64,000 nt of DNA from Candidatus Poribacteria bacterium (lineage in GTDB: Bacteria > Poribacteria > WGA-4E > PCPOR2b): contig JAJEAL010000087.1 in assembly GCA_022822785.1 (NCBI GenBank), forward strand, positions 1-64,000, given 5' to 3'. Below, piece after piece: positions 1 to 64,000 of this stretch. The notes under the pieces were generated by a model. The model searched no databases and was not told the origin of the DNA. It saw only the letters and a program-made list of their open reading frames with translations. The translations under genes and the position numbers were made by a program. Within the stretch, counting starts at the first letter, position 1, and each line of letters starts with the position of its first letter.

Positions 1-617
1 ATGAACTTGATTTTGTCGTTCTTGAAGGCGCGTTCCTGCATAATTTGGCTGGCGCGAAGCTGATCCCGACGGTGGACGACATAGACCTCTGACGCATACT
101 TTGTCAGGAATATCCCCTCCTCAAGCGCAGCGTCGCCACCACCGACAACGATGAGCCGTTGATCCTGGAAAAAGAATCCATCACAAGTGGCGCAGTAAGA
201 GACACCGCGTCCGCCGTACCCTTCCTCACCGGGGATGTCCAGTGTCCGCGGCGAAGCGCCGGTACAGATAATAACCGATTTGGCGAGGTATTCCTTGTCA
301 TAGGTCTTCAGGTAGAACGGATGGCGATTGAAGTCCACCTCCGTGACCATGTCAAACTTTACCTCTGTCCCAAAACGCTCGGCCTGTTTCTGCATCCCTG
401 TGATAAATTCTGCGGCTTCAGTCCCGAAGAAGCCCGGATAGTTCTCAAGGTCGAGTGTCAGCGAGAGTTGCCCACCGAGTGCGTCTCCGGTGATGAGTAG
501 CGGCTCCAGCATGGCCCGCGAGGTGTAAACCCCTGCGGCGAAACCCGCCGTGCCGCCACCGATAATGACAACATTACGCTCTTCCAAACCACCGTTTCCG
601 TTTTTTACCTCCGCCAT
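1..617 (-). CDS. trxB: Thioredoxin reductase, partial (N-terminal 205 codons)
   Basis: The gene runs off the left edge, so only the N-terminal part is visible. It is a flavoprotein that passes electrons from NADPH to thioredoxin in the cytoplasm. The translated start shows the FAD-binding Gly motif (VVIIGGGTAG, residues 16-25), the redox-active CATC followed by DGFF (142-145), and the NADPH-binding motif VVGGGDA (157-163), all in the order and spacing of bacterial TrxB. ATG at 617 is chosen because AAAGGAG lies 6-7 bases upstream. Its start overlaps the 3' end of the upstream glutaredoxin gene by 44 bases, so the two are probably translated from one transcript as a thiol-redox pair. The fold is certain; the C-terminal half cannot be checked. 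Confidence 0.95.
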   Translation of the reverse strand, partial: MAEVKNGNGGLEERNVVIIGGGTAGFAAGVYTSRAMLEPLLITGDALGGQLSLTLDLENYPGFFGTEAAEFITGMQKQAERFGTEVKFDMVTEVDFNRHPFYLKTYDKEYLAKSVIICTGASPRTLDIPGEEGYGGRGVSYCATCDGFFFQDQRLIVVGGGDAALEEGIFLTKYASEVYVVHRRDQLRASQIMQERAFKNDKIKF

Positions 618-882
618 CTGTTTCTCCTTTTATGTTGAAAATTTCGTTCAGTTTCCCTGATTGCATAAGTTCCGCTAAATCATCGTCGTCGCCAATATGT
701 TGATCATCTATAAAGATTTGCGGTACATCACGGCGACCGGTTAGCTGCTCAATTTCATCGCGCATCGAGGGATCCCCTTTGATGTTGATCTCTTCAAATT
801 CGATCCCCAATCTGTCAAGGATATCTTTCGCCTTGTAGCAGTACGGGCAAAAACTGGTTGTATACATCTTAACGTTCGGCAT
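574..882 (-). CDS. grxC: Glutaredoxin (Grx3-like, dithiol CPYC)
   Basis: This small thiol-disulfide oxidoreductase of 102 residues has the dithiol active site CPYC at residues 12-15, a cis-proline segment DVPQIFI in the middle, and the following HIGDDDDL segment, where most glutaredoxins have GG or GC. Bacterial Grx3 is usually about 80-90 residues. The extra length is a C-terminal basic, Gly-rich tail (GGGKKRKRWFGRA) that looks like a late extension reading into the start of trxB. The gene lies directly upstream of trxB and overlaps it, which suggests it may be reduced by that reductase or act in the same redox circuit. That partnership is inferred from position only. Confidence 0.9.
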   Translation of the reverse strand: MPNVKMYTTSFCPYCYKAKDILDRLGIEFEEINIKGDPSMRDEIEQLTGRRDVPQIFIDDQHIGDDDDLAELMQSGKLNEIFNIKGETDGGGKKRKRWFGRA

Positions 883-951
883 CTATTGATTCCTCTCTTT
901 GTTACTTTCAATCAGACAACTACCAAGACTTATGTTAATAGATCGGACAAC

Positions 952-985
952 AGAAACCGAGTTTTTTCTTGAAAACTCGGTTTCT
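952..985. repeat. Repeat E copy 1: perfect 34-bp hairpin
   Basis: Perfect inverted repeat with 14-bp arms starting AGAAACCGAGTTTT and a 6-base loop TTCTTG. The identical 34 bases occur again at 15646-15679, so this is a dispersed palindromic repeat and not only a local terminator. It lies upstream of the glutaredoxin gene. Confidence 0.85.
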
Positions 986-1006
986 CTTTATGCTTTGCAC
1001 TTTCTT

Positions 1007-1191
1007 TAGGACTTACGCAGTTGAACGCTCAAAGCCTCATAATTTGGTGATTTATTACTGAATAACACGACTCGTAATACCTGATGAATTGCACAGCTAC
1101 AGTAAATCCGTAGGTTTGTAGTAGGGCGATTTATCGCCCGTCCGGACGCGGGTTGAATTGCGCTACTACAAACTGAACTGCGTAACTCCTA
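1007..1191. repeat. Repeat A copy 1: MITE-like element, 185 bp
   Basis: The ends are inverted repeats: TAGGACTTACGCAGTTGAAC at the left and the complement of TAGGAGTTACGCAGTTCAGT at the right. The interior has a nested hairpin around GGGCGATTTATCGCCC and the segment TTTGTAGTAG, which reappears inverted near the right end. There is no ORF. Related elements are at 6440-6649, 13277-13427 and 44737-44826. The ends read TA...TA, which would fit insertion at TA. Confidence 0.8.
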
Positions 1192-1272
1192 TTTCTTTTT
1201 AGATGGGCTTTTTCTTTTTATCCCGTTAATCCTTACATCCTGAAAATCCTGATTCAGACTATTCACCCGTGA

Positions 1273-2091
1273 TCAATACCGTCTTTCCCAATGCCAGCTA
1301 TCACTTCCAGAAATAAGCGGCTTAATATCCTCAGGCAAAGTTTCGACAAATTCAGGGCTGACCTCGTTGCCGGGCCACTCACGCACCATCGGTGGGGTAT
1401 AGCCAGCGACTAAGATTGTACGCTCCTGGTCGCTGCGGATGGCGGTCGTGCTGTGGATGAGCGATTCCGGAAAGAGCAGGGTCGAACCGGCGGTCGCCTC
1501 TACCTGATAGATCAGCTTATCATCGGAAAGCGCAGCTTCGATCATCTCTTCCCGTTCCCAAGTCAGCCGGTGGCTGCCGGGGATGAAGCAGGTGCCACCA
1601 TCGTCAGGTCCCACATCGGTGAGATAGGTCAACGTCTTGACGAAAATACAATGAAATTTGCTCTGTTCGATATAAGTTCCCCACCCGTGCTGTGTCCCGC
1701 GATGGAAGCCGGTCGGGTTATAACGTCGTTTGTGGAGCTCCTCAATATCCGCATCCGGATCCCTGCGGTTGATAATCGCCTCGGTCTCCTCAAGGCGTAC
1801 CTTACCCCCGACCACCTCCTCGACAAGCGGCACCAGTTTAGGATGAGCGGCGTATGCGAGCAGGGCGGGGTCATACTCCACCAGATTGCCTAACAGCACA
1901 TGGTGTTCGCCGCGCCGATGGGCGTAGACCCGTTTGGACTCAAGATCCGGATCAGCATTCATCCGATGCAGCGCATCCTTCATCCGAGCCACTTCATCGG
2001 GGGTCAAGACGTTCTCTAGCAGCACAAAACCGTAAATGTCGAAATGCAACCGTTGTGCGGGAGTGAGGCTAACGGTTTCGGCGTTTTCCAT
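1273..2091 (-). CDS. Phytanoyl-CoA dioxygenase (PhyH)-family protein with HxG in place of HxD
   Basis: This 272-residue protein has the double-stranded beta-helix pattern of the PhyH family of Fe(II)/2-oxoglutarate oxygenases: the core GGTCFIPGSH (about residues 165-174), the distal iron ligand His213 in SLIHST, and Arg224, 11 residues later, which fits the 2-oxoglutarate-binding arginine. The usual proximal HxD motif is absent. At the expected place the sequence reads FHRGT (H130-R-G132), so the carboxylate ligand is replaced by glycine. In known Fe/2OG halogenases that change opens a site for chloride, but it also occurs in inactive members, so the activity is unknown. The substrate cannot be predicted. 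No operon partner is obvious. Confidence 0.85.
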   Translation of the reverse strand: MENAETVSLTPAQRLHFDIYGFVLLENVLTPDEVARMKDALHRMNADPDLESKRVYAHRRGEHHVLLGNLVEYDPALLAYAAHPKLVPLVEEVVGGKVRLEETEAIINRRDPDADIEELHKRRYNPTGFHRGTQHGWGTYIEQSKFHCIFVKTLTYLTDVGPDDGGTCFIPGSHRLTWEREEMIEAALSDDKLIYQVEATAGSTLLFPESLIHSTTAIRSDQERTILVAGYTPPMVREWPGNEVSPEFVETLPEDIKPLISGSDSWHWERRY

Positions 2092-2224
2092 GCAAATAAA
2101 TCCTTTCGTATTATAAATTGGTCATGGAGTTTGAATTCACTCGGATTTCAATATCGTTTTCCAATCCTTTGAATAAAGAAAACAGAAAATGGATAGAAGA
2201 GCCCTTCAATGAGAGAAAGCATAG

Positions 2225-2575
2225 CTACAAAGGCAAGTACCGTATCTGTCCTTCCCATTCGTTATCAAGACTGTATTCCGCCAGCAGCAGGATATCTTCG
2301 ATGGCGCGGCCGATTGATATATCAGGAGAGACTTCAAACACTCCCGGCATTGATTGACCTGCATCAACGCGCTCGTAGGCGTATTGTGTGATTGTTCTAA
2401 CATCGTGTGTAAGTAATACTCGTTCCTCCTGCGCTGCCCATTCAAGCACTGTTTGGTCATCTGCTCCAGACAAACCAATATCCTGAATACGGACAATATC
2501 CAAATCTGGCTTTCGATGCAACAATCCACGTACAATCCTATTATTGAAATTTTCATCAGCAGCTAGCCGCAACAT
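2225..2575 (-). CDS. DUF5615 PIN-like protein, putative toxin
   Basis: This 116-residue protein matches the DUF5615 pattern: an N-terminal acidic motif LAADENF, the central GLSGADDQTVLEWAAQEE, and LLTHD, which places several acidic residues as in the PIN nuclease fold. Such proteins are usually encoded just downstream of a DUF433 protein and are regarded as VapC-like toxins, presumed RNases, though few have been tested. Here the start codon lies inside the 3' end of the DUF433 gene (20-base overlap), which fits translational coupling and co-expression as one module. Confidence 0.85.
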   Translation of the reverse strand: MLRLAADENFNNRIVRGLLHRKPDLDIVRIQDIGLSGADDQTVLEWAAQEERVLLTHDVRTITQYAYERVDAGQSMPGVFEVSPDISIGRAIEDILLLAEYSLDNEWEGQIRYLPL

Positions 2576-2909
2576 CAGTCTCCTGCTTGGTACGTCGAGC
2601 TAAAAGACGGTCACGCACACCGTTCGGATCAAATCGAGATTCATTTTGCTTGCGTATGTTGTCCGCAGCCTTTTGCCGGCGTTGCAAATAAGATTCGACC
2701 GCCTCACGTCGTCGCAGGTAGTATGCAATCACGGCATATACATCGGCTAGATGGAGAGAAGGATACTGATGCGTAATCTCTTCAGCGGTTGCGCCTTGAC
2801 TAAACGCGGCTACAATCGTATCGAGCGTTATACGGGTCCCACCAACGCGAACAACGCCGTCAGCATCTGTCTCTAGTGGGATTGGCTCGGATTTAATTAA
2901 AAGCGACAT
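2556..2909 (-). CDS. DUF433 protein, putative antitoxin
   Basis: This 117-residue protein has the DUF433 core: RVGGTRITLDTIVAAFSQG, then TAEEITHQYPSL and DVYAVIAYYLRRREAVE, a helix-turn-helix-like fold common in antitoxins. ATG at 2909 is preferred over the longer upstream reading (2957) because GAGG stands about 9 bases before it and family members begin close to this point. The basic C-terminal part (RLLARRTKQE) could contact the partner. It is followed by the DUF5615 gene with a 20-base overlap. Antitoxin function is inferred from the pairing and is not shown for this protein. Confidence 0.82.
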   Translation of the reverse strand: MSLLIKSEPIPLETDADGVVRVGGTRITLDTIVAAFSQGATAEEITHQYPSLHLADVYAVIAYYLRRREAVESYLQRRQKAADNIRKQNESRFDPNGVRDRLLARRTKQETDVAASC

Positions 2910-2963
2910 ATCATTACCTCCACAAATACGTGCATTTCGACTTTTGAATTCACGCATTATGCT

Positions 2964-5900
2964 TCACTTTGCGAGGAATTCATAATACTGATCAACCATG
3001 CTCCGGTATTCAGGCGGCACATCCTCTTTAAGCACCTGTGCGAGTTGCTTCTTTTCCTGAATCGTAGTGAGGCGTTCTTCAATTGCTCGCTCAAGTTTCC
3101 TGAGTTCGCGCAGAGAAAAATCGTAGACGGGAAACGGTGCTCTCCGGGTGCCCGGACGATTGTTCATGGCACGGATCGCGTCAAGCCAGAGCTCTCTGAG
3201 TTCACGGTCTGACTCCGCACCGCCCACCTGTGCGCTCTCATCCCCTTGTCCCTCGCCTTGTCCCTGTGCCTCCATTGCCGCTTGGGCGCGCTCCTGTATC
3301 TGTTCCTGCTGCTCAGACAACTGTTGCTGCCGGGCTTCTTGTTCAGGCGTTAGCGGCGTTTCTTGGTTGTCCATCGCCTCAAGCTCACGTTGGATATCCT
3401 CCATCTGGGCTTGCCAACTCTCAATCTGGTCCAACGCTGCGTCGAGTCGCTCCTCCTCAGTCTCCGCTAGATTTGTCCGCGCTTGCTGGAGGTCATTTCG
3501 TGCCTCTAAGAGGGTGTCGAGCACCTCCTGCTGCTCCCACTCTGAGGATTGGAAGTTCCGCCACTGTAATGCCCGCTGCGCGTCCTCCATATTTTCAGAC
3601 ACCTGCTCCTCGATAATACGACGATTTGCGTCCGCAACGTTTCGTGCCGCTTCCGGTTCATCCTCGCTCAGTGCCTCGCGCAGGTTCGAGAGATTCCGTT
3701 GCAACCGCTCGAGGTCTCGACGCAGGAACCGCTGTTGATTCGCCAACTCAGAAGCATTCCGTAGATCTTCAACTCCCATGTTGTTCTGTCGGTCTTCTTC
3801 CACAAGGGTTTCTGTCTGTTCCCGGACCTCCGACTGGTCAGCCATAAGTTGGTCGAGCGCTTCCGTCACATCCTCAAGCGCTTGATCGGTATATTGTGCG
3901 GCGACCTTCTCAAGGTCCTCGATTGCCTGCTGAAGGTTTTCTTCCGCTTTCTGCCCTTTCGCAGCGCCCATCTGCGGCTGTCCATCCCTCATGCTCTCTG
4001 ACGCTGCCTGCATATTCTCAGATGCCTGCTGCAGCGCTTCGCCCGCCTGAGTCATACGCTGCCCAGTATTGCCCTCGCCAGCACCTTGCCCGGAGGACTG
4101 TCCCATCTGTTGCGCTTGCTCTGCCATCTGCTGAGCTTGTCCCGCTAGCTGTTGCTCCCGCTGGCTATTTTGCTGCATCTCTCGCTGTGAAGGCTGCCCC
4201 TCCCGCGCTAGCTGTTGGCTCTGCTCCGTGAGTTGTTCCTGTTGAGAGAGCATATCTCTCGCTTGATCCAATAGCTCCTGCGTCCCCTCGCGCATCTGCT
4301 CATCTAATTCGTTTTCATCCTGCTCAATGGTGTCTTGGAGATCCTCCATATCCATCTCTATATTATCAGCAGCTGCTTGGCTGCCGCCCAATCGCATCTG
4401 TGTCAACACCTTGTCCAACTCCATCATGGCTTTGGTAAGGAGTTCGAGAGCGTCCTGTTCGTGCGGAAGTGCTGCTTTCGGCTTGACGGCATGGAGTTCA
4501 CCGCTCGCTTCACCCATCTTGGCGACAGCTTCCTCCAAATTCATCAACATCTCGGGATCTACATTCGCATCGCGCATCGACATACTCAACTCATCGGTCA
4601 CCCGCTGCGTTTTATCTTTAAGCTGGTTTTGCTCATCGCCTATCTTTCTGACAGCAGCTTGATAATCCTCTGTCATCGGGGACGGACGTGAGTGGAGGTG
4701 CTTCCATGTGTTCTTGATAATTGTCCGTTGATCCGCGATTAGGTTCGGGAAAGGTTGCCCCTCTTGTGCTTGCTGCCCCTCTGCATCCATCTGCATAAAC
4801 CGTTCATTGAATGGGCGTACCTCAATGAAATAGAGTTCAGAGGTGCCGGTCCCTGGGCCCGTCCGCGTATTGTTATCGGTGGCTAGAGCATAGTACGAGA
4901 TAAGTTCCCCCGGCTCCACATCGAGCTCTTCGAGATAGAAAACGTAGGCACCGGAGATTACCTTTTTCTCTTCAACCTCGACGGTCTCCGCGTCCAACAC
5001 TTGCGGTTCACCCGATCCGATACTGTACATCAGCGTCAGGTTTTCAACACCGTAATCGTCCACCGCTTCCGCAACGACTTTGACCTCTTCAAGCTTTGTG
5101 GCTTTGATATCCCTACCCGGCTCTCTGATAACGACCTCAGGCGGTTCATCGGGGAGGGCGGTAATGGTGTATTCAATCGGCACCTGGTTATTAAAGCCAT
5201 CGACGCACAGTAGTTTAACGGTATATTTCCCATCGTTCAGCACATCAAGCGTCGTGGTGAGCGTGCGCCCGTCGGAGATAAGCATGGGTATCGCATCTTG
5301 CCCGTCCACTGTGAGGGGCGCTGACTCGATGGCTTTATTCGTCGTGATGCGGATTTCTGCTTGGGACCCAGCGACAGCGCGGATGTTCCCCTCCCCTTGC
5401 TGCGTAATCGGGCTCAGTTGCGTGTATTCTGGATAGGTGTAAGTGACTTCAACGGCCGTAACTTTAGGCATGTCAAACACTTCAACCGTGTAACGCTCCG
5501 ATTCTACCCCATTCGTTGTTACATAGTATTCCATGTTTTCATTGATGTTGAAGATTTCGTAGCCAAACCTACCCTTTTCGCCCTCGATTTGAATCATATC
5601 AATTTCTTGATACCCCTTCTGTTTCCCCTCGCTTGCGGGGGGAAGGGGGGTGGTGCCAGCACCTGAATCTTCCTTTGTATAAATGAGCCGCGCTTTATCG
5701 GCAGCTTTGCCGGTCACTGCGGCATTAATAGCGAGACTTCGACCCCGTAAAATACGAGCGCTCCCCGGTTCAACGGTCAGCTTTGTCGTAAACACCGGCT
5801 CGGTCTTTTCCCAAGGACTCAATATGCGATTCAGAGAAGTGTTAAGCTCGGTCGGAAAAACCGTGGCTATAAGCACACATCCGGCAAGCACTGCGACCGC

Positions 5901-6368
5901 GATACCGATGCGTTTGCGCTTTTCCCTTTTATCAACCGTTGCTTTGAAATCGATCCCCTCGGTCCGTTCCACAGCATCTGTAACCAGCCGCTGCAACAGA
6001 TGCGATCTAAGCGGGTCTTCAGTTTCCGTCTCACCGAATTGGAGAGCGCTGACGAGGCGATCTTCGAGATCACGATGTTTCCGCTCGACATTGAGCGCGA
6101 CATCGTGCGCCGTGAGTTGCGCTCGAAGCGGTTGAACGAGGTATCTATAAAGCAGATAGACTGCAGCTCCAACGATTCCAAGAAGAAGCGCAATACGAAC
6201 GCTGCCCGGTAGCGGCATTAACAGGTCCACAATTGTCGCCCCTGCGAGAATCGCAATCAATCCAACGAGGACAATCGCACAACCGGTCCAAAACAGTGTT
6301 CGTTTCCAAACACGGCGGGCTTCCAAGACTCTTGCTTGTAACGCTGTGTAACCTTCCCTTGCTGCCAT
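2964..6368 (-). CDS. Large DUF4175-family membrane protein with Gln-rich coiled coil
   Basis: The 1134-residue protein starts with two transmembrane helices (about residues 23-47 and 56-76), has a third near 152-172, then a long extracytoplasmic part with beta-rich Ig-like segments (about 190-520), and ends in a Gln/Glu-rich, strongly helical coiled-coil region (about 560-1080). This is the architecture of DUF4175/TIGR02302-type proteins, whose function is unknown and which are often linked to MoxR, DUF58 and vWA genes. A DUF58 gene is present at 14.7 kb but not adjacent. Residues about 235-250 (TPLPPASEG) are encoded by a GC-rich C/G-tract segment that looks like an in-frame intergenic repeat. 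RBS GGAGG precedes the ATG. Confidence 0.8.
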   Translation of the reverse strand: MAAREGYTALQARVLEARRVWKRTLFWTGCAIVLVGLIAILAGATIVDLLMPLPGSVRIALLLGIVGAAVYLLYRYLVQPLRAQLTAHDVALNVERKHRDLEDRLVSALQFGETETEDPLRSHLLQRLVTDAVERTEGIDFKATVDKREKRKRIGIAVAVLAGCVLIATVFPTELNTSLNRILSPWEKTEPVFTTKLTVEPGSARILRGRSLAINAAVTGKAADKARLIYTKEDSGAGTTPLPPASEGKQKGYQEIDMIQIEGEKGRFGYEIFNINENMEYYVTTNGVESERYTVEVFDMPKVTAVEVTYTYPEYTQLSPITQQGEGNIRAVAGSQAEIRITTNKAIESAPLTVDGQDAIPMLISDGRTLTTTLDVLNDGKYTVKLLCVDGFNNQVPIEYTITALPDEPPEVVIREPGRDIKATKLEEVKVVAEAVDDYGVENLTLMYSIGSGEPQVLDAETVEVEEKKVISGAYVFYLEELDVEPGELISYYALATDNNTRTGPGTGTSELYFIEVRPFNERFMQMDAEGQQAQEGQPFPNLIADQRTIIKNTWKHLHSRPSPMTEDYQAAVRKIGDEQNQLKDKTQRVTDELSMSMRDANVDPEMLMNLEEAVAKMGEASGELHAVKPKAALPHEQDALELLTKAMMELDKVLTQMRLGGSQAAADNIEMDMEDLQDTIEQDENELDEQMREGTQELLDQARDMLSQQEQLTEQSQQLAREGQPSQREMQQNSQREQQLAGQAQQMAEQAQQMGQSSGQGAGEGNTGQRMTQAGEALQQASENMQAASESMRDGQPQMGAAKGQKAEENLQQAIEDLEKVAAQYTDQALEDVTEALDQLMADQSEVREQTETLVEEDRQNNMGVEDLRNASELANQQRFLRRDLERLQRNLSNLREALSEDEPEAARNVADANRRIIEEQVSENMEDAQRALQWRNFQSSEWEQQEVLDTLLEARNDLQQARTNLAETEEERLDAALDQIESWQAQMEDIQRELEAMDNQETPLTPEQEARQQQLSEQQEQIQERAQAAMEAQGQGEGQGDESAQVGGAESDRELRELWLDAIRAMNNRPGTRRAPFPVYDFSLRELRKLERAIEERLTTIQEKKQLAQVLKEDVPPEYRSMVDQYYEFLAK

Positions 6369-6670
6369 TTTTTACCTCCAGTGTGAACTTACGGTTTGTG
6401 AGCAGATTAATCCGTGATGTTTCTATTTTTCAATAACTGTAGGAGTTACGCAGTTCAGTTTGTAGTAGCGCAATTCATTGCGCGTTTGGACGGGCGATAA
6501 ATCGCCCGACTACAACCCTAAGCCTTTACTGTAGTTGCCCGATTCATCGGGCGTTGGAAATTGTATACTGCGGCGATAAATCGTCGACCTACCCCCTTGA
6601 TAAGGAGGGCAGGGGGGTTGGTTTTGAACGTTCAACTGCGTAAGTCCTAAACTGTTAATCCGTAAATATA
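6369..6670. other. Gene-free stretch with repeat A copy 2
   Basis: These 302 bases upstream of the DUF4175 gene and downstream of miaA hold no ORF. Most of the stretch is repeat-A copy 2 (6440-6649). I see no clear promoter for the DUF4175 gene in the rest. Confidence 0.65.
6440..6649. repeat. Repeat A copy 2: MITE-like element, 210 bp
   Basis: The left end TAGGAGTTACGCAGTTCAGT and the right end, complement of TAGGACTTACGCAGTTGAAC, are the same two termini as copy 1 in the opposite order. The interior contains two hairpins built on GGGCGATAAATCGCCC and GCGCAATTCATTGCGC-like arms and a C/G-tract block (CCCCCTTGATAAGGAGGGC) near 6590. Confidence 0.8.
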
Positions 6671-7597
6671 TTAGACGGGATTCTTTGCTATAAGCTTATT
6701 CACAATTCCTTCCATTGATGAAAACTGGGAGATGTCTATCCATTTAATTCGTGGATCGTTCCGAAACCATGTCAACTGCCGTTTGGCGAATCGGCGGGTG
6801 TTCTGTTTTAACAGCGCGATTGCCTCATCAAACGTTCGCACCCTGTCGAGGTAGTCAATCAGTTCCTTGTATCCGAAACTCTGCATTGCGACGCAGTTAC
6901 GGGGATAACCTCGATCCAATAGCCCTTTGACCTCCTCTACTAACCCCGCCTCTACCATCCGATCCACTCGGGCTTCAATCCGTTGATAAAGTGTCTCTCG
7001 TGGCATATTCAGTCCGAATGCCCGAAATGGGTAACGCGGTTCCTCCATCTTCCACTGCTGCTGCAGGACAGAAATTGGTTTCCCTGTCAGTTCATACACC
7101 TCTAAGGCGCGAATGACTCGGACAAGGTTATTTGGGTGGACCCGATCAGCTGCCTCTGGATCGCATTGACGCAGCCGCTCATGTAAGGCGACGTTACCAT
7201 GTTCATCCGCTTCCCGTTGGAGTTTCGCCCGAATCTCCGCATCCGCGCCAGGACCGTCGAAAAGCCCATCAATAATGCTGCGAAAATATAGCCCCGCGCC
7301 ACCAACAGCCATTATCTGTTTACCCCGCTCCCGAATTTCCGCAATCGTGATATCCGCTAACCGTTGGTATTCTGCAACAGAAAAGGGTTGATCCACGCCC
7401 ACACAATCAATGAGGTGGTGGGGCACCGCACCCCGTTGGTCTGCCGTCGGCTTTGCCGTACCGATGTCCATCTCCCGATAAATCTGTCGTGAATCCAGCG
7501 ATACAATCTCGGCGTCGAGGTGCTGTGCGAGTTGAATTGCTATTTCAGTTTTACCCACAGCGGTGGGACCAACAATGCAAATCAGTGGAGATTTCAT
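6671..7597 (-). CDS. miaA: tRNA dimethylallyltransferase
   Basis: MiaA transfers a dimethylallyl group to N6 of A37 in tRNAs that read codons starting with U. The 308-residue product has the P-loop GPTAVGKT (residues 10-17), the SLDSRQIYREMDIGTAKPT segment that binds substrate, and further down HHLIDC, RKQIMAVGGAGLY and NTRRFAKRQLTWFRND, all hallmarks of the family in the normal order. Length is typical. Its neighbours (DUF4175, SUMF1) are not functionally related, and the 33-base gap to the SUMF1 gene suggests read-through from it. Identification is secure. Confidence 0.97.
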   Translation of the reverse strand: MKSPLICIVGPTAVGKTEIAIQLAQHLDAEIVSLDSRQIYREMDIGTAKPTADQRGAVPHHLIDCVGVDQPFSVAEYQRLADITIAEIRERGKQIMAVGGAGLYFRSIIDGLFDGPGADAEIRAKLQREADEHGNVALHERLRQCDPEAADRVHPNNLVRVIRALEVYELTGKPISVLQQQWKMEEPRYPFRAFGLNMPRETLYQRIEARVDRMVEAGLVEEVKGLLDRGYPRNCVAMQSFGYKELIDYLDRVRTFDEAIALLKQNTRRFAKRQLTWFRNDPRIKWIDISQFSSMEGIVNKLIAKNPV

Positions 7598-7631
7598 GGC
7601 GTAACGTGTAATGCGTTATGGGCTCGGGGAT

Positions 7632-8330
7632 TTAATTAATCGTCATTGCACATCGGAATCCGAAATCGCTGAACTGCTTCTCAGGAGCGAGGCTACTCCG
7701 CGCTGCACAACGGGCAAAGCGAACCCTATGCCGCCATGACCCGCCTCGCGCCACACGGCGATTGCTGTGTCTTGGACCGGTCGGATTGCGATTCGGCGAG
7801 ATTTCGTAGTAAGCTGAATCGTAATTATCAGCACACCATTCGTGAACCCCTTCTGACATGTTGTAGAGCCCATAACCGTTCGGGCCATCCGTCCCCACCG
7901 GGAAATGCGGCGCGTTCCGTCCGCCTACATGGTCCTCGTACAGCTCATCGCCCCATGGATACTCTCTGCCTTCCAATCCACCCCGTGCCGCTTTTTCACG
8001 CTCCGCTTCTGTCGGGAGACGATACGCTTTGCTAGTCAGCTCCTGTAACCATCCGCAATAGGTGACGGCATCATACCAACTGGGACCGACAACCGGTTGG
8101 TCTGGGTGCTGGAATTTGGGTTCACCCCAAAACGGTGGCGGTGGATGGTCTATCGCCTCCATAAAGTGCACATACTCTCGGTTAGTCACGGGGTATCGTG
8201 CCAGCCCGAAGGTATCCACCCACACCCGGTGGACCGGCTGTTCGTTTGCCGCACCGTTGTCGCTTCCCATCAGAAAATCGCCTTCGGGGATGGTAACGAT
8301 ATCGGGCTCAATGAGTTCCGGCGCTCGCAT
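7632..8330 (-). CDS. SUMF1/formylglycine-generating-enzyme-fold protein
   Basis: The 232-residue protein shows the SUMF1 (FGE-sulfatase) pattern from end to end: IPEGDFLMGS near the N-terminus, EQPVHRVWVDTF, PVTNREYVHFM, VSWYDA-like GPSWYDAVTYCGWL, RLPTEAEREKAARGG, YPWGDE, and the C-terminal RVARGGSWRHR...FGFRC. True formylglycine-generating enzymes use a Cys pair near the C-terminus; here one Cys (RFARCAARS) lies in that zone and the last is in GFRC, so activation of sulfatases cannot be asserted. No signal peptide is seen and no sulfatase lies in the window. A near-consensus promoter at 8537-8566 gives it a long leader containing repeat B copy 1. Confidence 0.88.
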   Translation of the reverse strand: MRAPELIEPDIVTIPEGDFLMGSDNGAANEQPVHRVWVDTFGLARYPVTNREYVHFMEAIDHPPPPFWGEPKFQHPDQPVVGPSWYDAVTYCGWLQELTSKAYRLPTEAEREKAARGGLEGREYPWGDELYEDHVGGRNAPHFPVGTDGPNGYGLYNMSEGVHEWCADNYDSAYYEISPNRNPTGPRHSNRRVARGGSWRHRVRFARCAARSSLAPEKQFSDFGFRCAMTIN

Positions 8331-8351
8331 GAAGGGGGTATCCTCCTAGGG

Positions 8352-8422
8352 CTATTTATGGTGAATTAGAGAAATAAGTAAACATTAAAAGTAGTAGGCA
8401 CACTCCGTGTGCCGTAACTCCG
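8352..8422. repeat. Repeat B copy 1 (71-bp conserved part)
   Basis: This stretch is almost identical to 28790-28860. It starts with the terminal sequence TTTATGGTGAATTAG and ends with a small hairpin GGCACACTCCGTGTGCC. The right-hand terminal repeat found in the other copies is not seen here, so this copy may be truncated or rearranged. It lies in the likely 5' leader of the SUMF1 gene. Confidence 0.75.
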
Positions 8423-8536
8423 CTTTGTTTGAAAGCCGCAACCGGAAGATTAGTTCCAACGTTTCATATTCCATAGGGATTAAATGACCCCGTGTGCCCT
8501 CCGGCTTTGCCTTAAGTAGGTAGCCAAAGGTGTGCC

Positions 8537-8566
8537 ATTATAGCACTATAACTTTTTAGATGTCAA
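8537..8566 (-). promoter_or_regulatory. Sigma70-type promoter for the SUMF1 gene
   Basis: On the minus strand TTGACA (8566-8561) is followed by 18 bases and TATAAT (8542-8537), both perfect consensus. Transcription should start near 8530, giving a leader of about 200 bases before the SUMF1 start at 8330. Confidence 0.7.
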
Positions 8567-8588
8567 CTTCAACCTCAAGGTAACAGAA

Positions 8589-9167
8589 ATGGCATGGATC
8601 CGAACTATCCCCGAATCCGAGGCGACAGGCATCGTCAAGAAAGAATATGAAGCGGGAATTGAGCGTGCCGGACGAGTTTACAACATCGTCAAGCTGTTCA
8701 GTATCAAGCCGGAAAGCCTCAAAGTGTTCGTCAATCAGTATAAAATTATCATGTTTGGTCCCTCCAAATTGAGTCGAGCGCAACGGGAGATGATAGCGAC
8801 AGCGGTTTCACAGATCAACACCTGTCGATACTGAGTCCAGGTACACGGCGAAGACCTGCGGGAACAGGTCAAGGAAGATCAACTCGTTCGTCAAATTAAA
8901 ACGGATTTCCAATCTGCGGATTTGGATCCAACCATGCGAGCCATCCTAGAGTTTGCCGAGAAGGTTACCCTCGCTGCCTATACGGTTCAGCCATCAGACC
9001 TGGATCTGCTCAGATCACACGGCTTGGATGACGAAACGATTTTCGATGTCGTCGAGGTTGTCGGGTTCTTCAATTGCATCAACCGGATTGCCGATGCGCT
9101 CGGCGTTGAGTTGGAGGACTTTCTTGACGAGGCAGATCTACCACCGGTGCCGGCAACCGGAGACTAA
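8589..9167 (+). CDS. AhpD-like peroxidase-related protein, predicted selenoprotein (CxxU)
   Basis: Two open segments (8589-8831 and 8835-9167) lie in the same reading frame, separated by a single TGA at 8832-8834. Read through, they give one 192-residue protein of the carboxymuconolactone decarboxylase/AhpD type (peroxidase-related branch): MFGPSKLSRAQREMIATAVS, then C79-R-Y-[TGA82]-V-Q-V-H86, then a conserved helical C-terminal half. Family members read CxYC-V-x-x-H here, so TGA replaces the second redox cysteine. Downstream, 8853-8870 forms a 6-bp stem (GACCTG/CAGGTC) with loop CGGGAA, starting 24 bases after the TGA and with G as second loop base. This matches published bacterial SECIS criteria. 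AhpD-like CxxU selenoproteins are known from marine metagenomes. A nonsense mutation is the alternative. Confidence 0.82.
8853..8870 (+). promoter_or_regulatory. Candidate bacterial SECIS stem-loop
   Basis: Perfect 6-bp stem GACCTG/CAGGTC closed by the hexaloop CGGGAA, located 18-36 bases after the in-frame TGA (8832-8834). The apical loop begins 24 bases after the TGA and carries G at loop positions 2-4, which is what SelB recognition is thought to need. Confidence 0.7.
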
Positions 9168-9916
9168 TGAAAATTGAAATGCCAACCGATCCGAACCTTG
9201 AAAATTACCTCTCCGTTGTCATCAAACAAGGGTTATACCCAAATAAGGGCAATCTTCGTTTCCACTTGAAGACGTTATTCAAAAACATCCCCCTGGAAAA
9301 TAGGCGGGTACTTGATATCGGTGGCGGCAGCGGCTTACACAGCTTCTATGCGGCGTGTATGGAGGCTAAGGAGGTCCTATGTCTCGAACCGGAAACGGAG
9401 GGCAGTCGCTCTGGGATGGGGGCAAGGTTTCGGAAGTTAAGTGAAATCCTCGGATACGATCAGGTAAAATTTGAGCCCGTTACATTTCAAGCCTTTAAGC
9501 CTGTGGACAAGCAGTTCGATATTATCTTACTCCACAATTCGATCAATCACTTAGACGAGACAGCTTGTATCAACCTGCTCAACAGTGAAGAATCGAAGAC
9601 GATTTATCTGAATATGTTCTCAAAACTCAGTTCACTTTCACGCAGTGGGACAAAGTTAATCGTCTGTGATTGCTCACGATATAATTTTTTCGCCTCGCTC
9701 AGAATTGCGAACCCTTTCGCGCCCACGATAGAGTGGCATAAACATCAGGCACCGGAAATCTGGGTAACTCTATTAAGTCAGGTCGGATTCGTCAACCCAA
9801 AGGTTAAGTGGACCGCTTTTAACACACTGCGTTCTCCGGGGCGAGTTCTGTTAGGCAATAAACTGCTCTCCTATTTTCTGCGAAGTCACTTCTGTTTCAC
9901 GATGGAAAAATCGTGA
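9167..9916 (+). CDS. Class I SAM-dependent methyltransferase
   Basis: This 249-residue protein has the SAM-binding motif I VLDIGGGSG (residues 48-56), an acidic end of beta-2 (VLCLEPE) and motif IV-like FDIILLHNSINHL. The C-terminal part, with FFASLRIANPFAPTIEWHKHQ and WVTLLSQVGF, is typical of small-molecule methyltransferases. The substrate is unknown. Its ATG overlaps the TAA stop of the AhpD-like selenoprotein gene (TAATG), so translation is coupled; this supports the upstream frame being translated to the end and not broken at the internal TGA. Whether the two act together is unknown. Confidence 0.85.
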   Translation: MKIEMPTDPNLENYLSVVIKQGLYPNKGNLRFHLKTLFKNIPLENRRVLDIGGGSGLHSFYAACMEAKEVLCLEPETEGSRSGMGARFRKLSEILGYDQVKFEPVTFQAFKPVDKQFDIILLHNSINHLDETACINLLNSEESKTIYLNMFSKLSSLSRSGTKLIVCDCSRYNFFASLRIANPFAPTIEWHKHQAPEIWVTLLSQVGFVNPKVKWTAFNTLRSPGRVLLGNKLLSYFLRSHFCFTMEKS

Positions 9917-9947
9917 AGCAGCCGGATTGTGATAGCGTCTAAGGAAC

Positions 9948-11183
9948 TCAAAGGCGATTGCGTCGCCATGTTGGTCTGCTCGCCTTCTTAATCACCGCAT
10001 CTAAGGTTACCATTGGCTCGTCTCCTGCTTGTCGTAGGAATGCGGGAATACCCGATGGCACACTAAAATGTTCGTGGGCCCCGACTGCTCTCTCGACGCC
10101 CGCCATCTCGACAACCCCCTGTCCACGGACGACGGAGACGATACAGAAGCGGTCCGGCCGCAGGTTCAACCCATACTCGTTGACACGTGCCACAGACAAT
10201 TCCAACCCACCGATCCCATCGCCGTCAGTGGTTGACGCTGGGATGATCGGATAACGCACGGACGGAAACTTACCCGCAGCCTTCTCAATTTCGCGTTCTA
10301 GATAAACGGTCTGATTCATCGGACGGCTGTAGACGGGCACCTTCTCAAGTTGGTCTAGCTCAATCGGTTGCGCCTCCACGTCCAGAAAAACGCCCCAGCC
10401 ACCGCGTGTCAACGATCCGAAGATGAACGGGACATGATGTGGCATCGTGCTATCGTTAACGTAACCGTGGCGCAATTTCGGAGGAATGGGCATAGCGTAA
10501 CCTTCATCCACTTCCGCATAGCACTCACCGAGAACCGTGTTGCCGTGCAACGGTCCGTAGCCTAGATGAATCTCGACGCCATCTTGATGGAGATGAAATG
10601 GTACATCGGACCGGGGTCCATCAAGGTAAGCCAAATTCCACGAATGGTAATCCCCATAAACTAACGGCACAATCGTGATACCGAGATTTGGCACGATGAA
10701 ACTGGCTTGCTCCGGAGCGTATGTATCCAACGTTGTATGAATCCCGTTACCGTTCGCAATCTCTTCCATCAGTTCGGTGAACCGATCTCGAACCTTCCGC
10801 ATTGAGTCCAGCTTGCACGTCTCGACCCCCTCGCTCAACGACTCGATGACCCGTGGAATGTTTGTGGCGTAATGGTGAAACGTGGAGATTAAGGCGCGAA
10901 AATCGGGTTCCACGGCATCCATTGTTCGATTTGCTAGGTCTATCAAGAGCTCTACTGCCCGCTTACGGTGTGCCTCCGTAAGTGGATCGCACATCTCAAT
11001 TTCATCGATTGCCAGCCGGGTAGCGTGAAAGGCACCAATCGTATGACCACGGAACGCGTAGCTATACAATCGTGCTAAGGCAACATCTTCGGGTGTGATT
11101 TCCGCCGGCGTGCGGCCTTGCTCATGGCTCTCACGTGCCAAATCAACAAGCCGGGCGTAGTTGGGATGGACCTGCATGGTCAT
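9948..11183 (-). CDS. Uncharacterised cupin-fold protein
   Basis: I do not recognise a named family for this 411-residue protein. The N-terminal half (1-170) is helical. A cupin-like metal motif FHLHQDGVEIHLGYG stands near residue 198 (H-x-H-x4-E), followed by beta-rich sequence with HGNTVLGECYAEVDEGYAMPIPPKLRHGYVN, whose final His could be the fourth cupin ligand. A second beta-rich repeat near the C-terminus (FCIVSVVRGQGVVEMAG...HEHFSVPSG) looks like a second cupin domain. Bicupins often act on sugars or aromatic acids. It lies downstream of an SDR and an FAH-fold enzyme on the same strand, so a catabolic role is plausible. RBS GGGAG precedes ATG at 11183. Confidence 0.6.
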   Translation of the reverse strand: MTMQVHPNYARLVDLARESHEQGRTPAEITPEDVALARLYSYAFRGHTIGAFHATRLAIDEIEMCDPLTEAHRKRAVELLIDLANRTMDAVEPDFRALISTFHHYATNIPRVIESLSEGVETCKLDSMRKVRDRFTELMEEIANGNGIHTTLDTYAPEQASFIVPNLGITIVPLVYGDYHSWNLAYLDGPRSDVPFHLHQDGVEIHLGYGPLHGNTVLGECYAEVDEGYAMPIPPKLRHGYVNDSTMPHHVPFIFGSLTRGGWGVFLDVEAQPIELDQLEKVPVYSRPMNQTVYLEREIEKAAGKFPSVRYPIIPASTTDGDGIGGLELSVARVNEYGLNLRPDRFCIVSVVRGQGVVEMAGVERAVGAHEHFSVPSGIPAFLRQAGDEPMVTLDAVIKKASRPTWRRNRL

Positions 11184-11262
11184 TTTTCCGTCTCCCTGCC
11201 CTTATCCCTCTGGGCGGCGGGGTTGGGGGATTTAGGGGGTTGGTTGTGCATTGGGAGTGTCT

Positions 11263-11420
11263 AATTATGGTGAACAATATAAATATGTAGACACTTTCGA
11301 TCTACATGTTTGGTAGGCGCTGTTTCCAACTGCGCCGTCCAGCCTCCCATTTGGTAGGCGCTGTTTCCAACTGCGCCGGTATAGAGTGTCCAAGTAATTC
11401 TAAAATTCACCATAATTTTT
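11263..11420. repeat. Repeat B copy 2: MITE-like element, 158 bp
   Basis: The left end AATTATGGTGAA and the right end TTCACCATAATT are inverted copies. The interior has a direct duplication of a segment GGTAGGCGCTGTTTCCAACT (11311 and 11351 areas) and no ORF. It fills most of the space between the cupin gene and the SDR gene. Confidence 0.75.
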
Positions 11421-11453
11421 TAACTCTACTATAATTGCTGCAATCACTTTTGC

Positions 11454-12203
11454 CTAACCCGCTGTAAACCCGCCGTCAATTGGCAATGCAATCCCTGTCA
11501 CAAAAACAGATTCGTCCGACGCCAAAAACAGCGCACCATAGGCAATCTCCTGTGGTGTGGCGAGACGTTTCATCGGGTGCTGCTCGGCGAGTGCCCGGTA
11601 TTCCTCCTCCGTTTTCAGCACACCGGCTAGAAGCGGGGTTTCGGTGAAACCGGGACAGATGCAGTTGACACGGACATTGCTAGTGGCGTAGTCGAGTGCC
11701 ATCCCCCGTGTCAAATTAGCAACCCCGCCTTTGGTAGCGACGTAAGCTGCACGGGTCGGCGCACCGACAAGTCCGTAGATTGACGCCATGTTGATAATCG
11801 AGCCGCCGCCATTCTTAATCATTTCAGGGATAGCATACTTTGAGCCGAGGAAAACCCCTTTTAGGTTGATGTCAACGCAGCGGTCCCAGTCTTCCTCCAG
11901 TAAATCCACGACAGGTAGACGCATCGCAATACCTGCGTTGTTGAACATTACATCCAACCTGCCATAGGCATCAACTGTCGATTTGACCAGTGACTGTATA
12001 TCGGCAGCCACTGTTACATCGGTGAGAACGAACATCGCTTCGCCGCCGTCAGCGTTAATCTGGTCAACCACTTCGGTCCCCCCTGCTTCGTTCAGATCTG
12101 CCACGACAACCTTTGCTCCCTCCTTAGCAAATAGGAGCGCCGTTGCCTGTCCGATGCCGGAGGCAGCGCCGGTGATGATTGCAACTTTACCTTCGAGTCT
12201 CAT
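11454..12203 (-). CDS. Short-chain dehydrogenase/reductase
   Basis: A classical SDR of 249 residues: cofactor motif TGAASGIG (about 11-18), NNAG (about 89-92), catalytic Ser in NMASIYG, and YVATK with catalytic Tyr and Lys, then the family-typical CPGFTETPLL and DGGFTAG C-terminus. Asp at the end of beta-2 (VVADLNE) favours NAD over NADP. The substrate is probably a sugar or sugar-acid alcohol, inferred from neighbours: it lies 16 bases downstream of an FAH-fold enzyme in the same orientation, a pairing common in sugar-acid and aromatic-acid degradation operons. RBS GGGGAGA is upstream of ATG 12203. Confidence 0.92.
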   Translation of the reverse strand: MRLEGKVAIITGAASGIGQATALLFAKEGAKVVVADLNEAGGTEVVDQINADGGEAMFVLTDVTVAADIQSLVKSTVDAYGRLDVMFNNAGIAMRLPVVDLLEEDWDRCVDINLKGVFLGSKYAIPEMIKNGGGSIINMASIYGLVGAPTRAAYVATKGGVANLTRGMALDYATSNVRVNCICPGFTETPLLAGVLKTEEEYRALAEQHPMKRLATPQEIAYGALFLASDESVFVTGIALPIDGGFTAG

Positions 12204-12219
12204 AGTGATTCATTCTCCC

Positions 12220-13245
12220 CTATTGCTTCTCCTGCCACGCCGCTGGATTCTCCGATTTCTCCTCAATCTGGTTACGGAGCAACCCAATCCCTTCTATCTC
12301 TAACTCAATAACATCGCCGGGCTGAATCCACCGATCTAACTCCCAACCACACCCTTTGCCCACTGTGCCGGATCCGAGAAAATCCCCAACACAAAGCGTT
12401 TCGGACTGCGACACGAAGGAAATCATCTCCGCGAAAGTGTAATACATATCCGACGTATTGCCGTCCGCCCAAACCTCGCCGTTGACCCGTGCAATCATCC
12501 GTATGTTATACGGATCGTCGATTTCATCAGGCGTGACGAGGCAGGGGCCCATAATATTGCTGTTGTCGAAATCTTTCCCTTTGGCAGGACCAAGCGCCAA
12601 CGTCATGTGACGAAACTGAATATCACGCGCGCTGATGTCGTTATAGATGGTGTAGCCGCCGATATAGTTTGGTGCATCTTCGACCGAGATATTCTTCCCT
12701 TCCTTACCGATATAAACGCCCCATTCCAGCTCAAAGTCAAGTTTGTCGGTGTAGTTGGGCCACGTTACCGGCGCCTCGTGTCCAGCGATGGAAGCGGGGC
12801 TCGTGCTACCACGATAGTAGTTTGGCAGCTTAAACCATTCGGGAGAAATCTCCTTGCCAGTAATCAGGGCGGCGGCATCCATGTGCGTCTTGAATACGCC
12901 GAAATCCCGTAAACTGGCAGGACGCGGAAATGGTGCGAGCAGCTTCACCTGATCAACCAGATAAACAATCTGTTCGCCTCGGATGCCGGTGGGGTTGGCC
13001 CCGTCAAGGTGTTCAAGACTCGCCTGCGCTGCCTTTCTCGACCTTTCTCCCCGTTCAAAGTATTGGATCATGTCCGATGGCAGAATAGCATCCGCACTCT
13101 GATACGCAGCGGATTGCCCCTGTGTCTCTGAAAGATGGAGCGCATAGGCAGAATTGAGATCGACGATTTGGTTGCCTTCAATCATCGCGCCGAGTCGCTG
13201 CTGTTTCCCCAGTTGTGTTGTGATTTCAAAAGTAACCAGTTTCAT
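12220..13245 (-). CDS. Fumarylacetoacetate hydrolase (FAH)-fold protein
   Basis: This 341-residue protein belongs to the FAH superfamily, whose members cleave C-C bonds in, or hydrate, 2-keto acids with a divalent metal. Visible features are the metal-binding DFELEWGVYIGKEG segment, GGYTIYNDISARDIQFRH, KGKDFDNSNIMGPCLVTPDE, and the C-terminal GSGTVGKGCGWELDRWIQPGDVIE. ATG at 13245 is preferred to that at 13251, because GAGG lies 8 bases before it and would sit only one base before the other. It starts a probable minus-strand unit with the SDR and perhaps the cupin gene. This would suit a non-phosphorylating sugar-acid pathway ending in a 2-keto-3-deoxy acid, but the substrate is unproven. Confidence 0.88.
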   Translation of the reverse strand: MKLVTFEITTQLGKQQRLGAMIEGNQIVDLNSAYALHLSETQGQSAAYQSADAILPSDMIQYFERGERSRKAAQASLEHLDGANPTGIRGEQIVYLVDQVKLLAPFPRPASLRDFGVFKTHMDAAALITGKEISPEWFKLPNYYRGSTSPASIAGHEAPVTWPNYTDKLDFELEWGVYIGKEGKNISVEDAPNYIGGYTIYNDISARDIQFRHMTLALGPAKGKDFDNSNIMGPCLVTPDEIDDPYNIRMIARVNGEVWADGNTSDMYYTFAEMISFVSQSETLCVGDFLGSGTVGKGCGWELDRWIQPGDVIELEIEGIGLLRNQIEEKSENPAAWQEKQ

Positions 13246-13276
13246 TGACATTCCTCAATCTTTTTCTTTTATTTTT

Positions 13277-13427
13277 TAGGAGTTACGCAGTTCAGTTTGT
13301 AGTAGCGCAATTCATTGCGCGTCCCGACAGGCGCGCCCGACTATAAACGGCACCCCTTGTGGTTGCCCACCTGTCCCGATAAATCGGGGATTCATCGGAC
13401 TTTGAGCATTCAAGTGCGTAAGTCCTA
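13277..13427. repeat. Repeat A copy 3: MITE-like element, 151 bp
   Basis: It begins TAGGAGTTACGCAGTTCAGT and ends with the complement of TAGGACTTACGCACTTGAAT. The left 45 bases are the same as those of copy 2. The middle is shorter and contains CCCGATAAATCGGGG, a different hairpin arm pair. Confidence 0.8.
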
Positions 13428-13537
13428 TTTTTTTAAGCTCTATTTTGTAATTGTACTTGCTTCGGTAACGGATTCCCGTCCGAATGCTGCACACATTTCT
13501 CAACCGAATAGCATAGCACATCATCAGGGGGCTGCCA

Positions 13538-13577
13538 ATAAAAAAGGAGAAGCGAAATATCTACCTCTCCTTTTTGA
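13538..13577 (-). terminator. Rho-independent terminator after the PhyH gene
   Basis: On the minus strand AAAAAGGAGA and TCTCCTTTTTT pair around a 15-base loop, ending in a T run. It lies 19 bases past the stop codon of the PhyH gene at 13596. Confidence 0.7.
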
Positions 13578-13595
13578 ATTTTTGGTGTGCACCTC

Positions 13596-14441
13596 CTAGC
13601 GCACGTGCTCCTCTCCACGATGTTCCATAATCCACTGTTTCAGCGGAACATCTTCATCCGTTGGCTGCCACCACCCCTTGATATCCACCCCATCCCCAAG
13701 GATCTGCCGACGGATCGGATCACATTTGGCAAGCAGTTCAGGCGGCATCACATTGTAGTCCAGCCCACGCAGCCAACGGTAACTGTAGCCGATGAACAAC
13801 ACCTTCCGCGTTACGTCCGAAAAATTCCAACCACGGGAGTGCCATAACCGGCGGTCAAATAGCACCGCTGTCCCCGGTTTAACCTGCAATTCGATTGCGC
13901 CCTCTGGATCGCCGTCCGGATCGCTCTGAGGGGGGCGCTCATCCAGTTTGTGGCTACCCGGCACGATCCGCATCGCACCTCGGTCCGGTCCCATCACATC
14001 GCTGAACCAGTAGCTCACTTTGAGAGAGAGGCGCGGATGTGGACGCTCCATTTCCTGCACCGGCCTGCCCCCATCCTGATGCCACCCCGCCCCCTTTCGG
14101 GTTCGCTCTACATCGGGGCCCTCCGGCGGATAAACGATGAGGTGAGAGATATAAAGCTGAATGTTCCAACCGAGAATATCCCACAGCAACGGAAATACCT
14201 TCGGGTTGTCAAGCAACTCAAGAAACAAATCATCTGCGACGATAGTGCGAAACTTCGCCATCAGGGCGTGTGGTCCGAGTCCCCGTTTCTTTCGTTCCTC
14301 TGCATCAATTCGATCAATAGCAATAGTCATCTTGTCAACCATCTCCGGAGATAGGGCATCTTCTACAATCAGGTAACCCTTATCGTTAAACGTCCGGAGC
14401 TGCTCATCAGTCGCACAGTATTTTAGCCATTCTTTATCCAT
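13596..14441 (-). CDS. Phytanoyl-CoA dioxygenase (PhyH)-family oxygenase
   Basis: A 281-residue Fe(II)/2-oxoglutarate-dependent oxygenase of the PhyH type with an intact facial triad: the proximal motif WHQDGG (H-x-D) near residue 120, the core GAMRIVPGSHKL, and the distal His in RRLWHSRGWN with Arg 11 residues on for 2-oxoglutarate. It differs from the PhyH protein at 1.3-2.1 kb, which lacks the Asp. The substrate is unknown; such proteins are numerous in genomes of this type. It stands alone, with its own RBS (AAAGGAG) and a terminator downstream. Confidence 0.9.
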   Translation of the reverse strand: MDKEWLKYCATDEQLRTFNDKGYLIVEDALSPEMVDKMTIAIDRIDAEERKKRGLGPHALMAKFRTIVADDLFLELLDNPKVFPLLWDILGWNIQLYISHLIVYPPEGPDVERTRKGAGWHQDGGRPVQEMERPHPRLSLKVSYWFSDVMGPDRGAMRIVPGSHKLDERPPQSDPDGDPEGAIELQVKPGTAVLFDRRLWHSRGWNFSDVTRKVLFIGYSYRWLRGLDYNVMPPELLAKCDPIRRQILGDGVDIKGWWQPTDEDVPLKQWIMEHRGEEHVR

Positions 14442-14530
14442 GTCCCGCTCCTTTCAACTTTTCGGGCAGGCACAAGTTGCTTTGAATCCCACCTGTCCCG
14501 TTCCAGCCTGCCCCTACATTTCGTCCCACT

Positions 14531-14560
14531 TGTAGGGGCAATCCTTGTGGTTGCCCTACA
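14531..14560. repeat. Imperfect hairpin (TGTAGGGGCAA / TTGCCCTACA)
   Basis: A 10-bp stem with one bulged G around the loop TCCTTGTGG, in the region between the divergent PhyH and DUF58 genes. The nearby GGGCAGGCACAAG sequence and a related piece in repeat-A copy 3 (CCTTGTGGTTGCCC) suggest a dispersed palindromic element. Confidence 0.5.
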
Positions 14561-14679
14561 TAACTTTTGACAATAATATCAATAGGGAGAGAAAAATTCA
14601 ACACTTTTTCATTTGATTGTGCGAGACCATCTTGATAAAATGAAGGATAGTACTACGCACGGCGTGTGAGAGGTTCCCT

Positions 14680-15561
14680 GTGAATACAAAAGAAATCCTA
14701 AAAAAAATCCGCCGAATCGAGATTTCTACCAATCGGCTTGTCAACAACATCTTCGCCGGAGAATACGAGAGCGTATTCAAGGGACAGGGCATGGAGTTTG
14801 AGGAGGTGCGTGAATATCAGCCCGGTGACGAGATTCGCACAATCGACTGGAACGTGACCGCCCGGATGGGACAACCCTACATCAAAAAATATGTTGAGGA
14901 ACGCGAATTGGTAATGATGCTGCTCGTCGATACCAGTGCCTCTGCGGATTTTGGGACACATCAGCAAACAAAGGCGGAGATTGCGGCGGAGATCTCCGCA
15001 CTGCTCGCTTTTTCTGCTATCAAGAACAGTGATAAGGTCGGACTTATCTGCTTCACGGACAATGTGGAGCTATTTGTTCCGCCGCGTAAGGGGGTCAAGC
15101 ATGTCCTACGCGTCGTCCGCGAAATCCTATATTTTGCGCCACACCAGCGGGGAACGAACATCAGTGCCGCATTGGAGTATGTTGACCGTGTCATCCGACG
15201 AAAGAGTGTTGTGTTCCTAATCTCAGATTTCAGAGACCAAGGTTATGAAAAACGGTTGCAAGTAACGAGTAAGCGGCATGACCTCATCGCGATTACGCTC
15301 CAAGATAGGCGAGAAGAAATATTGCCGAATGTGGGATTGATTGAACTGGAGGACGCAGAAACCGGTGAAGTGGTTGTCTTGGATACGCGGGATGCGAAGG
15401 CGAGAGAGATGTATCAACAGCTCAATCTCAGCGTCGTCGAAACGCGTCGAAAATTTTTCCAGTCGAACAAGATTGACAACATCGAGATTCGGACAGAGCA
15501 ATCCTACGTTGAACCCTTAATCCGTTTTTTTCGCCAACGTGCTGTGCGGGACTCGTTTTAA
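14680..15561 (+). CDS. DUF58 domain protein (vWA-like)
   Basis: The 293-residue protein begins at GTG (GAGAGG upstream) and carries the DUF58 signature: GMEFEEVREYQPGDEIRTIDW (about residues 35-55), where the conserved D-x-R-x-I-D-W is clear, followed by ELVMMLLVDTSASADFG, a MIDAS-like DxSxS metal site as in von Willebrand A domains. DUF58 proteins usually lie beside MoxR ATPases and large membrane proteins. Here no MoxR gene is adjacent, although a DUF4175 protein lies 8 kb away on the other strand. No membrane segment is present. The role is probably in assembly of an envelope or complex, by family analogy only. Confidence 0.9.
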   Translation: MNTKEILKKIRRIEISTNRLVNNIFAGEYESVFKGQGMEFEEVREYQPGDEIRTIDWNVTARMGQPYIKKYVEERELVMMLLVDTSASADFGTHQQTKAEIAAEISALLAFSAIKNSDKVGLICFTDNVELFVPPRKGVKHVLRVVREILYFAPHQRGTNISAALEYVDRVIRRKSVVFLISDFRDQGYEKRLQVTSKRHDLIAITLQDRREEILPNVGLIELEDAETGEVVVLDTRDAKAREMYQQLNLSVVETRRKFFQSNKIDNIEIRTEQSYVEPLIRFFRQRAVRDSF

Positions 15562-15645
15562 AAAGGACGTTTCAAACCTCACCTAAAATTAGATTTGACA
15601 ATAACTAAAAAGGTTCATGTCAAAAAAGAGGGCGGAGCCGCTTGG

Positions 15646-15679
15646 AGAAACCGAGTTTTTTCTTGAAAACTCGGTTTCT
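15646..15679. repeat. Repeat E copy 2: perfect 34-bp hairpin
   Basis: Identical over 34 bases to 952-985 (14-bp arms, 6-base loop). It lies 85 bases past the DUF58 stop, so it could also end that transcript, although the stem is followed only by a short TTT. Confidence 0.85.
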
Positions 15680-15740
15680 TTGCACGATTTCTTTACATGA
15701 ACGACTAAAAATATATCAATAAATGAAGGAGCTACGACTT

Positions 15741-17021
15741 ATGTCTAACAAACAACAATCTGCTGTCGATGCCGAGAATGAAACAGACATTGCAATCGAA
15801 CTGCCAGACTACGTTGCCGAAGCGCAGGCGCGTTCAGCAGAATGGAAAGAGCGTGCCAAAACCCGTCACAAAATTGTGGGTATTCGGACCTGGCATATTA
15901 ATCTGAACCCTGCCGCGATGTCGTCGATGACCTATTCACAAGCGGATAGACAGGTCCAGATGCCGCCTGAACCTAAAAATGTCCATGTAGACTGGCGTGG
16001 GCCCTTTGCCACGCAAGCAGGCGCCCTGATGGTGGAAATTACAACTGATAAGGGGCTAAAGGGCTATGGACTCGGCGGCGGTGGCCTCGCCGGGGCACTC
16101 GTAATTGACCGGCACATGAAATATTTCACGCTGGAACGCGATCCACTTGATGTGGAGGAAATCTGGGACACGCTCTATCATATCACATCAATTTACGGAC
16201 GGCGGGGACTGGTCATTTATGCCCTCAGCGGCATTGAACTTGCCCTATGGGATCTCTGCGGCAAAATCTTAGATGCGCCAGTCTATAGCTTAATCACCGA
16301 TGAGCCACAACGCAAGATACCGGCGTACGCCACCGGCACCGATGTCGGCTACTATGTCGCGCAGGGGTTCACTGCCTGTAAGCCGGGGCTCCGAAACGGG
16401 CTCGCAGAAGGAGAAGACGGTTTTGCCAAGAACCTTGAAATTATCCGCGAAGCACGTCAGGAAGTCGGGTCAGAGGTCGAACTGATGGTAGACATCTATC
16501 TGCGATGGGACGTCGATTATACGGTGCGGTTCGCTGAAGCTGCCGCCGATGTTAATCTCAAATGGATTGAGGAAGCCATCCCGTTAGACGATTATGCGGG
16601 CATGGCGCGGTTGGTTCGAGAGGTAGATTCCACGTGGATCGTTTCCGGCGAACATGAATTCACCCGATACGGATTCCGCGAACTGTTACGCTGGAGAGCC
16701 GCCCACATGATTCAACCCGATATCAGCTGGGCAGGCGGCTTCGGTGAGTGCCTTAAAATTGCCAACGAAGCCGCAGCGCAAGGGATTCCAACGTGGCTCC
16801 ATCAGGGGGGCACCCCTTGGGGACTACACCTGACTGCCTGTTTGCCACTGCCGTGTCGGGCGGAAACCTTCGGTCCGTCGCGCAAATCCACGGAAAATGA
16901 ACTTTATCGTCAATTACGTCCGACTCCCCGTGACGGCTTCTTCACGCTGAGTGACAACCCCGGATTTGGTGTGGAGATTGACGAAAAACTGCTAGACGCC
17001 TACACTATAGACAGCCTGTAA
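15741..17021 (+). CDS. Enolase-superfamily dehydratase, rhamnonate-dehydratase-like
   Basis: This 426-residue mandelate racemase/enolase-superfamily protein would remove water from a sugar acid using Mg2+. Metal ligands are visible as Asp in VELMVDIYLRWD, Glu in WIEEAIPLDDY and Glu in SGEHEFTRYGF. The catalytic base region is FTACKPGLRN, and a His occurs in TWLHQGG. The SGEHEFTRYGF and QPDISWAGG segments resemble L-rhamnonate dehydratases. I infer that type and do not claim the substrate. ATG at 15741 is chosen over 15723 because AAGGAG lies about 9 bases before it. The N-terminal 45 residues are an extension beyond the usual family start. Confidence 0.82.
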   Translation: MSNKQQSAVDAENETDIAIELPDYVAEAQARSAEWKERAKTRHKIVGIRTWHINLNPAAMSSMTYSQADRQVQMPPEPKNVHVDWRGPFATQAGALMVEITTDKGLKGYGLGGGGLAGALVIDRHMKYFTLERDPLDVEEIWDTLYHITSIYGRRGLVIYALSGIELALWDLCGKILDAPVYSLITDEPQRKIPAYATGTDVGYYVAQGFTACKPGLRNGLAEGEDGFAKNLEIIREARQEVGSEVELMVDIYLRWDVDYTVRFAEAAADVNLKWIEEAIPLDDYAGMARLVREVDSTWIVSGEHEFTRYGFRELLRWRAAHMIQPDISWAGGFGECLKIANEAAAQGIPTWLHQGGTPWGLHLTACLPLPCRAETFGPSRKSTENELYRQLRPTPRDGFFTLSDNPGFGVEIDEKLLDAYTIDSL

Positions 17022-17115
17022 AAACCGTGCTAATTTGCTAACTTGAAGGGTCTAGGGCGTTGAGACCTCAATACGTTAATCACAGTCGGGGCCATGCTGT
17101 GGGATATTTCCTGTT

Positions 17116-18114
17116 ATGCTATCCGATCTTGCTACTGCTATTCAGGCCTCCATCCGTCGGAACTATAACCTCTCCCTAACGTCCACAACGCCAATCGGCA
17201 CCGGCGCAATGAGCACAACGATGCGCCTTGCGACCAACCGAGGGGCACTGTTCCTGAAAATCTATAGGTCGGCGCGAGACCGGCGGCCCCCCACCCAACC
17301 CGACCTACAGCGAATCACCTTCACGCATGCAGTCCAAAACTTTCTGCACCAAGAAGGATTTCCCGTTCCTTGCTTGCTGCTGAATCGCAGGGGAGAAACG
17401 TTCAGTGTGTGCGACGGTCCTTTGGAAACAGGAACGGTTTATGCGCTCTCAGAATTTATCGAAGGATCTGACTATGACGTTACGAATCTGGACCAGCTGC
17501 GCGCAGCGGGAGAAATGCTCGGCCGTCTACACTATCAACTTCGTCAATTTCAATCCGAAAGTCAACCCGCCGGCGCTCCCCTAGAGGCAGAGCACTTTAC
17601 ACAACTGAAAACGCGTTTATCGCATCTCCAACCTGTTGTAGAAAGAGACCCTGTGCCACCGACCCAAATTGATTCATGGGCGCATGAGATCGAGATGCTA
17701 CGGGATACTATCCGTACCGCACATAATACAGAATACGAACAAGAATGGCTCATACACGGCGATTACCGCGCCCAAAATCTCAAGTTCGATGGAGACAGTG
17801 TTCGCGCAATCCTTGATTTGGATACCGCTTGCCCTGCGTCCCGCCTATATGACTTGGGATACGCACTAATTTTCTTCCCCGCTGTTTACCAAGATACCCC
17901 CTTGACACAGAATCAACGCTCCATATTTCTGCGTGCCTACGAACGCATCTGTCCGCTGTCTGAAACTGAACGGGGGCTGCTACCCACCCACCTGCGGCTC
18001 GCTTTCCTTCGTGGACTGACGCTCTGGTTAGATCTATACTATTTCGCCGGGATGAGTGAACGGATACGTCCTTGGGTTCAAGGTTATCTGCAACACGCCC
18101 AATCCCTGTTTTAG
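17116..18114 (+). CDS. Aminoglycoside phosphotransferase-family (APH) kinase
   Basis: The 332-residue protein has the APH/choline-kinase-like fold: a Gly-rich loop GTGAMSTTMRL and an ATP-binding Lys (LFLKIYR, near residue 55), the catalytic loop HGDYRAQN (near 216-223) and the metal-binding Asp in AILDLDTACPASRLYDLG. It most likely phosphorylates a small molecule such as a sugar, homoserine or choline; antibiotic resistance should not be inferred. The Shine-Dalgarno site is weak. It follows the dehydratase gene by 95 bases on the same strand. Confidence 0.85.
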   Translation: MLSDLATAIQASIRRNYNLSLTSTTPIGTGAMSTTMRLATNRGALFLKIYRSARDRRPPTQPDLQRITFTHAVQNFLHQEGFPVPCLLLNRRGETFSVCDGPLETGTVYALSEFIEGSDYDVTNLDQLRAAGEMLGRLHYQLRQFQSESQPAGAPLEAEHFTQLKTRLSHLQPVVERDPVPPTQIDSWAHEIEMLRDTIRTAHNTEYEQEWLIHGDYRAQNLKFDGDSVRAILDLDTACPASRLYDLGYALIFFPAVYQDTPLTQNQRSIFLRAYERICPLSETERGLLPTHLRLAFLRGLTLWLDLYYFAGMSERIRPWVQGYLQHAQSLF

Positions 18115-18178
18115 CCCCAACTGTATTGAAATTCAGAAACGACTTGAGAGAATTTCTGAGCGTCAGCAGAGAATTATA

Positions 18179-18208
18179 TTTACATCCGTCCCGCTTTTGG
18201 TCTATAAT
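18179..18208 (+). promoter_or_regulatory. Sigma70-type promoter for the VOC gene
   Basis: TTTACA (18179-18184), an 18-base spacer and TATAAT (18203-18208) lie upstream of the VOC gene start at 18280, which also has a strong AGGAGG site. Confidence 0.6.
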
Positions 18209-18279
18209 AATTCCGATATAAGGTCGAGATAAAGTCCTCGACCGATACAACATTTCACTCTTTCAGGAGGAATATAATA

Positions 18280-18657
18280 ATGGGATACACATTTCATCAC
18301 GTTCATGTGCGTTGTGAAGATGTTGAAGCCGCTGTTGCTTACTACGAAAAGATGCTTGATGGCACAGTTACGGAGCGAGTAGAGGTCCGTGGACTACCAA
18401 TTGTTCGGATGGATATCGGAGGAGAAAAAATCTTCCTCTCACCGAAATTTGGTGATATGGAAGTGGAACCGACCAGCGGAAATCCACGCTGGGGCGTTTA
18501 TCAACTCGCGTTTGGGGTAGAGGATCTCGATGCTGCTCTCGCTGAGATGGAAGCCAAGGGAGCCGAGATCGAAGATGCTAAGCCGAACGGCTTGCCAATC
18601 GCCTTTATCAAAGGACCCGATAACGTGCAGATTGAACTCATTGAGGGAACAGTCTAG
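18280..18657 (+). CDS. VOC (glyoxalase/dioxygenase)-family protein
   Basis: A 125-residue single vicinal-oxygen-chelate domain made of two beta-alpha-beta-beta-beta units. The N-terminal HHVHVRCEDVEAAVAYYEKMLDG and the second unit YQLAFGVEDLDAALAEMEAKG...IKGPDNVQIELIE are typical, with possible metal ligands His near the N-terminus and Glu at the C-terminus. It may be a lyase, epimerase or dioxygenase; sequence alone does not decide. It has its own promoter (18179-18208) and a strong RBS (AGGAGG), so it is likely expressed on its own. Confidence 0.88.
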   Translation: MGYTFHHVHVRCEDVEAAVAYYEKMLDGTVTERVEVRGLPIVRMDIGGEKIFLSPKFGDMEVEPTSGNPRWGVYQLAFGVEDLDAALAEMEAKGAEIEDAKPNGLPIAFIKGPDNVQIELIEGTV

Positions 18658-18843
18658 CTTTGCACGCTGATGAGTTGTAGGGAAAGGATTATATAGAAGG
18701 CAAACTTTTTTCACGTGCCGGGTTTCAGAACGAGTAACAAGGTTGCCTTCCCCTACTCCTCTCTTGAGATATACCAATGGGTAAACTGCCTTGGGAAACC
18801 TAACGGGAAACGATGAGCTTGCTTAGAAGAGGGAGAGTGGCAG

Positions 18844-19452
18844 ATGAGATTGGAGTTATACATCGCCGGCGTTTCTCAAGCGAACCTCTTAGATTGGACG
18901 CTACAGCTCTCGAAGGACGCCCAAGCGGTAGGGATAGAGGTCGCACACTTCCCAATCCAAGAGACACCAGAAGTGCTTAGAAGAAAGCTCCCTGTCGTTT
19001 TGGATGAACTCTGTTCAATCCCTGAGCACCGGGTCGAATTCTGTGCAGCAGAGATAGAACGGTTGGGCCCCTTCGCTTATACGAATTATCTATCCCGTAT
19101 GGATAGGGATTGGAATGTCTCCCTCTATTTTCCGTTGAAGGGGGCAATTTTCCTCCCCTTCGATGAAACAACCCTCTCAAGACGGGTTGCACATCTCTAC
19201 TATCAAGAAGGTCCGTCGGACAAGGTTTATCATCTTTATCTTGCCGAATCGTCGACGGGCACTTGCTACGCTGTCATCAGTCGCTACGGCCGTCGTGACG
19301 GCAGCCTTCAGCAAACTCAGAAAACGTTTGACTCCCGCCTTGCAGCAGCTGAGAAAGAATGGAACCGGCTGCACGGTGACAAACTCCAGAAGGGGTATCA
19401 GCTGGGACACCCAACCCCGCCCCAACAACTCACATTGGCTTTATCGTTCTGA
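18844..19452 (+). CDS. Unknown protein with WGR-like C-terminal domain
   Basis: No full-length family is recognised for this 202-residue protein. The C-terminal third, CYAVISRYGRRDGSLQQTQ followed by FDSRLAAAEKEWNRLHGDKLQKGYQ, fits the WGR domain pattern (aromatic-Gly-Arg, a Phe-x-x-x-x-Ala helix, and K-x-x-K-G-Y), a nucleic-acid-linked module seen in PARPs and some bacterial regulators; the Trp is Tyr here. The N-terminal 110 residues are a mixed alpha/beta region with no clear motif. It ends 2 bases before queE, so the two are probably co-translated; a link with tRNA or DNA modification is possible but not shown. RBS GGGAGAG is upstream. Confidence 0.6.
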   Translation: MRLELYIAGVSQANLLDWTLQLSKDAQAVGIEVAHFPIQETPEVLRRKLPVVLDELCSIPEHRVEFCAAEIERLGPFAYTNYLSRMDRDWNVSLYFPLKGAIFLPFDETTLSRRVAHLYYQEGPSDKVYHLYLAESSTGTCYAVISRYGRRDGSLQQTQKTFDSRLAAAEKEWNRLHGDKLQKGYQLGHPTPPQQLTLALSF

Positions 19453-19454
19453 CC

Positions 19455-20135
19455 ATGAAATACAGCGAATTTTTCCATACAATTCAGGGCGAAGGCAAAC
19501 TGATTGGCGTACCCTCTGTTTTCTTTCGAACCAGCTACTGCAATCTAAGGTGCGACTGGTGCGATTCAGCTTACACCTCTTGGAATCCAGAGAACAAGGA
19601 CATCACCCTTACACAAGCAGTTGAGGCGATCACAAAGTACGATTGCAAGCATGTCGTCATCACAGGGGGTGAACCGTTCATCCAAGTGAAGGAGTTGACC
19701 GAGCTCTGTCGAGAACTCGATGCACGTGGGCATCATATCACCATTGAGACCAACGCGACCGTTTTTGCACCTGTAGCGGCACACCTCATCTCCATGAGCC
19801 CCAAACTGCAAAACTCCAATCCGCCCAGCGACAATCGCTATTTTGCTAGACACGACCGAGGACGCATCCGGCCTGATGTTATCCGGCAATTTCTTGACCG
19901 GTACGAGTGCCAAGTCAAGTTTGTTGTTGATCAGCCGGCAGATATCGAAGAAATTCAAACACTACAGGCAGAAATCCCGATTTCTGCAGAGACCATTGTG
20001 CTGATGCCACAAGGCATAACCCCCGAAGAATTGACGCTTAAACAGGAGTGGCTTGTGGACATCTGTAAAGAACACGGCTATCGTTATTCACCACGGGTGC
20101 ACGTTGATATTTGGGGCGATAAACGAGGGGTATAG
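19455..20135 (+). CDS. queE: 7-carboxy-7-deazaguanine synthase
   Basis: This radical SAM enzyme converts carboxytetrahydropterin to 7-carboxy-7-deazaguanine in the queuosine pathway. The 226-residue product starts with YSEFFHTIQGEGKLIG, the QueE signature, has the cluster motif C29-x3-C33-x2-C36 (CNLRCDWC), and GGEPFIQ (about residues 75-81) for SAM binding. Length is typical. No other queuosine genes are adjacent; the partner directly upstream is the WGR-like protein. In some bacteria the same product feeds 7-deazaguanine DNA modification, but no dpd genes are seen here. Confidence 0.95.
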   Translation: MKYSEFFHTIQGEGKLIGVPSVFFRTSYCNLRCDWCDSAYTSWNPENKDITLTQAVEAITKYDCKHVVITGGEPFIQVKELTELCRELDARGHHITIETNATVFAPVAAHLISMSPKLQNSNPPSDNRYFARHDRGRIRPDVIRQFLDRYECQVKFVVDQPADIEEIQTLQAEIPISAETIVLMPQGITPEELTLKQEWLVDICKEHGYRYSPRVHVDIWGDKRGV

Positions 20136-20150
20136 GAGGAATAATCTTAC

Positions 20151-21266
20151 ATGAAATACGACATACTACTTAAAGGTGGAACTGTTGTCGATCCCGCGCA
20201 GAAATTGCATGACCTGCGTGACGTCGCAATCCTTGATGGAAAGATTGCAGCAATTGAGGAAAATATTTCTGCAAGAGAGGCGACGCAAACCGTCTTCGTC
20301 GATGGAAAATATGTCACACCCGGCTTGGTGGACATCCATGCCCATGTCTACGACGGTGTCACGACATGGGGAGTTAAAGCCGATCCAGTCTGTACCACGA
20401 CCGGTGTCACGACAATCGTTGATGCCGGGAGTCCGGGATGGGCGACATTCCCCGGTTTTCGGGACTATATTGTCCAACCGGCGCAAACACACATACTCAC
20501 CTATGTCCATATTTCTGGTATCGGTCTTGTTTATGGACCAGTTGGCGAGATGCGGGAACTTGAATACGCACAGCCGGGAAGGGTCGCCGACACTATCATG
20601 CAGAATCGTGACATCACCGTCGGTGTGAAGGTGCGTCAGGGCAAATTTCAGGTCGGCGATAATGGCGTTGAGCCGCTGAAACTCGCAATCGAAGCCGCTG
20701 AGCGGGCCGATACAGCGGTCATGGTACATATCGGGACCGGGGTCCCACTTCCCGATGTGCTAAAACTATTGCGCCCCGGCGATATTGTCACACACTGCTT
20801 TCAAGGAAACGGCGACTGTATCATTGATGATAAAGGACGGGTTATCCCCGAAGCGTGGTCTGCCCGCAACGATGGAGTTATCTTCGATGTCGGACATGGG
20901 GGCGGGAGCTTTAACTATGAGGTCGCTCAACGCGCAATGGAACAAGGATTCCTTTCCGATGTCATCAGTACTGATCTGCACTCCGGCAATATCAACGGAC
21001 CTGTCTACGACCTACCGACCACGCTATCAAAATTCTTAACGCTTGGACTCTCACTTGAGGAGGTCATCGAAAAATCGACAGTTGCCGCAGCAAAAGCAGT
21101 TGGACGTGAGGAGGAGCTCGGTCACCTCGAAGTTGGAACAATCGCTGATGTCGCTGTTTTTGATCTCATCGAGGGCGAATTTGAGCTTTTCGATACACAC
21201 CGCACGATGATTATTGCCAACCAGAAATTGCAAGCGGACTTAACAATCCGTGGGGGGAAGCTGTGA
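20151..21266 (+). CDS. Amidohydrolase/deacetylase, EF_0837-like
   Basis: The 371-residue enzyme belongs to the metal-dependent amidohydrolase superfamily, dihydroorotase-like branch. It shows the N-terminal KGGTVVDP and the C-terminal GTIADVAVFDL of the composite beta domain, HxH in VDIHAHVYDG (about residues 63-65), a candidate carbamylated Lys in TVGVKVRQGKF, His in VMVHIG and VTHCFQG, and Asp in ISTDLHSGN. The ISTDLHSGN and GLSLEEVIEKST segments resemble the EF_0837/AHA_3915 deacetylases. RBS AGGAGG stands about 10 bases ahead of ATG. The true substrate is not known. Confidence 0.88.
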   Translation: MKYDILLKGGTVVDPAQKLHDLRDVAILDGKIAAIEENISAREATQTVFVDGKYVTPGLVDIHAHVYDGVTTWGVKADPVCTTTGVTTIVDAGSPGWATFPGFRDYIVQPAQTHILTYVHISGIGLVYGPVGEMRELEYAQPGRVADTIMQNRDITVGVKVRQGKFQVGDNGVEPLKLAIEAAERADTAVMVHIGTGVPLPDVLKLLRPGDIVTHCFQGNGDCIIDDKGRVIPEAWSARNDGVIFDVGHGGGSFNYEVAQRAMEQGFLSDVISTDLHSGNINGPVYDLPTTLSKFLTLGLSLEEVIEKSTVAAAKAVGREEELGHLEVGTIADVAVFDLIEGEFELFDTHRTMIIANQKLQADLTIRGGKL

Positions 21267-21269
21267 TAT

Positions 21270-21683
21270 ATGGCGCAGAGGAAGGGCTGTTATCGGCGCG
21301 TTGTGACGGCCGGGCTAGCTATTGGGATAATCGTTGCCGCGGTCGGGGGATTGCTCTATCAACGATTGGGCGGGACTGAAGGCGCGCAACATTGGATGGC
21401 AGAGCGTGCCTTGGACGCTGTCGAAGCACATCTGTTGATGAAAGCTCCGGATGGTAACTGGCTGCGGAAACCGGATGGTGTCTCCGACGAAGAAATCCGT
21501 AATCGATTTAATCGTGTTCGGCAAGCAACTGTAGATCGGCGGACAGATCTGATACAACTAAATCAGGTCCTCAGAGAGTACCAATCCAAATTTCAGCGCG
21601 GACAGCCAGCGACCAATGAAGCTATCGAATTTCTGAACGCTATTGAAGGGACAATCGTATCGGAGTCGAGCGGGGGTGGCTAA
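21270..21683 (+). CDS. Small membrane-anchored unknown protein
   Basis: I do not recognise this 137-residue protein. It has a basic N-terminus, one transmembrane helix at about residues 11-29 (VVTAGLAIGIIVAAVGGLL), and a helical soluble part that would lie outside the cytoplasm, ending in SSGGG. A charged helix near residues 75-110 (EEIRNRFNRVRQATVDRRTD) could form a coiled coil. It starts 4 bases after the amidohydrolase stop, so it is probably made from the same mRNA. Its length, anchor and codon use look like a real gene and not a shadow. Confidence 0.6.
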   Translation: MAQRKGCYRRVVTAGLAIGIIVAAVGGLLYQRLGGTEGAQHWMAERALDAVEAHLLMKAPDGNWLRKPDGVSDEEIRNRFNRVRQATVDRRTDLIQLNQVLREYQSKFQRGQPATNEAIEFLNAIEGTIVSESSGGG

Positions 21684-21721
21684 CCCCATCCATTTTAACT
21701 ACCTGCCCTTCGTAATTGACA

Positions 21722-23014
21722 TTAGGCAGCCGCACGAATATTCGCGCGTGTGCCGTCCACATCAAAGCAAGCGAACTGATTGTCGCGCATCAAGCGTGTG
21801 GCAATCTGCATCGCCTGTTTTTCGGTCATGTAACCATCCGCAATTTCTCCCTCAAGTGCACGACGAATCTCGTTACGCGCTTGAATTGCGTAAGCCATGG
21901 AGCTGGTGGGCCAGCCGGTGTCCCCACCAAAGGCGAAGATTTTATTCGACGGCACCGCGTGGATGAACCGACGCAAAAAATCACGGGAGCTATACGGATC
22001 TATACTCCACGCCCAACACAGATCGACCCAGATGTTACGATAATGCTTCGCTAGGGCGACAAGCTCATCGTTATACGGATAAGCAATGTGCATCAGGACA
22101 AACTTGGCATCCAAGTAGCGAGCAAAAAGTTCACACATATTCCCAGCAGGAATCCGATGCACCGGCATCCGATCGTTTCCCGCGTAGTAGCCTGTGTGAA
22201 TCTTGAACGGAAGATTGTGTTTAATCGACAATTCGACCCCACGTGCCCAACACCAATCGCCCAAACAGAGATAGGTGTCAACATCGAGCTCCGCCGCGGG
22301 TTGGTTTAACACTTGGGAGAGCGCAGCCGATGCCTCAACATCGTTCCGTTCAATCCAATTGAGGGTCCGGTTATAGGCATGCTGTGCTTTTACCGCAATC
22401 GCGCACGGCGCATACTTCTCAAAAATTGCCTCCATCCCCTGTTGAAGCGTCCGGAGATCTTTCACTTCGACACCCGTCTCAGCGTGAATCTGCTCCGTGT
22501 CAATCTGCCCATTACAAAACCCAGCCCATGAAAGGTCGTAGAGAAAGAAGTCCAGACCAGAATGATCAGGCAAACAGGGCCAACAGAAATCGTCAGTCTG
22601 TACATGGTCGAGGTTTGCTACATCGTGCAGCAGACGATAACGCTCACCGGGCTTGCGTAGGGTTTTAATTTTCTCTCCCACTGACTCTAAGGCTTCTCCA
22701 GTGAGGTCGTCAATTCCGTAGACGTGCTCCGCAATGAGGCGCACCGCCTCACCATATCCGGTGAACTGGGTCGCTTCCCACGCTTCCTGAATCCCCTTAA
22801 AACGTCCAGCAATATCCGGGTCCGACGCATCCATCAAACGTTGCATCGCCTCCGGTGATGCCCCCGCCGTGTTGAGGTCTGCGGGAACATAATTTCCAAA
22901 GAGGTCTTGTAAAATATCGGGACCATCTGCCAACCACTCCGGCTCTTTTCGCAGGTGTTCATGCGTGTCAACCAGAGGGGTCGCTTGGATATGATGTGCA
23001 AGATCTGTCGGCAT
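21722..23014 (-). CDS. Amidohydrolase-2-family metal-dependent hydrolase
   Basis: The 430-residue protein begins with a metal-binding VDTHEHLRKEP (H-x-H), followed by IKAQHAYNR, PFKIHTGYYAG with His, MHIAYPYND with His, and FAFGGDTGWP with the terminal Asp, which matches the amidohydrolase superfamily TIM barrel related to Amidohydro_2. These usually hydrolyse or decarboxylate cyclic or aromatic acids, or isomerise uronates. RBS AAAGGA lies about 8 bases before ATG 23014. It is divergent from the sugar-isomerase gene at 23132 with about 117 bases between, which may hold shared control sites. Confidence 0.85.
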   Translation of the reverse strand: MPTDLAHHIQATPLVDTHEHLRKEPEWLADGPDILQDLFGNYVPADLNTAGASPEAMQRLMDASDPDIAGRFKGIQEAWEATQFTGYGEAVRLIAEHVYGIDDLTGEALESVGEKIKTLRKPGERYRLLHDVANLDHVQTDDFCWPCLPDHSGLDFFLYDLSWAGFCNGQIDTEQIHAETGVEVKDLRTLQQGMEAIFEKYAPCAIAVKAQHAYNRTLNWIERNDVEASAALSQVLNQPAAELDVDTYLCLGDWCWARGVELSIKHNLPFKIHTGYYAGNDRMPVHRIPAGNMCELFARYLDAKFVLMHIAYPYNDELVALAKHYRNIWVDLCWAWSIDPYSSRDFLRRFIHAVPSNKIFAFGGDTGWPTSSMAYAIQARNEIRRALEGEIADGYMTEKQAMQIATRLMRDNQFACFDVDGTRANIRAAA

Positions 23015-23131
23015 ATTTCTGATCCTTTCTAGCGTTGAATCGTGTTATAATCACCTCGAAGTTAAGCATTAATTCAGTAGTTTAACAGAGCTTAACGTTT
23101 TACTCAAGAAATTTATAAAAGGGGTGGGATT

Positions 23132-23944
23132 ATGGACAACGAAAAGACACAGGCCGCCGGAATGCAGATTGGACTTCTCATCGGAAGCCTAGACCAACTG
23201 GAGGATGTAGCGGCATGGGGCTATGATTACGCTGAAATCGCACCCGGCCTCCTCGGAATTGATGAGGACGCTGGAACTATCGAACAGGAGGCACTTGAGC
23301 AAATTCGGAGGGCACCCGTGCCGGTTACTGCAATGTGCGGTTTTTTGGCTCGGTCAAAAGTGGTTGGACCCCATATTGACGACGTAGGGACGCGCGACTA
23401 TGTGACACGTCTTTTCGACGCAATGCAGCAGGCTGGAGTTCCAGTTATCGGCTACGGTAGCGGCGGATCCCGCTTTGTGCCCGACGGATTTTCCCGCGAC
23501 CGCGCATTGGAGCAGGTAAATGATTTCCTCCAGATGTGCGCCGACTTGGGCGAACCACGCGGGGTACAGGTCGCCCTTGAACCGTATAACTATGACGATG
23601 CGAATCTCATCAATACAGTTCCAGAGGGGATTGAGATGGTTCGGGAGGTCAACCGTCCCGGCATCCAGTTGATGGCGGATTTCTTCCACATGCAGCTGAA
23701 CGACGAACCATTCGACGCACTCGCAGCGGCGGGCCCATACCTAATCCACGCACATATCGCCGAGCCGGGACGAGGACGACCCGAAACAACGCCAGCTGAG
23801 CACGCAGCCTATCTACGCGTGTTGTGTGAGGCAGGATACTATGGACCCGTGACGCAGACCGGCGAACTGCCCGCTTACGATTCGCCTGCAGAAGCCGCGG
23901 CAACACTCAAGCGATTCGCTCGGGAAGCAGAGGAGAAAAAATGA
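23132..23944 (+). CDS. Sugar phosphate isomerase/epimerase-like TIM barrel (AP_endonuc_2)
   Basis: The 270-residue protein fits the xylose-isomerase-like TIM barrel family. Recognisable are GYDYAEIAPGLL near the N-terminus, VALEPYNYDDANLINT with the metal-binding Glu, QLMADFFHMQLND with Asp and His, HAHIAEPGRGRPE, and a C-terminal Glu in VTQTGELPAYD. Members isomerise or epimerise sugars and related polyols. The stop overlaps the start of the next gene (ATGA), so it is co-translated with the cyclase gene. RBS GGGGTGGG lies close to ATG 23132. Confidence 0.87.
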   Translation: MDNEKTQAAGMQIGLLIGSLDQLEDVAAWGYDYAEIAPGLLGIDEDAGTIEQEALEQIRRAPVPVTAMCGFLARSKVVGPHIDDVGTRDYVTRLFDAMQQAGVPVIGYGSGGSRFVPDGFSRDRALEQVNDFLQMCADLGEPRGVQVALEPYNYDDANLINTVPEGIEMVREVNRPGIQLMADFFHMQLNDEPFDALAAAGPYLIHAHIAEPGRGRPETTPAEHAAYLRVLCEAGYYGPVTQTGELPAYDSPAEAAATLKRFAREAEEKK

Positions 23945-24639
23945 CAGCACCGACTTTCCATTACAGCCGCATCGTCGATCTTTCACGTCCACTGATTCCG
24001 AGTGAGGGGGGACATCCGTGGGTTCAATACGAGACGCAGATCGACAGCATCGTCACCGATCCCGAAACCGCTCCAGCGTCAGGTCGCTGGTATGTGGTCA
24101 CACAGATTGGGATGAGCGGTCATGCGGGCACCCACGTCGAGGCGCCCTTGCACGCAGTCAAAAACGGTGCCGCGGTCGGTGAACTGCCGGTGGAGCAGTT
24201 CTTCGGTGAGGCGGTCATCTTGGACCTCAGCGATGTGCCGTGGTCAATGCCTATTGAGCGTCCACGCCTTGAGGAAGCAGCAGCACAAGCCGGAGGTATC
24301 CGGGCGGGTGACATCGCCTTTATCTATTTCGGTTGGGATCGTCGTGCTGTAGCGGAAGGCGGGGGGCCGCCCTATCCCACGCCTTCAGCGCTTCGTTGGT
24401 TGGTAGATACGGGGATAAAACTGCTCGGCATCGACAGCCCCGGACTTGAGGTGCCGAGCAGCCGCGAACTGATTAACCACCACATCCTATTTGACCGGGG
24501 AATTCCGTTAATCGAAAGCCTCGCTCATTTGGAAGATCTCCGTGAAGGCCGTGTATACGTCTTTGCACAACCGTTGCCTGTTCTTGGAACGGATGCCATT
24601 CCGCTGCGTGTACTAGCGTTTGAGGGAACCGCTGATTAA
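23941..24639 (+). CDS. Cyclase-family (kynurenine formamidase-like) metal hydrolase
   Basis: A 232-residue protein of the cyclase/KynB superfamily. The metal motif is GHAGTHVEAPLH (about residues 60-71), matching H-x-G-T-H-x-D-x-P-x-H with Glu for the usual Asp. IVDLSRPLIPSEGG at the N-terminus and LLGIDSPGLEVPSSR, NHHILFDRGIPLIESL in the second half are also typical. The family includes formamidases and isatin hydrolases, so the substrate is open. It overlaps the upstream isomerase-like gene by 4 bases (ATGA). Asp to Glu at the metal site is conservative but worth noting. Confidence 0.88.
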   Translation: MTAPTFHYSRIVDLSRPLIPSEGGHPWVQYETQIDSIVTDPETAPASGRWYVVTQIGMSGHAGTHVEAPLHAVKNGAAVGELPVEQFFGEAVILDLSDVPWSMPIERPRLEEAAAQAGGIRAGDIAFIYFGWDRRAVAEGGGPPYPTPSALRWLVDTGIKLLGIDSPGLEVPSSRELINHHILFDRGIPLIESLAHLEDLREGRVYVFAQPLPVLGTDAIPLRVLAFEGTAD

Positions 24640-24720
24640 CATATAATAACGCAAGCTGCTACTTATAAAAAGCATTGCGAACCCAAGAAATGGGAGTTAA
24701 GTTGAGTCAACGCTGCTCGC

Positions 24721-24808
24721 AGTGGATTGCCAAATCCACTGCATACATGCAAAGATGGCTTGGATATGCCTATCCAAGTCTTGGACTCTCGGCGAAGTCG
24801 GAGCCGAG
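24721..24808. repeat. Repeat C copy 1: three consecutive stem-loops
   Basis: Three perfect stem-loops follow each other: 24721-24740 (AGTGGATT/AATCCACT, loop GCCA), 24759-24778 (CTTGGATA/TATCCAAG, loop TGCC) and 24788-24808 (CTCGGC/GCCGAG, loop of 9). A related set occurs at 31187-31295. No ORF. It lies between two converging genes. Confidence 0.75.
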
Positions 24809-24861
24809 CAGGGTTTGCAACTAGAAACTTAGATTATCAAAAATTCCTTTTAACACCATAA

Positions 24862-25671
24862 TCAAAAAATCTGCATAATTGGCTGCCCTTCCCAATCCTC
24901 CGACATGGGCACATCCAGAACGTGAGCGAGCGTCGGCGCCGTGTCAAAGATACGCACTGGTCCTTTGATTTCGCCCGTCTGATTAATTTTGGGACCGGCC
25001 GCAATCCACGGAATCGTCAAATCTTCCGGCATATCTGTCCCGTGACTCTTTCCGTGCCCGCCGTGATCGCTCTGAACGAGGATAAAGTAACCTTCCAAGA
25101 GATTTGCCTTTTCGAGTGCTTCGAGTAAAATCCCGATTGCCCGGTCCGCAATACCAATCTGTTCAATATATTCCTCAGACATCCAGGCATGTCGATGTCC
25201 TACAATATCCACCACGCCCAAATAGACAAAGCAGAAATCCGGTTGTTCAGCAGTCAGGTGTTCCGCTGCAACCTCCGCTATCGTTAGGTCACCCTCCAGA
25301 TCGTCAAGGTTCTCCCTAAAATAGGAAAAATCGAGCGAACCCGGCGCCGCCAGATCCCGAAGCTGCTCCCAGTTATAGATGAACGCCGTCTTCTTCTTCA
25401 GTGCGTGAGCAGCCTCAACGATACTCGGCACCGGGCGCACCATCGGCACCCATGTGTTGGTCGTGATACCGTGTCGTGATGGGGTTACGCCGCGAAACAT
25501 CGAAGTGTGGCACGGTAACGTGGAAGATGGAACAACGCTCTGGGCGTTGAAAGTATAAGCCCCACGTGCAATCAGGGTATCGATATTCGGTGTGTTCGCC
25601 TGTTGGATGCCGTCAGGACGGCAGCCATCGATGACAATAAGGATGGTGCCGTAGTTTGAAGAGTTCTGCAT
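24862..25671 (-). CDS. Alkaline phosphatase superfamily, nucleotide pyrophosphatase/phosphodiesterase type
   Basis: A 269-residue enzyme whose N-terminus ILIVIDGCRPDG supplies the metal-binding Asp, followed by the nucleophile region VVPSSTLPCHTSMFRGVTPSRHG (Thr in SSTLP), YLGVVDIVGHRH with Asp and His, and SDHGGHGKSHG for the second metal site. These are the marks of type I phosphodiesterase/nucleotide pyrophosphatases; the domain is smaller than the usual 400 or so residues. No signal peptide is seen. ATG 25671 has a GGGGG site upstream; a TTG at 25686 would add five residues. The substrate is unknown. Confidence 0.87.
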   Translation of the reverse strand: MQNSSNYGTILIVIDGCRPDGIQQANTPNIDTLIARGAYTFNAQSVVPSSTLPCHTSMFRGVTPSRHGITTNTWVPMVRPVPSIVEAAHALKKKTAFIYNWEQLRDLAAPGSLDFSYFRENLDDLEGDLTIAEVAAEHLTAEQPDFCFVYLGVVDIVGHRHAWMSEEYIEQIGIADRAIGILLEALEKANLLEGYFILVQSDHGGHGKSHGTDMPEDLTIPWIAAGPKINQTGEIKGPVRIFDTAPTLAHVLDVPMSEDWEGQPIMQIF

Positions 25672-25817
25672 AAAATGTGCCCCCAATCGTGTGAAATAAC
25701 TTTAACCCGTACATAATGGAATCTTGACGAACCTTGATCAACACCATCTATGATACCCCATCATGACATCGTGCACAAGCGGGAATTCCTACCACCGACT
25801 CAATGGACTCAAAGCAC

Positions 25818-25846
25818 TTGACACAGTGCTGATTTCCGAGTATAGT
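25818..25846 (+). promoter_or_regulatory. Sigma70-type promoter for the Gfo/Idh gene
   Basis: TTGACA (25818-25823), 17-base spacer, TATAGT (25841-25846). The expected start near 25853 leaves a leader of about 78 bases before ATG 25931. Confidence 0.75.
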
Positions 25847-25930
25847 TAGAGCACATCAACCTTTTGGATAAATGGTTATAAACCCCGGTTGAGTCGGGAT
25901 GAAATCCTAACGAAAACTTTGGAGCGCAGA

Positions 25931-26935
25931 ATGGCAAAAATACGAATGGCTCAGTATGGAACCAAACATGGACACGCCTCCGGCAAATTGCAGGCGATGC
26001 AGCTAAATGATGATGTCGAAATCGCTGGCGTTTTTGAACCTGATCCGCAACAACGTGCTGCACTTGAAGGATCGGGCGGTGCTTTTGCAGGCGTACACTG
26101 GTTCGACGACAAGAGCGAGATGTTGGAGGATGAGAGCATTGTGGCGATTGCTTCTGAGGGACTTAACGCGGAAAGCCTTGATCAGACCGAAGAGATCGTC
26201 GCCGCTGGCAAGCATGTCTGGTACGACAAACCCGCCGGCGATAACTGGACACAGTGGCAGCGAGTTGTCGCGGCGGCGGAGGAAAAAGGACTCCTCATTC
26301 AGATAGGCTATATGCTGCGTTATCATTCAGCTTTCAAGCAGGTTGCTAGCTGGGCGAAGTCAGGTTTTTTGGGCGATATTTTTGCGGTACGTGCCCATAT
26401 GTCCACGAATATCACCGAAGAAGCCCGCACTCGGATCAGCGACACGCATCATGGGGGTATCTTCTTCGATTTGGGTGGCCACATGCTCGATCAAGTGGTC
26501 TGGATTTTGGGGCGTCCGGTAAACGTGACTTCGTTTTTGCGGAACGATACCGGTGCAGTGCCAGCGTTTCAGGATAATACCTTGGGGGTCTTCGAGTTTG
26601 AAAATGCCCTCGCTTTTATCGACATCGCCGCAATGGAGACACAACCGGCAGCGCGCCGCTTTGAGGTTTATGGTAGTCAGGGAAGTGCCATCATTGTCGA
26701 ACCCTTTGAACCCGGTCTGCAAATCCGCCTCTGTCTAGCAGAAGCAAAAGATGGTTACCAAGAAGGTGAGCAGTTTGTGAAGATAGACGGGGAGGGTCGT
26801 GGTAGAACCTATGAACTCGAATTAGAAGCTTTTGTGGCAACTATCGAGGAGAAGCAGCCGCCGGATCGACCGATGTCGCATGAGCTGCTCGTACAGGAAA
26901 CGCTGCTGCGTGCAACAGGCAGAATTTCGGACTAA
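25931..26935 (+). CDS. Gfo/Idh/MocA-family oxidoreductase
   Basis: The 334-residue protein has the N-terminal Rossmann fold of the Gfo/Idh/MocA family, though the Gly motif is unusual (MAQYGTKHGHASGK, no GxGxxG), followed by VWYDKPAGDNWTQW, the EKP-like motif with Asp for Glu. DTHHGGIFFDLGGHMLDQ corresponds to the catalytic GGxxxDxxxH segment. Start at ATG 25931 (GGAG upstream) removes a non-conserved upstream extension. The family oxidises or epimerises sugars with NAD(P). The atypical nucleotide motif means cofactor use should be tested. It is the first gene after the promoter at 25818. Confidence 0.85.
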   Translation: MAKIRMAQYGTKHGHASGKLQAMQLNDDVEIAGVFEPDPQQRAALEGSGGAFAGVHWFDDKSEMLEDESIVAIASEGLNAESLDQTEEIVAAGKHVWYDKPAGDNWTQWQRVVAAAEEKGLLIQIGYMLRYHSAFKQVASWAKSGFLGDIFAVRAHMSTNITEEARTRISDTHHGGIFFDLGGHMLDQVVWILGRPVNVTSFLRNDTGAVPAFQDNTLGVFEFENALAFIDIAAMETQPAARRFEVYGSQGSAIIVEPFEPGLQIRLCLAEAKDGYQEGEQFVKIDGEGRGRTYELELEAFVATIEEKQPPDRPMSHELLVQETLLRATGRISD

Positions 26936-26971
26936 ATTGCAGGTGTTTCTCTGCCCACGAGAGAGGGCATT

Positions 26972-28786
26972 ATGGGCGACAACACAACAAATCTAGCTAT
27001 CCGCACCCTTACTGACGCTGATATCCCCAAGATTGCGACTTTCTTTGATGGACTGTCCGAGGCAAGCCGCTATTTCTATCACCCGTACCCCTTTGATCAA
27101 GATGCGGTCGCTAAGATTGCAGAAGAACTTCACAATTCCAGCTGCGTCCATATCGGCGCGTTTAGCGACGAACAGTTGGTCGGGCATGTCTGGTACCGTG
27201 GCGGAGATGGAGATAGTTATCCAAGTTTGGGCATTGGGATTGTCGATGCTTTTCACAACAGAGGCATCGGTCAAAAACTGATGGGACGGATCGAAGGGGT
27301 TGCCCGTGAGCGTGGGGAGCAGGGACTCGCGTTGACCTGTTATCGGGAGAACTATCGCGCGCTTCGGGTGTATGCCAAGCAGGGGTATCGCCTCGTCGGA
27401 AGAACCGGCGACAATGTCCAGTTTCGGATGGTTCGCAATTTCGCTGACGATGATACGCCGTACACAATACGAGGCGTGTACGCTTCAAGCATCCCGTGGA
27501 ACATCGCGCCGTTGACAACAGATACTTGGGGGCTTGACGATTGGAAATGGTATATTGAACTGCTTAATGCAGCGGGCTGCAATCTGTTGAAGCTCTATAT
27601 CTGGCCCACACAGTATTACCACCCGGACGAGCCGGAGCTGGCTGCCAATGCGTGGCGTTATCAGGTCTGGCGTGACGCGCTCGCGTATGCCCGTGTAATG
27701 GGCATGGAAACCCATGTCGGCTTTTCGAGCGGGACCGTGCCGCCTTCCACATGGCTGCGCTACCCCGAACTACGAGCCGAAGATGTCAACTACACCGGCA
27801 TCACCCTCTGCTGGCAACGCGGGAAAGAACGCATCTTACCGTATCAGGAATACCTAATCGATACCTTTGCGGACGTGGCGGACAGCTTCGTTCTCTGGTT
27901 CGCGGATCCAGGCGCCTGTATCTGTTCCGAGTGCCGGGACTACCTCCGGGTCATGTTGAGCGCTCTGCACACGCTGTCTACGGCCATCGACGGCAGAGCA
28001 TCAATCACGGCTTGCCCTTGGTGGATTGAACATATCGAAGCCGGACGAAACGGTTTTGCACCCCACTCAAATCTACGCCATCGAATTGCAGCAGAACTCC
28101 CCGAAGGAAGCGCGGTGATCGTTAGGAGTGTCGAATATGAAACGATTGACATCATGCGTGAGCATGGATTGGTCCCTTTGCCGCTTGCGTTCTTCCTTGA
28201 CCCGGAGGGCGGATTTGAGTCAAATAACATCTTGCCGGAACCCAAATTAACACAGATTGATGCGTGGCTCGAAAGAGGGCTTGAGGAAAAACACACTGCT
28301 TCGCTCGCTTATCGCTTAACGCCTTATACGCAGTATCCGGGGGATTACTACTTTTTTCGTAGACAATTGAATCCAACGCAGCCGACGGAAACTATCCTCG
28401 CAGGACTTGGCGAGTATATTTGTAATCCGTACCGGCGAGAAGAATTTCGAGATGATGGCAGCCACTTTGCTGCAGCGATGGGGTCCCTTGACCGGTGGTG
28501 GAACGACCGGCAGGAACAAGATCTGGAAAATACAGTGGCAGAACTCAATACCCTCGCGAAAACGCAGGACGCTGTCAGAGACATTGCCGATGCGGCGACC
28601 CTATTAAACCGATTGGCGCATGGGTTGGGCAATCAATCGCTTGAGGCTTTCACCGAAGACCTACGGATTCAGATGAGTCCCATGCCGATTTTCCGAGGGT
28701 TGACACTTGATTATCTCTGGTCAGGTCGGGCGCAGGCGTTTCTGCAACTCCGCGTTCAAAATTGGTTGAGACGGCTACAGCTGTAA
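26972..28786 (+). CDS. GNAT acetyltransferase fused to an unknown TIM-barrel-like domain
   Basis: The 604-residue product has two parts. Residues about 8-155 are a GNAT domain: LAIRTLTDADIPKIATFF, then DAFHNRGIGQKLM with the acetyl-CoA pyrophosphate motif (N-R-G-I-G), and NYRALRVYAKQGY. From about residue 165 onward there is a separate sequence, with IRGVYASSIPWNIAPL, LLNAAGCNLLKLYIWPTQYY, ETHVGFSSGTVP, FVLWFADPGACICSECRDYL and many Trp and acidic residues, that looks like a glycosidase-like TIM barrel but matches no family I can name. No frameshift separates them. An artificial join is unlikely since the frame is open throughout. It follows the Gfo/Idh gene by 36 bases. Confidence 0.7.
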   Translation: MGDNTTNLAIRTLTDADIPKIATFFDGLSEASRYFYHPYPFDQDAVAKIAEELHNSSCVHIGAFSDEQLVGHVWYRGGDGDSYPSLGIGIVDAFHNRGIGQKLMGRIEGVARERGEQGLALTCYRENYRALRVYAKQGYRLVGRTGDNVQFRMVRNFADDDTPYTIRGVYASSIPWNIAPLTTDTWGLDDWKWYIELLNAAGCNLLKLYIWPTQYYHPDEPELAANAWRYQVWRDALAYARVMGMETHVGFSSGTVPPSTWLRYPELRAEDVNYTGITLCWQRGKERILPYQEYLIDTFADVADSFVLWFADPGACICSECRDYLRVMLSALHTLSTAIDGRASITACPWWIEHIEAGRNGFAPHSNLRHRIAAELPEGSAVIVRSVEYETIDIMREHGLVPLPLAFFLDPEGGFESNNILPEPKLTQIDAWLERGLEEKHTASLAYRLTPYTQYPGDYYFFRRQLNPTQPTETILAGLGEYICNPYRREEFRDDGSHFAAAMGSLDRWWNDRQEQDLENTVAELNTLAKTQDAVRDIADAATLLNRLAHGLGNQSLEAFTEDLRIQMSPMPIFRGLTLDYLWSGRAQAFLQLRVQNWLRRLQL

Positions 28787-28789
28787 AAA

Positions 28790-28923
28790 CTATTTATGGT
28801 GAATTAGACAAATAAGCAAACATGAAAAGTAGTAGGCACACTCCGTGTGCCGTAACTCCGTGCACAACGTCCTGGCCTCGCTCGTTCACAGTGTTCAAGT
28901 AGTTCTAAAATCTACCATAATTT
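28790..28923. repeat. Repeat B copy 3: MITE-like element, about 131-134 bp
   Basis: Left end TTTATGGTGAATTAG and right end TCTACCATAATTTA are inverted relatives. The left 71 bases are nearly identical to 8352-8422, including the hairpin GGCACACTCCGTGTGCC. It fills the gap between the GNAT fusion gene and the second Gfo/Idh gene. Confidence 0.8.
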
Positions 28924-28937
28924 ACTAAGGGAAAAAT

Positions 28938-29918
28938 ATGGCATTACTACGATGGGGTATACTCGGTTGTGGGGATGTGGCAGAATATAAAGGTGGCCCC
29001 CCGCTCTATACGGTTAAAGATTCTGAACTAATTGCAGTCATGCGCCGTGATAGAGAGAAGGCGGAAGGATTCGCAGCAAGACACGACGCAAAACGCGCTT
29101 ATCACACGGTTGAAGGGCTGCTAGCGGATGACGAGATTAACGCAGTCTATATCGCAACACCGCCATATCTGCATTGCGAGCAGACGATTCTCGCCGCAGA
29201 GGCAGGGAAACATATTCTCTGTGAAAAACCGATGGGGTTGAATGTCGCCGAGTGCCAGCGGATGGTCGATGCTTGCCGTGAGAACAACGTCTCTCTCACA
29301 ATTGCCTACTACCGACCCTTTTTCCCGAATCTCGTAAAAATGAAAGAATTGATGCAAGCGGGTGCAATTGGGGAGATTGTGCTAGCACGGGTCAATCATA
29401 CCGCTTCTTATGATCCAACCAATCATGAGTGGGGGGCGTGGCGCACCGATCCGAAGATTAGTGGTGGGGGAGTCTTGATGGATCTAGGAAGTCACCGAAT
29501 CGATCTGCTGATGTACCTATTGGGCGAAGTGGATGCTGTGTGCGGATACGCAGAAAACGTGCACTTGCCCTATCCGGTTGATGATTCTGCTGCCTTTACC
29601 TTACGCTTTGAAAATGGGACACACGCCGTTGCAAATATAAATTGGAACGTTGGTATTTCTGTGGACGAAGTTGAAGTCTACGGTACGGAAGGGAGTTTGC
29701 GCTGCAATCCGCTCAACAGCGGCAACCTAATGCTGCAAACAAAGGATAAAAGCCAGTCATTTGATCAACCGCCTTTGCCGTATATGCACACGGGACTGAT
29801 CGAAGCGCTCGTCAATCAGATGCGTACTGGTGTACCAATCCGATGTACGGGGGAGGTGGGCTTAAAGACAAATGCAATTATCGCCGACATTTATGCGAAT
29901 AGTGTAAAACGCAAATAG
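28938..29918 (+). CDS. Gfo/Idh/MocA-family oxidoreductase (canonical)
   Basis: A 326-residue NAD(P)-dependent oxidoreductase with an N-terminal Rossmann motif WGILGCGDVAE (G-x-G-x-x-A), CEKPMGLNVAECQRM with the family EKP motif near residue 96, and GGGVLMDLGSHRIDLLMYLLG with the catalytic Asp and His. The second domain is the usual beta-sheet half. Unlike the paralog at 25.9 kb, all cofactor motifs are intact. It probably acts on a sugar, inositol or biliverdin-like compound; nothing nearby fixes the substrate. Confidence 0.92.
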   Translation: MALLRWGILGCGDVAEYKGGPPLYTVKDSELIAVMRRDREKAEGFAARHDAKRAYHTVEGLLADDEINAVYIATPPYLHCEQTILAAEAGKHILCEKPMGLNVAECQRMVDACRENNVSLTIAYYRPFFPNLVKMKELMQAGAIGEIVLARVNHTASYDPTNHEWGAWRTDPKISGGGVLMDLGSHRIDLLMYLLGEVDAVCGYAENVHLPYPVDDSAAFTLRFENGTHAVANINWNVGISVDEVEVYGTEGSLRCNPLNSGNLMLQTKDKSQSFDQPPLPYMHTGLIEALVNQMRTGVPIRCTGEVGLKTNAIIADIYANSVKRK

Positions 29919-29953
29919 ACCTGATAGGTAGGCTAAACACGTTTCACGCCGCT

Positions 29954-30943
29954 TTATTCTGGAGCCTGCCATATATAAATGAGCTCTCCATCGTCGCTTT
30001 CTTCCACAGCAATCCAAGGGAAATTGGACTGCTCCATCTTCTCTATCAAATGGTTCATCACGTGGACTGGATCGGGGATATGGCATACATCTCTCAACTG
30101 CGATTCCGTCGCTATCTGCTGATTGATTAGGTATTCAATTGTACACTGTTCGTTTAAATTAAGGAGTATTTCCTTCTGTTCGTTATCCTCTGTCGCCGGT
30201 AGTGCTGGGGCAGCTCCCTCTATGTCCTCAGTTTCCGTGCGGTCCATCGCCGCTTGCGCTAAACGCGTTACTACCTCCTGACCCAAACCTTGACACGCTG
30301 GAACCACTGCGTCCGCAATCTTTTCTTTAATCCGATCCAAATCTCCTTGCAGTTCCTGAATCTCCTCATGTAACTGGGTGATGAGTTCAAGTGGATTTAC
30401 GTCGGTGTTAATCGGCGAATCCAACTGCTCATCGTGGGGGAGGTCGCTGGATTCCGCCCAGTTCGACCCTATCTCCTCCATAAAAGGGGGGTAGAGGTTG
30501 TCCATGCTCGGTGCAGCAGAAGGTAACCCCGCATTCCTTGGCTCGGCTATGTTTGAACAGTTATGCTGCGATTCGCGAGGTGAAGTGTCGCTCAGCTCGA
30601 TGTTATACTTATAGGGACTAATACCGCCTCTGCTATCAATGTATGAAACTTTGACATAACAACAATCACCAACCTCCAATTGATCCATCTTTCCCTGAAT
30701 CCGCCTGACTGTCCGTTCATGATAGTCTCGAAGCATCTCTGGCATACCTTTGACTAGCTGCCGAAAATAGGCTATTGGATCGCAATCGGACTGAAAATAC
30801 GGGGTCTGGGTAAGGGGCTGCGCCAAATTTGGAAACCGCACGATTTTGGACGGTACTGGATTGTCTAATGCCTCAAGTTCGATTCCCCACTGGAGCGGCG
30901 CCTCTTTTATACAGGTGGCGACATAAGTATGATGTTTAGGCAT
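29954..30943 (-). CDS. Unknown acidic, coiled-coil protein
   Basis: I do not recognise this 329-residue protein. It begins with a compact alpha/beta region (1-120) containing GDCCYVKVSYIDSRGGISPYKYNIELSD, then a low-complexity Ser/Pro/Asn segment (120-185), a coiled coil ELITQLHEEIQELQGDLDRI (about 190-215), an acidic linker, and a C-terminal domain with LLNLNEQCTIEYLINQQ and HVMNHLIEKMEQ that resembles a small winged-helix-like unit. No signal or membrane segment is present. Strong RBS AAGGAG precedes ATG. Its AT-rich upstream region and lack of relatives suggest a lineage-specific or transferred gene. Confidence 0.65.
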   Translation of the reverse strand: MPKHHTYVATCIKEAPLQWGIELEALDNPVPSKIVRFPNLAQPLTQTPYFQSDCDPIAYFRQLVKGMPEMLRDYHERTVRRIQGKMDQLEVGDCCYVKVSYIDSRGGISPYKYNIELSDTSPRESQHNCSNIAEPRNAGLPSAAPSMDNLYPPFMEEIGSNWAESSDLPHDEQLDSPINTDVNPLELITQLHEEIQELQGDLDRIKEKIADAVVPACQGLGQEVVTRLAQAAMDRTETEDIEGAAPALPATEDNEQKEILLNLNEQCTIEYLINQQIATESQLRDVCHIPDPVHVMNHLIEKMEQSNFPWIAVEESDDGELIYIWQAPE

Positions 30944-31357
30944 TGAGCTCTCCTTAGGTAATACAATGAGATAAATACGGGTTCATATCGGTAAGGTCGT
31001 CATACGAAACGTCAACAGTTGTACAAAAGTTACAAAAAATTAAGAGTCCTACAATATATAGCACTCTTTTATGGATAAATAACTATATATGGTATACAAA
31101 ACATATATTAGGTAAACATTTATGACGCAAATTGCCGCTCGTGAGGAGGTTGCAAACCGCATGGCTGGGAGCGTATCATTGCTCGGAGTGAATTGACAAA
31201 TCCACTACCTAACTACGGGTGTGATTTGGATGTCTCTATCCAAGCTGCTTTGAATGCTCCATAACATCACGATTATAGGCTCTCGGCGCGGTCGGAGGGA
31301 TGTCGAGAAGTGGTGTAGGTTGAGTTAAACGGCACCTATAAGAAAGACCAAACATCC
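30944..31357. other. Gene-free stretch, AT-rich plus repeat C copy 2
   Basis: These 414 bases separate the unknown gene (minus) from the PPK2 gene end (minus). The part 31020-31130 is very AT-rich; 31140-31340 holds the degenerate repeat C copy 2. No ORF or RNA gene is visible. Confidence 0.65.
31187..31295. repeat. Repeat C copy 2: degenerate stem-loop block
   Basis: It carries the same series as copy 1: AGTGAATTGACAAATCCACT (31187-31206), TTGGAT/ATCCAA (31226-31243) and a CTCTCGGCGCGGTCGGAG segment (about 31279-31296). The stems have mismatches, so it is an older copy. GTTGCAAACC at 31150 is the inverse of GGTTTGCAAC at the end of copy 1. Confidence 0.65.
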
Positions 31358-32242
31358 CTATGGATACATTTCCGGCACAAAGGTTTGGTCTGTCATGGGG
31401 GGGCGGACATATCCGATATCTTCTTGGAGTGGCGGCAGCACTATCGTATCATGGGGTAGGACTTCATAAGTAATTTGACTCAGTAAGTGATGAATGCAGT
31501 TGAGACGCGCGCGCTTTTTGTCGTGGGCATCAATTACATACCAAGGGGCTTGCTTGATGTCTGTATACTTAAACATCTCATCTTTGGCTCGAGAATAATC
31601 TATCCATCTTCTACGAGATTCCAAATCTATCTTGCTAAGCTTCCAACGCTTGGTCGGATTTTTAATTCGCCGCTTGAAACGACGTTCCTGCTCTTCAGCA
31701 TCTACGGATAGCCAATACTTGATCAGAATAATCCCGGAACGCACCAACATCCGCTCAAATATCGGGCATGAGCGTAAAAATTCATAGTATTCTTCCTCAC
31801 TGCAAAAACCCATCACCCGCTCCACACCGGCGCGATTGTACCAACTTCGGTCAAAAATCACTATTTCACCGGCGGCCGGCAGATGGGAAACATAGCGTTG
31901 AAAATACCATTGCGTCTTTTCACGTTCGGTTGGGGTGCCCAACGCGACGACGCGGCACATCCGTGTATTCAGTCGTTCCGTAACACGCTGAATCGTTCCC
32001 CCTTTGCCTGCGGTGTCCCGACCTTCAAAAATTACAACTACCTTCAAGCCTTTGTCTATGATATGTTCTTGTAATCTGATTAACTCCCTTTGAAGTCGAT
32101 CTAGCTCTTTTTCATAGAATTTGCGCTTCAATTTCTTGCGTTCTTCTATGGGGGTATCCGTTGGCGGAATCCTGATGATATCCTTCTCAACCTGTTGATC
32201 TCGCCGCTTTTTAGCTGCTTTCTTCTTCTGCTTTTTCGACAT
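31358..32242 (-). CDS. ppk2: Polyphosphate kinase 2 family protein
   Basis: PPK2 enzymes transfer phosphate between polyphosphate and nucleotides in the cytoplasm. The 294-residue product has Walker A FEGRDTAGKGG (about residues 72-82), the YFQRYVSHLPAAGEIVIFDRSWYNRAG segment with Walker B/lid residues, and YWLSVDAEEQERRF followed by DLESRRRWIDYSRAKDEM, all typical. The single PPK2 domain without N-terminal duplication is the common short form. Direction (NDP to NTP, or AMP to ADP) cannot be told from sequence here. The Lys-rich N-terminus is unusual but common among PPK2s. It has a near-perfect promoter and a strong RBS. Confidence 0.93.
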   Translation of the reverse strand: MSKKQKKKAAKKRRDQQVEKDIIRIPPTDTPIEERKKLKRKFYEKELDRLQRELIRLQEHIIDKGLKVVVIFEGRDTAGKGGTIQRVTERLNTRMCRVVALGTPTEREKTQWYFQRYVSHLPAAGEIVIFDRSWYNRAGVERVMGFCSEEEYYEFLRSCPIFERMLVRSGIILIKYWLSVDAEEQERRFKRRIKNPTKRWKLSKIDLESRRRWIDYSRAKDEMFKYTDIKQAPWYVIDAHDKKRARLNCIHHLLSQITYEVLPHDTIVLPPLQEDIGYVRPPMTDQTFVPEMYP

Positions 32243-32323
32243 AGTTACCTCCGTGCCAATACAGATTTATCAACGCTCACCGCTCCCGTTCTAACCATTT
32301 CACCATGCCTCACAATCCACTGC

Positions 32324-32352
32324 ATTATACTTACCACGTGATTTCATGTCAA
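32324..32352 (-). promoter_or_regulatory. Consensus sigma70-type promoter for ppk2
   Basis: Minus strand TTGACA (32352-32347), 17 bases, TATAAT (32329-32324): both hexamers match consensus. The start near 32317 leaves a leader of about 75 bases to ATG 32242. Confidence 0.8.
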
Positions 32353-32380
32353 CAGAAAACTCGACTCATGAAATTTGCTA

Positions 32381-32409
32381 TTGACAGATCGCGATAATTC
32401 AGTGATAAT
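32381..32409 (+). promoter_or_regulatory. Sigma70-type promoter for the rhaM-panB-isomerase operon
   Basis: TTGACA (32381-32386), 17 bases, GATAAT (32404-32409). It is back to back with the ppk2 promoter, only 28 bases apart, and would drive the genes from 32464 onward. Confidence 0.75.
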
Positions 32410-32463
32410 TATGCGGAGACTTCGCACAGCGACAGATCCATTTCCCCAATGAAGGAGACAGGA

Positions 32464-32796
32464 ATGAAGCATTTCGGTTTGGCAATCAATCTAAAAGACG
32501 ATCCAGAGATTATCGAAAAATATAAAGAATATCACAGCAATGTGTGGCCCGAAGTCCTAGAAAGCCTGCACACAATTGGTATCACGAGGATGAATATTTA
32601 TCTACTCGGTCGCCGGATGTTTATGGCGATGGAAACCGTTGATGATTTCGACGTTGAAACGGATTTCCCACGGTATCTAGAACAGCACCCACGCTGTCGT
32701 GAGTGGGATGAACTCATGCGGACCTATCAAGAACCGGTGCCTGAAAGGAAGCCGGAGGAGTGGTGGGCGTTGATGGAGTGTGTCTTTGAGCTCTAA
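32464..32796 (+). CDS. rhaM: L-rhamnose mutarotase family protein
   Basis: A 110-residue protein of the rhamnose mutarotase family, which interconverts alpha and beta L-rhamnose. HFGLAINLKDDPEIIEKYKEYHSNVWPEVLESLHTIG at the N-terminus, RMNIYLLGRRMFMAMETVDDFD, and WDELMRTYQEPVP are the family core. ATG 32464 is preferred over 32449 because AAGGAG directly precedes it. It is the first gene after the promoter at 32381. Many family members act on other sugars, so the rhamnose assignment is not exclusive. Its operon partners (panB, isomerase-like, enolase-superfamily enzyme, SDR) are a mix, of which the last three fit sugar catabolism. Confidence 0.87.
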   Translation: MKHFGLAINLKDDPEIIEKYKEYHSNVWPEVLESLHTIGITRMNIYLLGRRMFMAMETVDDFDVETDFPRYLEQHPRCREWDELMRTYQEPVPERKPEEWWALMECVFEL

Positions 32797-32841
32797 AAAT
32801 AAAAACCTTGATAACAGCCGAATCAAGACCGTGAAAGAAAA

Positions 32842-33618
32842 ATGAAAAAAACAGTTGATGTCGTTCAGTCAATGAAACAGAATAGACAAAAAATTGCGAT
32901 GCTGACGGCGTACGATTACCCCACCGCCCGTATCCTCAACGATGCTGATATCGACATTATTCTTGTTGGTGATTCGCTCGGGATGGTCGTTTTGGGATAC
33001 GAAGATACGCGGTCGGTGACGATGGCGGATATGCTCCACCACACCCGAATTGTAGCACGAGCCAATACAGTATGCTTACTAGTTGCCGATCTGCCACATC
33101 GAGCCTATGAAACGCCGGAACAGGCGGCCAAAAACGCACGCGCGCTTTGTGAGGCAGGTGCTGATACGGTCAAATTTGAGGGCAACAAACCGGAGATAGT
33201 AAAAGCTATTGCCGATGAGGGCATTCCGGTAATGGGGCACGTTGGGTTGCTGCCACAAACGAGTGAGAAATTTCGGGTACACGGACGCAAACGATCCGAA
33301 GCCTTGCTCATTGCTGATGACGCGAAAGCTCTTGAAGCTGCCGGGTGCTTCGCAATTGTCCTTGAATCTATTCCAGAGAAACTAGGTAAAAAAATTACGC
33401 TATCGCTGCGGATTCCGACAATCGGCATTGGGGCCGGAGCAGGCTGTGATGGGCAGGTATTGGTGCTCCACGATATACTTGGCCTCTTTGACCGATTCAC
33501 ACCGGCATTTGCCAAACAGTACGCAAACATGCGGAAGGAAATCCACCGGGCTGTGACGCACTATAAGCTAGAAGTCCAACAAGGAACCTTCCCCGATGGA
33601 GAGCATTCATATCGTTAA
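32842..33618 (+). CDS. panB: 3-methyl-2-oxobutanoate hydroxymethyltransferase
   Basis: PanB adds a hydroxymethyl group to 2-oxoisovalerate to give ketopantoate, the first step of pantothenate synthesis. The 258-residue product has KIAMLTAYDYPTARILNDADIDIILVGDSLGMV with the Mg-binding Asp, the KFEGN motif, GHVGLLPQTS, VLESIPEKLGKKIT with the catalytic Glu, and IPTIGIGAGAGCDGQVLVLHDILGL, all PanB signatures. Length is typical. It sits in a sugar-type operon and not with panC or panD. The substrate of PanB is also the valine precursor made by the ilv genes 28 kb downstream, though the two are not linked in position. Confidence 0.96.
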   Translation: MKKTVDVVQSMKQNRQKIAMLTAYDYPTARILNDADIDIILVGDSLGMVVLGYEDTRSVTMADMLHHTRIVARANTVCLLVADLPHRAYETPEQAAKNARALCEAGADTVKFEGNKPEIVKAIADEGIPVMGHVGLLPQTSEKFRVHGRKRSEALLIADDAKALEAAGCFAIVLESIPEKLGKKITLSLRIPTIGIGAGAGCDGQVLVLHDILGLFDRFTPAFAKQYANMRKEIHRAVTHYKLEVQQGTFPDGEHSYR

Positions 33619-33632
33619 CTAAGGAGAACCTA

Positions 33633-34505
33633 ATGTTTAAGATTGGCGTTATTGGTGATGAAATATCACAAGATTTTCAAACGGTCGTCAACGTTGCAAA
33701 GGAGCTAAATCTTGACTCAATTGAGATCCGATCTGTGTGGGATAAACCGCCACAGGAATTAACAGAGGACGATATCGACGAGATGAAGCGAATCCTTGAT
33801 GGAACGGGAGTTCAAATTGTCGGAATCGCCTCGCCGTTTTTCAAGTGTGATATCGACAACGCGGAGGAACGCGAGGAACATCTTGGAATCCTTAAGCGAT
33901 GCATCGAGGTAGCAAAAGCGTTTGATATCAACCTGATCCGCACTTTCGTTTTTTGGAAAACGGATAACGTCGAAGAACGGTGGGGCGAGATTATCAGGGC
34001 GTATGACGAACCGGTACGGATGGCAAGTGGAGAGGGAATAATCTTGGGGATGGAAAACGAAGCCTCAACCTCCCTATCAACCGTCAAGCTGACAGAGCGA
34101 TTTATCCGCGAAATCGGTTCTCCCAACATCCGCGCTATCTGGGACCCCGCAAACGAAGCCCACGCGGAAGGCGGCGAACAGCCCTATCCCGATGCCTATG
34201 ATAGAATTAAGCCGCTGATGGTGCACGCTCATCTGAAGGATGCCGGCAAAAACCCCGAAACAGGCAGGCTGGAATCGGTCCCGGTCGGTGAAGGTGTGGT
34301 TGACTGGCAGGGACAGCTTCAGGCGTTTGTTGATGACGGCTACGAGGGACATCTCTGCCTCGAAACGCATTGGCGCCCGGCCTCAAAAATTGATGATGCC
34401 CTGCTCAACCGTCCGGGCGGAACTGCATTCTCCGAAGCGGGGGAGGAAGCGTCTCGGATTTGTCTCCAAAATCTGTTTGGGATGATTCAGAAACTGCGTA
34501 AGTAA
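33633..34505 (+). CDS. Sugar phosphate isomerase/epimerase-like TIM barrel
   Basis: The 290-residue protein fits the xylose-isomerase-like TIM barrel family: LNLDSIEIRSVWDKPPQEL near the start, IILGMENEASTSLS with the metal-binding Glu, AIWDPANEAHAEGGEQPYPD with Asp and His, MVHAHLKDAG, and GHLCLETHWRPAS with the last Glu ligand. It shares the fold with the protein at 23.1 kb but is clearly a separate subgroup. RBS AAGGAG is before ATG 33633, 14 bases past panB. Together with the following dehydratase and SDR it suggests degradation of a deoxy-sugar or sugar acid. Confidence 0.88.
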   Translation: MFKIGVIGDEISQDFQTVVNVAKELNLDSIEIRSVWDKPPQELTEDDIDEMKRILDGTGVQIVGIASPFFKCDIDNAEEREEHLGILKRCIEVAKAFDINLIRTFVFWKTDNVEERWGEIIRAYDEPVRMASGEGIILGMENEASTSLSTVKLTERFIREIGSPNIRAIWDPANEAHAEGGEQPYPDAYDRIKPLMVHAHLKDAGKNPETGRLESVPVGEGVVDWQGQLQAFVDDGYEGHLCLETHWRPASKIDDALLNRPGGTAFSEAGEEASRICLQNLFGMIQKLRK

Positions 34506-34539
34506 AATGTGATACATAAAATGAAAAAGGCAAACGATA

Positions 34540-35685
34540 ATGAAGATTGTAGACGTAAGAACCCAAACGTTCAAATATAAGACGAACCATGTCAGAGATT
34601 CCGAGGGTCACGGCCATCCTGGCCCTGAACATGATGCAACTCAAACGCTGCTCACGATTGTCACCGATGAAGGTCTGGAGGGGCACGCCTTTGGCGGCAG
34701 CCCCGCCATCGTGGAGCAGATCTTCAAACCCGCGTTGATTGGAGAGGACCCGTTCTATCGCGAAAAACTCTGGCAACGGCTCAAGCACTGGCAGCGCATC
34801 CATCGAAACCTTACAGATAGTGTAATCGGTGTAGCAGACATGGCACTCTGGGACCTGGCGGGTCGATGCTTAGATCAGCCAGTCTACAAGCTGCTAGGCG
34901 GCTATCGAGACAAAGTCCTCGCCTACGCCAGCACCATGTGCGGTGACCAAGAACCAGCAGGCCTCAGCAGCCCAGATGACTACGCCCGGTTCGCCGAGTG
35001 GTGTATACAGCGTGGCTACAAGGCGATCAAGCTACACACCTGGATGCCACCCATTCCATGGGCGCCCGACCCCAAAATGGATGTCAAAGCGTGCGCCGCC
35101 GTGCGAGAGGCGGTCGGTGATGATATTCCCCTGATGCTGGACTGCTACCATTACTATAGTCGGGAGCAGGCACTATATATCGGTAGGGAACTTGAGAAAC
35201 TCAACTACTACTGGTTTGAGGAGCCGATGGACGAACATAGCACCTCTTCCTATGTGTGGCTGGCAGATCAGTTGGACATCCCGGTTGTCGGACCCGAAAC
35301 CGCTGAAGGAAAGATGTACACTAGAGCAGAATGGATTCTGCGTGGCGCTGCGGACATCCTGCGAGGCGGTGTGGGGGATGTGGGAGGGATTACGCCGTTG
35401 ATGAAGACCGTGCATCTAGCAGAGTCGTTTGGTATGGCGATGGAGGTACACGGCGGCGGAGCGGGAAATCTCCAAGTATTAGGGGCAATGGGTATCCCCG
35501 GCGAATTCTACGAGCGGGGGCTCCTCCACCCGTTTATCGACTACGATGAAATCGAACCGTGGCTGGATTCCAAGATTGACTTTATGGACGACGAGGGATA
35601 CGTCCATCTGCCACAGGGACCAGGACTAGGCTACGATATCAATTTCGATTACATCGAAGAACACGCTGTTGAGACCGGCAAATAG
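34540..35685 (+). CDS. Mandelate racemase/enolase-superfamily enzyme
   Basis: The 381-residue enzyme has the capping domain and TIM barrel of the enolase superfamily. Seen are VADMALWDLAGRCLDQPVYKLLGG, GYKAIKLHTWMPP (K-x-H in place of K-x-K), PLMLDCYHYYSRE with the first metal Asp, YYWFEEPMDEHS and VGPETAEGKM with the Glu ligands, and MAMEVHGGGAGNLQ with a catalytic His. The K-x-H pair suggests a sugar-acid dehydratase more than a racemase. It differs from the rhamnonate-dehydratase-like protein at 15.7 kb. It is in the operon with the isomerase-like protein and the SDR. Confidence 0.9.
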   Translation: MKIVDVRTQTFKYKTNHVRDSEGHGHPGPEHDATQTLLTIVTDEGLEGHAFGGSPAIVEQIFKPALIGEDPFYREKLWQRLKHWQRIHRNLTDSVIGVADMALWDLAGRCLDQPVYKLLGGYRDKVLAYASTMCGDQEPAGLSSPDDYARFAEWCIQRGYKAIKLHTWMPPIPWAPDPKMDVKACAAVREAVGDDIPLMLDCYHYYSREQALYIGRELEKLNYYWFEEPMDEHSTSSYVWLADQLDIPVVGPETAEGKMYTRAEWILRGAADILRGGVGDVGGITPLMKTVHLAESFGMAMEVHGGGAGNLQVLGAMGIPGEFYERGLLHPFIDYDEIEPWLDSKIDFMDDEGYVHLPQGPGLGYDINFDYIEEHAVETGK

Positions 35686-35736
35686 AATCAACCCAACCGA
35701 GGCATATTTTCACCAACTGAAGGGAAAGTCAACCCA

Positions 35737-36447
35737 ATGAAACTCGAAAACCAAGTTGCAATTATTACCGGAGGCGGACGCGGAATCGGTAGATCAACTG
35801 CGCTTGCTTTTGCACAGGAAGGGGCAGATATAGTGCTTTCGGCACGAACGCTCTCAGAGATTGAAGCCGTCGCAAGCGAAGTTTCAGCACTCGGTCGCCA
35901 AGCCAGCGCAATAGCAACCGATGTGACGCAAAAATCACAGGTGGACGCGATGGTGAAGCAGACGCTCGACCGATTCGGCAAGGTCGATATTCTCGTCAGC
36001 AATGCCGGCGTTGCCATCCACAACCCAATCCCCAAGATTCGTGAGGAAGATTGGGATCTCAACATCGCCGTTAACCTCAAAGGCGTTTTCCTCTGTACGC
36101 AGGCAGTATTCAGTCACATGTGCGAGCGGAAGTCTGGACACATCGTCAATGTCTCATCAGTCTCCGGCAAACGTGGGCACCCCAACGGTGGGGCGTACTG
36201 TGCTTCCAAATTTGGTGTTGTCGGCTTTACTGAGACCACGAATAACGAAGGACGGCCGCACGGTGTCAAAGCGAGCGTCGTGTGTCCGGGGCCCGTCGAC
36301 ACCAAGATGCGCCGAGATAATCACCCGGACGATGTCATCGAGCATCTAACTTTGCCAGAAGAGGTCGCGGATTTAATCCTGTTTCTCGTTTCGCAATCCC
36401 CACGCGCTCACGTTCTGGAAACAGTCATCCGGACGCCACTGATGTAA
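35737..36447 (+). CDS. Short-chain dehydrogenase/reductase
   Basis: A classical SDR of 236 residues: TGGGRGIG (about 10-17), ILVSNAG (NAG motif with Ser), catalytic Ser in NVSSVSGKRG, and YCASKFGV with the Tyr and Lys. An Arg after beta-2 (LSARTLSE) suggests NADP, in contrast to the SDR at 11.4 kb, which has Asp. The C-terminus is shorter than usual and lacks the DGG motif. It is the last clear gene of the operon starting at rhaM, so a sugar or sugar-acid substrate is likely. Confidence 0.92.
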   Translation: MKLENQVAIITGGGRGIGRSTALAFAQEGADIVLSARTLSEIEAVASEVSALGRQASAIATDVTQKSQVDAMVKQTLDRFGKVDILVSNAGVAIHNPIPKIREEDWDLNIAVNLKGVFLCTQAVFSHMCERKSGHIVNVSSVSGKRGHPNGGAYCASKFGVVGFTETTNNEGRPHGVKASVVCPGPVDTKMRRDNHPDDVIEHLTLPEEVADLILFLVSQSPRAHVLETVIRTPLM

Positions 36448-36528
36448 ATATCATGAAACGTGACGGCCACGGAAAATTCCGGTTAGAAAGCCTAAGGGTC
36501 CCAAAGGCGTGAAAATCAAGGAGAGCAA

Positions 36529-36975
36529 ATGATAAATCGTTCACTCGGTATCTGGATCATTCTAACTCTGTGCGCTTCGTCGTGGGGCTGGGCGTCCACA
36601 CAGGAGGAAGCTGCGGACCTCACTTTTATCCTACGTGTGAATCCAATCCAAATCTCACATCAAAAGGGGGAACCGATTCCATTCAATCCCAGAGAATCTA
36701 CGCCAATCCGTCTATTTTCGACTGGGGTTATTCGTCTGTACCAAAAATATATTTCGACGCAAGACCTACCTGCCTGCAACTTCTCGCCAAGTTGCTCCCG
36801 ATTCGGGATGGGAGCAATCCAAAGATACGGCTTCTTCCGCGGCACACTGCTGACCGCTGACCGTCTGCTGCGCGATAACGGCATCATGCTGCACACGCAC
36901 TACCCTTTTGATGAAGCGAGTGGCAAGTATCTTGATCCCGTTGAAGCATACTCGCAGGAGGCGTTGACAAAATGA
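36529..36975 (+). CDS. yidD: Exported YidD-like protein
   Basis: The 148-residue protein carries a YidD (membrane protein insertion efficiency factor) domain at about residues 60-115: GVIRLYQKYIS, CNFSPSCSRFGMGAIQRYGFFRG and RLLRDN. The C-x-F-x-P-S-C-S motif is diagnostic. Standard YidD is 70-90 residues, cytoplasmic and next to yidC. This one has a cleavable-looking signal peptide (MINRSLGIWIILTLCASSWGWA) and a 35-residue lead before the domain, so it should act in the periplasm or at the outer face. It overlaps the next gene by 4 bases (ATGA), a TPR/multi-helix membrane protein, so they probably work together. RBS AAGGAG. Confidence 0.83.
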   Translation: MINRSLGIWIILTLCASSWGWASTQEEAADLTFILRVNPIQISHQKGEPIPFNPRESTPIRLFSTGVIRLYQKYISTQDLPACNFSPSCSRFGMGAIQRYGFFRGTLLTADRLLRDNGIMLHTHYPFDEASGKYLDPVEAYSQEALTK

Positions 36976-37820
36976 TTCGCTGTCACGCCATTGTCCTCGT
37001 TACGCTTTGTTCCATAGCATTTGCAGACAATCCACCAACCGATTATTATCAGCCTACAAATATCCGCAAATTTGCAGATTACCTCTACGCGCAAGGCGAC
37101 TATCTCCGGGCAGCGGGTGAATATCAACGTTACCTTTTTGTTCAGCCAACGGCTCTGGGTAATGAGGTCCTGCGCCGAATCGTTGAGAGCTATCGTTTGG
37201 GCGGTCAGCCTGACCGTGCCCTTCAATTCCTCCAAGCACAGCCCGATTCCAATCTGGTCCGATATGAGCTAGGCGCAACCTACTTGTTGATAGGGCAGTA
37301 CGACGAATCTATCCATTTTCTCCAGGGATCGCAAAATCTATTTCAAGGGGACGACTATCGTTGGAAATCGCAGCTGCTAATCGGCATGAACCAGTTGATG
37401 CAGAAGCGGTGGGAGCGTGCTATTCAACACTTCGATCAGTTTGACTTGCACGGGATGCCGGAGGCTGCTAGCCATCGATTTTCAGTGTACAGAGGTTACG
37501 CTGAGAGGGGAAGCAATCTACCGTCTAAAAGCCCGCTGCTAGCGGGATTCCTATCCACCGCTCTACCCGGCAGCGGCAGACTCTATGTTGGACGGTCCAA
37601 CGATGCACTAATCACCGTTTTCCTGCTAGGGGTATTGGGATGGACTGCTTACGATGGATTTGCTGAGAATGGTCTGTCGTCTCGCAAGGGTTGGACGCTT
37701 GGCACAATTGGAGGAATCTTCTATTTCGGCAATATCTACGGCTCTATCGTCGCCGCACAACGGCATAATCAGCAAACAGAAGCGGCGTTTTTGGCGACAA
37801 TCCCACTTGACATTCCCTAG
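36972..37820 (+). CDS. TPR protein with C-terminal transmembrane domain
   Basis: A 282-residue protein with a signal-like N-terminus (MIRCHAIVLVTLCSIAFA), then TPR-like helical pairs (about 40-175, such as YLYAQGDYLRAAGEYQRYL and LGATYLLIGQYDESIHFLQG), and a C-terminal part (about 190-265) with SPLLAGFLSTALPGSGRLY and two membrane helices (ALITVFLLGVLGWTAYDG and TLGTIGGIFYFGNIYG). The last part resembles DUF5683 or TM2-like membrane regions. Start overlaps the YidD-like gene (ATGA). Pairs of a YidD-like and a TPR/DUF5683-like protein occur in some diderm bacteria, where envelope assembly is suspected. The function is unproven. Confidence 0.75.
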   Translation: MIRCHAIVLVTLCSIAFADNPPTDYYQPTNIRKFADYLYAQGDYLRAAGEYQRYLFVQPTALGNEVLRRIVESYRLGGQPDRALQFLQAQPDSNLVRYELGATYLLIGQYDESIHFLQGSQNLFQGDDYRWKSQLLIGMNQLMQKRWERAIQHFDQFDLHGMPEAASHRFSVYRGYAERGSNLPSKSPLLAGFLSTALPGSGRLYVGRSNDALITVFLLGVLGWTAYDGFAENGLSSRKGWTLGTIGGIFYFGNIYGSIVAAQRHNQQTEAAFLATIPLDIP

Positions 37821-37836
37821 AGTGGGCTCAGCGGTT

Positions 37837-38937
37837 TCACTGCTTGGATTCAAATAGCGTTGCCCCTGTAGTTTTGTCAAACAGATGCACCTTGGTTGGC
37901 TGAAAACGGATGGGTACGCTATCACCGCGATCCATACGTCCGTCCGGATGAGTTCGCGCCTTGAAAGTTACACCCTCTAACTCCAACGTGAGGAACAGGT
38001 CGCTCCCCAACGGTTCTCTTACCACAACGGTGGCGTGGGCGGTAGGCGATTCGTTCGGCAATACCTCGATATCTTCTGGACGAATCCCGAGTTGTACATT
38101 TGCCGAAACGTTTGCAGTCAAACGTCGTGTCGGTGCCGGCGCAAATTCACAGGTATATCCCTTGCCCTTTACTAGCCAATGTTCTCCGCCCCCGTTTTGC
38201 AACTCACCGTCGAAGAAGTTCATCGGCGGACTGCCAACGAAGCCAGCGATAAACGCGTTGGCGGGTTGATTGTAAATCTCTTCAGGGGTTCCCAGCTGTT
38301 GCAGTTTGCCCTCATTGAGCACCACAATCCGATCCGACATGATGAGCGATTCTGCTTGGTCGTGCGTAACATAGACAAAGGTTTTTTCCAACTCGGCGTG
38401 CAGCCGTTTCAGCTCGGTACGCATCGTCACACGCAATTTGGCGTCGAGGTTGGAGAGCGGTTCGTCGAGCAGGAACACATGGGCGTTGCGGACGATAGCG
38501 CGCGCCAATGCCACACGTTGGCGTTGCCCACCACTGAGTTCGCGCGGCTTCCTGCTGAGCAGATGGTCAATCTCCATCGCCTTCGCTGCGTCCTGCACGA
38601 GCTGCTCAATTTCGTCAGCCGGTGTATGGCGCATCCGCAAGCCAAAAGCGATATTATCGTAAACCCGCATGTGTGGGTATAGTGCATAGGTTTGGAAAAC
38701 CATTGCGATGTCGCGTCGCTCCGGTGGAACATTCGTCACGTCGTCGTCATCGAAAAATACCCGTCCGCTTGTCGGATCCTCTAAGCCTGCGATGATATTC
38801 AACGTTGTGGTTTTGCCACAGCCCGACGGGCCCAACAGCGTCAAAAATTCGCGATCGACAATTTCAAGGGTCAGGTCGTCTACCGCAACAACGTCTCCAA
38901 ACTGTTTTGTAAGATGTTCAACAACAACTTTTGCCAA
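37837..38937 (-). CDS. Sugar ABC transporter ATP-binding protein (UgpC/MsmX/MalK type)
   Basis: The 366-residue ATPase has Walker A GPSGCGKTT, the ABC signature LSGGQRQRVALARAI, Walker B VFLLDEPLSNLDAKLR, and a C-terminal TOBE/OB region (about 240-360) with LGIRPEDIEV, as in the CUT1 importer ATPases that can serve several permeases. Start is TTG at 38937, with GGAGG 6 bases upstream; a GTG at 38955 is the alternative. It ends the minus-strand operon that runs from the binding protein at 44582. The small exported protein gene (39014-39799) lies between it and the permeases. Confidence 0.92.
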   Translation of the reverse strand: MAKVVVEHLTKQFGDVVAVDDLTLEIVDREFLTLLGPSGCGKTTTLNIIAGLEDPTSGRVFFDDDDVTNVPPERRDIAMVFQTYALYPHMRVYDNIAFGLRMRHTPADEIEQLVQDAAKAMEIDHLLSRKPRELSGGQRQRVALARAIVRNAHVFLLDEPLSNLDAKLRVTMRTELKRLHAELEKTFVYVTHDQAESLIMSDRIVVLNEGKLQQLGTPEEIYNQPANAFIAGFVGSPPMNFFDGELQNGGGEHWLVKGKGYTCEFAPAPTRRLTANVSANVQLGIRPEDIEVLPNESPTAHATVVVREPLGSDLFLTLELEGVTFKARTHPDGRMDRGDSVPIRFQPTKVHLFDKTTGATLFESKQ

Positions 38938-39013
38938 AGAATCCCTCCAGTCCACTGAGCTCAGCTATATATCTAAAGTTCGCCCGAATTACTTCAATTT
39001 TTCAGACTTCAAC

Positions 39014-39799
39014 TTATTGGGTTTCCCTTTTTATTTGACTCCACATCGTTGTCAGTTTCCGCTGCGGTTGTACAGCAGCAGGAGCATTGTATGTTACCTC
39101 AAAATCGTCAAAGCGAGCAAGGTTGCCAAAGCCCGACGACAGATAGATTATCCCCTCGGGATACCGAACATCGCGCAACCCCAACATCTGTTCTTCGTTG
39201 ACAAAAACTCGGAACAAATTTTCCTCCGCAATGACTCTTAGGCGATACCATTCACCCAATTTGACATCAAACGGTGAAAACCGCAGCAACTCATTCTCTA
39301 TGAATACACCCCTAATAAAACCTTCTGCATTTACTGCTACCCGTTCTATATGCCAAATTGATGCGCCAACACCCCATTCTCCCTCGGTGTTTTGTCCGAT
39401 AAAAAAATAATAACCTAAGTCACTCAGAGATCGCGGATCCTGCAACTTGTCATTGTCCACAAGCCCGAAGAATTTTTCGGTTGAATGCCCACGGAGCCCA
39501 ATCCCTGCTCCATTAGCAACAATCGGTTGAAACACGAAAAGATCGAGCCTCACAGACACCGTTACATCATAATCGCTGGCGGGCATCCCTTTAAAGGGTA
39601 ACAAAACGAGAGTTGTGATGTCTGGTTCGGGAGGCGGAACACCTGCAATCAATTCACCATTTTCAATAGCTACTGTCTGGTGGTCTTCGCTAATCGCCCA
39701 GCCCTCCAAATCTAAATTGTTGAAATCGTGGCGAAGTACCTCTGCGGCTGCCGATGATACCAAGAATGCCAACATTAGCAGAACCGTTCCTCGTTTCAC
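39014..39799 (-). CDS. Exported beta-sandwich protein with the Trp-Lys C-terminal tail
   Basis: The 261-residue product has a signal peptide (MKRGTVLLMLAFLVSSAAA) and a single jelly-roll domain, with EVLRHDFNNLDLEGWAIS at the start, and LGEWYRLRVIAEENLFRVFVNEEQML and FGNLARFDDFEVTYN at the end. This is like the concanavalin-type DUF1080/LamG carbohydrate-binding domains. It ends in KLTTMWSQIKRETQ, the same tail as the LamG array proteins to the right. The gene is inside the ABC importer operon, between the permease and ATPase genes. It starts at GTG. A glycan-binding role outside the membrane is inferred. Confidence 0.78.
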   Translation of the reverse strand: MKRGTVLLMLAFLVSSAAAEVLRHDFNNLDLEGWAISEDHQTVAIENGELIAGVPPPEPDITTLVLLPFKGMPASDYDVTVSVRLDLFVFQPIVANGAGIGLRGHSTEKFFGLVDNDKLQDPRSLSDLGYYFFIGQNTEGEWGVGASIWHIERVAVNAEGFIRGVFIENELLRFSPFDVKLGEWYRLRVIAEENLFRVFVNEEQMLGLRDVRYPEGIIYLSSGFGNLARFDDFEVTYNAPAAVQPQRKLTTMWSQIKRETQ

Positions 39800-39891
39800 G
39801 GAAAGTTACCTATCCTTTCTTCCGTAGGTTTTACTTCAGATGGGATTGATTACTGTCATCAACTGTTATCCCTTTTTCCTTTTCTTCAAGA

Positions 39892-40749
39892 TTATCCCGT
39901 CACCGCGCCGCCAATGCCGTGAATAATAAATCGTTGGAAAATGAACGCAAGGATAATCGGGAGTAACACCACCAAAACCCCACCGGCGGCGATAACTGTG
40001 AAGTCAATCTGCAACTCTTGCGCGAAGTCCGAAGCCACTACGGTCACCGGTTTTGAAAATATAGTGGAGGTGAACAACAAGGCAAAGAAAAATTCTCCCC
40101 ACGATGAGATGAAGGAGAAAATACCCACCGCTATCATGCCCGGCGTCGTCACTGGCAGGAACACGCGGAACAGGGCGCCAAGACGGGAGCAGCCATCGAC
40201 CCGTGCCGCACGCTCCAAATCGAGTGGCACCGTCTGGAAATAGCCCTTCAGAATCCAGATAGTGAACGGTAGCGTAAAAGTTACATGCGCGAGGATGACT
40301 GCAATGTGGGTATCTAACAACCCGTAACTACGCATCACGAGGTACATCGGTATCATTATCGCCACCCCCGGTACGCTGCGCGAACCGAGATAGAACAACA
40401 ACAGCGCAAGATTGCCACCAAAATTCATTCGTGCCAGCGCGTACGCCGCAAGCGATCCGAAGAACAGATTGATGAACATCACCGTGCCCCCGATGATGAA
40501 ACTATTCAGAATCGCGCGCGGAAACTGCCGTGCAGTCGCCGCACCAATCTCCGCACTGTCACCGTACACGCGGAAATACATCAGATAGTTTTCCAGCGTC
40601 GGTTCACGGGGAATCCAACGCAGCTGAGTCGCTTCGCGCTCCTGCATGAAGCTGACCAACACAACCCACAGGTACGGTATCACAATATACAATGCCGCAA
40701 TCACCACAAGTATATATAAGATAGTTCGTTTGAGCACTTCTCGATTCAC
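39892..40749 (-). CDS. Sugar ABC transporter permease (MalG-like)
   Basis: The 285-residue membrane protein has about six transmembrane helices and the EAA loop near residue 195 (LERAARVDGCSRLGALFRVFLPVTTPGM), the binding-protein-dependent permease signature that docks on the ATPase. The N-terminal half (VVIAALYIVIPYLWVVLVSF) fits MalG-type permeases of CUT1 importers. It starts at GTG with AAGGAA upstream, 12 bases after the first permease gene. It would form a heterodimer with the upstream MalF-like protein. Confidence 0.93.
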   Translation of the reverse strand: MNREVLKRTILYILVVIAALYIVIPYLWVVLVSFMQEREATQLRWIPREPTLENYLMYFRVYGDSAEIGAATARQFPRAILNSFIIGGTVMFINLFFGSLAAYALARMNFGGNLALLLFYLGSRSVPGVAIMIPMYLVMRSYGLLDTHIAVILAHVTFTLPFTIWILKGYFQTVPLDLERAARVDGCSRLGALFRVFLPVTTPGMIAVGIFSFISSWGEFFFALLFTSTIFSKPVTVVASDFAQELQIDFTVIAAGGVLVVLLPIILAFIFQRFIIHGIGGAVTG

Positions 40750-40761
40750 AAGATTCCTTTC

Positions 40762-41733
40762 TTAACCTTGAACGGTGCCACGACGATACAGCACCCGAAT
40801 ATAAATAATCGCCATGCCCATAGTGATGAGCGTAATTAGATAGGAATAGGCATTTGACCCACCAAAGTTGAGGCGTCCGAAGGCTTCCTTGTAGGTCTGC
40901 CACGCGATGACATAGGTCGCATCGCCGGGACCGCCCGCCGTGAGCGCGTAGATGATGTCGAAACCACCACGGAAGGCGTTCATCGTCTCAATAATGGCGA
41001 CAATCATTATTGGGTGCAGCAACCACGGCAGCGTGATATGTTGGAAGCGACGCCATGCGTTCGCGCCATCCACTTGCGCTGCACGGTATTGCTCGCCAGG
41101 AATTGCCTGCAACGCCGCTAAAAAGATAATACAGGCAAACGGCACACTCCGCCACACATGAGCGGCGATGGCAGCGTTGAGCGCGACAAACGGTGACGCC
41201 ATGCCCAAATACTCAATCTCAGCACCCGTCAGTTGATTGAACAGACCGACGAAATCACCTATCATCTGGTTGAATGCACCGTGCTCGCCGAACAGCCCCG
41301 CCCACATCAAGCCGTTGACAATCCCCGGCACCGCCCACGGGATCAATAACAGCGCGCGAGCAAGTCCTCTGCCTCTGAATTGTTCGTTGAACAGCACCGC
41401 GATGCCAATCGCAACAATGATGACTAACGCCACCGACATCCCTCCAAAATAGAGGGTAACACGGAGCGAATGCCAAAAATCGTAACTGGTCAAAACATCG
41501 ATATAGTTGCCCAAGCCAATGAAAGCATACTCTTCTGGACGCCGTAAATTATAACGGTGCAGACTAGTCCACAATGACACGACAACCGGATACGCTATCA
41601 ACGCAAGGATGAGAATGACGCTTGGGACGTTGAGCAGATAAGCAAAAATGCGGTCGCCACGTTCCTTCACCGTTAAGCGCGAAACCGTTTCACTGTCTGC
41701 GACGGGCCGATCTTCTAAAGTGTTTTCATTCAC
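40762..41733 (-). CDS. Sugar ABC transporter permease (MalF-like)
   Basis: The 323-residue permease has six predicted transmembrane helices and the EAA loop EQYRAAQVDGANAWRRFQHITLPWL (about 214-238). The first helix (YLLNVPSVILILALIAYPVVVSLW) follows a 30-residue polar N-terminus, typical of MalF-like permeases. It starts at GTG. The gene lies 22 bases downstream of the binding-protein gene and 12 bases upstream of the second permease gene. Together with these it forms one CUT1-type import operon. Confidence 0.93.
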   Translation of the reverse strand: MNENTLEDRPVADSETVSRLTVKERGDRIFAYLLNVPSVILILALIAYPVVVSLWTSLHRYNLRRPEEYAFIGLGNYIDVLTSYDFWHSLRVTLYFGGMSVALVIIVAIGIAVLFNEQFRGRGLARALLLIPWAVPGIVNGLMWAGLFGEHGAFNQMIGDFVGLFNQLTGAEIEYLGMASPFVALNAAIAAHVWRSVPFACIIFLAALQAIPGEQYRAAQVDGANAWRRFQHITLPWLLHPIMIVAIIETMNAFRGGFDIIYALTAGGPGDATYVIAWQTYKEAFGRLNFGGSNAYSYLITLITMGMAIIYIRVLYRRGTVQG

Positions 41734-41755
41734 TATTAAATTTTCCTCGTTAATT

Positions 41756-43129
41756 CTAGGTCCACTCCCGCTTCAATTCCCGACACCGTTTCGCAATCCG
41801 CGCTAACCCATCGCGTGGAGAAATTTGACGGATAAGAATCTTCTGGATCTCCGGCTGCGAATAGAAATTGAAATCGGGATACCATGGGGCTCTAATATTT
41901 TCGCGAATGCGCGCTACCTCCGACAGGGCCCTGACCATCTCGATGTCGCCCCATAGCTCGGTCTGATCTATAATTTCAGGGTCATCGAACAGGGACTTGA
42001 ACGCGAAACCTAAGCCACTCAAGCGATACCAGCGTCGGGCTGTGTAATAGTCGCCTGTTGCATCTTTGCCCCCCAGAAACTGCATTAGGTGCCAAGCGTC
42101 TAACAGGTGCTCCTCACGACAGTGCGTCGTTAAGCAATACATCCGCGTCCACCCCAGTGTGCCATTTTGCCCCGATTCGAGCGAAGGGATGTAGGTCATT
42201 TTAAGGGGCTTAGCATAGAGGGTCTCAGATTCGGGGATACCTCGTGACCGAAGATCTGCTTCGACAACCGCACTGTTCTCCCGATTATTGGCCCATTCCA
42301 TATTATGCCGGATGATCATCGCAAACGCTTGACGGCCCGCTGCGAAATTTTCCAGAATCAGGGGCGATGTCAGAGAATTGATGTCGATAATACGATGCTT
42401 GTGGATACCGTCGACAATCCACTGAAGAATCCGCTCTGCGCGCCGCCCGTCATCATCAGGAAAAATTGGGTTAAGGTCGTCGTCAAACAGGTCAATCTCG
42501 GAGGCGTAGTTCAATGTCCACCAATCAAAGAAGCCAGTAACGACCTGCCGAAAACCTAACATAATCGGATATTCGACTAAATCGCCAGCAGGACTGCGAA
42601 CCCGCGCTTCCTTTACTTTTATCGCTTGTTCCGTCAATTCGTCGAGCGTCCGCGCTGATTTCTCATACCCCGCCGCCTGCACCATCGACTCATTGTACGC
42701 CCATACCATAAAGTCCGTGTAATAGGGCAACCCGTAGCGTTCCCCTTTGTAACTCATCGCCTCCAGGTTGTAGTCGAAGATATCGTCGCCGTATTCATCC
42801 GCACCGGGCATCCCTTCGTACGGACGGATCCAACCCGCCTCAATCCATTCAACGAAGTCATCATCGCGCACGTAGCAGCAATCCATCGGCGATTTGCCAA
42901 CGAACAACGCTACCATTTTATCGTGATAGTTACCCGACACTGCCTCGTAGGCAACATCAATGTTTGACTGCTGCTCGAAATATTCGATGTTCTTGCGCAC
43001 GAGGTCCGGCTCGTAGGGCCACCCTTTGAAAATGACACCTTCGGGCATTTTCCCCAAACAACCTGTCATCAAACCGGCACCTGCTAATGCCGATGTTTTG
43101 AGAAAATCGCGCCGCGTTATCCCTACCAC
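41756..43129 (-). CDS. ABC transporter solute-binding lipoprotein, copy 1
   Basis: A 457-residue extracellular solute-binding protein of the sugar (family 1) type. It has a Tat signal with TRRDFLKT and a lipobox ending in LMTGC near residue 24, so it should be exported folded and anchored by lipid. The mature part contains YEPDLVRKNIEYFEQQSN and RYGLPYYTDFMVWAYNESM, typical of such proteins. It is a close paralog of the gene directly upstream, with the same 457-residue length and collinear sequence. It starts at GTG. With two binding proteins for one permease pair, the importer may take more than one ligand. Confidence 0.92.
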   Translation of the reverse strand: MVGITRRDFLKTSALAGAGLMTGCLGKMPEGVIFKGWPYEPDLVRKNIEYFEQQSNIDVAYEAVSGNYHDKMVALFVGKSPMDCCYVRDDDFVEWIEAGWIRPYEGMPGADEYGDDIFDYNLEAMSYKGERYGLPYYTDFMVWAYNESMVQAAGYEKSARTLDELTEQAIKVKEARVRSPAGDLVEYPIMLGFRQVVTGFFDWWTLNYASEIDLFDDDLNPIFPDDDGRRAERILQWIVDGIHKHRIIDINSLTSPLILENFAAGRQAFAMIIRHNMEWANNRENSAVVEADLRSRGIPESETLYAKPLKMTYIPSLESGQNGTLGWTRMYCLTTHCREEHLLDAWHLMQFLGGKDATGDYYTARRWYRLSGLGFAFKSLFDDPEIIDQTELWGDIEMVRALSEVARIRENIRAPWYPDFNFYSQPEIQKILIRQISPRDGLARIAKRCRELKREWT

Positions 43130-43208
43130 TTATTCCCTTCCTACTTGCACCTTGCTACACACAAACTGACGGCTCTGCTTAGTAATCTGTTTCGTGGTTG
43201 TCAGATTC

Positions 43209-44582
43209 TTAACTCCACTCCTGCTTGAATTCCTGACACCGTTTTGCCATCCGTCCAAGCCCATCGCGGGGAGATTGCTGACGCAGTAGAATTTTCTGGA
43301 TCTCTGGCTGATAATAGACGTTGAAGTCGGGGAACCACGGAGCTTTGATATTTTCCCGGATGCGGGCGACCTGCGATAGCTCCTTAACCAGTTTGATGTC
43401 TCCCCATTTCTCCGTTAACTCAACGATTTCAGGGTCATCCATCAGCGAGATAAACGCGAATCCTAAGCCCCGGAGCTGAAACCAGCGGCGGGCCGTGTAG
43501 TAGTCGCCGGTCGCGTCCTTGCCACCGAGAAATTGCATCAACTGCCATGCGTCCAATAGATGATCCTCTTGACAGTGAGCCGTCAAACTATACATCCGGG
43601 TCCACCCTAGGGTGCCACGTTGCCCAGGCTCAAGAGAAGGGAGACGCGCCATCCTGATAACCTTTGCATGAAGCGCTTCCGTTTCGGGAATGCCGCGTTG
43701 GTCCAGATAGGTTTCAGAGACGGCGGAGTTTTCGCGGTTGTTTATCCATTCTACGTCATATTTACTCATCAGGCAAAATGCCTGTCTACCCGCTGCAATG
43801 TTCTCCCGAATATCTGGCATTGTCAATGAGTTGATGTCAATAATACGGTGTTTGTGGATGCCGTCGACAAGCCATTGAAGGATTTTCTCTGCCCGTCGGC
43901 CTTCATCGTCAGGAAAAATTGGGTTGAAATCGTCATCGAACAGATCCACTTCACTCGCGTAATTCAGCGCCCACCAGTCGCCAAAGCCGGTGACGTTCTG
44001 GCGAAAGCCAAGTACAATCGGATGTTCAATAACATCCCCGTCAGGAGATTTCACCCGCGCCTCTTTGACCTTAATCGCCTGTTCGGTCAACTCGTCCAGT
44101 GTCTGCGCCGGTGCGTCAAAACCCGCTGCCTGAAGCATCTGCTCATTGTAGAGCCAAACGGTAAAGTCAGTATAATAGGGCAGCCCGTAACGTCTACCCC
44201 CGTAGGTCATAGCGTCGGTGTTATAATCGAAAATATCCTCTAGATACCGATCTGCACCGGGCAGGTCATCGCAGGGGCGCAGCCACCCCGCCTCGACCCA
44301 TTCTGCTAAATCGTCGTCGCGAACATAGCAGCAATCAAACGGCGTCTTTCCGACGAATAACGCCACCATCTTATCGTGGTAGTTCCCCGATATCGCCTCA
44401 TAGGCAACCTCGACATTAGATTGCTGCTCGAAATACTCAATATTTTCGCGCACAAGGTCCGGCTCATAGGGCCATCCTTTGAAAATGACGCCTTCCGGTT
44501 TTTGCCGCAGACAACCTGTCATCAAGCCGGCACCTGCCAACGCCGATGTTTTAAGAAAATCGCGCCGCGTTATTCCTGTCAC
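43209..44582 (-). CDS. ABC transporter solute-binding lipoprotein, copy 2
   Basis: A tandem paralog of the gene at 41756-43129, again 457 residues with Tat motif TRRDFLKT and lipobox LMTGC. The first 60 residues are almost the same, while the ligand-facing middle (such as LNEQMLQAAGFDAPAQ against YNESMVQAAGYEKSAR) has diverged more. It is the first gene of the import operon and starts at GTG with GGAGGAGA upstream and a strong promoter at 44620-44648. Duplicated binding proteins with shared permeases suggest altered ligand range after duplication. Confidence 0.92.
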   Translation of the reverse strand: MTGITRRDFLKTSALAGAGLMTGCLRQKPEGVIFKGWPYEPDLVRENIEYFEQQSNVEVAYEAISGNYHDKMVALFVGKTPFDCCYVRDDDLAEWVEAGWLRPCDDLPGADRYLEDIFDYNTDAMTYGGRRYGLPYYTDFTVWLYNEQMLQAAGFDAPAQTLDELTEQAIKVKEARVKSPDGDVIEHPIVLGFRQNVTGFGDWWALNYASEVDLFDDDFNPIFPDDEGRRAEKILQWLVDGIHKHRIIDINSLTMPDIRENIAAGRQAFCLMSKYDVEWINNRENSAVSETYLDQRGIPETEALHAKVIRMARLPSLEPGQRGTLGWTRMYSLTAHCQEDHLLDAWQLMQFLGGKDATGDYYTARRWFQLRGLGFAFISLMDDPEIVELTEKWGDIKLVKELSQVARIRENIKAPWFPDFNVYYQPEIQKILLRQQSPRDGLGRMAKRCQEFKQEWS

Positions 44583-44619
44583 TGCTCTCCTCCAACTGTG
44601 AATTCGTTTTCCAAGCGCA

Positions 44620-44648
44620 ATTTTAGCCTATCTCGCTTTACTTGTCAA
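44620..44648 (-). promoter_or_regulatory. Sigma70-type promoter of the ABC importer operon
   Basis: Minus strand TTGACA (44648-44643), 17 bases, TAAAAT (44625-44620). Transcription would start near 44613 and reach the GTG at 44582 after about 30 bases. Confidence 0.75.
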
Positions 44649-44736
44649 GAACTGTCTTTCGATCTGCAAATGGGACTTTTTCACAGCCTATACAGGGACA
44701 GGTGCACGACAGTGGCAGCATATATGTAATAATTGT

Positions 44737-44826
44737 TAGGATCTATACGACTCGTGATACCCAATCTATCGCCCGCTCGGACGCGGTTTGAATTATACTG
44801 CCATATACTGAACTACGTAACTCCTA
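44737..44826. repeat. Repeat A copy 4, degraded, 90 bp
   Basis: It shares the right end AACTACGTAACTCCTA and interior pieces ACGACTCGTGATACC and CGGACGCGGTTTGAATT with copy 1, but the middle is deleted and the left end is weak. It lies between the divergent promoters. Confidence 0.65.
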
Positions 44827-44869
44827 AGCTACATTTGCTTAACATTTTTAATAAATCTGTATTTTTTAA

Positions 44870-44898
44870 TTGACAAGTCCTTGTATTTTTGATAAATT
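44870..44898 (+). promoter_or_regulatory. Sigma70-type promoter of the exported-protein/LamG array
   Basis: TTGACA (44870-44875), 17 bases, TAAATT (44893-44898), in strongly AT-rich sequence. The start is expected near 44905, about 155 bases before ATG 45060. Confidence 0.65.
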
Positions 44899-44912
44899 AA
44901 ATTACAATTGGG

Positions 44913-44932
44913 AGTATTGTATGAACAATACT
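44913..44932. promoter_or_regulatory. Palindrome after the array promoter (operator or 5' hairpin)
   Basis: Perfect 8-bp inverted repeat AGTATTGT-ATGA-ACAATACT placed about 8 bases after the expected transcription start. As DNA it fits a dimeric repressor site; as RNA it gives a hairpin at the very 5' end. It includes the ATG of a 13-codon ORF (44921-44962) with GGGAG upstream, possibly a leader peptide but too short to support alone. Confidence 0.55.
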
Positions 44933-45059
44933 AACCAACTCAGGAAACTGGGTTATGATTAATAAACCTATCTTGAGAGTCGAATGGGAAGCCTGACCCG
45001 ACTATATAGGCAACTCCGTAGGACTTTCCAGATAGACATTTAATATGGAGGATAAGACA

Positions 45060-45980
45060 ATGCTACGGATAAAAGTATCTTTAATCCTTATAACGCTCCT
45101 TACGATTGGAGCCATTTGGAGCTTACCCTCAAACGTTGAGGCACGTGATGTCTCATTCCTAGCCTTTAACAACACGCCCGAGAGCTGGGGTGTTTGGGGT
45201 CCGCCGGCCCGCGATCCCGCTGCATTTGATGGGGTCGAAACCGCGCTTAAAGGTACGTGGTACGATGCTATTTTCAAGCAATTTGGTTTTACAGAGGGCG
45301 ATGACTTTCTGGAAATCATCGGCGACGATGTCCCAAGATTTGAAAGAGAGCTCTGGAGCGGTAACTGGGATGTTGTTGTATTCAATTACCATATTTGGCG
45401 GGATAGCCCTGACCTGCAGGCATGGATTGCACAGAATGGCAACAGACTTAAGGAGTTCATGGACGAAGGGCACGGTATCATCAGCACCGGCGGCCGAGAT
45501 CCCGAAGATCGACCGTTGGTGGCCCTTTGGGATGGTATGGACAAGGCGTTGGCTGGGTTCCCTGTTGCGGATAAATGCTGCCTTGCCTATGTACCGGATA
45601 CCCCATTGACCAAAGATATGGTGGGCGGCATTATTGATACCTCTAAGTCTCCAGATCCGACCTTCGTCGGCGATGGCGATTTCCCCGGTTACGATAGAAG
45701 CCTACTGCCCGGGCACGCGAACGTCGCGGCCGAAGATATCGGCGATCCCAATATCGCCATTATCGTCTATGGACGAGTTCAAAGAGGGGCTTATGTCTTG
45801 AGTGGTAGCGCCGAAATTACCAATCTAAACATGGGATTTGGGATAAAAGAGCTGGGTCAAGGAAACTCATGGCTCCTCTGGCGGAACATGATCGATTGGT
45901 TTGAAGATGCGAACCTTCGGGCGGTGAATCCAAAGGCAAAACTACCCATGACGTGGGCGCAGATTAAGTCCGGTCGATAA
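45060..45980 (+). CDS. Exported protein with amidotransferase-like (ThuA-like) domain and Trp-Lys tail
   Basis: The 306-residue product has a signal peptide (MLRIKVSLILITLLTIGAIW..., cut after NVEA), then an alpha/beta region with WDVVVFNYHIWRDSPDL, LKEFMDEGHGIISTGG and MDKALAGFPVADKCCLAY, which resembles ThuA/class I amidotransferase-like folds but is not a confident match. It ends with KLPMTWAQIKSGR, matching the tail of the LamG proteins that follow. ATG 45060 is chosen because GGAGG stands about 8 bases upstream. It is the first gene after the array promoter and is followed by a strong terminator-like hairpin. Confidence 0.7.
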   Translation: MLRIKVSLILITLLTIGAIWSLPSNVEARDVSFLAFNNTPESWGVWGPPARDPAAFDGVETALKGTWYDAIFKQFGFTEGDDFLEIIGDDVPRFERELWSGNWDVVVFNYHIWRDSPDLQAWIAQNGNRLKEFMDEGHGIISTGGRDPEDRPLVALWDGMDKALAGFPVADKCCLAYVPDTPLTKDMVGGIIDTSKSPDPTFVGDGDFPGYDRSLLPGHANVAAEDIGDPNIAIIVYGRVQRGAYVLSGSAEITNLNMGFGIKELGQGNSWLLWRNMIDWFEDANLRAVNPKAKLPMTWAQIKSGR

Positions 45981-46004
45981 ACAGTGTATATTAATCCGAA
46001 ACGT

Positions 46005-46034
46005 GGGGGCAAACACGATTTGCCCCCTTCTCAT
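46005..46034 (+). terminator. Strong hairpin terminator after the first array gene
   Basis: GGGGGCAAA (46005-46013) and TTTGCCCCC (46019-46027) form a perfect 9-bp stem with a 5-base loop, followed by TTCTC and an AT-rich stretch. It may reduce read-through into the first LamG gene. Confidence 0.65.
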
Positions 46035-46086
46035 AATTTTCATAAAAATTAAAGGAGGATAGCTAAGCATAGTAGGGAGGACTATT

Positions 46087-46953
46087 ATGTCTCGTATCAT
46101 TTTCCTATTTTTATTTAGTATTGCGTTAATCTGTTTGTACGCAATTGATGCCGATACCAAAGTCCTCGGCTACTGGACCTTTGACGACCAAAAGCACGTC
46201 GGGGAGGATTTATCAAACTTCGGCAATGACGGGGAATTGAAGGCAGGTGCTTGGACACGACAGGGAAAAGTCGGTGGTGCTTTGAACCTAACAGGGGGTG
46301 GGGACCAAGCACCTCACTATTTTGAGGTGCCTCATGACGATAGCTTGAATGTCAAGGACCAAGTGACCCTGATGTGTTGGATCAGCTTTAGTGCCCCCCC
46401 AGAGGAACAGAGCTTAATCTACAAGAACGGTCCCTTTATATTAGAAGGTGATAAGAAAGACCGAACGTTTTGGTCCTCGTACGGATTGGTCAAGTGGCGT
46501 GATAGATGTGGATGTGGTACTTTTGGGTTCGATGCAAACACAGAAGGCGGCAGATCCGCTGTGCTGCCCGGGGATCCACTGATTCCCGAACCAAATACGT
46601 GGCACCATGTCGCGGCGGTGGCAGACGGCACCGAAATTAAAATCTACCGAGATGGTAAGGAGAGAGCAAAGGGAGCGCAACGGGGACCGTTTAGGAATTC
46701 CGAACAGGTTTTGACAGTCGGCTATGATCACCGCGTACCCGTGGAGCGTGTTGGCGGGGCAAGGCGTCACCTGCGGGGCTCCATAGATGAAGTGATGATT
46801 CTTGATGTGGCATTGACTCCAGATCAGGTTCAAGAGGCATTTAATCTCGGTGAAAAAGGAAAATCTCTCACCGACATGGTGGAGATTTTTTCGGTCGAAT
46901 CCGAAGGCAGACTAGCCATACAGTGGGGCGCAATTAAATCGAGAAGACAGTAA
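46087..46953 (+). CDS. LamG array protein 1 (exported)
   Basis: First of seven tandem paralogs; 288 residues. A signal peptide (MSRIIFLFLFSIALICLYA) is followed by a single concanavalin A-like/LamG domain. Conserved blocks are VLGYWTFDD, FEVPHDDSLNVKDQVTLMCW, SLIYKNGPF, TWHHVAAVADGTEIKIYRDG, a GYDHR strand and IDEVMILDVALTPDQVQEA, then the tail RLAIQWGAIKSRRQ. LamG domains usually bind glycans; no catalytic site is seen. This copy is the most diverged together with copy 2, having the longer KNGPFILEGDKKDR loop. Confidence 0.85.
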   Translation: MSRIIFLFLFSIALICLYAIDADTKVLGYWTFDDQKHVGEDLSNFGNDGELKAGAWTRQGKVGGALNLTGGGDQAPHYFEVPHDDSLNVKDQVTLMCWISFSAPPEEQSLIYKNGPFILEGDKKDRTFWSSYGLVKWRDRCGCGTFGFDANTEGGRSAVLPGDPLIPEPNTWHHVAAVADGTEIKIYRDGKERAKGAQRGPFRNSEQVLTVGYDHRVPVERVGGARRHLRGSIDEVMILDVALTPDQVQEAFNLGEKGKSLTDMVEIFSVESEGRLAIQWGAIKSRRQ

Positions 46954-46985
46954 GCCACTTGCAGGCTGGGCAAATATGAGTCTAT

Positions 46986-47028
46986 ACCCACTACCCAATT
47001 TTTGTTCAGATGGATAGTGGGTTTTTTT
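46986..47028 (+). terminator. Rho-independent terminator after LamG gene 1
   Basis: ACCCACTA (46986-46993) pairs with TAGTGGGT (47015-47022), followed by seven T. The T run continues to the start region of the next gene, whose RBS is at about 47035. Confidence 0.7.
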
Positions 47029-47045
47029 ACAAAAGGGGGCTATCC

Positions 47046-47912
47046 ATGTTTCGCATTGTGCTAACTCTTGCGTTTCTATGCATCTGTTTTTTAAGTGGGT
47101 TTCATAGTCAAGTTGATGCCAAAGCTCTCGGTTACTGGACATTTGACGACAAGGATGAATTGGGGAAGGACTCTTCGGGGTTTGACAATCACGGCGAGGC
47201 GAAAATGGCAGCCGCCCATGATCCGAAGGGGCTAGTCGGCGGCGCCCTAAGACTAGATGGCACCTCATGGCTTGAAGTCCCACATGATGACAGTCTTAAC
47301 GCCAAAGATCAGATTACCCTGATGTGCTGGGCAAATTTTGACGCCAACGCCTTAGGGGAAGCCAGCGAGGTGTCCTTGATTTACAAGAACGGTCCCTTTA
47401 TATTAGAAGGCGATAAGAAAGACCGGCGGTTTTGGACATCCTATTCGTTAATCAAACTTCGTGAAAGAAAGAAGCTGGGGAGTTTTGTCTTCGAGGCTCA
47501 AATGACCGAAGGGCGCGTGTTTACAGCACCCGGGGATAAAGATCATCCCGAAGCGAATGAATGGTACCATCTTGCCGCGGTCGCCGATGGCACACAGGTT
47601 CGAGTCTATACCAACGGCGTCGAAAAAGCAGCCGCCGACCAGAGAGGCGAGTTTAAGCCTTCAGAGCAAGTGTTAACGCTTGGCTTTGATCTCCGCATTC
47701 CGCCTGACCGTGGCGGATCTAAACCCTATCATTTTGGATTGCTCGATGAAGTGATTATCCTTGATAGGGCAATAACCCAAGCCCAAGTCAAAGAAGCGAT
47801 GGAGTTGGGTGAAAAAGGGAAGTCGCTCGACAATTTCCAACTGCTCTTTGACGTTGACCCCCAAGACAAACTGGCTATTAAATGGGGGGAGCTGAAAGCA
47901 AGAAGCCAGTGA
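47046..47912 (+). CDS. LamG array protein 2 (exported)
   Basis: 288 residues from ATG 47046, chosen because GGGGG precedes it; a longer reading from 47010 would run through the terminator hairpin. A signal peptide (MFRIVLTLAFLCICFLSGF) leads into a LamG domain with ALGYWTFDD, LEVPHDDSLNAKDQITLMCW, KNGPFILEGDKKDR (shared with copy 1), ADGTQVRVYTNGVEKAA and LDEVIILDRAITQAQVKEA. The tail is KLAIKWGELKARSQ. It groups with copy 1 by the KNGPFILEGDKKDR loop, which copies 3-7 lack. Confidence 0.85.
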   Translation: MFRIVLTLAFLCICFLSGFHSQVDAKALGYWTFDDKDELGKDSSGFDNHGEAKMAAAHDPKGLVGGALRLDGTSWLEVPHDDSLNAKDQITLMCWANFDANALGEASEVSLIYKNGPFILEGDKKDRRFWTSYSLIKLRERKKLGSFVFEAQMTEGRVFTAPGDKDHPEANEWYHLAAVADGTQVRVYTNGVEKAAADQRGEFKPSEQVLTLGFDLRIPPDRGGSKPYHFGLLDEVIILDRAITQAQVKEAMELGEKGKSLDNFQLLFDVDPQDKLAIKWGELKARSQ

Positions 47913-48000
47913 AACGGACCAATAACACGAATCTGATACTGTTTATTTTCCTATAACGAAGATGGACCGATAGACTGTTTCGATGAAAGGAGTGTTATCA

Positions 48001-48861
48001 ATGTCTCGACGATTAATCATTTTAAGTGGCATGGTTATCTACTGCCTCTGCTTCCACCTGATAGCTGTTGATGCCAAAGTCCTTGGCTATTGGGCGTTCG
48101 ATACCAAAAACGACGTTGGTGAAGATTCGGGTCCATTCGGCAATGATGGAGAAATCAAAGGCGATGGAACTGCGGAATGGATTGCGAAAGGCAAGGTGGG
48201 GGGCGGATTGAAGCTGAGTAACGCTTGGCTTGAAGTGCCTCACGACGAGAGCCTTAACGCGAAGGACCAGATTACCCTGATGTGTTGGGTCCAGTTTAGT
48301 GCTGCCGGCGATCCTTTTGGGGCGACCGGGCGGGATCAGTCGCTAATCTGGAAGAACGGTCCATTTGCGACAAACAAACGGTTCTGGACCTCGTACGCCT
48401 TGCGTGTGTGGCGCAGGCATACCAAATTTGGCAGCTTCGGCTTTGATGCCAATATGACAGAAGGGCGAAGCGCGGCGGCGGATCCGGACTTTCCCGATCC
48501 GGAAGATGCGGATAAAACGTGGTATCATGTTGCAGGAGTCGCCGATGGGACAGAAGTCCGGATTTATACCGATGGAAAAGAGAAGAAAGCCGCACCGCAA
48601 CGAGGGGAGTTTCAATCGACAGACCTCCCCTTAACGATTGGCTACGATCTCCGTCCCGGTTTGCTAGCCGGGCGGGAGTTCCTCTTAGGAGTTATTGATG
48701 AAGCGGTAATTGTTGATAAGGCGCTGACCGAGGCTGAAATCAAGGCAGCGATGGAGTTGGGTGAAAATGGAAAGTCGCTTGAGGGATTCAATCCCGTTTT
48801 CGCTGTTGAGCCCGAAGGCAAATTAGCCACACAGTGGGCGGAGATCAAAGCGAGGAAGTAA
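48001..48861 (+). CDS. LamG array protein 3 (exported)
   Basis: 286 residues from ATG 48001 (AAGGAG upstream). A signal peptide (MSRRLIILSGMVIYCLCF) precedes a LamG domain with VLGYWAFDTKNDVGED, LEVPHDESLNAKDQ, SLIWKNGPFATNKRFWTSYALR and FDANMTEGRSAA, all blocks found in copies 4-7. The strands WYHVAGVADGTEVRIYTDG and LTIGYDLRPG follow. The tail is KLATQWAEIKARK. Start of the next gene lies close behind, with no clear terminator. Confidence 0.85.
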   Translation: MSRRLIILSGMVIYCLCFHLIAVDAKVLGYWAFDTKNDVGEDSGPFGNDGEIKGDGTAEWIAKGKVGGGLKLSNAWLEVPHDESLNAKDQITLMCWVQFSAAGDPFGATGRDQSLIWKNGPFATNKRFWTSYALRVWRRHTKFGSFGFDANMTEGRSAAADPDFPDPEDADKTWYHVAGVADGTEVRIYTDGKEKKAAPQRGEFQSTDLPLTIGYDLRPGLLAGREFLLGVIDEAVIVDKALTEAEIKAAMELGENGKSLEGFNPVFAVEPEGKLATQWAEIKARK

Positions 48862-48933
48862 GGATTATCCATGCCTGAAACCAAAGATGCACTCAGCGCC
48901 CGGTCTAGTGCTAAGCTGAAAGGAGAGTTTTTA

Positions 48934-49788
48934 ATGTTTCGTGTATTTTTAGGTGTTTGGATCTTGTCAATCTGTCTTTTGGGTGGTTTCATTATGAATG
49001 TCGATGCGAGAGTCCTCGGTTACTGGACATTTGATGACAAAAACGATCTCGGCGAGGATTTGAGTCCATTCCGCAACGATGGAGAGATAAAGGGCAACGG
49101 AAGTGCCGAATGGGCTGCAAAAGGTAAGGTCGGGGGCGGGTTGAGCCTAAATGATGCTTGGCTGGAAGTGCCTCATGATGACAGCCTTAACCTCAACGAT
49201 CAAGTAACCCTGATGTGTTGGGTCAAATTTAACAACCCCGGCGATTTTACAGGCGATGGTCGGGAGCAGTCCTTAATCTGGAAGTATGGACCGTTTGAAA
49301 CCAATAAACGATTTTGGACATCTTACGCCTTGCGTGTCTGGCGTCCTAAATCGAAGTTCGGCAGCTTCGGATTTGATGCCAATATGACGGAGGGGCGCAG
49401 TGCTGCCGTTGATCCAAAGTTTCCTGAGCAAGCCGATATAGAAAACGATTGGTTTCACATTGCAGCGACCGCCGATGGCGCAGAAATCCGAGTTTATACC
49501 AACGGGAAAGAAACAGCAAAAGGGATCCAAAGAGGGCTATTTCAGGCGTCTGATCTACCCCTAACGATTGGTCATGATTTGCGTCCCATATTGGCACATC
49601 ACGCTTTTGTCAACGGTATAATGGATGAAGTCCTGGTCGCTGACAAGGCATTGACTGCCGCCCAAATCAAGGAAGCAATGGAATTGGGCGAAGACGGAAA
49701 ACCGATTGAAGGGTACGATCCTATCTTTGCCGTTGAACCCAACGACAAATTAGCTACCCAGTGGGGCGCGATTAAAGCGAGGAAATGA
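48934..49788 (+). CDS. LamG array protein 4 (exported)
   Basis: 284 residues from ATG 48934; AAAGGAG precedes it and a signal peptide (MFRVFLGVWILSICLLGG) follows, whereas the longer upstream reading lacks both. The LamG domain is very like that of copy 3: VLGYWTFDDKNDLGED, LEVPHDDSLNLNDQVTLMCW, KYGPFETNKRFWTSYALR with Tyr in place of Asn, and FDANMTEGRSAA. The tail is KLATQWGAIKARK. The likeness to copy 3 suggests a recent duplication. Confidence 0.85.
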   Translation: MFRVFLGVWILSICLLGGFIMNVDARVLGYWTFDDKNDLGEDLSPFRNDGEIKGNGSAEWAAKGKVGGGLSLNDAWLEVPHDDSLNLNDQVTLMCWVKFNNPGDFTGDGREQSLIWKYGPFETNKRFWTSYALRVWRPKSKFGSFGFDANMTEGRSAAVDPKFPEQADIENDWFHIAATADGAEIRVYTNGKETAKGIQRGLFQASDLPLTIGHDLRPILAHHAFVNGIMDEVLVADKALTAAQIKEAMELGEDGKPIEGYDPIFAVEPNDKLATQWGAIKARK

Positions 49789-49982
49789 CCCCTCTAGTTT
49801 TAGTCAATTCCCTTCAATTCTCTATGTGCCGGAAAGAGACGAACTACTGATTACGTGGGGCGTTATCGCATTGAAACTATCGCAGCATCTCATAGGTGAG
49901 TCGGGTTAAAAGACGAACCCATTGCCTAATCTGTATCTGTATAAATTGGATGGCAGACCTTATCAATAGAAGGAGAGTGCCC

Positions 49983-50843
49983 ATGTTTCGTATCGGTTTA
50001 GGTATGGGGATTTTGCTCTGCTACCTGTTCAATCCCATCCTTATTCACGCTGACGCTAAACTGCTCGGTTACTGGCCCTTTGATAACAAAGATCAACTAG
50101 GACAAGATTTTTCTCCGAACCGCAATGACGGTAATCCGAAAGGCGGTGCCAAGTGGACGGAAAATGGACACGTTGGCGGGGCACTCCTACTTGTGGAGCC
50201 GGAAGATTCCTACCTTGAGATACCTCACCATAATAGTCTTAATGTGACAGATCAGGTAACTTTGATGTGTTGGGTCAAATTTACCAATCTGGGCGATTTT
50301 GAAGGTCTCGGGCGGGAACAGTCCTTAATCTGGAAAAACGGGCCTTTTCAAACTAACAAGCGGTTTTGGGCGTCTTACGCCTTGCGGATGTTTCGCAGAG
50401 AATTCAAAGCGGGGTTTGCATTTGACGCAAATATGACAGAGGGACGGACTGTTACCGCCGATGAGGATCAACCTAAAGTGAATGAATGGCTTCATGCCAC
50501 AGCTGTCGCCGATGGAGCAATGGTTAAAGTTTACGAAAATGGGGTGGAAAAAGCCGCCGTGGAACAACGGGGCGAGTTTCAGCCGACCGACCTCCCATTG
50601 ACCCTTGGTGTGGATTTGCGTAATCCAAAGGCTGGTGCGGTGCGACGAGACCAATTGGGCTTTCTTGCCGGTGTCATGGATGAAGTCGCGATCCTCAGTC
50701 ATGCATTAACCGCGGAACAAATCCGAGAAGCCGTGAAGTTAGGTGAAGCGGGGCAATCTCTCGAAGAGCTTGAACCGGTCTTCGCTGTCGAGCGCCAAGG
50801 GAAATTAGCTACTCAATGGGGCGAGATTAAAGCGAGGAAGTAA
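49983..50843 (+). CDS. LamG array protein 5 (exported)
   Basis: 286 residues from ATG 49983 (AAGGAGAG upstream); the reading from 49896 adds a non-conserved leader without signal character. A signal peptide (MFRIGLGMGILLCYLFNPIL) is followed by LLGYWPFDNKDQLGQD, LEIPHHNSLNVTDQVTLMCW, KNGPFQTNKRFWASYALR, FDANMTEGRTVT and MDEVAILSHALTAEQIREA. Tail: KLATQWGEIKARK. The pre-gene stretch (49789-49982) shows nothing special. Confidence 0.85.
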   Translation: MFRIGLGMGILLCYLFNPILIHADAKLLGYWPFDNKDQLGQDFSPNRNDGNPKGGAKWTENGHVGGALLLVEPEDSYLEIPHHNSLNVTDQVTLMCWVKFTNLGDFEGLGREQSLIWKNGPFQTNKRFWASYALRMFRREFKAGFAFDANMTEGRTVTADEDQPKVNEWLHATAVADGAMVKVYENGVEKAAVEQRGEFQPTDLPLTLGVDLRNPKAGAVRRDQLGFLAGVMDEVAILSHALTAEQIREAVKLGEAGQSLEELEPVFAVERQGKLATQWGEIKARK

Positions 50844-50943
50844 ATATTGTCTGGAGTGCCGCTGCTTCATTATTTACAGTGCAACTCGGTAAATTACCCG
50901 AATTCTCACATATGCAGCTACAACTGCGAAAGGAGGGTCATTG

Positions 50944-51819
50944 ATGTTTCGTGTTATATTAATTTTCGGCGTGCTGCTAATCTATCTGCTCTGTTGCCCG
51001 TTGACTAGCACCGATGCCAAACTCCTCGGTTATTGGGCTTTCGACGATAAAAATAATCTAGGAAAGGATCTCTCTCCAAATCGTAATCATGGAGAAACGA
51101 AAACCTTCATCGGAGAAGCTGTATGGACGGAGGAGGGCAAGGTCGATGGAGGGCTGCAACTAGAGAATGGACAAGAGACCTGGCTTGAAGTTCCTCATCA
51201 TGAAAGCCTGAACGTCAAGACGGGGCGAATCACCATGATGTGTTGGGTCAAATTTACGGACCCCGGTGCTTTTCAAGATTTTGGTGAGGATGGGTCCCTG
51301 ATTTGGAAAAATGCGCCTTTTGCGGAAAACAAGCGATTCTGGACCTCGTATGCGCTGCGGCTCTATCGACCTGGGATTAATCGAGGCTCTTTCTCGTTTG
51401 ATGCAAATATGACGGAGGCACGGGCAGCTGCAATTGATCCCGATTTTCCACTCGTCGTGGATACATGGTATCACGTTGCAGGAACTGCGGATGGCACAAC
51501 AGTTCGCATTTATACCGATGGAAAAGAGAAGGCGTCCGGCGCCCAGCGGGGCGAGTTCCAGCCGTCCGATGAGCCTTTGACTATTGGGTTTGATCTGCGA
51601 GATCCGGATGAGCCTGTTGCGCGACATTTTCTCGGCTTCGTTCGGGGCATCATGGATGAAGTCGTGGTTTTGGACCATGCGCTGACCGCAGGTCAAATCA
51701 AAGAAGCAATGGAGTTAGGTGAAAGAGGGCGGTCGCTTGAGAGTTTTGAACCGGTCTTTGGGGTGGAACCTCAAGGTAAATTAGCGACTAAGTGGGGCGA
51801 GATCAAAATGGTAAAGTAA
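50944..51819 (+). CDS. LamG array protein 6 (exported)
   Basis: 291 residues from ATG 50944, with AAAGGAGGG just upstream. A signal peptide (MFRVILIFGVLLIYLLCC) is followed by a LamG domain with LLGYWAFDDKNNLGKD, LEVPHHESLNVKTGRITMMCW, KNAPFAENKRFWTSYALR, FDANMTEARAAA and MDEVVVLDHALTAGQIKEA. It has a short insert in the first third (KTFIGEAVWTEEGKVDG) relative to the others. Tail: KLATKWGEIKMVK. Confidence 0.85.
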   Translation: MFRVILIFGVLLIYLLCCPLTSTDAKLLGYWAFDDKNNLGKDLSPNRNHGETKTFIGEAVWTEEGKVDGGLQLENGQETWLEVPHHESLNVKTGRITMMCWVKFTDPGAFQDFGEDGSLIWKNAPFAENKRFWTSYALRLYRPGINRGSFSFDANMTEARAAAIDPDFPLVVDTWYHVAGTADGTTVRIYTDGKEKASGAQRGEFQPSDEPLTIGFDLRDPDEPVARHFLGFVRGIMDEVVVLDHALTAGQIKEAMELGERGRSLESFEPVFGVEPQGKLATKWGEIKMVK

Positions 51820-51883
51820 TTTAATCCTTGTCAGGACTTCAAAATTCTATCAGAGGTAATCCGACTTATAGGAGGTATGACCA

Positions 51884-52738
51884 ATGTCTCGACGATTTAT
51901 CATTCTTGGAGGGGTGCTCATCTTTCTTCTCGGTTCTTTTCTAATGAATGCTGATGCCAAGCTCCTCGGTTATTGGACGTTTGATGCCGAAGCGAATGCA
52001 CACAAGGATTCTTCTCCAAATAAGAACCACGGTGAATTCAAAGGCGGGGCCGCTTGGACACCCAAGGGAAAGGTTGCTGGCGGCGTTATACTTGATGAGG
52101 GAGCAGACTCCTACTTTGAGGTCCCTCATGATGACAGCCTCAATGTGACAGATCAGGTGACGTTGATGTGTTGGGTCAAATTCACAGCAAACCATTTCAA
52201 CCGCGACCAGTCCTTAATCTGGAAAAATGCGCCTTTCAAAGACTCAAACAAGCGATTTTGGGCATCCTATGCGCTGCGAACGTTCCGTGAAGGATTTAAG
52301 TTGGGAGGGTTCGCGCTTGACGCCAATACGGCAGATGGACGAACGGCTGCGGTAGATCCAGATTTTCTTGAAGTGGGGCCCTGGTATCATGTTGCCGCGG
52401 TCGCTGATGGCAAAGAGGTCAGAGTTTATACCGACGCAAAGGAAAAAGTCGTTCAACCACAAAGAGGAGCGTTTCGACCGACAGACTTTCCACTAACCAT
52501 CGGCTTTGATTTGCGTGACCCCGATGCCGGCAAAGTGCGTCGGGATCAGTTGGGGTACGTCCAGGGTATTATGGATGAAGTGGTGGTTCTCAGTCACGTG
52601 CTGACCGCCGATCAGGTCAGAGAAGCCAAAGATTTGGGTGATCGGGGGAAGTCACTCGACAACTTTGTTCCGGTTGCTGCCGTTGACCCTGCGGGTAAAA
52701 TAGCTATTAAGTGGGCAGAGATTAAAGCGCAAAAATAA
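51884..52738 (+). CDS. LamG array protein 7 (exported)
   Basis: 284 residues; last member of the array. RBS AGGAGG lies ahead of ATG 51884. A signal peptide (MSRRFIILGGVLIFLLGSF) leads into LLGYWTFDAEANAHKD, FEVPHDDSLNVTDQVTLMCW, KNAPFKDSNKRFWASYALR, LDANTADGRTAA and MDEVVVLSHVLTADQVREA. The usual TEGR block is ADGR here, so it has drifted. Tail: KIAIKWAEIKAQK. A tRNA gene follows after 133 bases. Confidence 0.85.
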   Translation: MSRRFIILGGVLIFLLGSFLMNADAKLLGYWTFDAEANAHKDSSPNKNHGEFKGGAAWTPKGKVAGGVILDEGADSYFEVPHDDSLNVTDQVTLMCWVKFTANHFNRDQSLIWKNAPFKDSNKRFWASYALRTFREGFKLGGFALDANTADGRTAAVDPDFLEVGPWYHVAAVADGKEVRVYTDAKEKVVQPQRGAFRPTDFPLTIGFDLRDPDAGKVRRDQLGYVQGIMDEVVVLSHVLTADQVREAKDLGDRGKSLDNFVPVAAVDPAGKIAIKWAEIKAQK

Positions 52739-52807
52739 ACGGTGTTTGTGCCTGCTGAGTACCTTGTAAAACTGATCAGGTCTAGATTGTTGAGCGTTAG
52801 AAATTCC

Positions 52808-52837
52808 TTGACAACTCAACCGCATCTAATGTAGACT
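52808..52837 (+). promoter_or_regulatory. Promoter of the tRNA-Leu gene
   Basis: TTGACA (52808-52813), 18-base spacer, TAGACT (52832-52837). The start near 52844 gives a short 5' leader for the tRNA at 52872. Confidence 0.6.
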
Positions 52838-52871
52838 GTAGCGGTTGGTAAACCGGTGGCAGAAGAGTTAC

Positions 52872-52957
52872 GCCGGGATGTTGGAATTGGTAGACAAGCT
52901 AGATTCAGGATCTAGTGGGCCCTTTCGCCCGTAGGGGTTCAAATCCCCTTCCCGGCA
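52872..52957 (+). tRNA. tRNA-Leu (anticodon CAG)
   Basis: Acceptor arms GCCGGGA and TCCCGGC pair fully, with discriminator A at 52957. The anticodon stem CTAGA/TCTAG closes the loop TTCAGGA, giving anticodon CAG. A long variable arm (about GTGGGCCCTTTCGCCCGT) and the T arm with GGTTCAAAT are present, as in class II tRNAs. CCA is not encoded. The 86-base length is normal for tRNA-Leu. Confidence 0.95.
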
Positions 52958-52966
52958 TTTATCATT

Positions 52967-53003
52967 AAAAGCGACGCACATATCATGTAGCGTCGCTTTT
53001 TTG
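52967..53003 (+). terminator. Rho-independent terminator after tRNA-Leu
   Basis: The stem AAAGCGACGC with GCGTCGCTTT around the loop ACATATCATGTA, then a run of T. It ends just before the stop of the FN3 protein gene on the other strand and may serve both directions. Confidence 0.8.
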
Positions 53004-53018
53004 TTTCCGCGCTCGCTG

Positions 53019-54866
53019 CTACCGAATTACTGCGAACTTCCCGCTTATCGAATGTTTTCCCCGTTGGCCCTCCCTCACAGACTCAACGTGATAAACATAG
53101 ATGCCCGTGGAGATCTGTTCTCCCGCCTCGTTCCGTCCATCCCACCGTTGAATCGAGGTGTTGTTGCGGTGATCAATCTGTTTGATGAGGTCGCCGGCAC
53201 TGTTGTAGATTCGGATGGTTGCGCGGTAGGGTAGGTTGCGGAACTCCATTAAACTCGCTGCTCCATTCAGACGATATGGATTCGGGACAAAAATCACTTT
53301 ATCTAGGTTCAATCCGGGCGATGCGATAGGAGCTTCAGGAATAGCGAGGTCTACAGTCTCGGAGAATTTCCCCTCTCCACCGGATGAATCCGTCGCAGTG
53401 ATAGCGTAGAAATACTGCAAACCCGGATGAACATTCCGGTCAACAAAAGTAGAGGTTCCCGGCGAAACCGATGCAATTTGAGTCCATGGAGGGCTGCCCG
53501 TGTGGTTCCGATAGATGAGGTATCGGGTGACCTGGGCCCCAGATTTTGTCCAATTCAAGATAACCCGGTCTCCATCGCGCGTCGCTGTCAAACCTGCCGG
53601 CGCATCCGGTACCCGACCTGGACTGATATTGATTTCCCAGGAATCGAATTCAAGCAACTGCCCGTTGGAATGGATAGGCCGAATCTTGTAAGTATACTCC
53701 ACATCTGCCCGAACCGCTATGTCGTCAAAGGTGATCCCTCCGATAACCTGTCCAACCTGTCGAAACTGACCTTCATCCCCTGCACGCCTCAAGACAGCAT
53801 AACCAGCCACGTTTGGATTGAGTGCCGGCTCCCATTTCAATCTGACGGCACCTCTCACAATTTCTGCGGTCAATCCTTTCGGGGCAAAGATAAGGGCCCT
53901 CGCTGCATTGACATTCTGCTGTAGATCTGTCAAGCTGTCGCCACCGACAAAGGCAAAAGTGACAGTGATAGACGCCTTGGCTGGTATATCATAAGGGCCC
54001 GCTGAGATAATGGATACATAATCCCAAGGTGGCAGGCTAAATGCCTCTAAATCGAGCTTGCTCGTCGCAAGCACATTGGGATTAATCATCAGATCGGATC
54101 GGTCCTCGTCTAAAAAGGTATTTGCAGTTGGACGGCCGTCGGGATCGAAAAACAGAAAAATCTGGTGGGTGCTTAATTTTCCGTCGAGCAAGGTGAGACC
54201 TGTGTGCACCGGATTAATCCCATCGCTATCATCTCCATCGTAGGTAAATAGCGTTTGATGGGCTTCATCCCAATCTACCCAATCCTGACTTAATTCTCCT
54301 GCTGCTAAATCTGTTCCATCGACATCCCAATTTGCCATCGTCGCAACATAAATTTCATCAAGCCTTGAATTCCCGTTATTTTTGACGACCAATCTCATTA
54401 CAATAAAATCGTCCGCACCGGGATGGCTATCGGTGCTCCAAGAGAAACTAGACTGATCGACCGAAATATCCAGCGGAAAACCAGCAATCCCGGATGAATC
54501 GTATCGCGTGATAATTGTCTGACGGCCATCAGAGTCTACTGTCTCGATGCTTTCTGATGCGGTTTCCCATTCTCCAATTTCGAGGGGACCAGGGGCAGCG
54601 GGATCTAAATCCCAAGAACTTGCCACATTGCCATTTGCATCGCCGATCCAAATCTCCGACAATTCATGGAGATAATAGGTCCCTCCAGATTTGGGAAATC
54701 TAAAATTGGTAGCGAGTATATCTTCCCGGACCGCAGCCAGTGAACCGGAACCGACTATATGGAATTCGACGTTTCCCGATGTGTGTACTTGAGCAGAACC
54801 GATATTCGGGTTGATTAGGCTGATGAAAAGCCAAATCGCCCCCCAAAGCATTTTCAGAGTCTTCAT
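53019..54866 (-). CDS. Exported FN3 protein with FlgD/T9SS-like C-terminal domain
   Basis: The 615-residue protein starts at ATG 54866 (AAGGAAAAG upstream), where a signal peptide (MKTLKMLWGAIWLFISLINPNIGSA) begins; the longer reading from 54977 is not supported. A beta-rich N-terminal half with GADDFIVMRLVVKNNG and FDPDGRPTANTFLDED is followed by two FN3-like repeats (about residues 345-440 and 440-535; PDAPAGLTATRDGDRVILNWT is typical). The end matches the FlgD Ig-like/T9SS type A sorting pattern: VIFVPNPYRLNGAASLMEF, ATIRIYNSAGDLIKQI, WDGRNEAGEQISTGIYVYHV. This differs from the Trp-Lys tail of the array proteins. The role is probably cell-surface adhesion or display. Confidence 0.82.
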   Translation of the reverse strand: MKTLKMLWGAIWLFISLINPNIGSAQVHTSGNVEFHIVGSGSLAAVREDILATNFRFPKSGGTYYLHELSEIWIGDANGNVASSWDLDPAAPGPLEIGEWETASESIETVDSDGRQTIITRYDSSGIAGFPLDISVDQSSFSWSTDSHPGADDFIVMRLVVKNNGNSRLDEIYVATMANWDVDGTDLAAGELSQDWVDWDEAHQTLFTYDGDDSDGINPVHTGLTLLDGKLSTHQIFLFFDPDGRPTANTFLDEDRSDLMINPNVLATSKLDLEAFSLPPWDYVSIISAGPYDIPAKASITVTFAFVGGDSLTDLQQNVNAARALIFAPKGLTAEIVRGAVRLKWEPALNPNVAGYAVLRRAGDEGQFRQVGQVIGGITFDDIAVRADVEYTYKIRPIHSNGQLLEFDSWEINISPGRVPDAPAGLTATRDGDRVILNWTKSGAQVTRYLIYRNHTGSPPWTQIASVSPGTSTFVDRNVHPGLQYFYAITATDSSGGEGKFSETVDLAIPEAPIASPGLNLDKVIFVPNPYRLNGAASLMEFRNLPYRATIRIYNSAGDLIKQIDHRNNTSIQRWDGRNEAGEQISTGIYVYHVESVREGQRGKHSISGKFAVIR

Positions 54867-54918
54867 CTTTTCCTTAGCGTTGATACAATTTAAATAAATC
54901 TTAGAAGCAGGTTGGAAT

Positions 54919-54947
54919 AGCATAGCAGCAGTAGGAGGGAGTGTCAA
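54919..54947 (-). promoter_or_regulatory. Possible promoter of the FN3 gene
   Basis: Minus strand TTGACA (54947-54942), 17 bases, TATGCT (54924-54919). The -10 hexamer is a 4 of 6 match. The start would be about 45 bases before ATG 54866. Confidence 0.5.
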
Positions 54948-55033
54948 GGTCAGAAAACAGTTGCACAATGTTTTCAAATGAACTAAAATCTACGACACGG
55001 AGTAAATTTTAGTCCAACTTGGAAATACAAACT

Positions 55034-55984
55034 ATGACTTCGAAAAAAAAGACAGGCTTTGTATATCACACCGATTATCTCAAGCACGATACCGGAGCGC
55101 ACAATCCTGAACGTCCAGAGCGTCTACAGGTGTGCATTGAGGCACTACAAGCCGCTGACTTTTGGGAGGATTTGAGCCGGATCGAAGCCACCCCTGCGAC
55201 ATTTGAGCAGCTCTGTTATACACATATCCAAGGGCATGTCAATCGAGTCAAGGAGCTCTGTGAAAATGGTTTTCCCCTCGATTACGATACACCGACCTCA
55301 CCCGTATCTTATGACGTTGCCTGCCTCTCCACCGGAGGCATACTGAGAATCGCAGATGCGGTCATGACGGACAACGTGAGCAATGCGTTTGCCCTTATCC
55401 GTCCGCCCGGACATCACGCAACCCCAAATCGATCGATGGGCTTCTGTCTGTTCAACAATGTTGCGATTGCCGCCCGGTATCTTCAGCGTGAGCATGGGGT
55501 CGATCGCGTCGCAATTATCGATTGGGACGTCCACCACGGCAACGGGACACAGGACATCTTTTACGATGACCCCTCCGTTTTCTTTTTCTCAGCCCATCAG
55601 GTGCCCCTCTACCCCGGCACTGGTATGCCAAACGAGACTGGGACAGGTGGTGCCGTTGGAACAACGTTGAACGTACCGATGCGTCCGGGGAGTGAACCCA
55701 GCAATTACATCGAAGCATTCCAAAACACCCTTAAACCGGCGTTACTCGATTTTTCGCCCGATTTCTTGATAATCTCCGCCGGCTTTGACGCACACCGTTT
55801 AGACCCCCTCGCATCAATCAATATGACCGCAGCGGGATTTGCGAGTCTAACCGATATCCTTTGCGAAATTGCAGCAGAGACTTGTGACGGACGGTTGATC
55901 TCAGCGTTGGAGGGCGGATATGACCTTAAAGGGTTATCCGAATCAGTCGTCGCCCATGTTGAGCGTTTGATGGCACATGCCTGA
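55034..55984 (+). CDS. Histone deacetylase family hydrolase (AcuC/HDAC-like)
   Basis: The 316-residue zinc hydrolase has the HDAC core: NPERPERLQ near the N-terminus, the two-His active site RPPGHHATPN (about residues 121-130), IDWDVHHGNGTQ with zinc-binding Asp and His, SAGFDAHRLDPL with the other Asp, and a C-terminal GGYDL motif. Bacterial members deacetylate small molecules such as polyamines or acetoin-pathway proteins; histone activity is not implied. ATG 55034 is preferred over a TTG at 55019. Neighbours on both sides are unrelated, so the target is open. Confidence 0.93.
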   Translation: MTSKKKTGFVYHTDYLKHDTGAHNPERPERLQVCIEALQAADFWEDLSRIEATPATFEQLCYTHIQGHVNRVKELCENGFPLDYDTPTSPVSYDVACLSTGGILRIADAVMTDNVSNAFALIRPPGHHATPNRSMGFCLFNNVAIAARYLQREHGVDRVAIIDWDVHHGNGTQDIFYDDPSVFFFSAHQVPLYPGTGMPNETGTGGAVGTTLNVPMRPGSEPSNYIEAFQNTLKPALLDFSPDFLIISAGFDAHRLDPLASINMTAAGFASLTDILCEIAAETCDGRLISALEGGYDLKGLSESVVAHVERLMAHA

Positions 55985-56002
55985 TTTAGGTCCTATCGGG
56001 AT

Positions 56003-56701
56003 TCAAAGCGATGCCGACGAATCGGAAGGCATATCCCGGCACGCTGCAACAAAATCCGACGAGGTCGAAGTATATCCGATGATATGCTCAAAGTTACGCA
56101 ACATCACCTTCCGCAGCCATCCCCCCTCTGGCAAGCGTGGATCCACTGTATCCGGATACTCGGCGGAGTGTGTACAGTCGCGTAACATGATAACCCGATA
56201 ATTGTGCTCGACCGCGCCGGCAAGGGTTTGATATAAACAGGCACGTTGACTGAACCCAACCGCGACCAAGTTCTTGATGTCATAGCACCGCAAATGGTAA
56301 TCGACATGTGTCTCGTGGAATCCCGACCACTCCCGTTTGGGAAAGTCCGGCTCATGCGGCAAAGGTTCGATCGACGGAGAATAGTTCGGTTTATAGGGTA
56401 TCCTTGATGCAGGCGCCGGCCTCGTTTTAGCAAGCGCATCGCCCCACCGCGTCCCATGAATCTCCCGTTTAATACTGCCCGGCTCATCAACGAGTGAAAA
56501 GTCGTTGTGAATAAAAACGACCCGCATACCCGACGTACGCGCCGCAGCCAACGCCGGGGCAATTCCCTCTTCCACATACCGATTTCCGGTGCCACAATCA
56601 CTATCTACAATCATGAAAGCGGTTCGATCCAATTCGAGTTCTAAGTCCCCGTGCTGAGTTTCATTGCTGTACCACCGCACAGGAAGTGTTAAGATAGCCA
56701 T
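56003..56701 (-). CDS. Isochorismatase-family cysteine hydrolase
   Basis: The 232-residue protein has the family nucleophile Cys in FSQRACLYQTLAG (about residues 165-177), the acidic residue in FMIVDSDCGTG near the start, and FPKREWSGF with a Lys, giving the D-K-C triad of isochorismatase-like hydrolases. Members hydrolyse amides such as nicotinamide or carbamoyl groups. ATG 56701 is chosen because a GGAGGGGAGG stretch precedes it; the longer reading from 56761 would overlap the next gene. It starts 23 bases after the end of the 447-residue gene, on the same strand, and is probably in one unit with it. Confidence 0.85.
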   Translation of the reverse strand: MAILTLPVRWYSNETQHGDLELELDRTAFMIVDSDCGTGNRYVEEGIAPALAAARTSGMRVVFIHNDFSLVDEPGSIKREIHGTRWGDALAKTRPAPASRIPYKPNYSPSIEPLPHEPDFPKREWSGFHETHVDYHLRCYDIKNLVAVGFSQRACLYQTLAGAVEHNYRVIMLRDCTHSAEYPDTVDPRLPEGGWLRKVMLRNFEHIIGYTSTSSDFVAACRDMPSDSSASL

Positions 56702-56724
56702 AGTAAACCTCCCCTCCAATTGCT

Positions 56725-58068
56725 TTAGTAACTTGATGGTTTCGGGGTTGCGGGGGGCCAATACCCGTTGGGATCTTCATCCCAAGGGTGTCCGCATAGC
56801 CGAGAGATTACACACCACTCCGCCGATGTTAGGTGTGCGTGATTATGAAAGAGGAAACGCTTCAAACCCGCTTCCTCCGACGCTGTGAGGATGCGATGCA
56901 GATCTCCGGCGGTCATCGGATCTCCACCGTGCGGCATCCGCCCCGTATCCACCCAGGGAACAATCTTCTCCGGCTGACTGACCGCCGCCAGCGCTCGCTC
57001 AGTCTCAGTTGTCACAATCTGATCGAAGAAAGCGTGGGGAAATCCCAGATCCATGTCTGATAGAGAGTTGACCTCCGGCAAATCTACGCCTAACCACGCC
57101 TTCACTACCGTAAAGCAATCCTGTTCGGTTAGACGAGGATTCCATTCCTGCACCTGTTGTATCCAACGCGCAACAGTACCGTACATGCCATCGAAGCCGC
57201 GATGCCAGAAGTAGTGCTTGACGAGCAGAATATCCACAATCTGATCCCAAGCGTGGAAATCGAGTGCGGTCATACCGGAAAATACCGCTGAGCGGGGCCC
57301 GTTCCCCAATAACAACTTACGCGGAGATTTGTCTAATTCACGACGAAACGCCTCTCCCGTTTTAATCCCGTCCTCCCGGCGCCAACGCAACCAGTAAATT
57401 GCATCCTCGTTGATATCGAAAAGGTTCATCTCTGATAGCACACCGTGGGAACCGTAATAGCCCACCTCGGCGGGAGTGAAGCTGCGAAACCGCTCATGGA
57501 GGTGAGACCTACCCCGTTCAAGTCTATCTGGATCATATCCTCTGACGGCAGCCTGGGTTTTCGTTGATTCGGGAATATCCGCGAACACGGCATTCCCGTG
57601 GTGCCATACCAGCTCGTAAGCCGACTCAGTCCAACCATCCATGATACCCCCATCGACCTGTGGAAAGCTGCCGAACACCTCATCCCAAACCGCCGCCGTA
57701 GCTATCGCACCGTAGGGATCTTCCTCCAGCGGAAGCGGTTTCGCACCCGTTGCCCCACTGCCGGGCGCAAAAATAAAAATCTCCCAACCACGCGCTTTGG
57801 CGTCGTCGAGCATCGCATGGAGCAGCCTCTCTTTGGAGGAATCGGTCTCTGCATTGCGATCATGAGGTTCTAATCCGCGATTGCGATACGCTTGGGGATT
57901 AGAAGGAAAGGCGGGAATGGTAAATTGTCCTTGTGTATCCGCAAAAAGTGTGCGACCGAAAACGAAGCCTTTGATTCCGCCGGCTTCCCACGCATCAAAG
58001 ATCCGTTCATAATCGTTCATCACCGGTTCAAGGGGTTGACCGATGCGTATCCACGCTTGCAGTGCCAT
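56725..58068 (-). CDS. Unknown protein, TIM-barrel-like, family not recognised
   Basis: The 447-residue protein has no signal peptide. It has a mixed alpha/beta pattern with many Trp, His and Asp residues: GIKGFVFGRTLFADTQG, GWEIFIFAPGSGATGAKP, VDGGIMDGWTESAYELVWHHG, GMTALDFHAWDQIVDILLVKHYFWHRGFDG and DTGRMPHGGDPMTAGDLHRIL. These look like a glycoside-hydrolase-like TIM barrel, but I cannot assign it to a numbered family. It is followed closely by the isochorismatase-family gene. It may act on a sugar-derived or amide substrate together with it; this is inference. Confidence 0.6.
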   Translation of the reverse strand: MALQAWIRIGQPLEPVMNDYERIFDAWEAGGIKGFVFGRTLFADTQGQFTIPAFPSNPQAYRNRGLEPHDRNAETDSSKERLLHAMLDDAKARGWEIFIFAPGSGATGAKPLPLEEDPYGAIATAAVWDEVFGSFPQVDGGIMDGWTESAYELVWHHGNAVFADIPESTKTQAAVRGYDPDRLERGRSHLHERFRSFTPAEVGYYGSHGVLSEMNLFDINEDAIYWLRWRREDGIKTGEAFRRELDKSPRKLLLGNGPRSAVFSGMTALDFHAWDQIVDILLVKHYFWHRGFDGMYGTVARWIQQVQEWNPRLTEQDCFTVVKAWLGVDLPEVNSLSDMDLGFPHAFFDQIVTTETERALAAVSQPEKIVPWVDTGRMPHGGDPMTAGDLHRILTASEEAGLKRFLFHNHAHLTSAEWCVISRLCGHPWDEDPNGYWPPATPKPSSY

Positions 58069-58166
58069 GTTGTGAGCTCCTTTTTTCTCGAAATGAAACG
58101 TCAGTTTCTATAAAAAACTTAAAGCGAAGGGAGTGTCGTCTCATCGAAAAAGTTAAATTGTCCTAT

Positions 58167-58319
58167 TCAACTTTCATTTTCTTCTGATTCGTGGCATTCA
58201 CGATATCCTTCCTCAACTTGCAGAGCAAGTAGTCGTTTTTGTGCACCTGCTGATACTTCTTCAAGGATACCCGCCTCGGCGAGAAAATCATCAAAGTTAC
58301 TCCCACTATGTTTATTCAT
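58167..58319 (-). CDS. Short antitoxin-like protein, probably truncated
   Basis: A 50-codon ORF with a strong RBS (GGGAGG 4 bases before ATG 58319). The product begins with NFDDFLAEAGILEEVSAGAQKR, the N-terminal pattern of XRE-type antitoxins often paired with RelE/HigB toxins (usual form GSNFDDFLEEEGILEEV). Those proteins run on for another 40-50 residues with a helix-turn-helix; here the reading frame ends after LLALQVEEGYRECHESEENES. It therefore looks like a shortened remnant or a minimal version. No toxin gene is seen next to it. Confidence 0.6.
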   Translation of the reverse strand: MNKHSGSNFDDFLAEAGILEEVSAGAQKRLLALQVEEGYRECHESEENES

Positions 58320-58423
58320 GTTACCTCCCACTTTCCCATAAATTTCTTCGATTTCGTGCTAATTGTGTCGAAATGATTTTTAATTCAACCCCTAATAGTC
58401 TTGCTGCTAATCCAATATTAATC

Positions 58424-59182
58424 TTACCTGTGAGGCATAATGTAACGCCGTCGATGATAGGCAATGCGGAACCCCTGCTGTTGGTATATCCGCTCGGCGT
58501 TGCTGCCGGTTGTCGTCTCCAGCGTTGTCCAGCGGTTACCCATCGCCTGTGAATCCGCAACCGCTCGTGCAACCATGGCAGAGGCAATCCCTTTACGCCG
58601 GTATTCTGGCAGGGTTGCAACGTGGTCAACGTAACCCATGCCGAATTGCGAATAGACCAGCGTCGTGCCCGCTGGCGCCCCGTCCACACGTGCGAGATAG
58701 CGGCGCACTTCAGGCACGATCAATACATCGCGCCCTATCTCTCCCATCGTTGACGAATGACCGAATCCACGACACATAACCTCTGCCCAAAGGTCATATT
58801 CCTCATCGGGTGAGATATCAATTTCTGCGAGAGTTTGGGCTGGGGGCGGATCAGTGGGCGGGTCATAAACCATCGCCGACGCCAACATACCTTCTGTGAA
58901 ACCGCGCTTACCTAACCGCTCGCCAAGGTCAGCGGGACGGTCTAGCGGCGAAAGGGTGAACATGCAGTCGTACTTTTTCTCCTGAAACAAGCGGAGCGCG
59001 TCATCAATCAATTTATCTACTGCAGCATCGTCCACGTTCACCTGTACAATGCGATGAAAAAAATCCATCGCTGCCCGGTCGTGGCTCAACGCTAATGCAC
59101 CATCAAGGTCGTGATTCTCGCACCACTCTGCACGGAGGGCAACCCAAAGTTTTTCAAAGGTGGTCGTCAGTTCGTTGGGCAT
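58424..59182 (-). CDS. GNAT-family N-acetyltransferase
   Basis: The 252-residue protein has a C-terminal GNAT domain: APAGTTLVYSQFGMGYVDHVATLPEYRRKGIASAMVARAV (R-x-x-G-x-A, acetyl-CoA binding) and NAERIYQQQGFRIAY. The N-terminal half (about 1-110) is a separate region without a clear match. ATG 59182 is preferred over 59200 because AGGAG lies 7 bases before it. The acetyl acceptor is unknown. The gene follows the MFS transporter gene by 38 bases on the same strand, so they are likely co-transcribed. Confidence 0.85.
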   Translation of the reverse strand: MPNELTTTFEKLWVALRAEWCENHDLDGALALSHDRAAMDFFHRIVQVNVDDAAVDKLIDDALRLFQEKKYDCMFTLSPLDRPADLGERLGKRGFTEGMLASAMVYDPPTDPPPAQTLAEIDISPDEEYDLWAEVMCRGFGHSSTMGEIGRDVLIVPEVRRYLARVDGAPAGTTLVYSQFGMGYVDHVATLPEYRRKGIASAMVARAVADSQAMGNRWTTLETTTGSNAERIYQQQGFRIAYHRRRYIMPHR

Positions 59183-59220
59183 AATTATACTCCTGTTCAA
59201 ACGATAGTTACTCTACATCT

Positions 59221-60477
59221 TTATCTCCCCACATTTTCCGATCGAGGTTCCACCAACCGGAAGGTCAGTACGGCACCACAGAAGACCAGTACCGAACACG
59301 CGATGAATACAGCTTCAAAAGAGAACCGATCAATCAACAGACCAACCACCGGTGAACCGAGCAGAGGTACTGTCTGAAGGACACTTAACAACCCCAAATA
59401 TTGTGGGTGCTTTTCCTGTGGCGAAATTTCAAGGGTGTAGTTTGTAAGGATACGCCCTGATACCGGCGTGAATCCCAAACAGGCATACACAAGCCAGTAC
59501 CAATGGGCGCCCATCGGCACGCGACTCAGACCGACTGCTAGCAGCGGCACACAGGCAGCAACAAAAATGAGTATACGCAACACAATCCGATTGCCGTGCC
59601 GATCCGCGATATTTCCCATCACTAACGCACCGAGCCCGCTCACTGTGTTCTGTGCAACCAACAGCGTTACAAAGTTTCTCGACACTAACCCCAATGTCCG
59701 CTTCCCAAAAACAGTGTAATGCGGAAAGATGGGCCAACCTGTATAAAACAACATCAACACTATTGCAAGTATACGAAAATTTCGGTCATACCGCAGCAGC
59801 ATCAATCCGGAACTGAGATACTTGAGAAAAGGGACGGTCTGTTGGGAATGGTCGTCAGGGGGTTCACGAAAAAATAGACTGGCACACGCTGCAAACCCAA
59901 AGAACAGCCCTGTTGTTCCAAATATCCAAGCATAATTGGCAGTGTCGCCACCAACCCAGCGTGGCATCACAAGCCAGACAATGATGATTGCAAGTGTGCA
60001 ACCGATGAGGCTGGCATAAGCCAGTAAACGCCCTCGTCTTATAGGGCGAATCAGCTTTCCCTGTAGTGTCCCGTACGCTAGGACATTACTGCCATAAGTT
60101 AGCCAATGCAAACCGTACAGCGTCAAGAAAATCGCGACAATTGTGCTATTTGACCAGCTTCCAAATTCAAGGGTGAATGCCAATACGAGCCAAGGGAGCG
60201 TAATCCCGAAGGCAGAAAGTATAAACACAATCCGCTTCCTTGGCATTTTTGCCACGCGGTGTGCAATCAGAATCTGAGGTATGCTTTGCCCAATTCGAGA
60301 GATAAGGGGCAGGAGCCCCCGGATAACTCCCGATAGGGTGTAAACATCTAGAAATCCCGGCATCACTACCGATTCAGTCTTGAAAATCCAGCCGAGCCGC
60401 ATGAAAATCTGATTAGCTGCAAACACGATAAGATTGCGCCTTTCATGCTGTTGGACCTCTTTTTCGATTGTGTTCAT
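59221..60477 (-). CDS. Major facilitator superfamily transporter
   Basis: A 418-residue membrane protein with about twelve hydrophobic helices. The conserved loop between helices 8 and 9, GNIADRHGNRIVLR, is a variant of the MFS G-x-x-x-D-R-x-G motif. The N-terminal cytoplasmic stretch (MNTIEKEVQQHERRN) and the first helix IVFAANQIFMRLGW fit start 60477 better than the longer reading to 60543, whose extra residues are polar. The substrate is unknown. Directly downstream is a GNAT gene; upstream lies the terminator of the ilv operon. Confidence 0.85.
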   Translation of the reverse strand: MNTIEKEVQQHERRNLIVFAANQIFMRLGWIFKTESVVMPGFLDVYTLSGVIRGLLPLISRIGQSIPQILIAHRVAKMPRKRIVFILSAFGITLPWLVLAFTLEFGSWSNSTIVAIFLTLYGLHWLTYGSNVLAYGTLQGKLIRPIRRGRLLAYASLIGCTLAIIIVWLVMPRWVGGDTANYAWIFGTTGLFFGFAACASLFFREPPDDHSQQTVPFLKYLSSGLMLLRYDRNFRILAIVLMLFYTGWPIFPHYTVFGKRTLGLVSRNFVTLLVAQNTVSGLGALVMGNIADRHGNRIVLRILIFVAACVPLLAVGLSRVPMGAHWYWLVYACLGFTPVSGRILTNYTLEISPQEKHPQYLGLLSVLQTVPLLGSPVVGLLIDRFSFEAVFIACSVLVFCGAVLTFRLVEPRSENVGR

Positions 60478-60527
60478 ACAGAAGAATGACCTTCTTAACG
60501 TCGGAGAAGAGCGACCCTTGAATCTAA

Positions 60528-60575
60528 AACAAAAAGTCGTCACTGCAGCGGCATGATTTCAACCGGAGTGACGAC
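60528..60575 (-). terminator. Rho-independent terminator of the ilv operon
   Basis: On the minus strand GTCGTCACT and AGTGACGAC form a 9-bp stem with a 22-base loop, followed by TTTTTGTTTTAG. It starts 34 bases after the ilvC stop at 60609. Confidence 0.8.
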
Positions 60576-60608
60576 TCTTATGAGGGTATACGATTAAAGG
60601 TGCGAGGG

Positions 60609-61601
60609 CTACTCCGCCAGCCAGCTCATCATGCTCCGCAGATCCGCTCCTACCTTTTCAAGCTGTAACTCTGACTCACGGCGACGGAGCGCTTGGAGCA
60701 CAGGTTGATTCGCCTGATTTTCGAGTACCCACTCTCGCGCGAATTCCCCGTTCTGCACCTCTTTGAGAAGCTCCCGCATCCGTTCTCGTACGCCTTCATC
60801 AATAACACGTGGACCACGAGTGAGATCGCCGAATTCCGCTGTGTTGCTGACATCGTTACGCATCTTGCTGAGCCCGCCTGTATAAATCAAATCTACAATC
60901 AGCTTCAGCTCATGCAGACACTCAAAAAACGCCATCTCCGGTTGGTATCCCGCCTCGACGAGGGTATCGAAAGCAGCTTTAATCAAGGCAGTCGTCCCAC
61001 CACAGAGCACCGCTTGTTCACCGAAAAGATCGGTTTCTGTCTCCTCACGGAAAGTGGTCTCGATGATACCAGCCCGCGCACCGCCGATTCCCTTCGCATA
61101 GGCGAGTGCGATGTCTCTGGCATGTCCCGTTACGTCCTGCTGAATAGCGATAAGGCACGGTACACCGCCGCCCTCTTCAAAAACCTGCCGGACTAGCAAG
61201 CCCGGACCCTTGGGGGCGATCATTGCCACGTCAATATCGGCGGACGGAACGATTTGACCGAAATGAATACTGAAACCGTGTGAAACCATCACCATGTTGC
61301 CAGCTTGCAAATTCGGTTCAATTTGGTTCTGATATACCGCCCCATGCTGTTCATCCGGGATGAGAATCTGAACAACATCCGCTTCAGCAGCGGCTTCGTC
61401 AATACTTTTTACCGTTAATCCTTCCGACTCTGCTGCCGGTTGTGAACGGCTGCCGGGGCGCAGCCCAAGCACAACGTTTGCGCCACTATCCTTGAGATTC
61501 AACGCCTGGGCGCGTCCTTGGCTGCCATAGCCGATGACGGCAACCGTTCGTTCTTTGAGTAAATCAAAATCTGCATCACTATCGTAATAAATTGTTGCCA
61601 T
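60609..61601 (-). CDS. ilvC: Ketol-acid reductoisomerase
   Basis: IlvC isomerises and reduces acetolactate and acetohydroxybutyrate with NADPH and Mg2+ in branched-chain amino acid synthesis. The 330-residue class I enzyme has the Rossmann motif [19 protein letters not shown] (usual His is Arg here), [11 protein letters not shown], and the metal-site segment [16 protein letters not shown] with Asp and Glu. The C-terminal knotted domain with [16 protein letters not shown] is complete. Last gene of the ilvB-ilvN-ilvC operon, 45 bases from ilvN. Confidence 0.97.
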
Positions 61602-61646
61602 GAATACTCCTTAATAGGTGAAACCTGAAAATGCAATATCGACCCA

Positions 61647-62138
61647 TTATCTTGGGGCACCGCGCATGATTGCAATCTTGCCAGTGCGGGCAAGCTCCCG
61701 AATACCGTAGGGGCGCAGCAAATCCACCACTGCCTTTAGCTTTCCTTCGTCGCCGGTCACTTCGATAATTAAGGAATCAGGACCGACATCAACCGTGTGG
61801 GCGCGGAAAATCTCCACAATCTGGAGAATCTCTCCGCGGCGCTGCGGTTCAGCATAAACCTTAATTAATACAAGCTCGCGCTCAACGTGGTTTTCAACGG
61901 TAAGATCTATCACCTTGATTACATCAATCAGCTTGTTCAGGTGCTTATAAATCTGCTCGATAATCTGTGCATCACCATGCGTAACGATGGTCATGTGTGA
62001 AACACCTGGATCATCAGTCTCAGCGACGTTGAGGCTGTCAATATTAAATCCGCGCCCACTAAACAGACCCGCAATTCGCGCGAGTACCCCGAATCGATTT
62101 TCAACTAGTACAGAAAAAATGTGTCGTTCTTCAGCCAT
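61647..62138 (-). CDS. ilvN: Acetolactate synthase small (regulatory) subunit
   Basis: The 163-residue subunit binds valine and controls the large subunit. The N-terminal ACT domain HIFSVLVENRFGVLARIAGLFSGRGFNIDSLNV (residues 5-37) and the C-terminal domain GDEGKLKAVVDLLRPYGIRELARTGKIAI are typical and full length. Its ATG overlaps the ilvB stop by one base (TAATG), so the subunits are translationally coupled. Identification is secure. Confidence 0.97.
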   Translation of the reverse strand: MAEERHIFSVLVENRFGVLARIAGLFSGRGFNIDSLNVAETDDPGVSHMTIVTHGDAQIIEQIYKHLNKLIDVIKVIDLTVENHVERELVLIKVYAEPQRRGEILQIVEIFRAHTVDVGPDSLIIEVTGDEGKLKAVVDLLRPYGIRELARTGKIAIMRGAPR

Positions 62139-63814
62139 TATGCCAGACCTCGTATAACATCGCCAAGGCCCGCACCTGCTGGAACCATTGGGAACACGTT
62201 TTCCTCTTCATCAACGATAAAGTCGATGACAACCGGACCGTCGTTGATGGCTTTGGCTTTCTCCAATGCCGGACGAACATCCTCGATTCGATCAACACGG
62301 ATTCCTGTCGCTCCAAATGCGTCGGCAAGCTGTGCAAAATCGGGATTATCATGATAGTCAACAGCAGCGTAACGTTTCTGGTGGAAAAGCTCTTGCCACT
62401 GCCGAACCATGCCAAGATACATATTGTTGATGATGAAAATCTTGAGCGGGAGCTTCATTGAGATAGCAGGAACAAGCTCTTGGATCGTCATGATGTACGA
62501 ACCGTCACCATTGATGTTGACAACCGTTTTATCAGGGCAGCCGAGCTGGGCGCCTATCGCAGCTGGCAAACTGAACCCCATGGTGCCGAGCCCACCGGAA
62601 TTTAACCATTGGCGCGGTTCGGTGAATTTGAAATATTGGGCCGCCCACATCTGATGCTGACCGACATCGCCAACGACTATCGCATCAGAATAAAGATCAT
62701 AAATCTGCTCAATTACGTACTGCGGCATAATATTATCACCATTCTGTTCATACTCAAAGGGATACTGCGCTTTCCACTCATTGATTTGGCGCATCCACGG
62801 TTCGATATCTACGCGATGAACCAGTTTGTTCATTTCTGCCAATACGCGCTTGGCATCCCCGACAATGGGCACGTCAATCGGGACGTTTTTACCAATGCAA
62901 GAGGCATCAATGTCAATATGAATCTTCTTCGCATTCGGCGCGAATTTTGTCAGATCGCCCGTAACGCGGTCATCAAACCGGGCACCGATCGCAACCACCA
63001 GATCGGAATCGGTGAACGCATAGTTCGCGCAGCAGGAGCCGTGCATACCGGGCATTTCCATTGCCAATGGATGGGTTTCTGGGAACGCACCCAAACCCAT
63101 CAGTGTTACGGTTATCGGAATGCCGGTTTTAATCGCTAATTCACGTAATTCTTCAGAAGCGTCGGAAAGCGTTACACCGCCACCCGCGTAGAGTATCGGC
63201 CGTTCAGCGTTGTGAATCAACTCAACCGCTTTCGCAATCTGGCGCGGGTGTCCCTCCACCTTCGGTTTGTAGCTGCGGATATTGACCTTCTCTGGATAGC
63301 GGAATAACGATTCGTGGATCTGAGCATCTTTGGCAAAATCAACGACGACGGGGCCTGGTCTGCCCGTGCTAGCGATATGGAACGCTTCTGCTATGACTTC
63401 GGCGACCTCATCGCCGCTTTTGATTAAGTAACTATGCTTGCAGACCGGGCGCGTCACGCCAATCACATCACACTCTTGAAAGGCATCGTTGCCCATCAGG
63501 TGGGTAAAGACCTGGCCCGTAATCGCTACCATCGGAATGGAATCCATATACGCTGTTGCGATTCCAGTCACTAGATTTGTGGCGCCAGGACCTGAGGTGG
63601 CAAGCGTGACCCCGACCTTACCTGTTGCCCGGGCGTAGCCATCGGCAGCGTGTGATGCACCCTGTTCGTGCCGCATCATGATAAGTTTTACATCAGGATG
63701 ATCGTAGAGGGCGTCAAAGATGGGCATCGCTGCACCGCCATTGACACCGAAAATATACTCCACACCTTCTTGTTTGAGACTTTCAATCAGTATTTTTGCT
63801 CCTGATAGCTCCAT
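62138..63814 (-). CDS. ilvB: Acetolactate synthase large (catalytic) subunit
   Basis: The 558-residue thiamine-diphosphate enzyme makes acetolactate or acetohydroxybutyrate, the first common step of valine, leucine and isoleucine synthesis. Seen are MRHEQGASHAADGYARATG with the catalytic Glu (about residue 50), the middle domain ARFDDRVTGDLTKFAP for FAD, and the TPP site NINGDGSYIMTIQELVPAISMKLPLKIFIINN near residues 425-455. Length is normal. Start at 63814 has AAGGAG upstream. First gene of the operon. Confidence 0.97.
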   Translation of the reverse strand: MELSGAKILIESLKQEGVEYIFGVNGGAAMPIFDALYDHPDVKLIMMRHEQGASHAADGYARATGKVGVTLATSGPGATNLVTGIATAYMDSIPMVAITGQVFTHLMGNDAFQECDVIGVTRPVCKHSYLIKSGDEVAEVIAEAFHIASTGRPGPVVVDFAKDAQIHESLFRYPEKVNIRSYKPKVEGHPRQIAKAVELIHNAERPILYAGGGVTLSDASEELRELAIKTGIPITVTLMGLGAFPETHPLAMEMPGMHGSCCANYAFTDSDLVVAIGARFDDRVTGDLTKFAPNAKKIHIDIDASCIGKNVPIDVPIVGDAKRVLAEMNKLVHRVDIEPWMRQINEWKAQYPFEYEQNGDNIMPQYVIEQIYDLYSDAIVVGDVGQHQMWAAQYFKFTEPRQWLNSGGLGTMGFSLPAAIGAQLGCPDKTVVNINGDGSYIMTIQELVPAISMKLPLKIFIINNMYLGMVRQWQELFHQKRYAAVDYHDNPDFAQLADAFGATGIRVDRIEDVRPALEKAKAINDGPVVIDFIVDEEENVFPMVPAGAGLGDVIRGLA

Positions 63815-64000
63815 AGCTCTCTCCTTATTAAATTTAATCAGGATTCAAGGGTTGGGGGCATCTGCGATTAAAAGAGAAATCAGAAATCCGGCGCGAGCCC
63901 ACGAATTTAATCTAGACACCCATAGGCTTCTTATTTTCAATCCCATCAGCAGGGCATTCCTACATCTGAAGCCGTTCCTAAGGAAACCCCTCCTGTAAAT
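63815..64000. other. Right edge, no gene seen
   Basis: The last 186 bases upstream of ilvB contain no credible ORF. I see no clear promoter, T-box or attenuator in this part, although the operon control region may extend beyond the window. Confidence 0.6.

Follow-up and report, generated by a model that had tools for sequence, protein, structure and literature searches.

A predicted selenocysteine-containing AhpD-like peroxidase gene in Candidatus Poribacteria

In the stretch of DNA analysed here (64,000 nucleotides of a Candidatus Poribacteria contig, hereafter the window), the reading frame at 8589-9167 on the plus strand contains an internal TGA, which, as judged from sequence comparison, almost certainly encodes selenocysteine (Sec, U) at the active site of a peroxidase-like enzyme. 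We infer both the Sec insertion and the catalytic roles, and put at about 0.97 the probability that this is an AhpD-like thiol/selenol peroxidase of Poribacteria that contains Sec and belongs to the TIGR01926/COG2128 family. It is taken as a genuine selenoprotein gene because the TGA is conserved, the Sec machinery is encoded in the genome, selection is seen on both sides of the codon, the SECIS hairpin covaries, TGA otherwise serves as a stop and the spacing of the active-site residues is that of AhpD. The initial annotation had proposed a probable selenoprotein of AhpD-like type, and the conserved TGA, the covarying SECIS and the presence of selA, selB, selC and selD bear this out.

The frame specifies 192 residues followed by a TAA terminator (9165-9167), and its sole internal stop is the TGA at 8832-8834, codon 82. 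When TGA is read as Sec, the product matches TIGR01926 (peroxidase-related) over residues 3-174 with an E value of 1.9e-45, and its score of 154.8 bits against a curated cut-off of 81.8 makes it a member of that family; a Pfam CMD match (1.2e-12) also spans the Sec site. Searched separately, the two halves match their respective parts of TIGR01926 (residues 1-81, E 4.1e-14; the half after TGA, E 7.2e-23), and the profile positions of the two matches run consecutively across the TGA, as expected from the earlier proposal that both halves form one AhpD/CMD-type protein in the same frame. Two further features pointed out at that stage, the lack of any other stop downstream of TGA and the coupling to the next gene by TAATG, in which the TAA overlaps the ATG at 9167, were likewise seen. 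The same layout is found in 32 Poribacteria orthologues, and a genome search found no second copy of the gene. An AlphaFold model built from a 15-row alignment was poor (pLDDT 59).

Which residues would make up the active site? The protein carries a CxxC/CxxU redox motif with a downstream histidine, C79-R-Y-U82-x3-H86, and thus the TGA does fall, as first noticed, at the second cysteine position of the motif to give CRYU. Invariant in the alignment are Glu67 (8787-8789), Cys79 (8823-8825), position 82 (Cys or Sec) and His86 (8844-8846), all on the plus strand. Cys79 would be the partner (resolving) cysteine of the CxxU pair, and Glu67 and His86 are assigned as putative proton-relay residues by their spacing to AhpD Glu118 and His137 or to PA0269 Glu36 and His55. 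In AhpD, the proton relay is formed by Glu118, Cys130, His132, Cys133 and His137 (PMC3141380). The spacing of E67/C79/Y81/U82/H86 is identical to that of these five residues of the Mycobacterium tuberculosis protein and also to that of Glu36/Cys48/Tyr50/Cys51/His55 of PA0269, and therefore Sec occupies the place of Cys133.

A working model of synthesis and catalysis would be as follows. SelB-GTP with Sec-tRNA-Sec would bind an mRNA hairpin at 8853-8870 as the ribosome reaches the UGA at 8832, and Sec would be delivered at this UGA to complete CRYU. By analogy with AhpD, the chemistry is probably that of a peroxidase: the U82 selenol, activated by the E67/H86 relay, would attack a hydroperoxide, Cys79 would resolve the selenenic acid to yield an Se-S bond, and a thiol donor would then reduce this bond.

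Is the enzyme really a peroxidase? The five relay positions of AhpD are all kept with exact spacing, and PA0269, an AhpD-like protein with the same CxYC-xxx-H site, reduces H2O2 in vitro, if slowly (PMC3141380); both points speak against the tentative alternative that the gene encodes a real selenoprotein with another substrate, a CMD-fold thiol/selenol oxidoreductase working, for example, with a methyltransferase or an SDR oxidoreductase. This alternative is the less probable of the two; in its favour, the term "peroxidase-related" in TIGR01926 names a family rather than the outcome of an assay, and the neighbouring gene differs by clade. The next gene in the window (9167-9916, plus strand), whose start overlaps the TAA of the selenoprotein gene, encodes a SAM-dependent methyltransferase-like protein (Pfam Methyltransf_31, 1.7e-06), and this arrangement is conserved within the genus of the window but not in other Poribacteria. 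In most Poribacteria outside the genus (L033, L037, L051 and most other loci), a gene for an SDR-family oxidoreductase lies directly downstream, about 555-585 bases past the start of the selenoprotein gene, and the SDR protein may be a functional partner. Since a methyltransferase is found in one genus and an SDR in most others, there is no single conserved partner. A narrower proposal, which we consider doubtful, is that the selenoprotein serves Poribacteria as redox component of a clade-specific pathway, its partner being the methyltransferase, translationally coupled to it, in the one genus and the SDR in most others; it would then act on one particular metabolite and not on peroxides in general.

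Some other genes in the surroundings were also recorded. Upstream on the opposite strand (window 7632-8330, minus strand) lies a gene, kept in the genus, for a protein with a formylglycine-generating-enzyme/EgtB-like sulfatase-modifying domain, which gives a weak match, far under the cut-off, to the selenoneine synthase SenA. Phytanoyl-CoA-dioxygenase-like genes, recognized by eye at 1273-2091 and 13596-14441 of the window (both minus strand) and at 3176-4048 (minus) and 11896-12693 (plus) of another locus (L010), are apparently expanded in this genome.

Returning to the selenoprotein gene, conservation of the internal TGA has been followed in two sets of sequences, a scan of named genomes and a search of 59 related genomes, which share many contigs and so are not independent. 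In an alignment of 81 homologues, the Sec column holds TGA in 73 and TGC in 8, with no other codon, so that the check suggested in the initial annotation returned Cys or Sec in every homologue. All 32 Poribacteria rows, the window included, have TGA, as do most relatives in about ten other phyla, among them Acidobacteriota, Latescibacterota, Gemmatimonadota, Planctomycetota, Nitrospinota, Methylomirabilota, Myxococcota, Bdellovibrionota and Actinomycetota. The full-length orthologues in the 59 related genomes almost always contain exactly one TGA; base-by-base reading of 30 loci placed it at codon 82 or 83, within CxYU, in every case, and CxYU was also read in distant orthologues (about 36% identical) of other Poribacteria families. 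No match to the gene was obtained in 20 of the 59 genomes, and therefore the gene is dispensable. On a quick tree, two Sec/Cys changes are needed and the 32 Poribacteria copies form one clade. A TGC version from a Latescibacterota genome of Lake Baikal (L127:3001-3558) is nested among Sec versions and still has their SECIS-like hairpin (ACGCAGA-GTT-TCTGCGT), as would be expected had Cys taken the place of Sec only recently.

This pattern leaves little room for the view that the gene is a pseudogene in which a nonsense mutation has made TGA a genuine stop and the part behind it is degenerating. In comparisons within the genus and with the nearest neighbour, pN ranges from 0.04 to 0.12 and pS from 0.26 to 0.63, with similar values on both sides of the TGA; on these substitution ratios, purifying selection is acting on both halves, as strongly after the TGA as before it, and the window copy is without any further stop. 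Decay of this kind does occur in one copy of the same genus (OY282444.1; L028/L068, L028:1501-2001), in which an in-frame TAG lies inside the SECIS stem, matched by a change in the other arm that preserves the pair, and a deletion fuses the 3' end of the selenoprotein gene to the methyltransferase gene. The gene was lost here recently, in a single species, and this is no argument against function elsewhere: stray stops in close relatives, which the initial annotation had named as evidence against a selenoprotein, are found in L028/L068 alone, and all other close relatives are intact. With the TGA identical in all 32 Poribacteria and in other phyla, and the downstream frame conserved as well, the pseudogene reading was rejected as highly improbable. 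Still less probable is a sequencing or assembly error turning TGC or TGT into TGA: the same TGA recurs in dozens of independent assemblies (about 30), single-contig chromosomes included, which makes a base error implausible.

How would the UGA be distinguished from a stop codon? A candidate bacterial SECIS hairpin is located at 8853-8870 on the plus strand, with a 6-bp stem (8853-8858/8865-8870, GACCTG/CAGGTC) closing a 6-nt loop (8859-8864, CGGGAA) and a folding energy of -7.8 kcal/mol. The published limits for bSECIS elements are a stem of 4-16 bp, a loop of 3-9 nt, a spacing of 16-37 nt, an MFE of at most -7.5 and a G at loop position 1 or 2 (PMC13188914), and the hairpin, with G at loop position 2 and a spacing of 24 nt, lies within all of them, as the bSECIS check proposed at the outset was to establish. 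The stem-loop, its loop G and its range had been described correctly in the initial annotation, but the distance of 24 bases after TGA is that of the loop; the stem starts at 18 bases. When the window copy is folded, the hairpin alone has a z score of -3.5, and the whole 52-base stretch, at -0.34, is not unusually stable; thus folding of a single sequence proves little, and it is covariation across relatives that does. The stem is paired in 99.4% of cells across 29 distinct sequences from Poribacteria, a figure that drops to 35-43% when the partner is slid by one base. Of the six pairs, three show two-sided changes, in 22 cells where shuffling gives 5.3 on average, and the covariation score is 0.377 against 0.132 after shuffling. 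The hairpin has the same position in Acidobacteriota and Planctomycetota; Latescibacterota, Actinomycetota and others have a different hairpin, nearer the UGA.

The genome (5.6 Mb in 147 contigs, 96% complete) was searched for the four genes of the Sec machinery named in the initial annotation, and all were found. selA (TIGR00474, 589.6 bits; cut-off 267.9), selB (TIGR00475, 367 bits; cut-off 242) and selC, the tRNA-Sec gene with anticodon TCA (74.6 bits; Rfam gathering score 47), adjoin in that order on contig G000:C141, and selD is on contig C25 (G000:C25:56139-57062; L020:1501-2424, minus strand). The selD gene itself has an in-frame TGA (TCGU motif), and is thus a selenoprotein SelD. In the set of relatives, selB is present in 56 of the 59 genomes. 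That TGA has been reassigned throughout the genome (code 4 or 25) instead of encoding Sec, a reading for which no support was found, has a very small probability and was rejected, since TGA stops occur in the same genome (14 of the 52 window frames of at least 200 codons end in TGA), a relative (L026) ends this very gene with TGA where the window has TAA, and tRNA-Sec (anticodon TCA) and selB are present. A codon-usage scan of the window for further genes with in-frame TGA gave no convincing second candidate: the top matches, for example those at 21264 and 2964, are normal ends of genes with another frame behind them, and the majority of the rest are located opposite a larger gene.

What does this gene add to what is known? 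The first report of AhpD-like selenoproteins of COG2128 with a CxxU motif came from the Sargasso Sea in 2005 (PMC1088965); they were found to be abundant in Global Ocean Sampling data in 2008 (PMC2398784), and a 2026 review lists them under TIGR01926 (PMC13188914). The initial annotation made no mention of this earlier record of the family. A 2017 sponge paper noted SelA and SelB together in most of its bins of sponge symbionts, which belong to various phyla; a search of a library of papers for Poribacteria and selenoproteins found none describing a selenoprotein gene in this phylum. A conserved, predicted UGA-Sec gene is thereby documented across a sponge-associated candidate phylum with full Sec machinery. 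As gene callers of the standard kind cut or split the gene at the TGA, it is likely to be mis-annotated in Poribacteria MAGs, and the 32 orthologues with their well-supported SECIS can be used for annotation. No new class of mechanism is opened.

Among known systems, the gene resembles most the COG2128/TIGR01926 CxxU family, with which it shares the same model, Sec as the second redox residue and a downstream bSECIS; unlike the copies of the earlier reports, which came from marine metagenomes, those of Poribacteria form a clade of their own of 32 rows. The solved Cys-containing TIGR01926-type proteins (2pfx, 3c1l, 2prr and 2oyo) align as homologues from residue 17 to residue 178, a stretch that includes the Sec site, but 2pfx, 3c1l and 2prr have Cys aligned with the Sec position. 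NF041238, AhpD_rel_CFYUT (seleno)protein, is also AhpD-related with a CxxU motif, but describes a longer protein of 357 positions; the window protein scores 72.3 bits against its cut-off of 175, and therefore is not a member. Nor is it a true AhpD (TIGR00777, 23.7 bits against a cut-off of 191.95). With M. tuberculosis AhpD and Pseudomonas aeruginosa PA0269 it shares the E-x11-C-x2-C/U-x3-H spacing, and with PA0269 (Cys-Ala-Tyr-Cys) also the Tyr that precedes the second redox residue, whereas both proteins have Cys in place of Sec and their kinship outside the catalytic hairpin is distant. Because the CxxU family has been described since 2005, the Poribacteria gene is not categorically new, but a new and well-supported member of that family in a candidate phylum.
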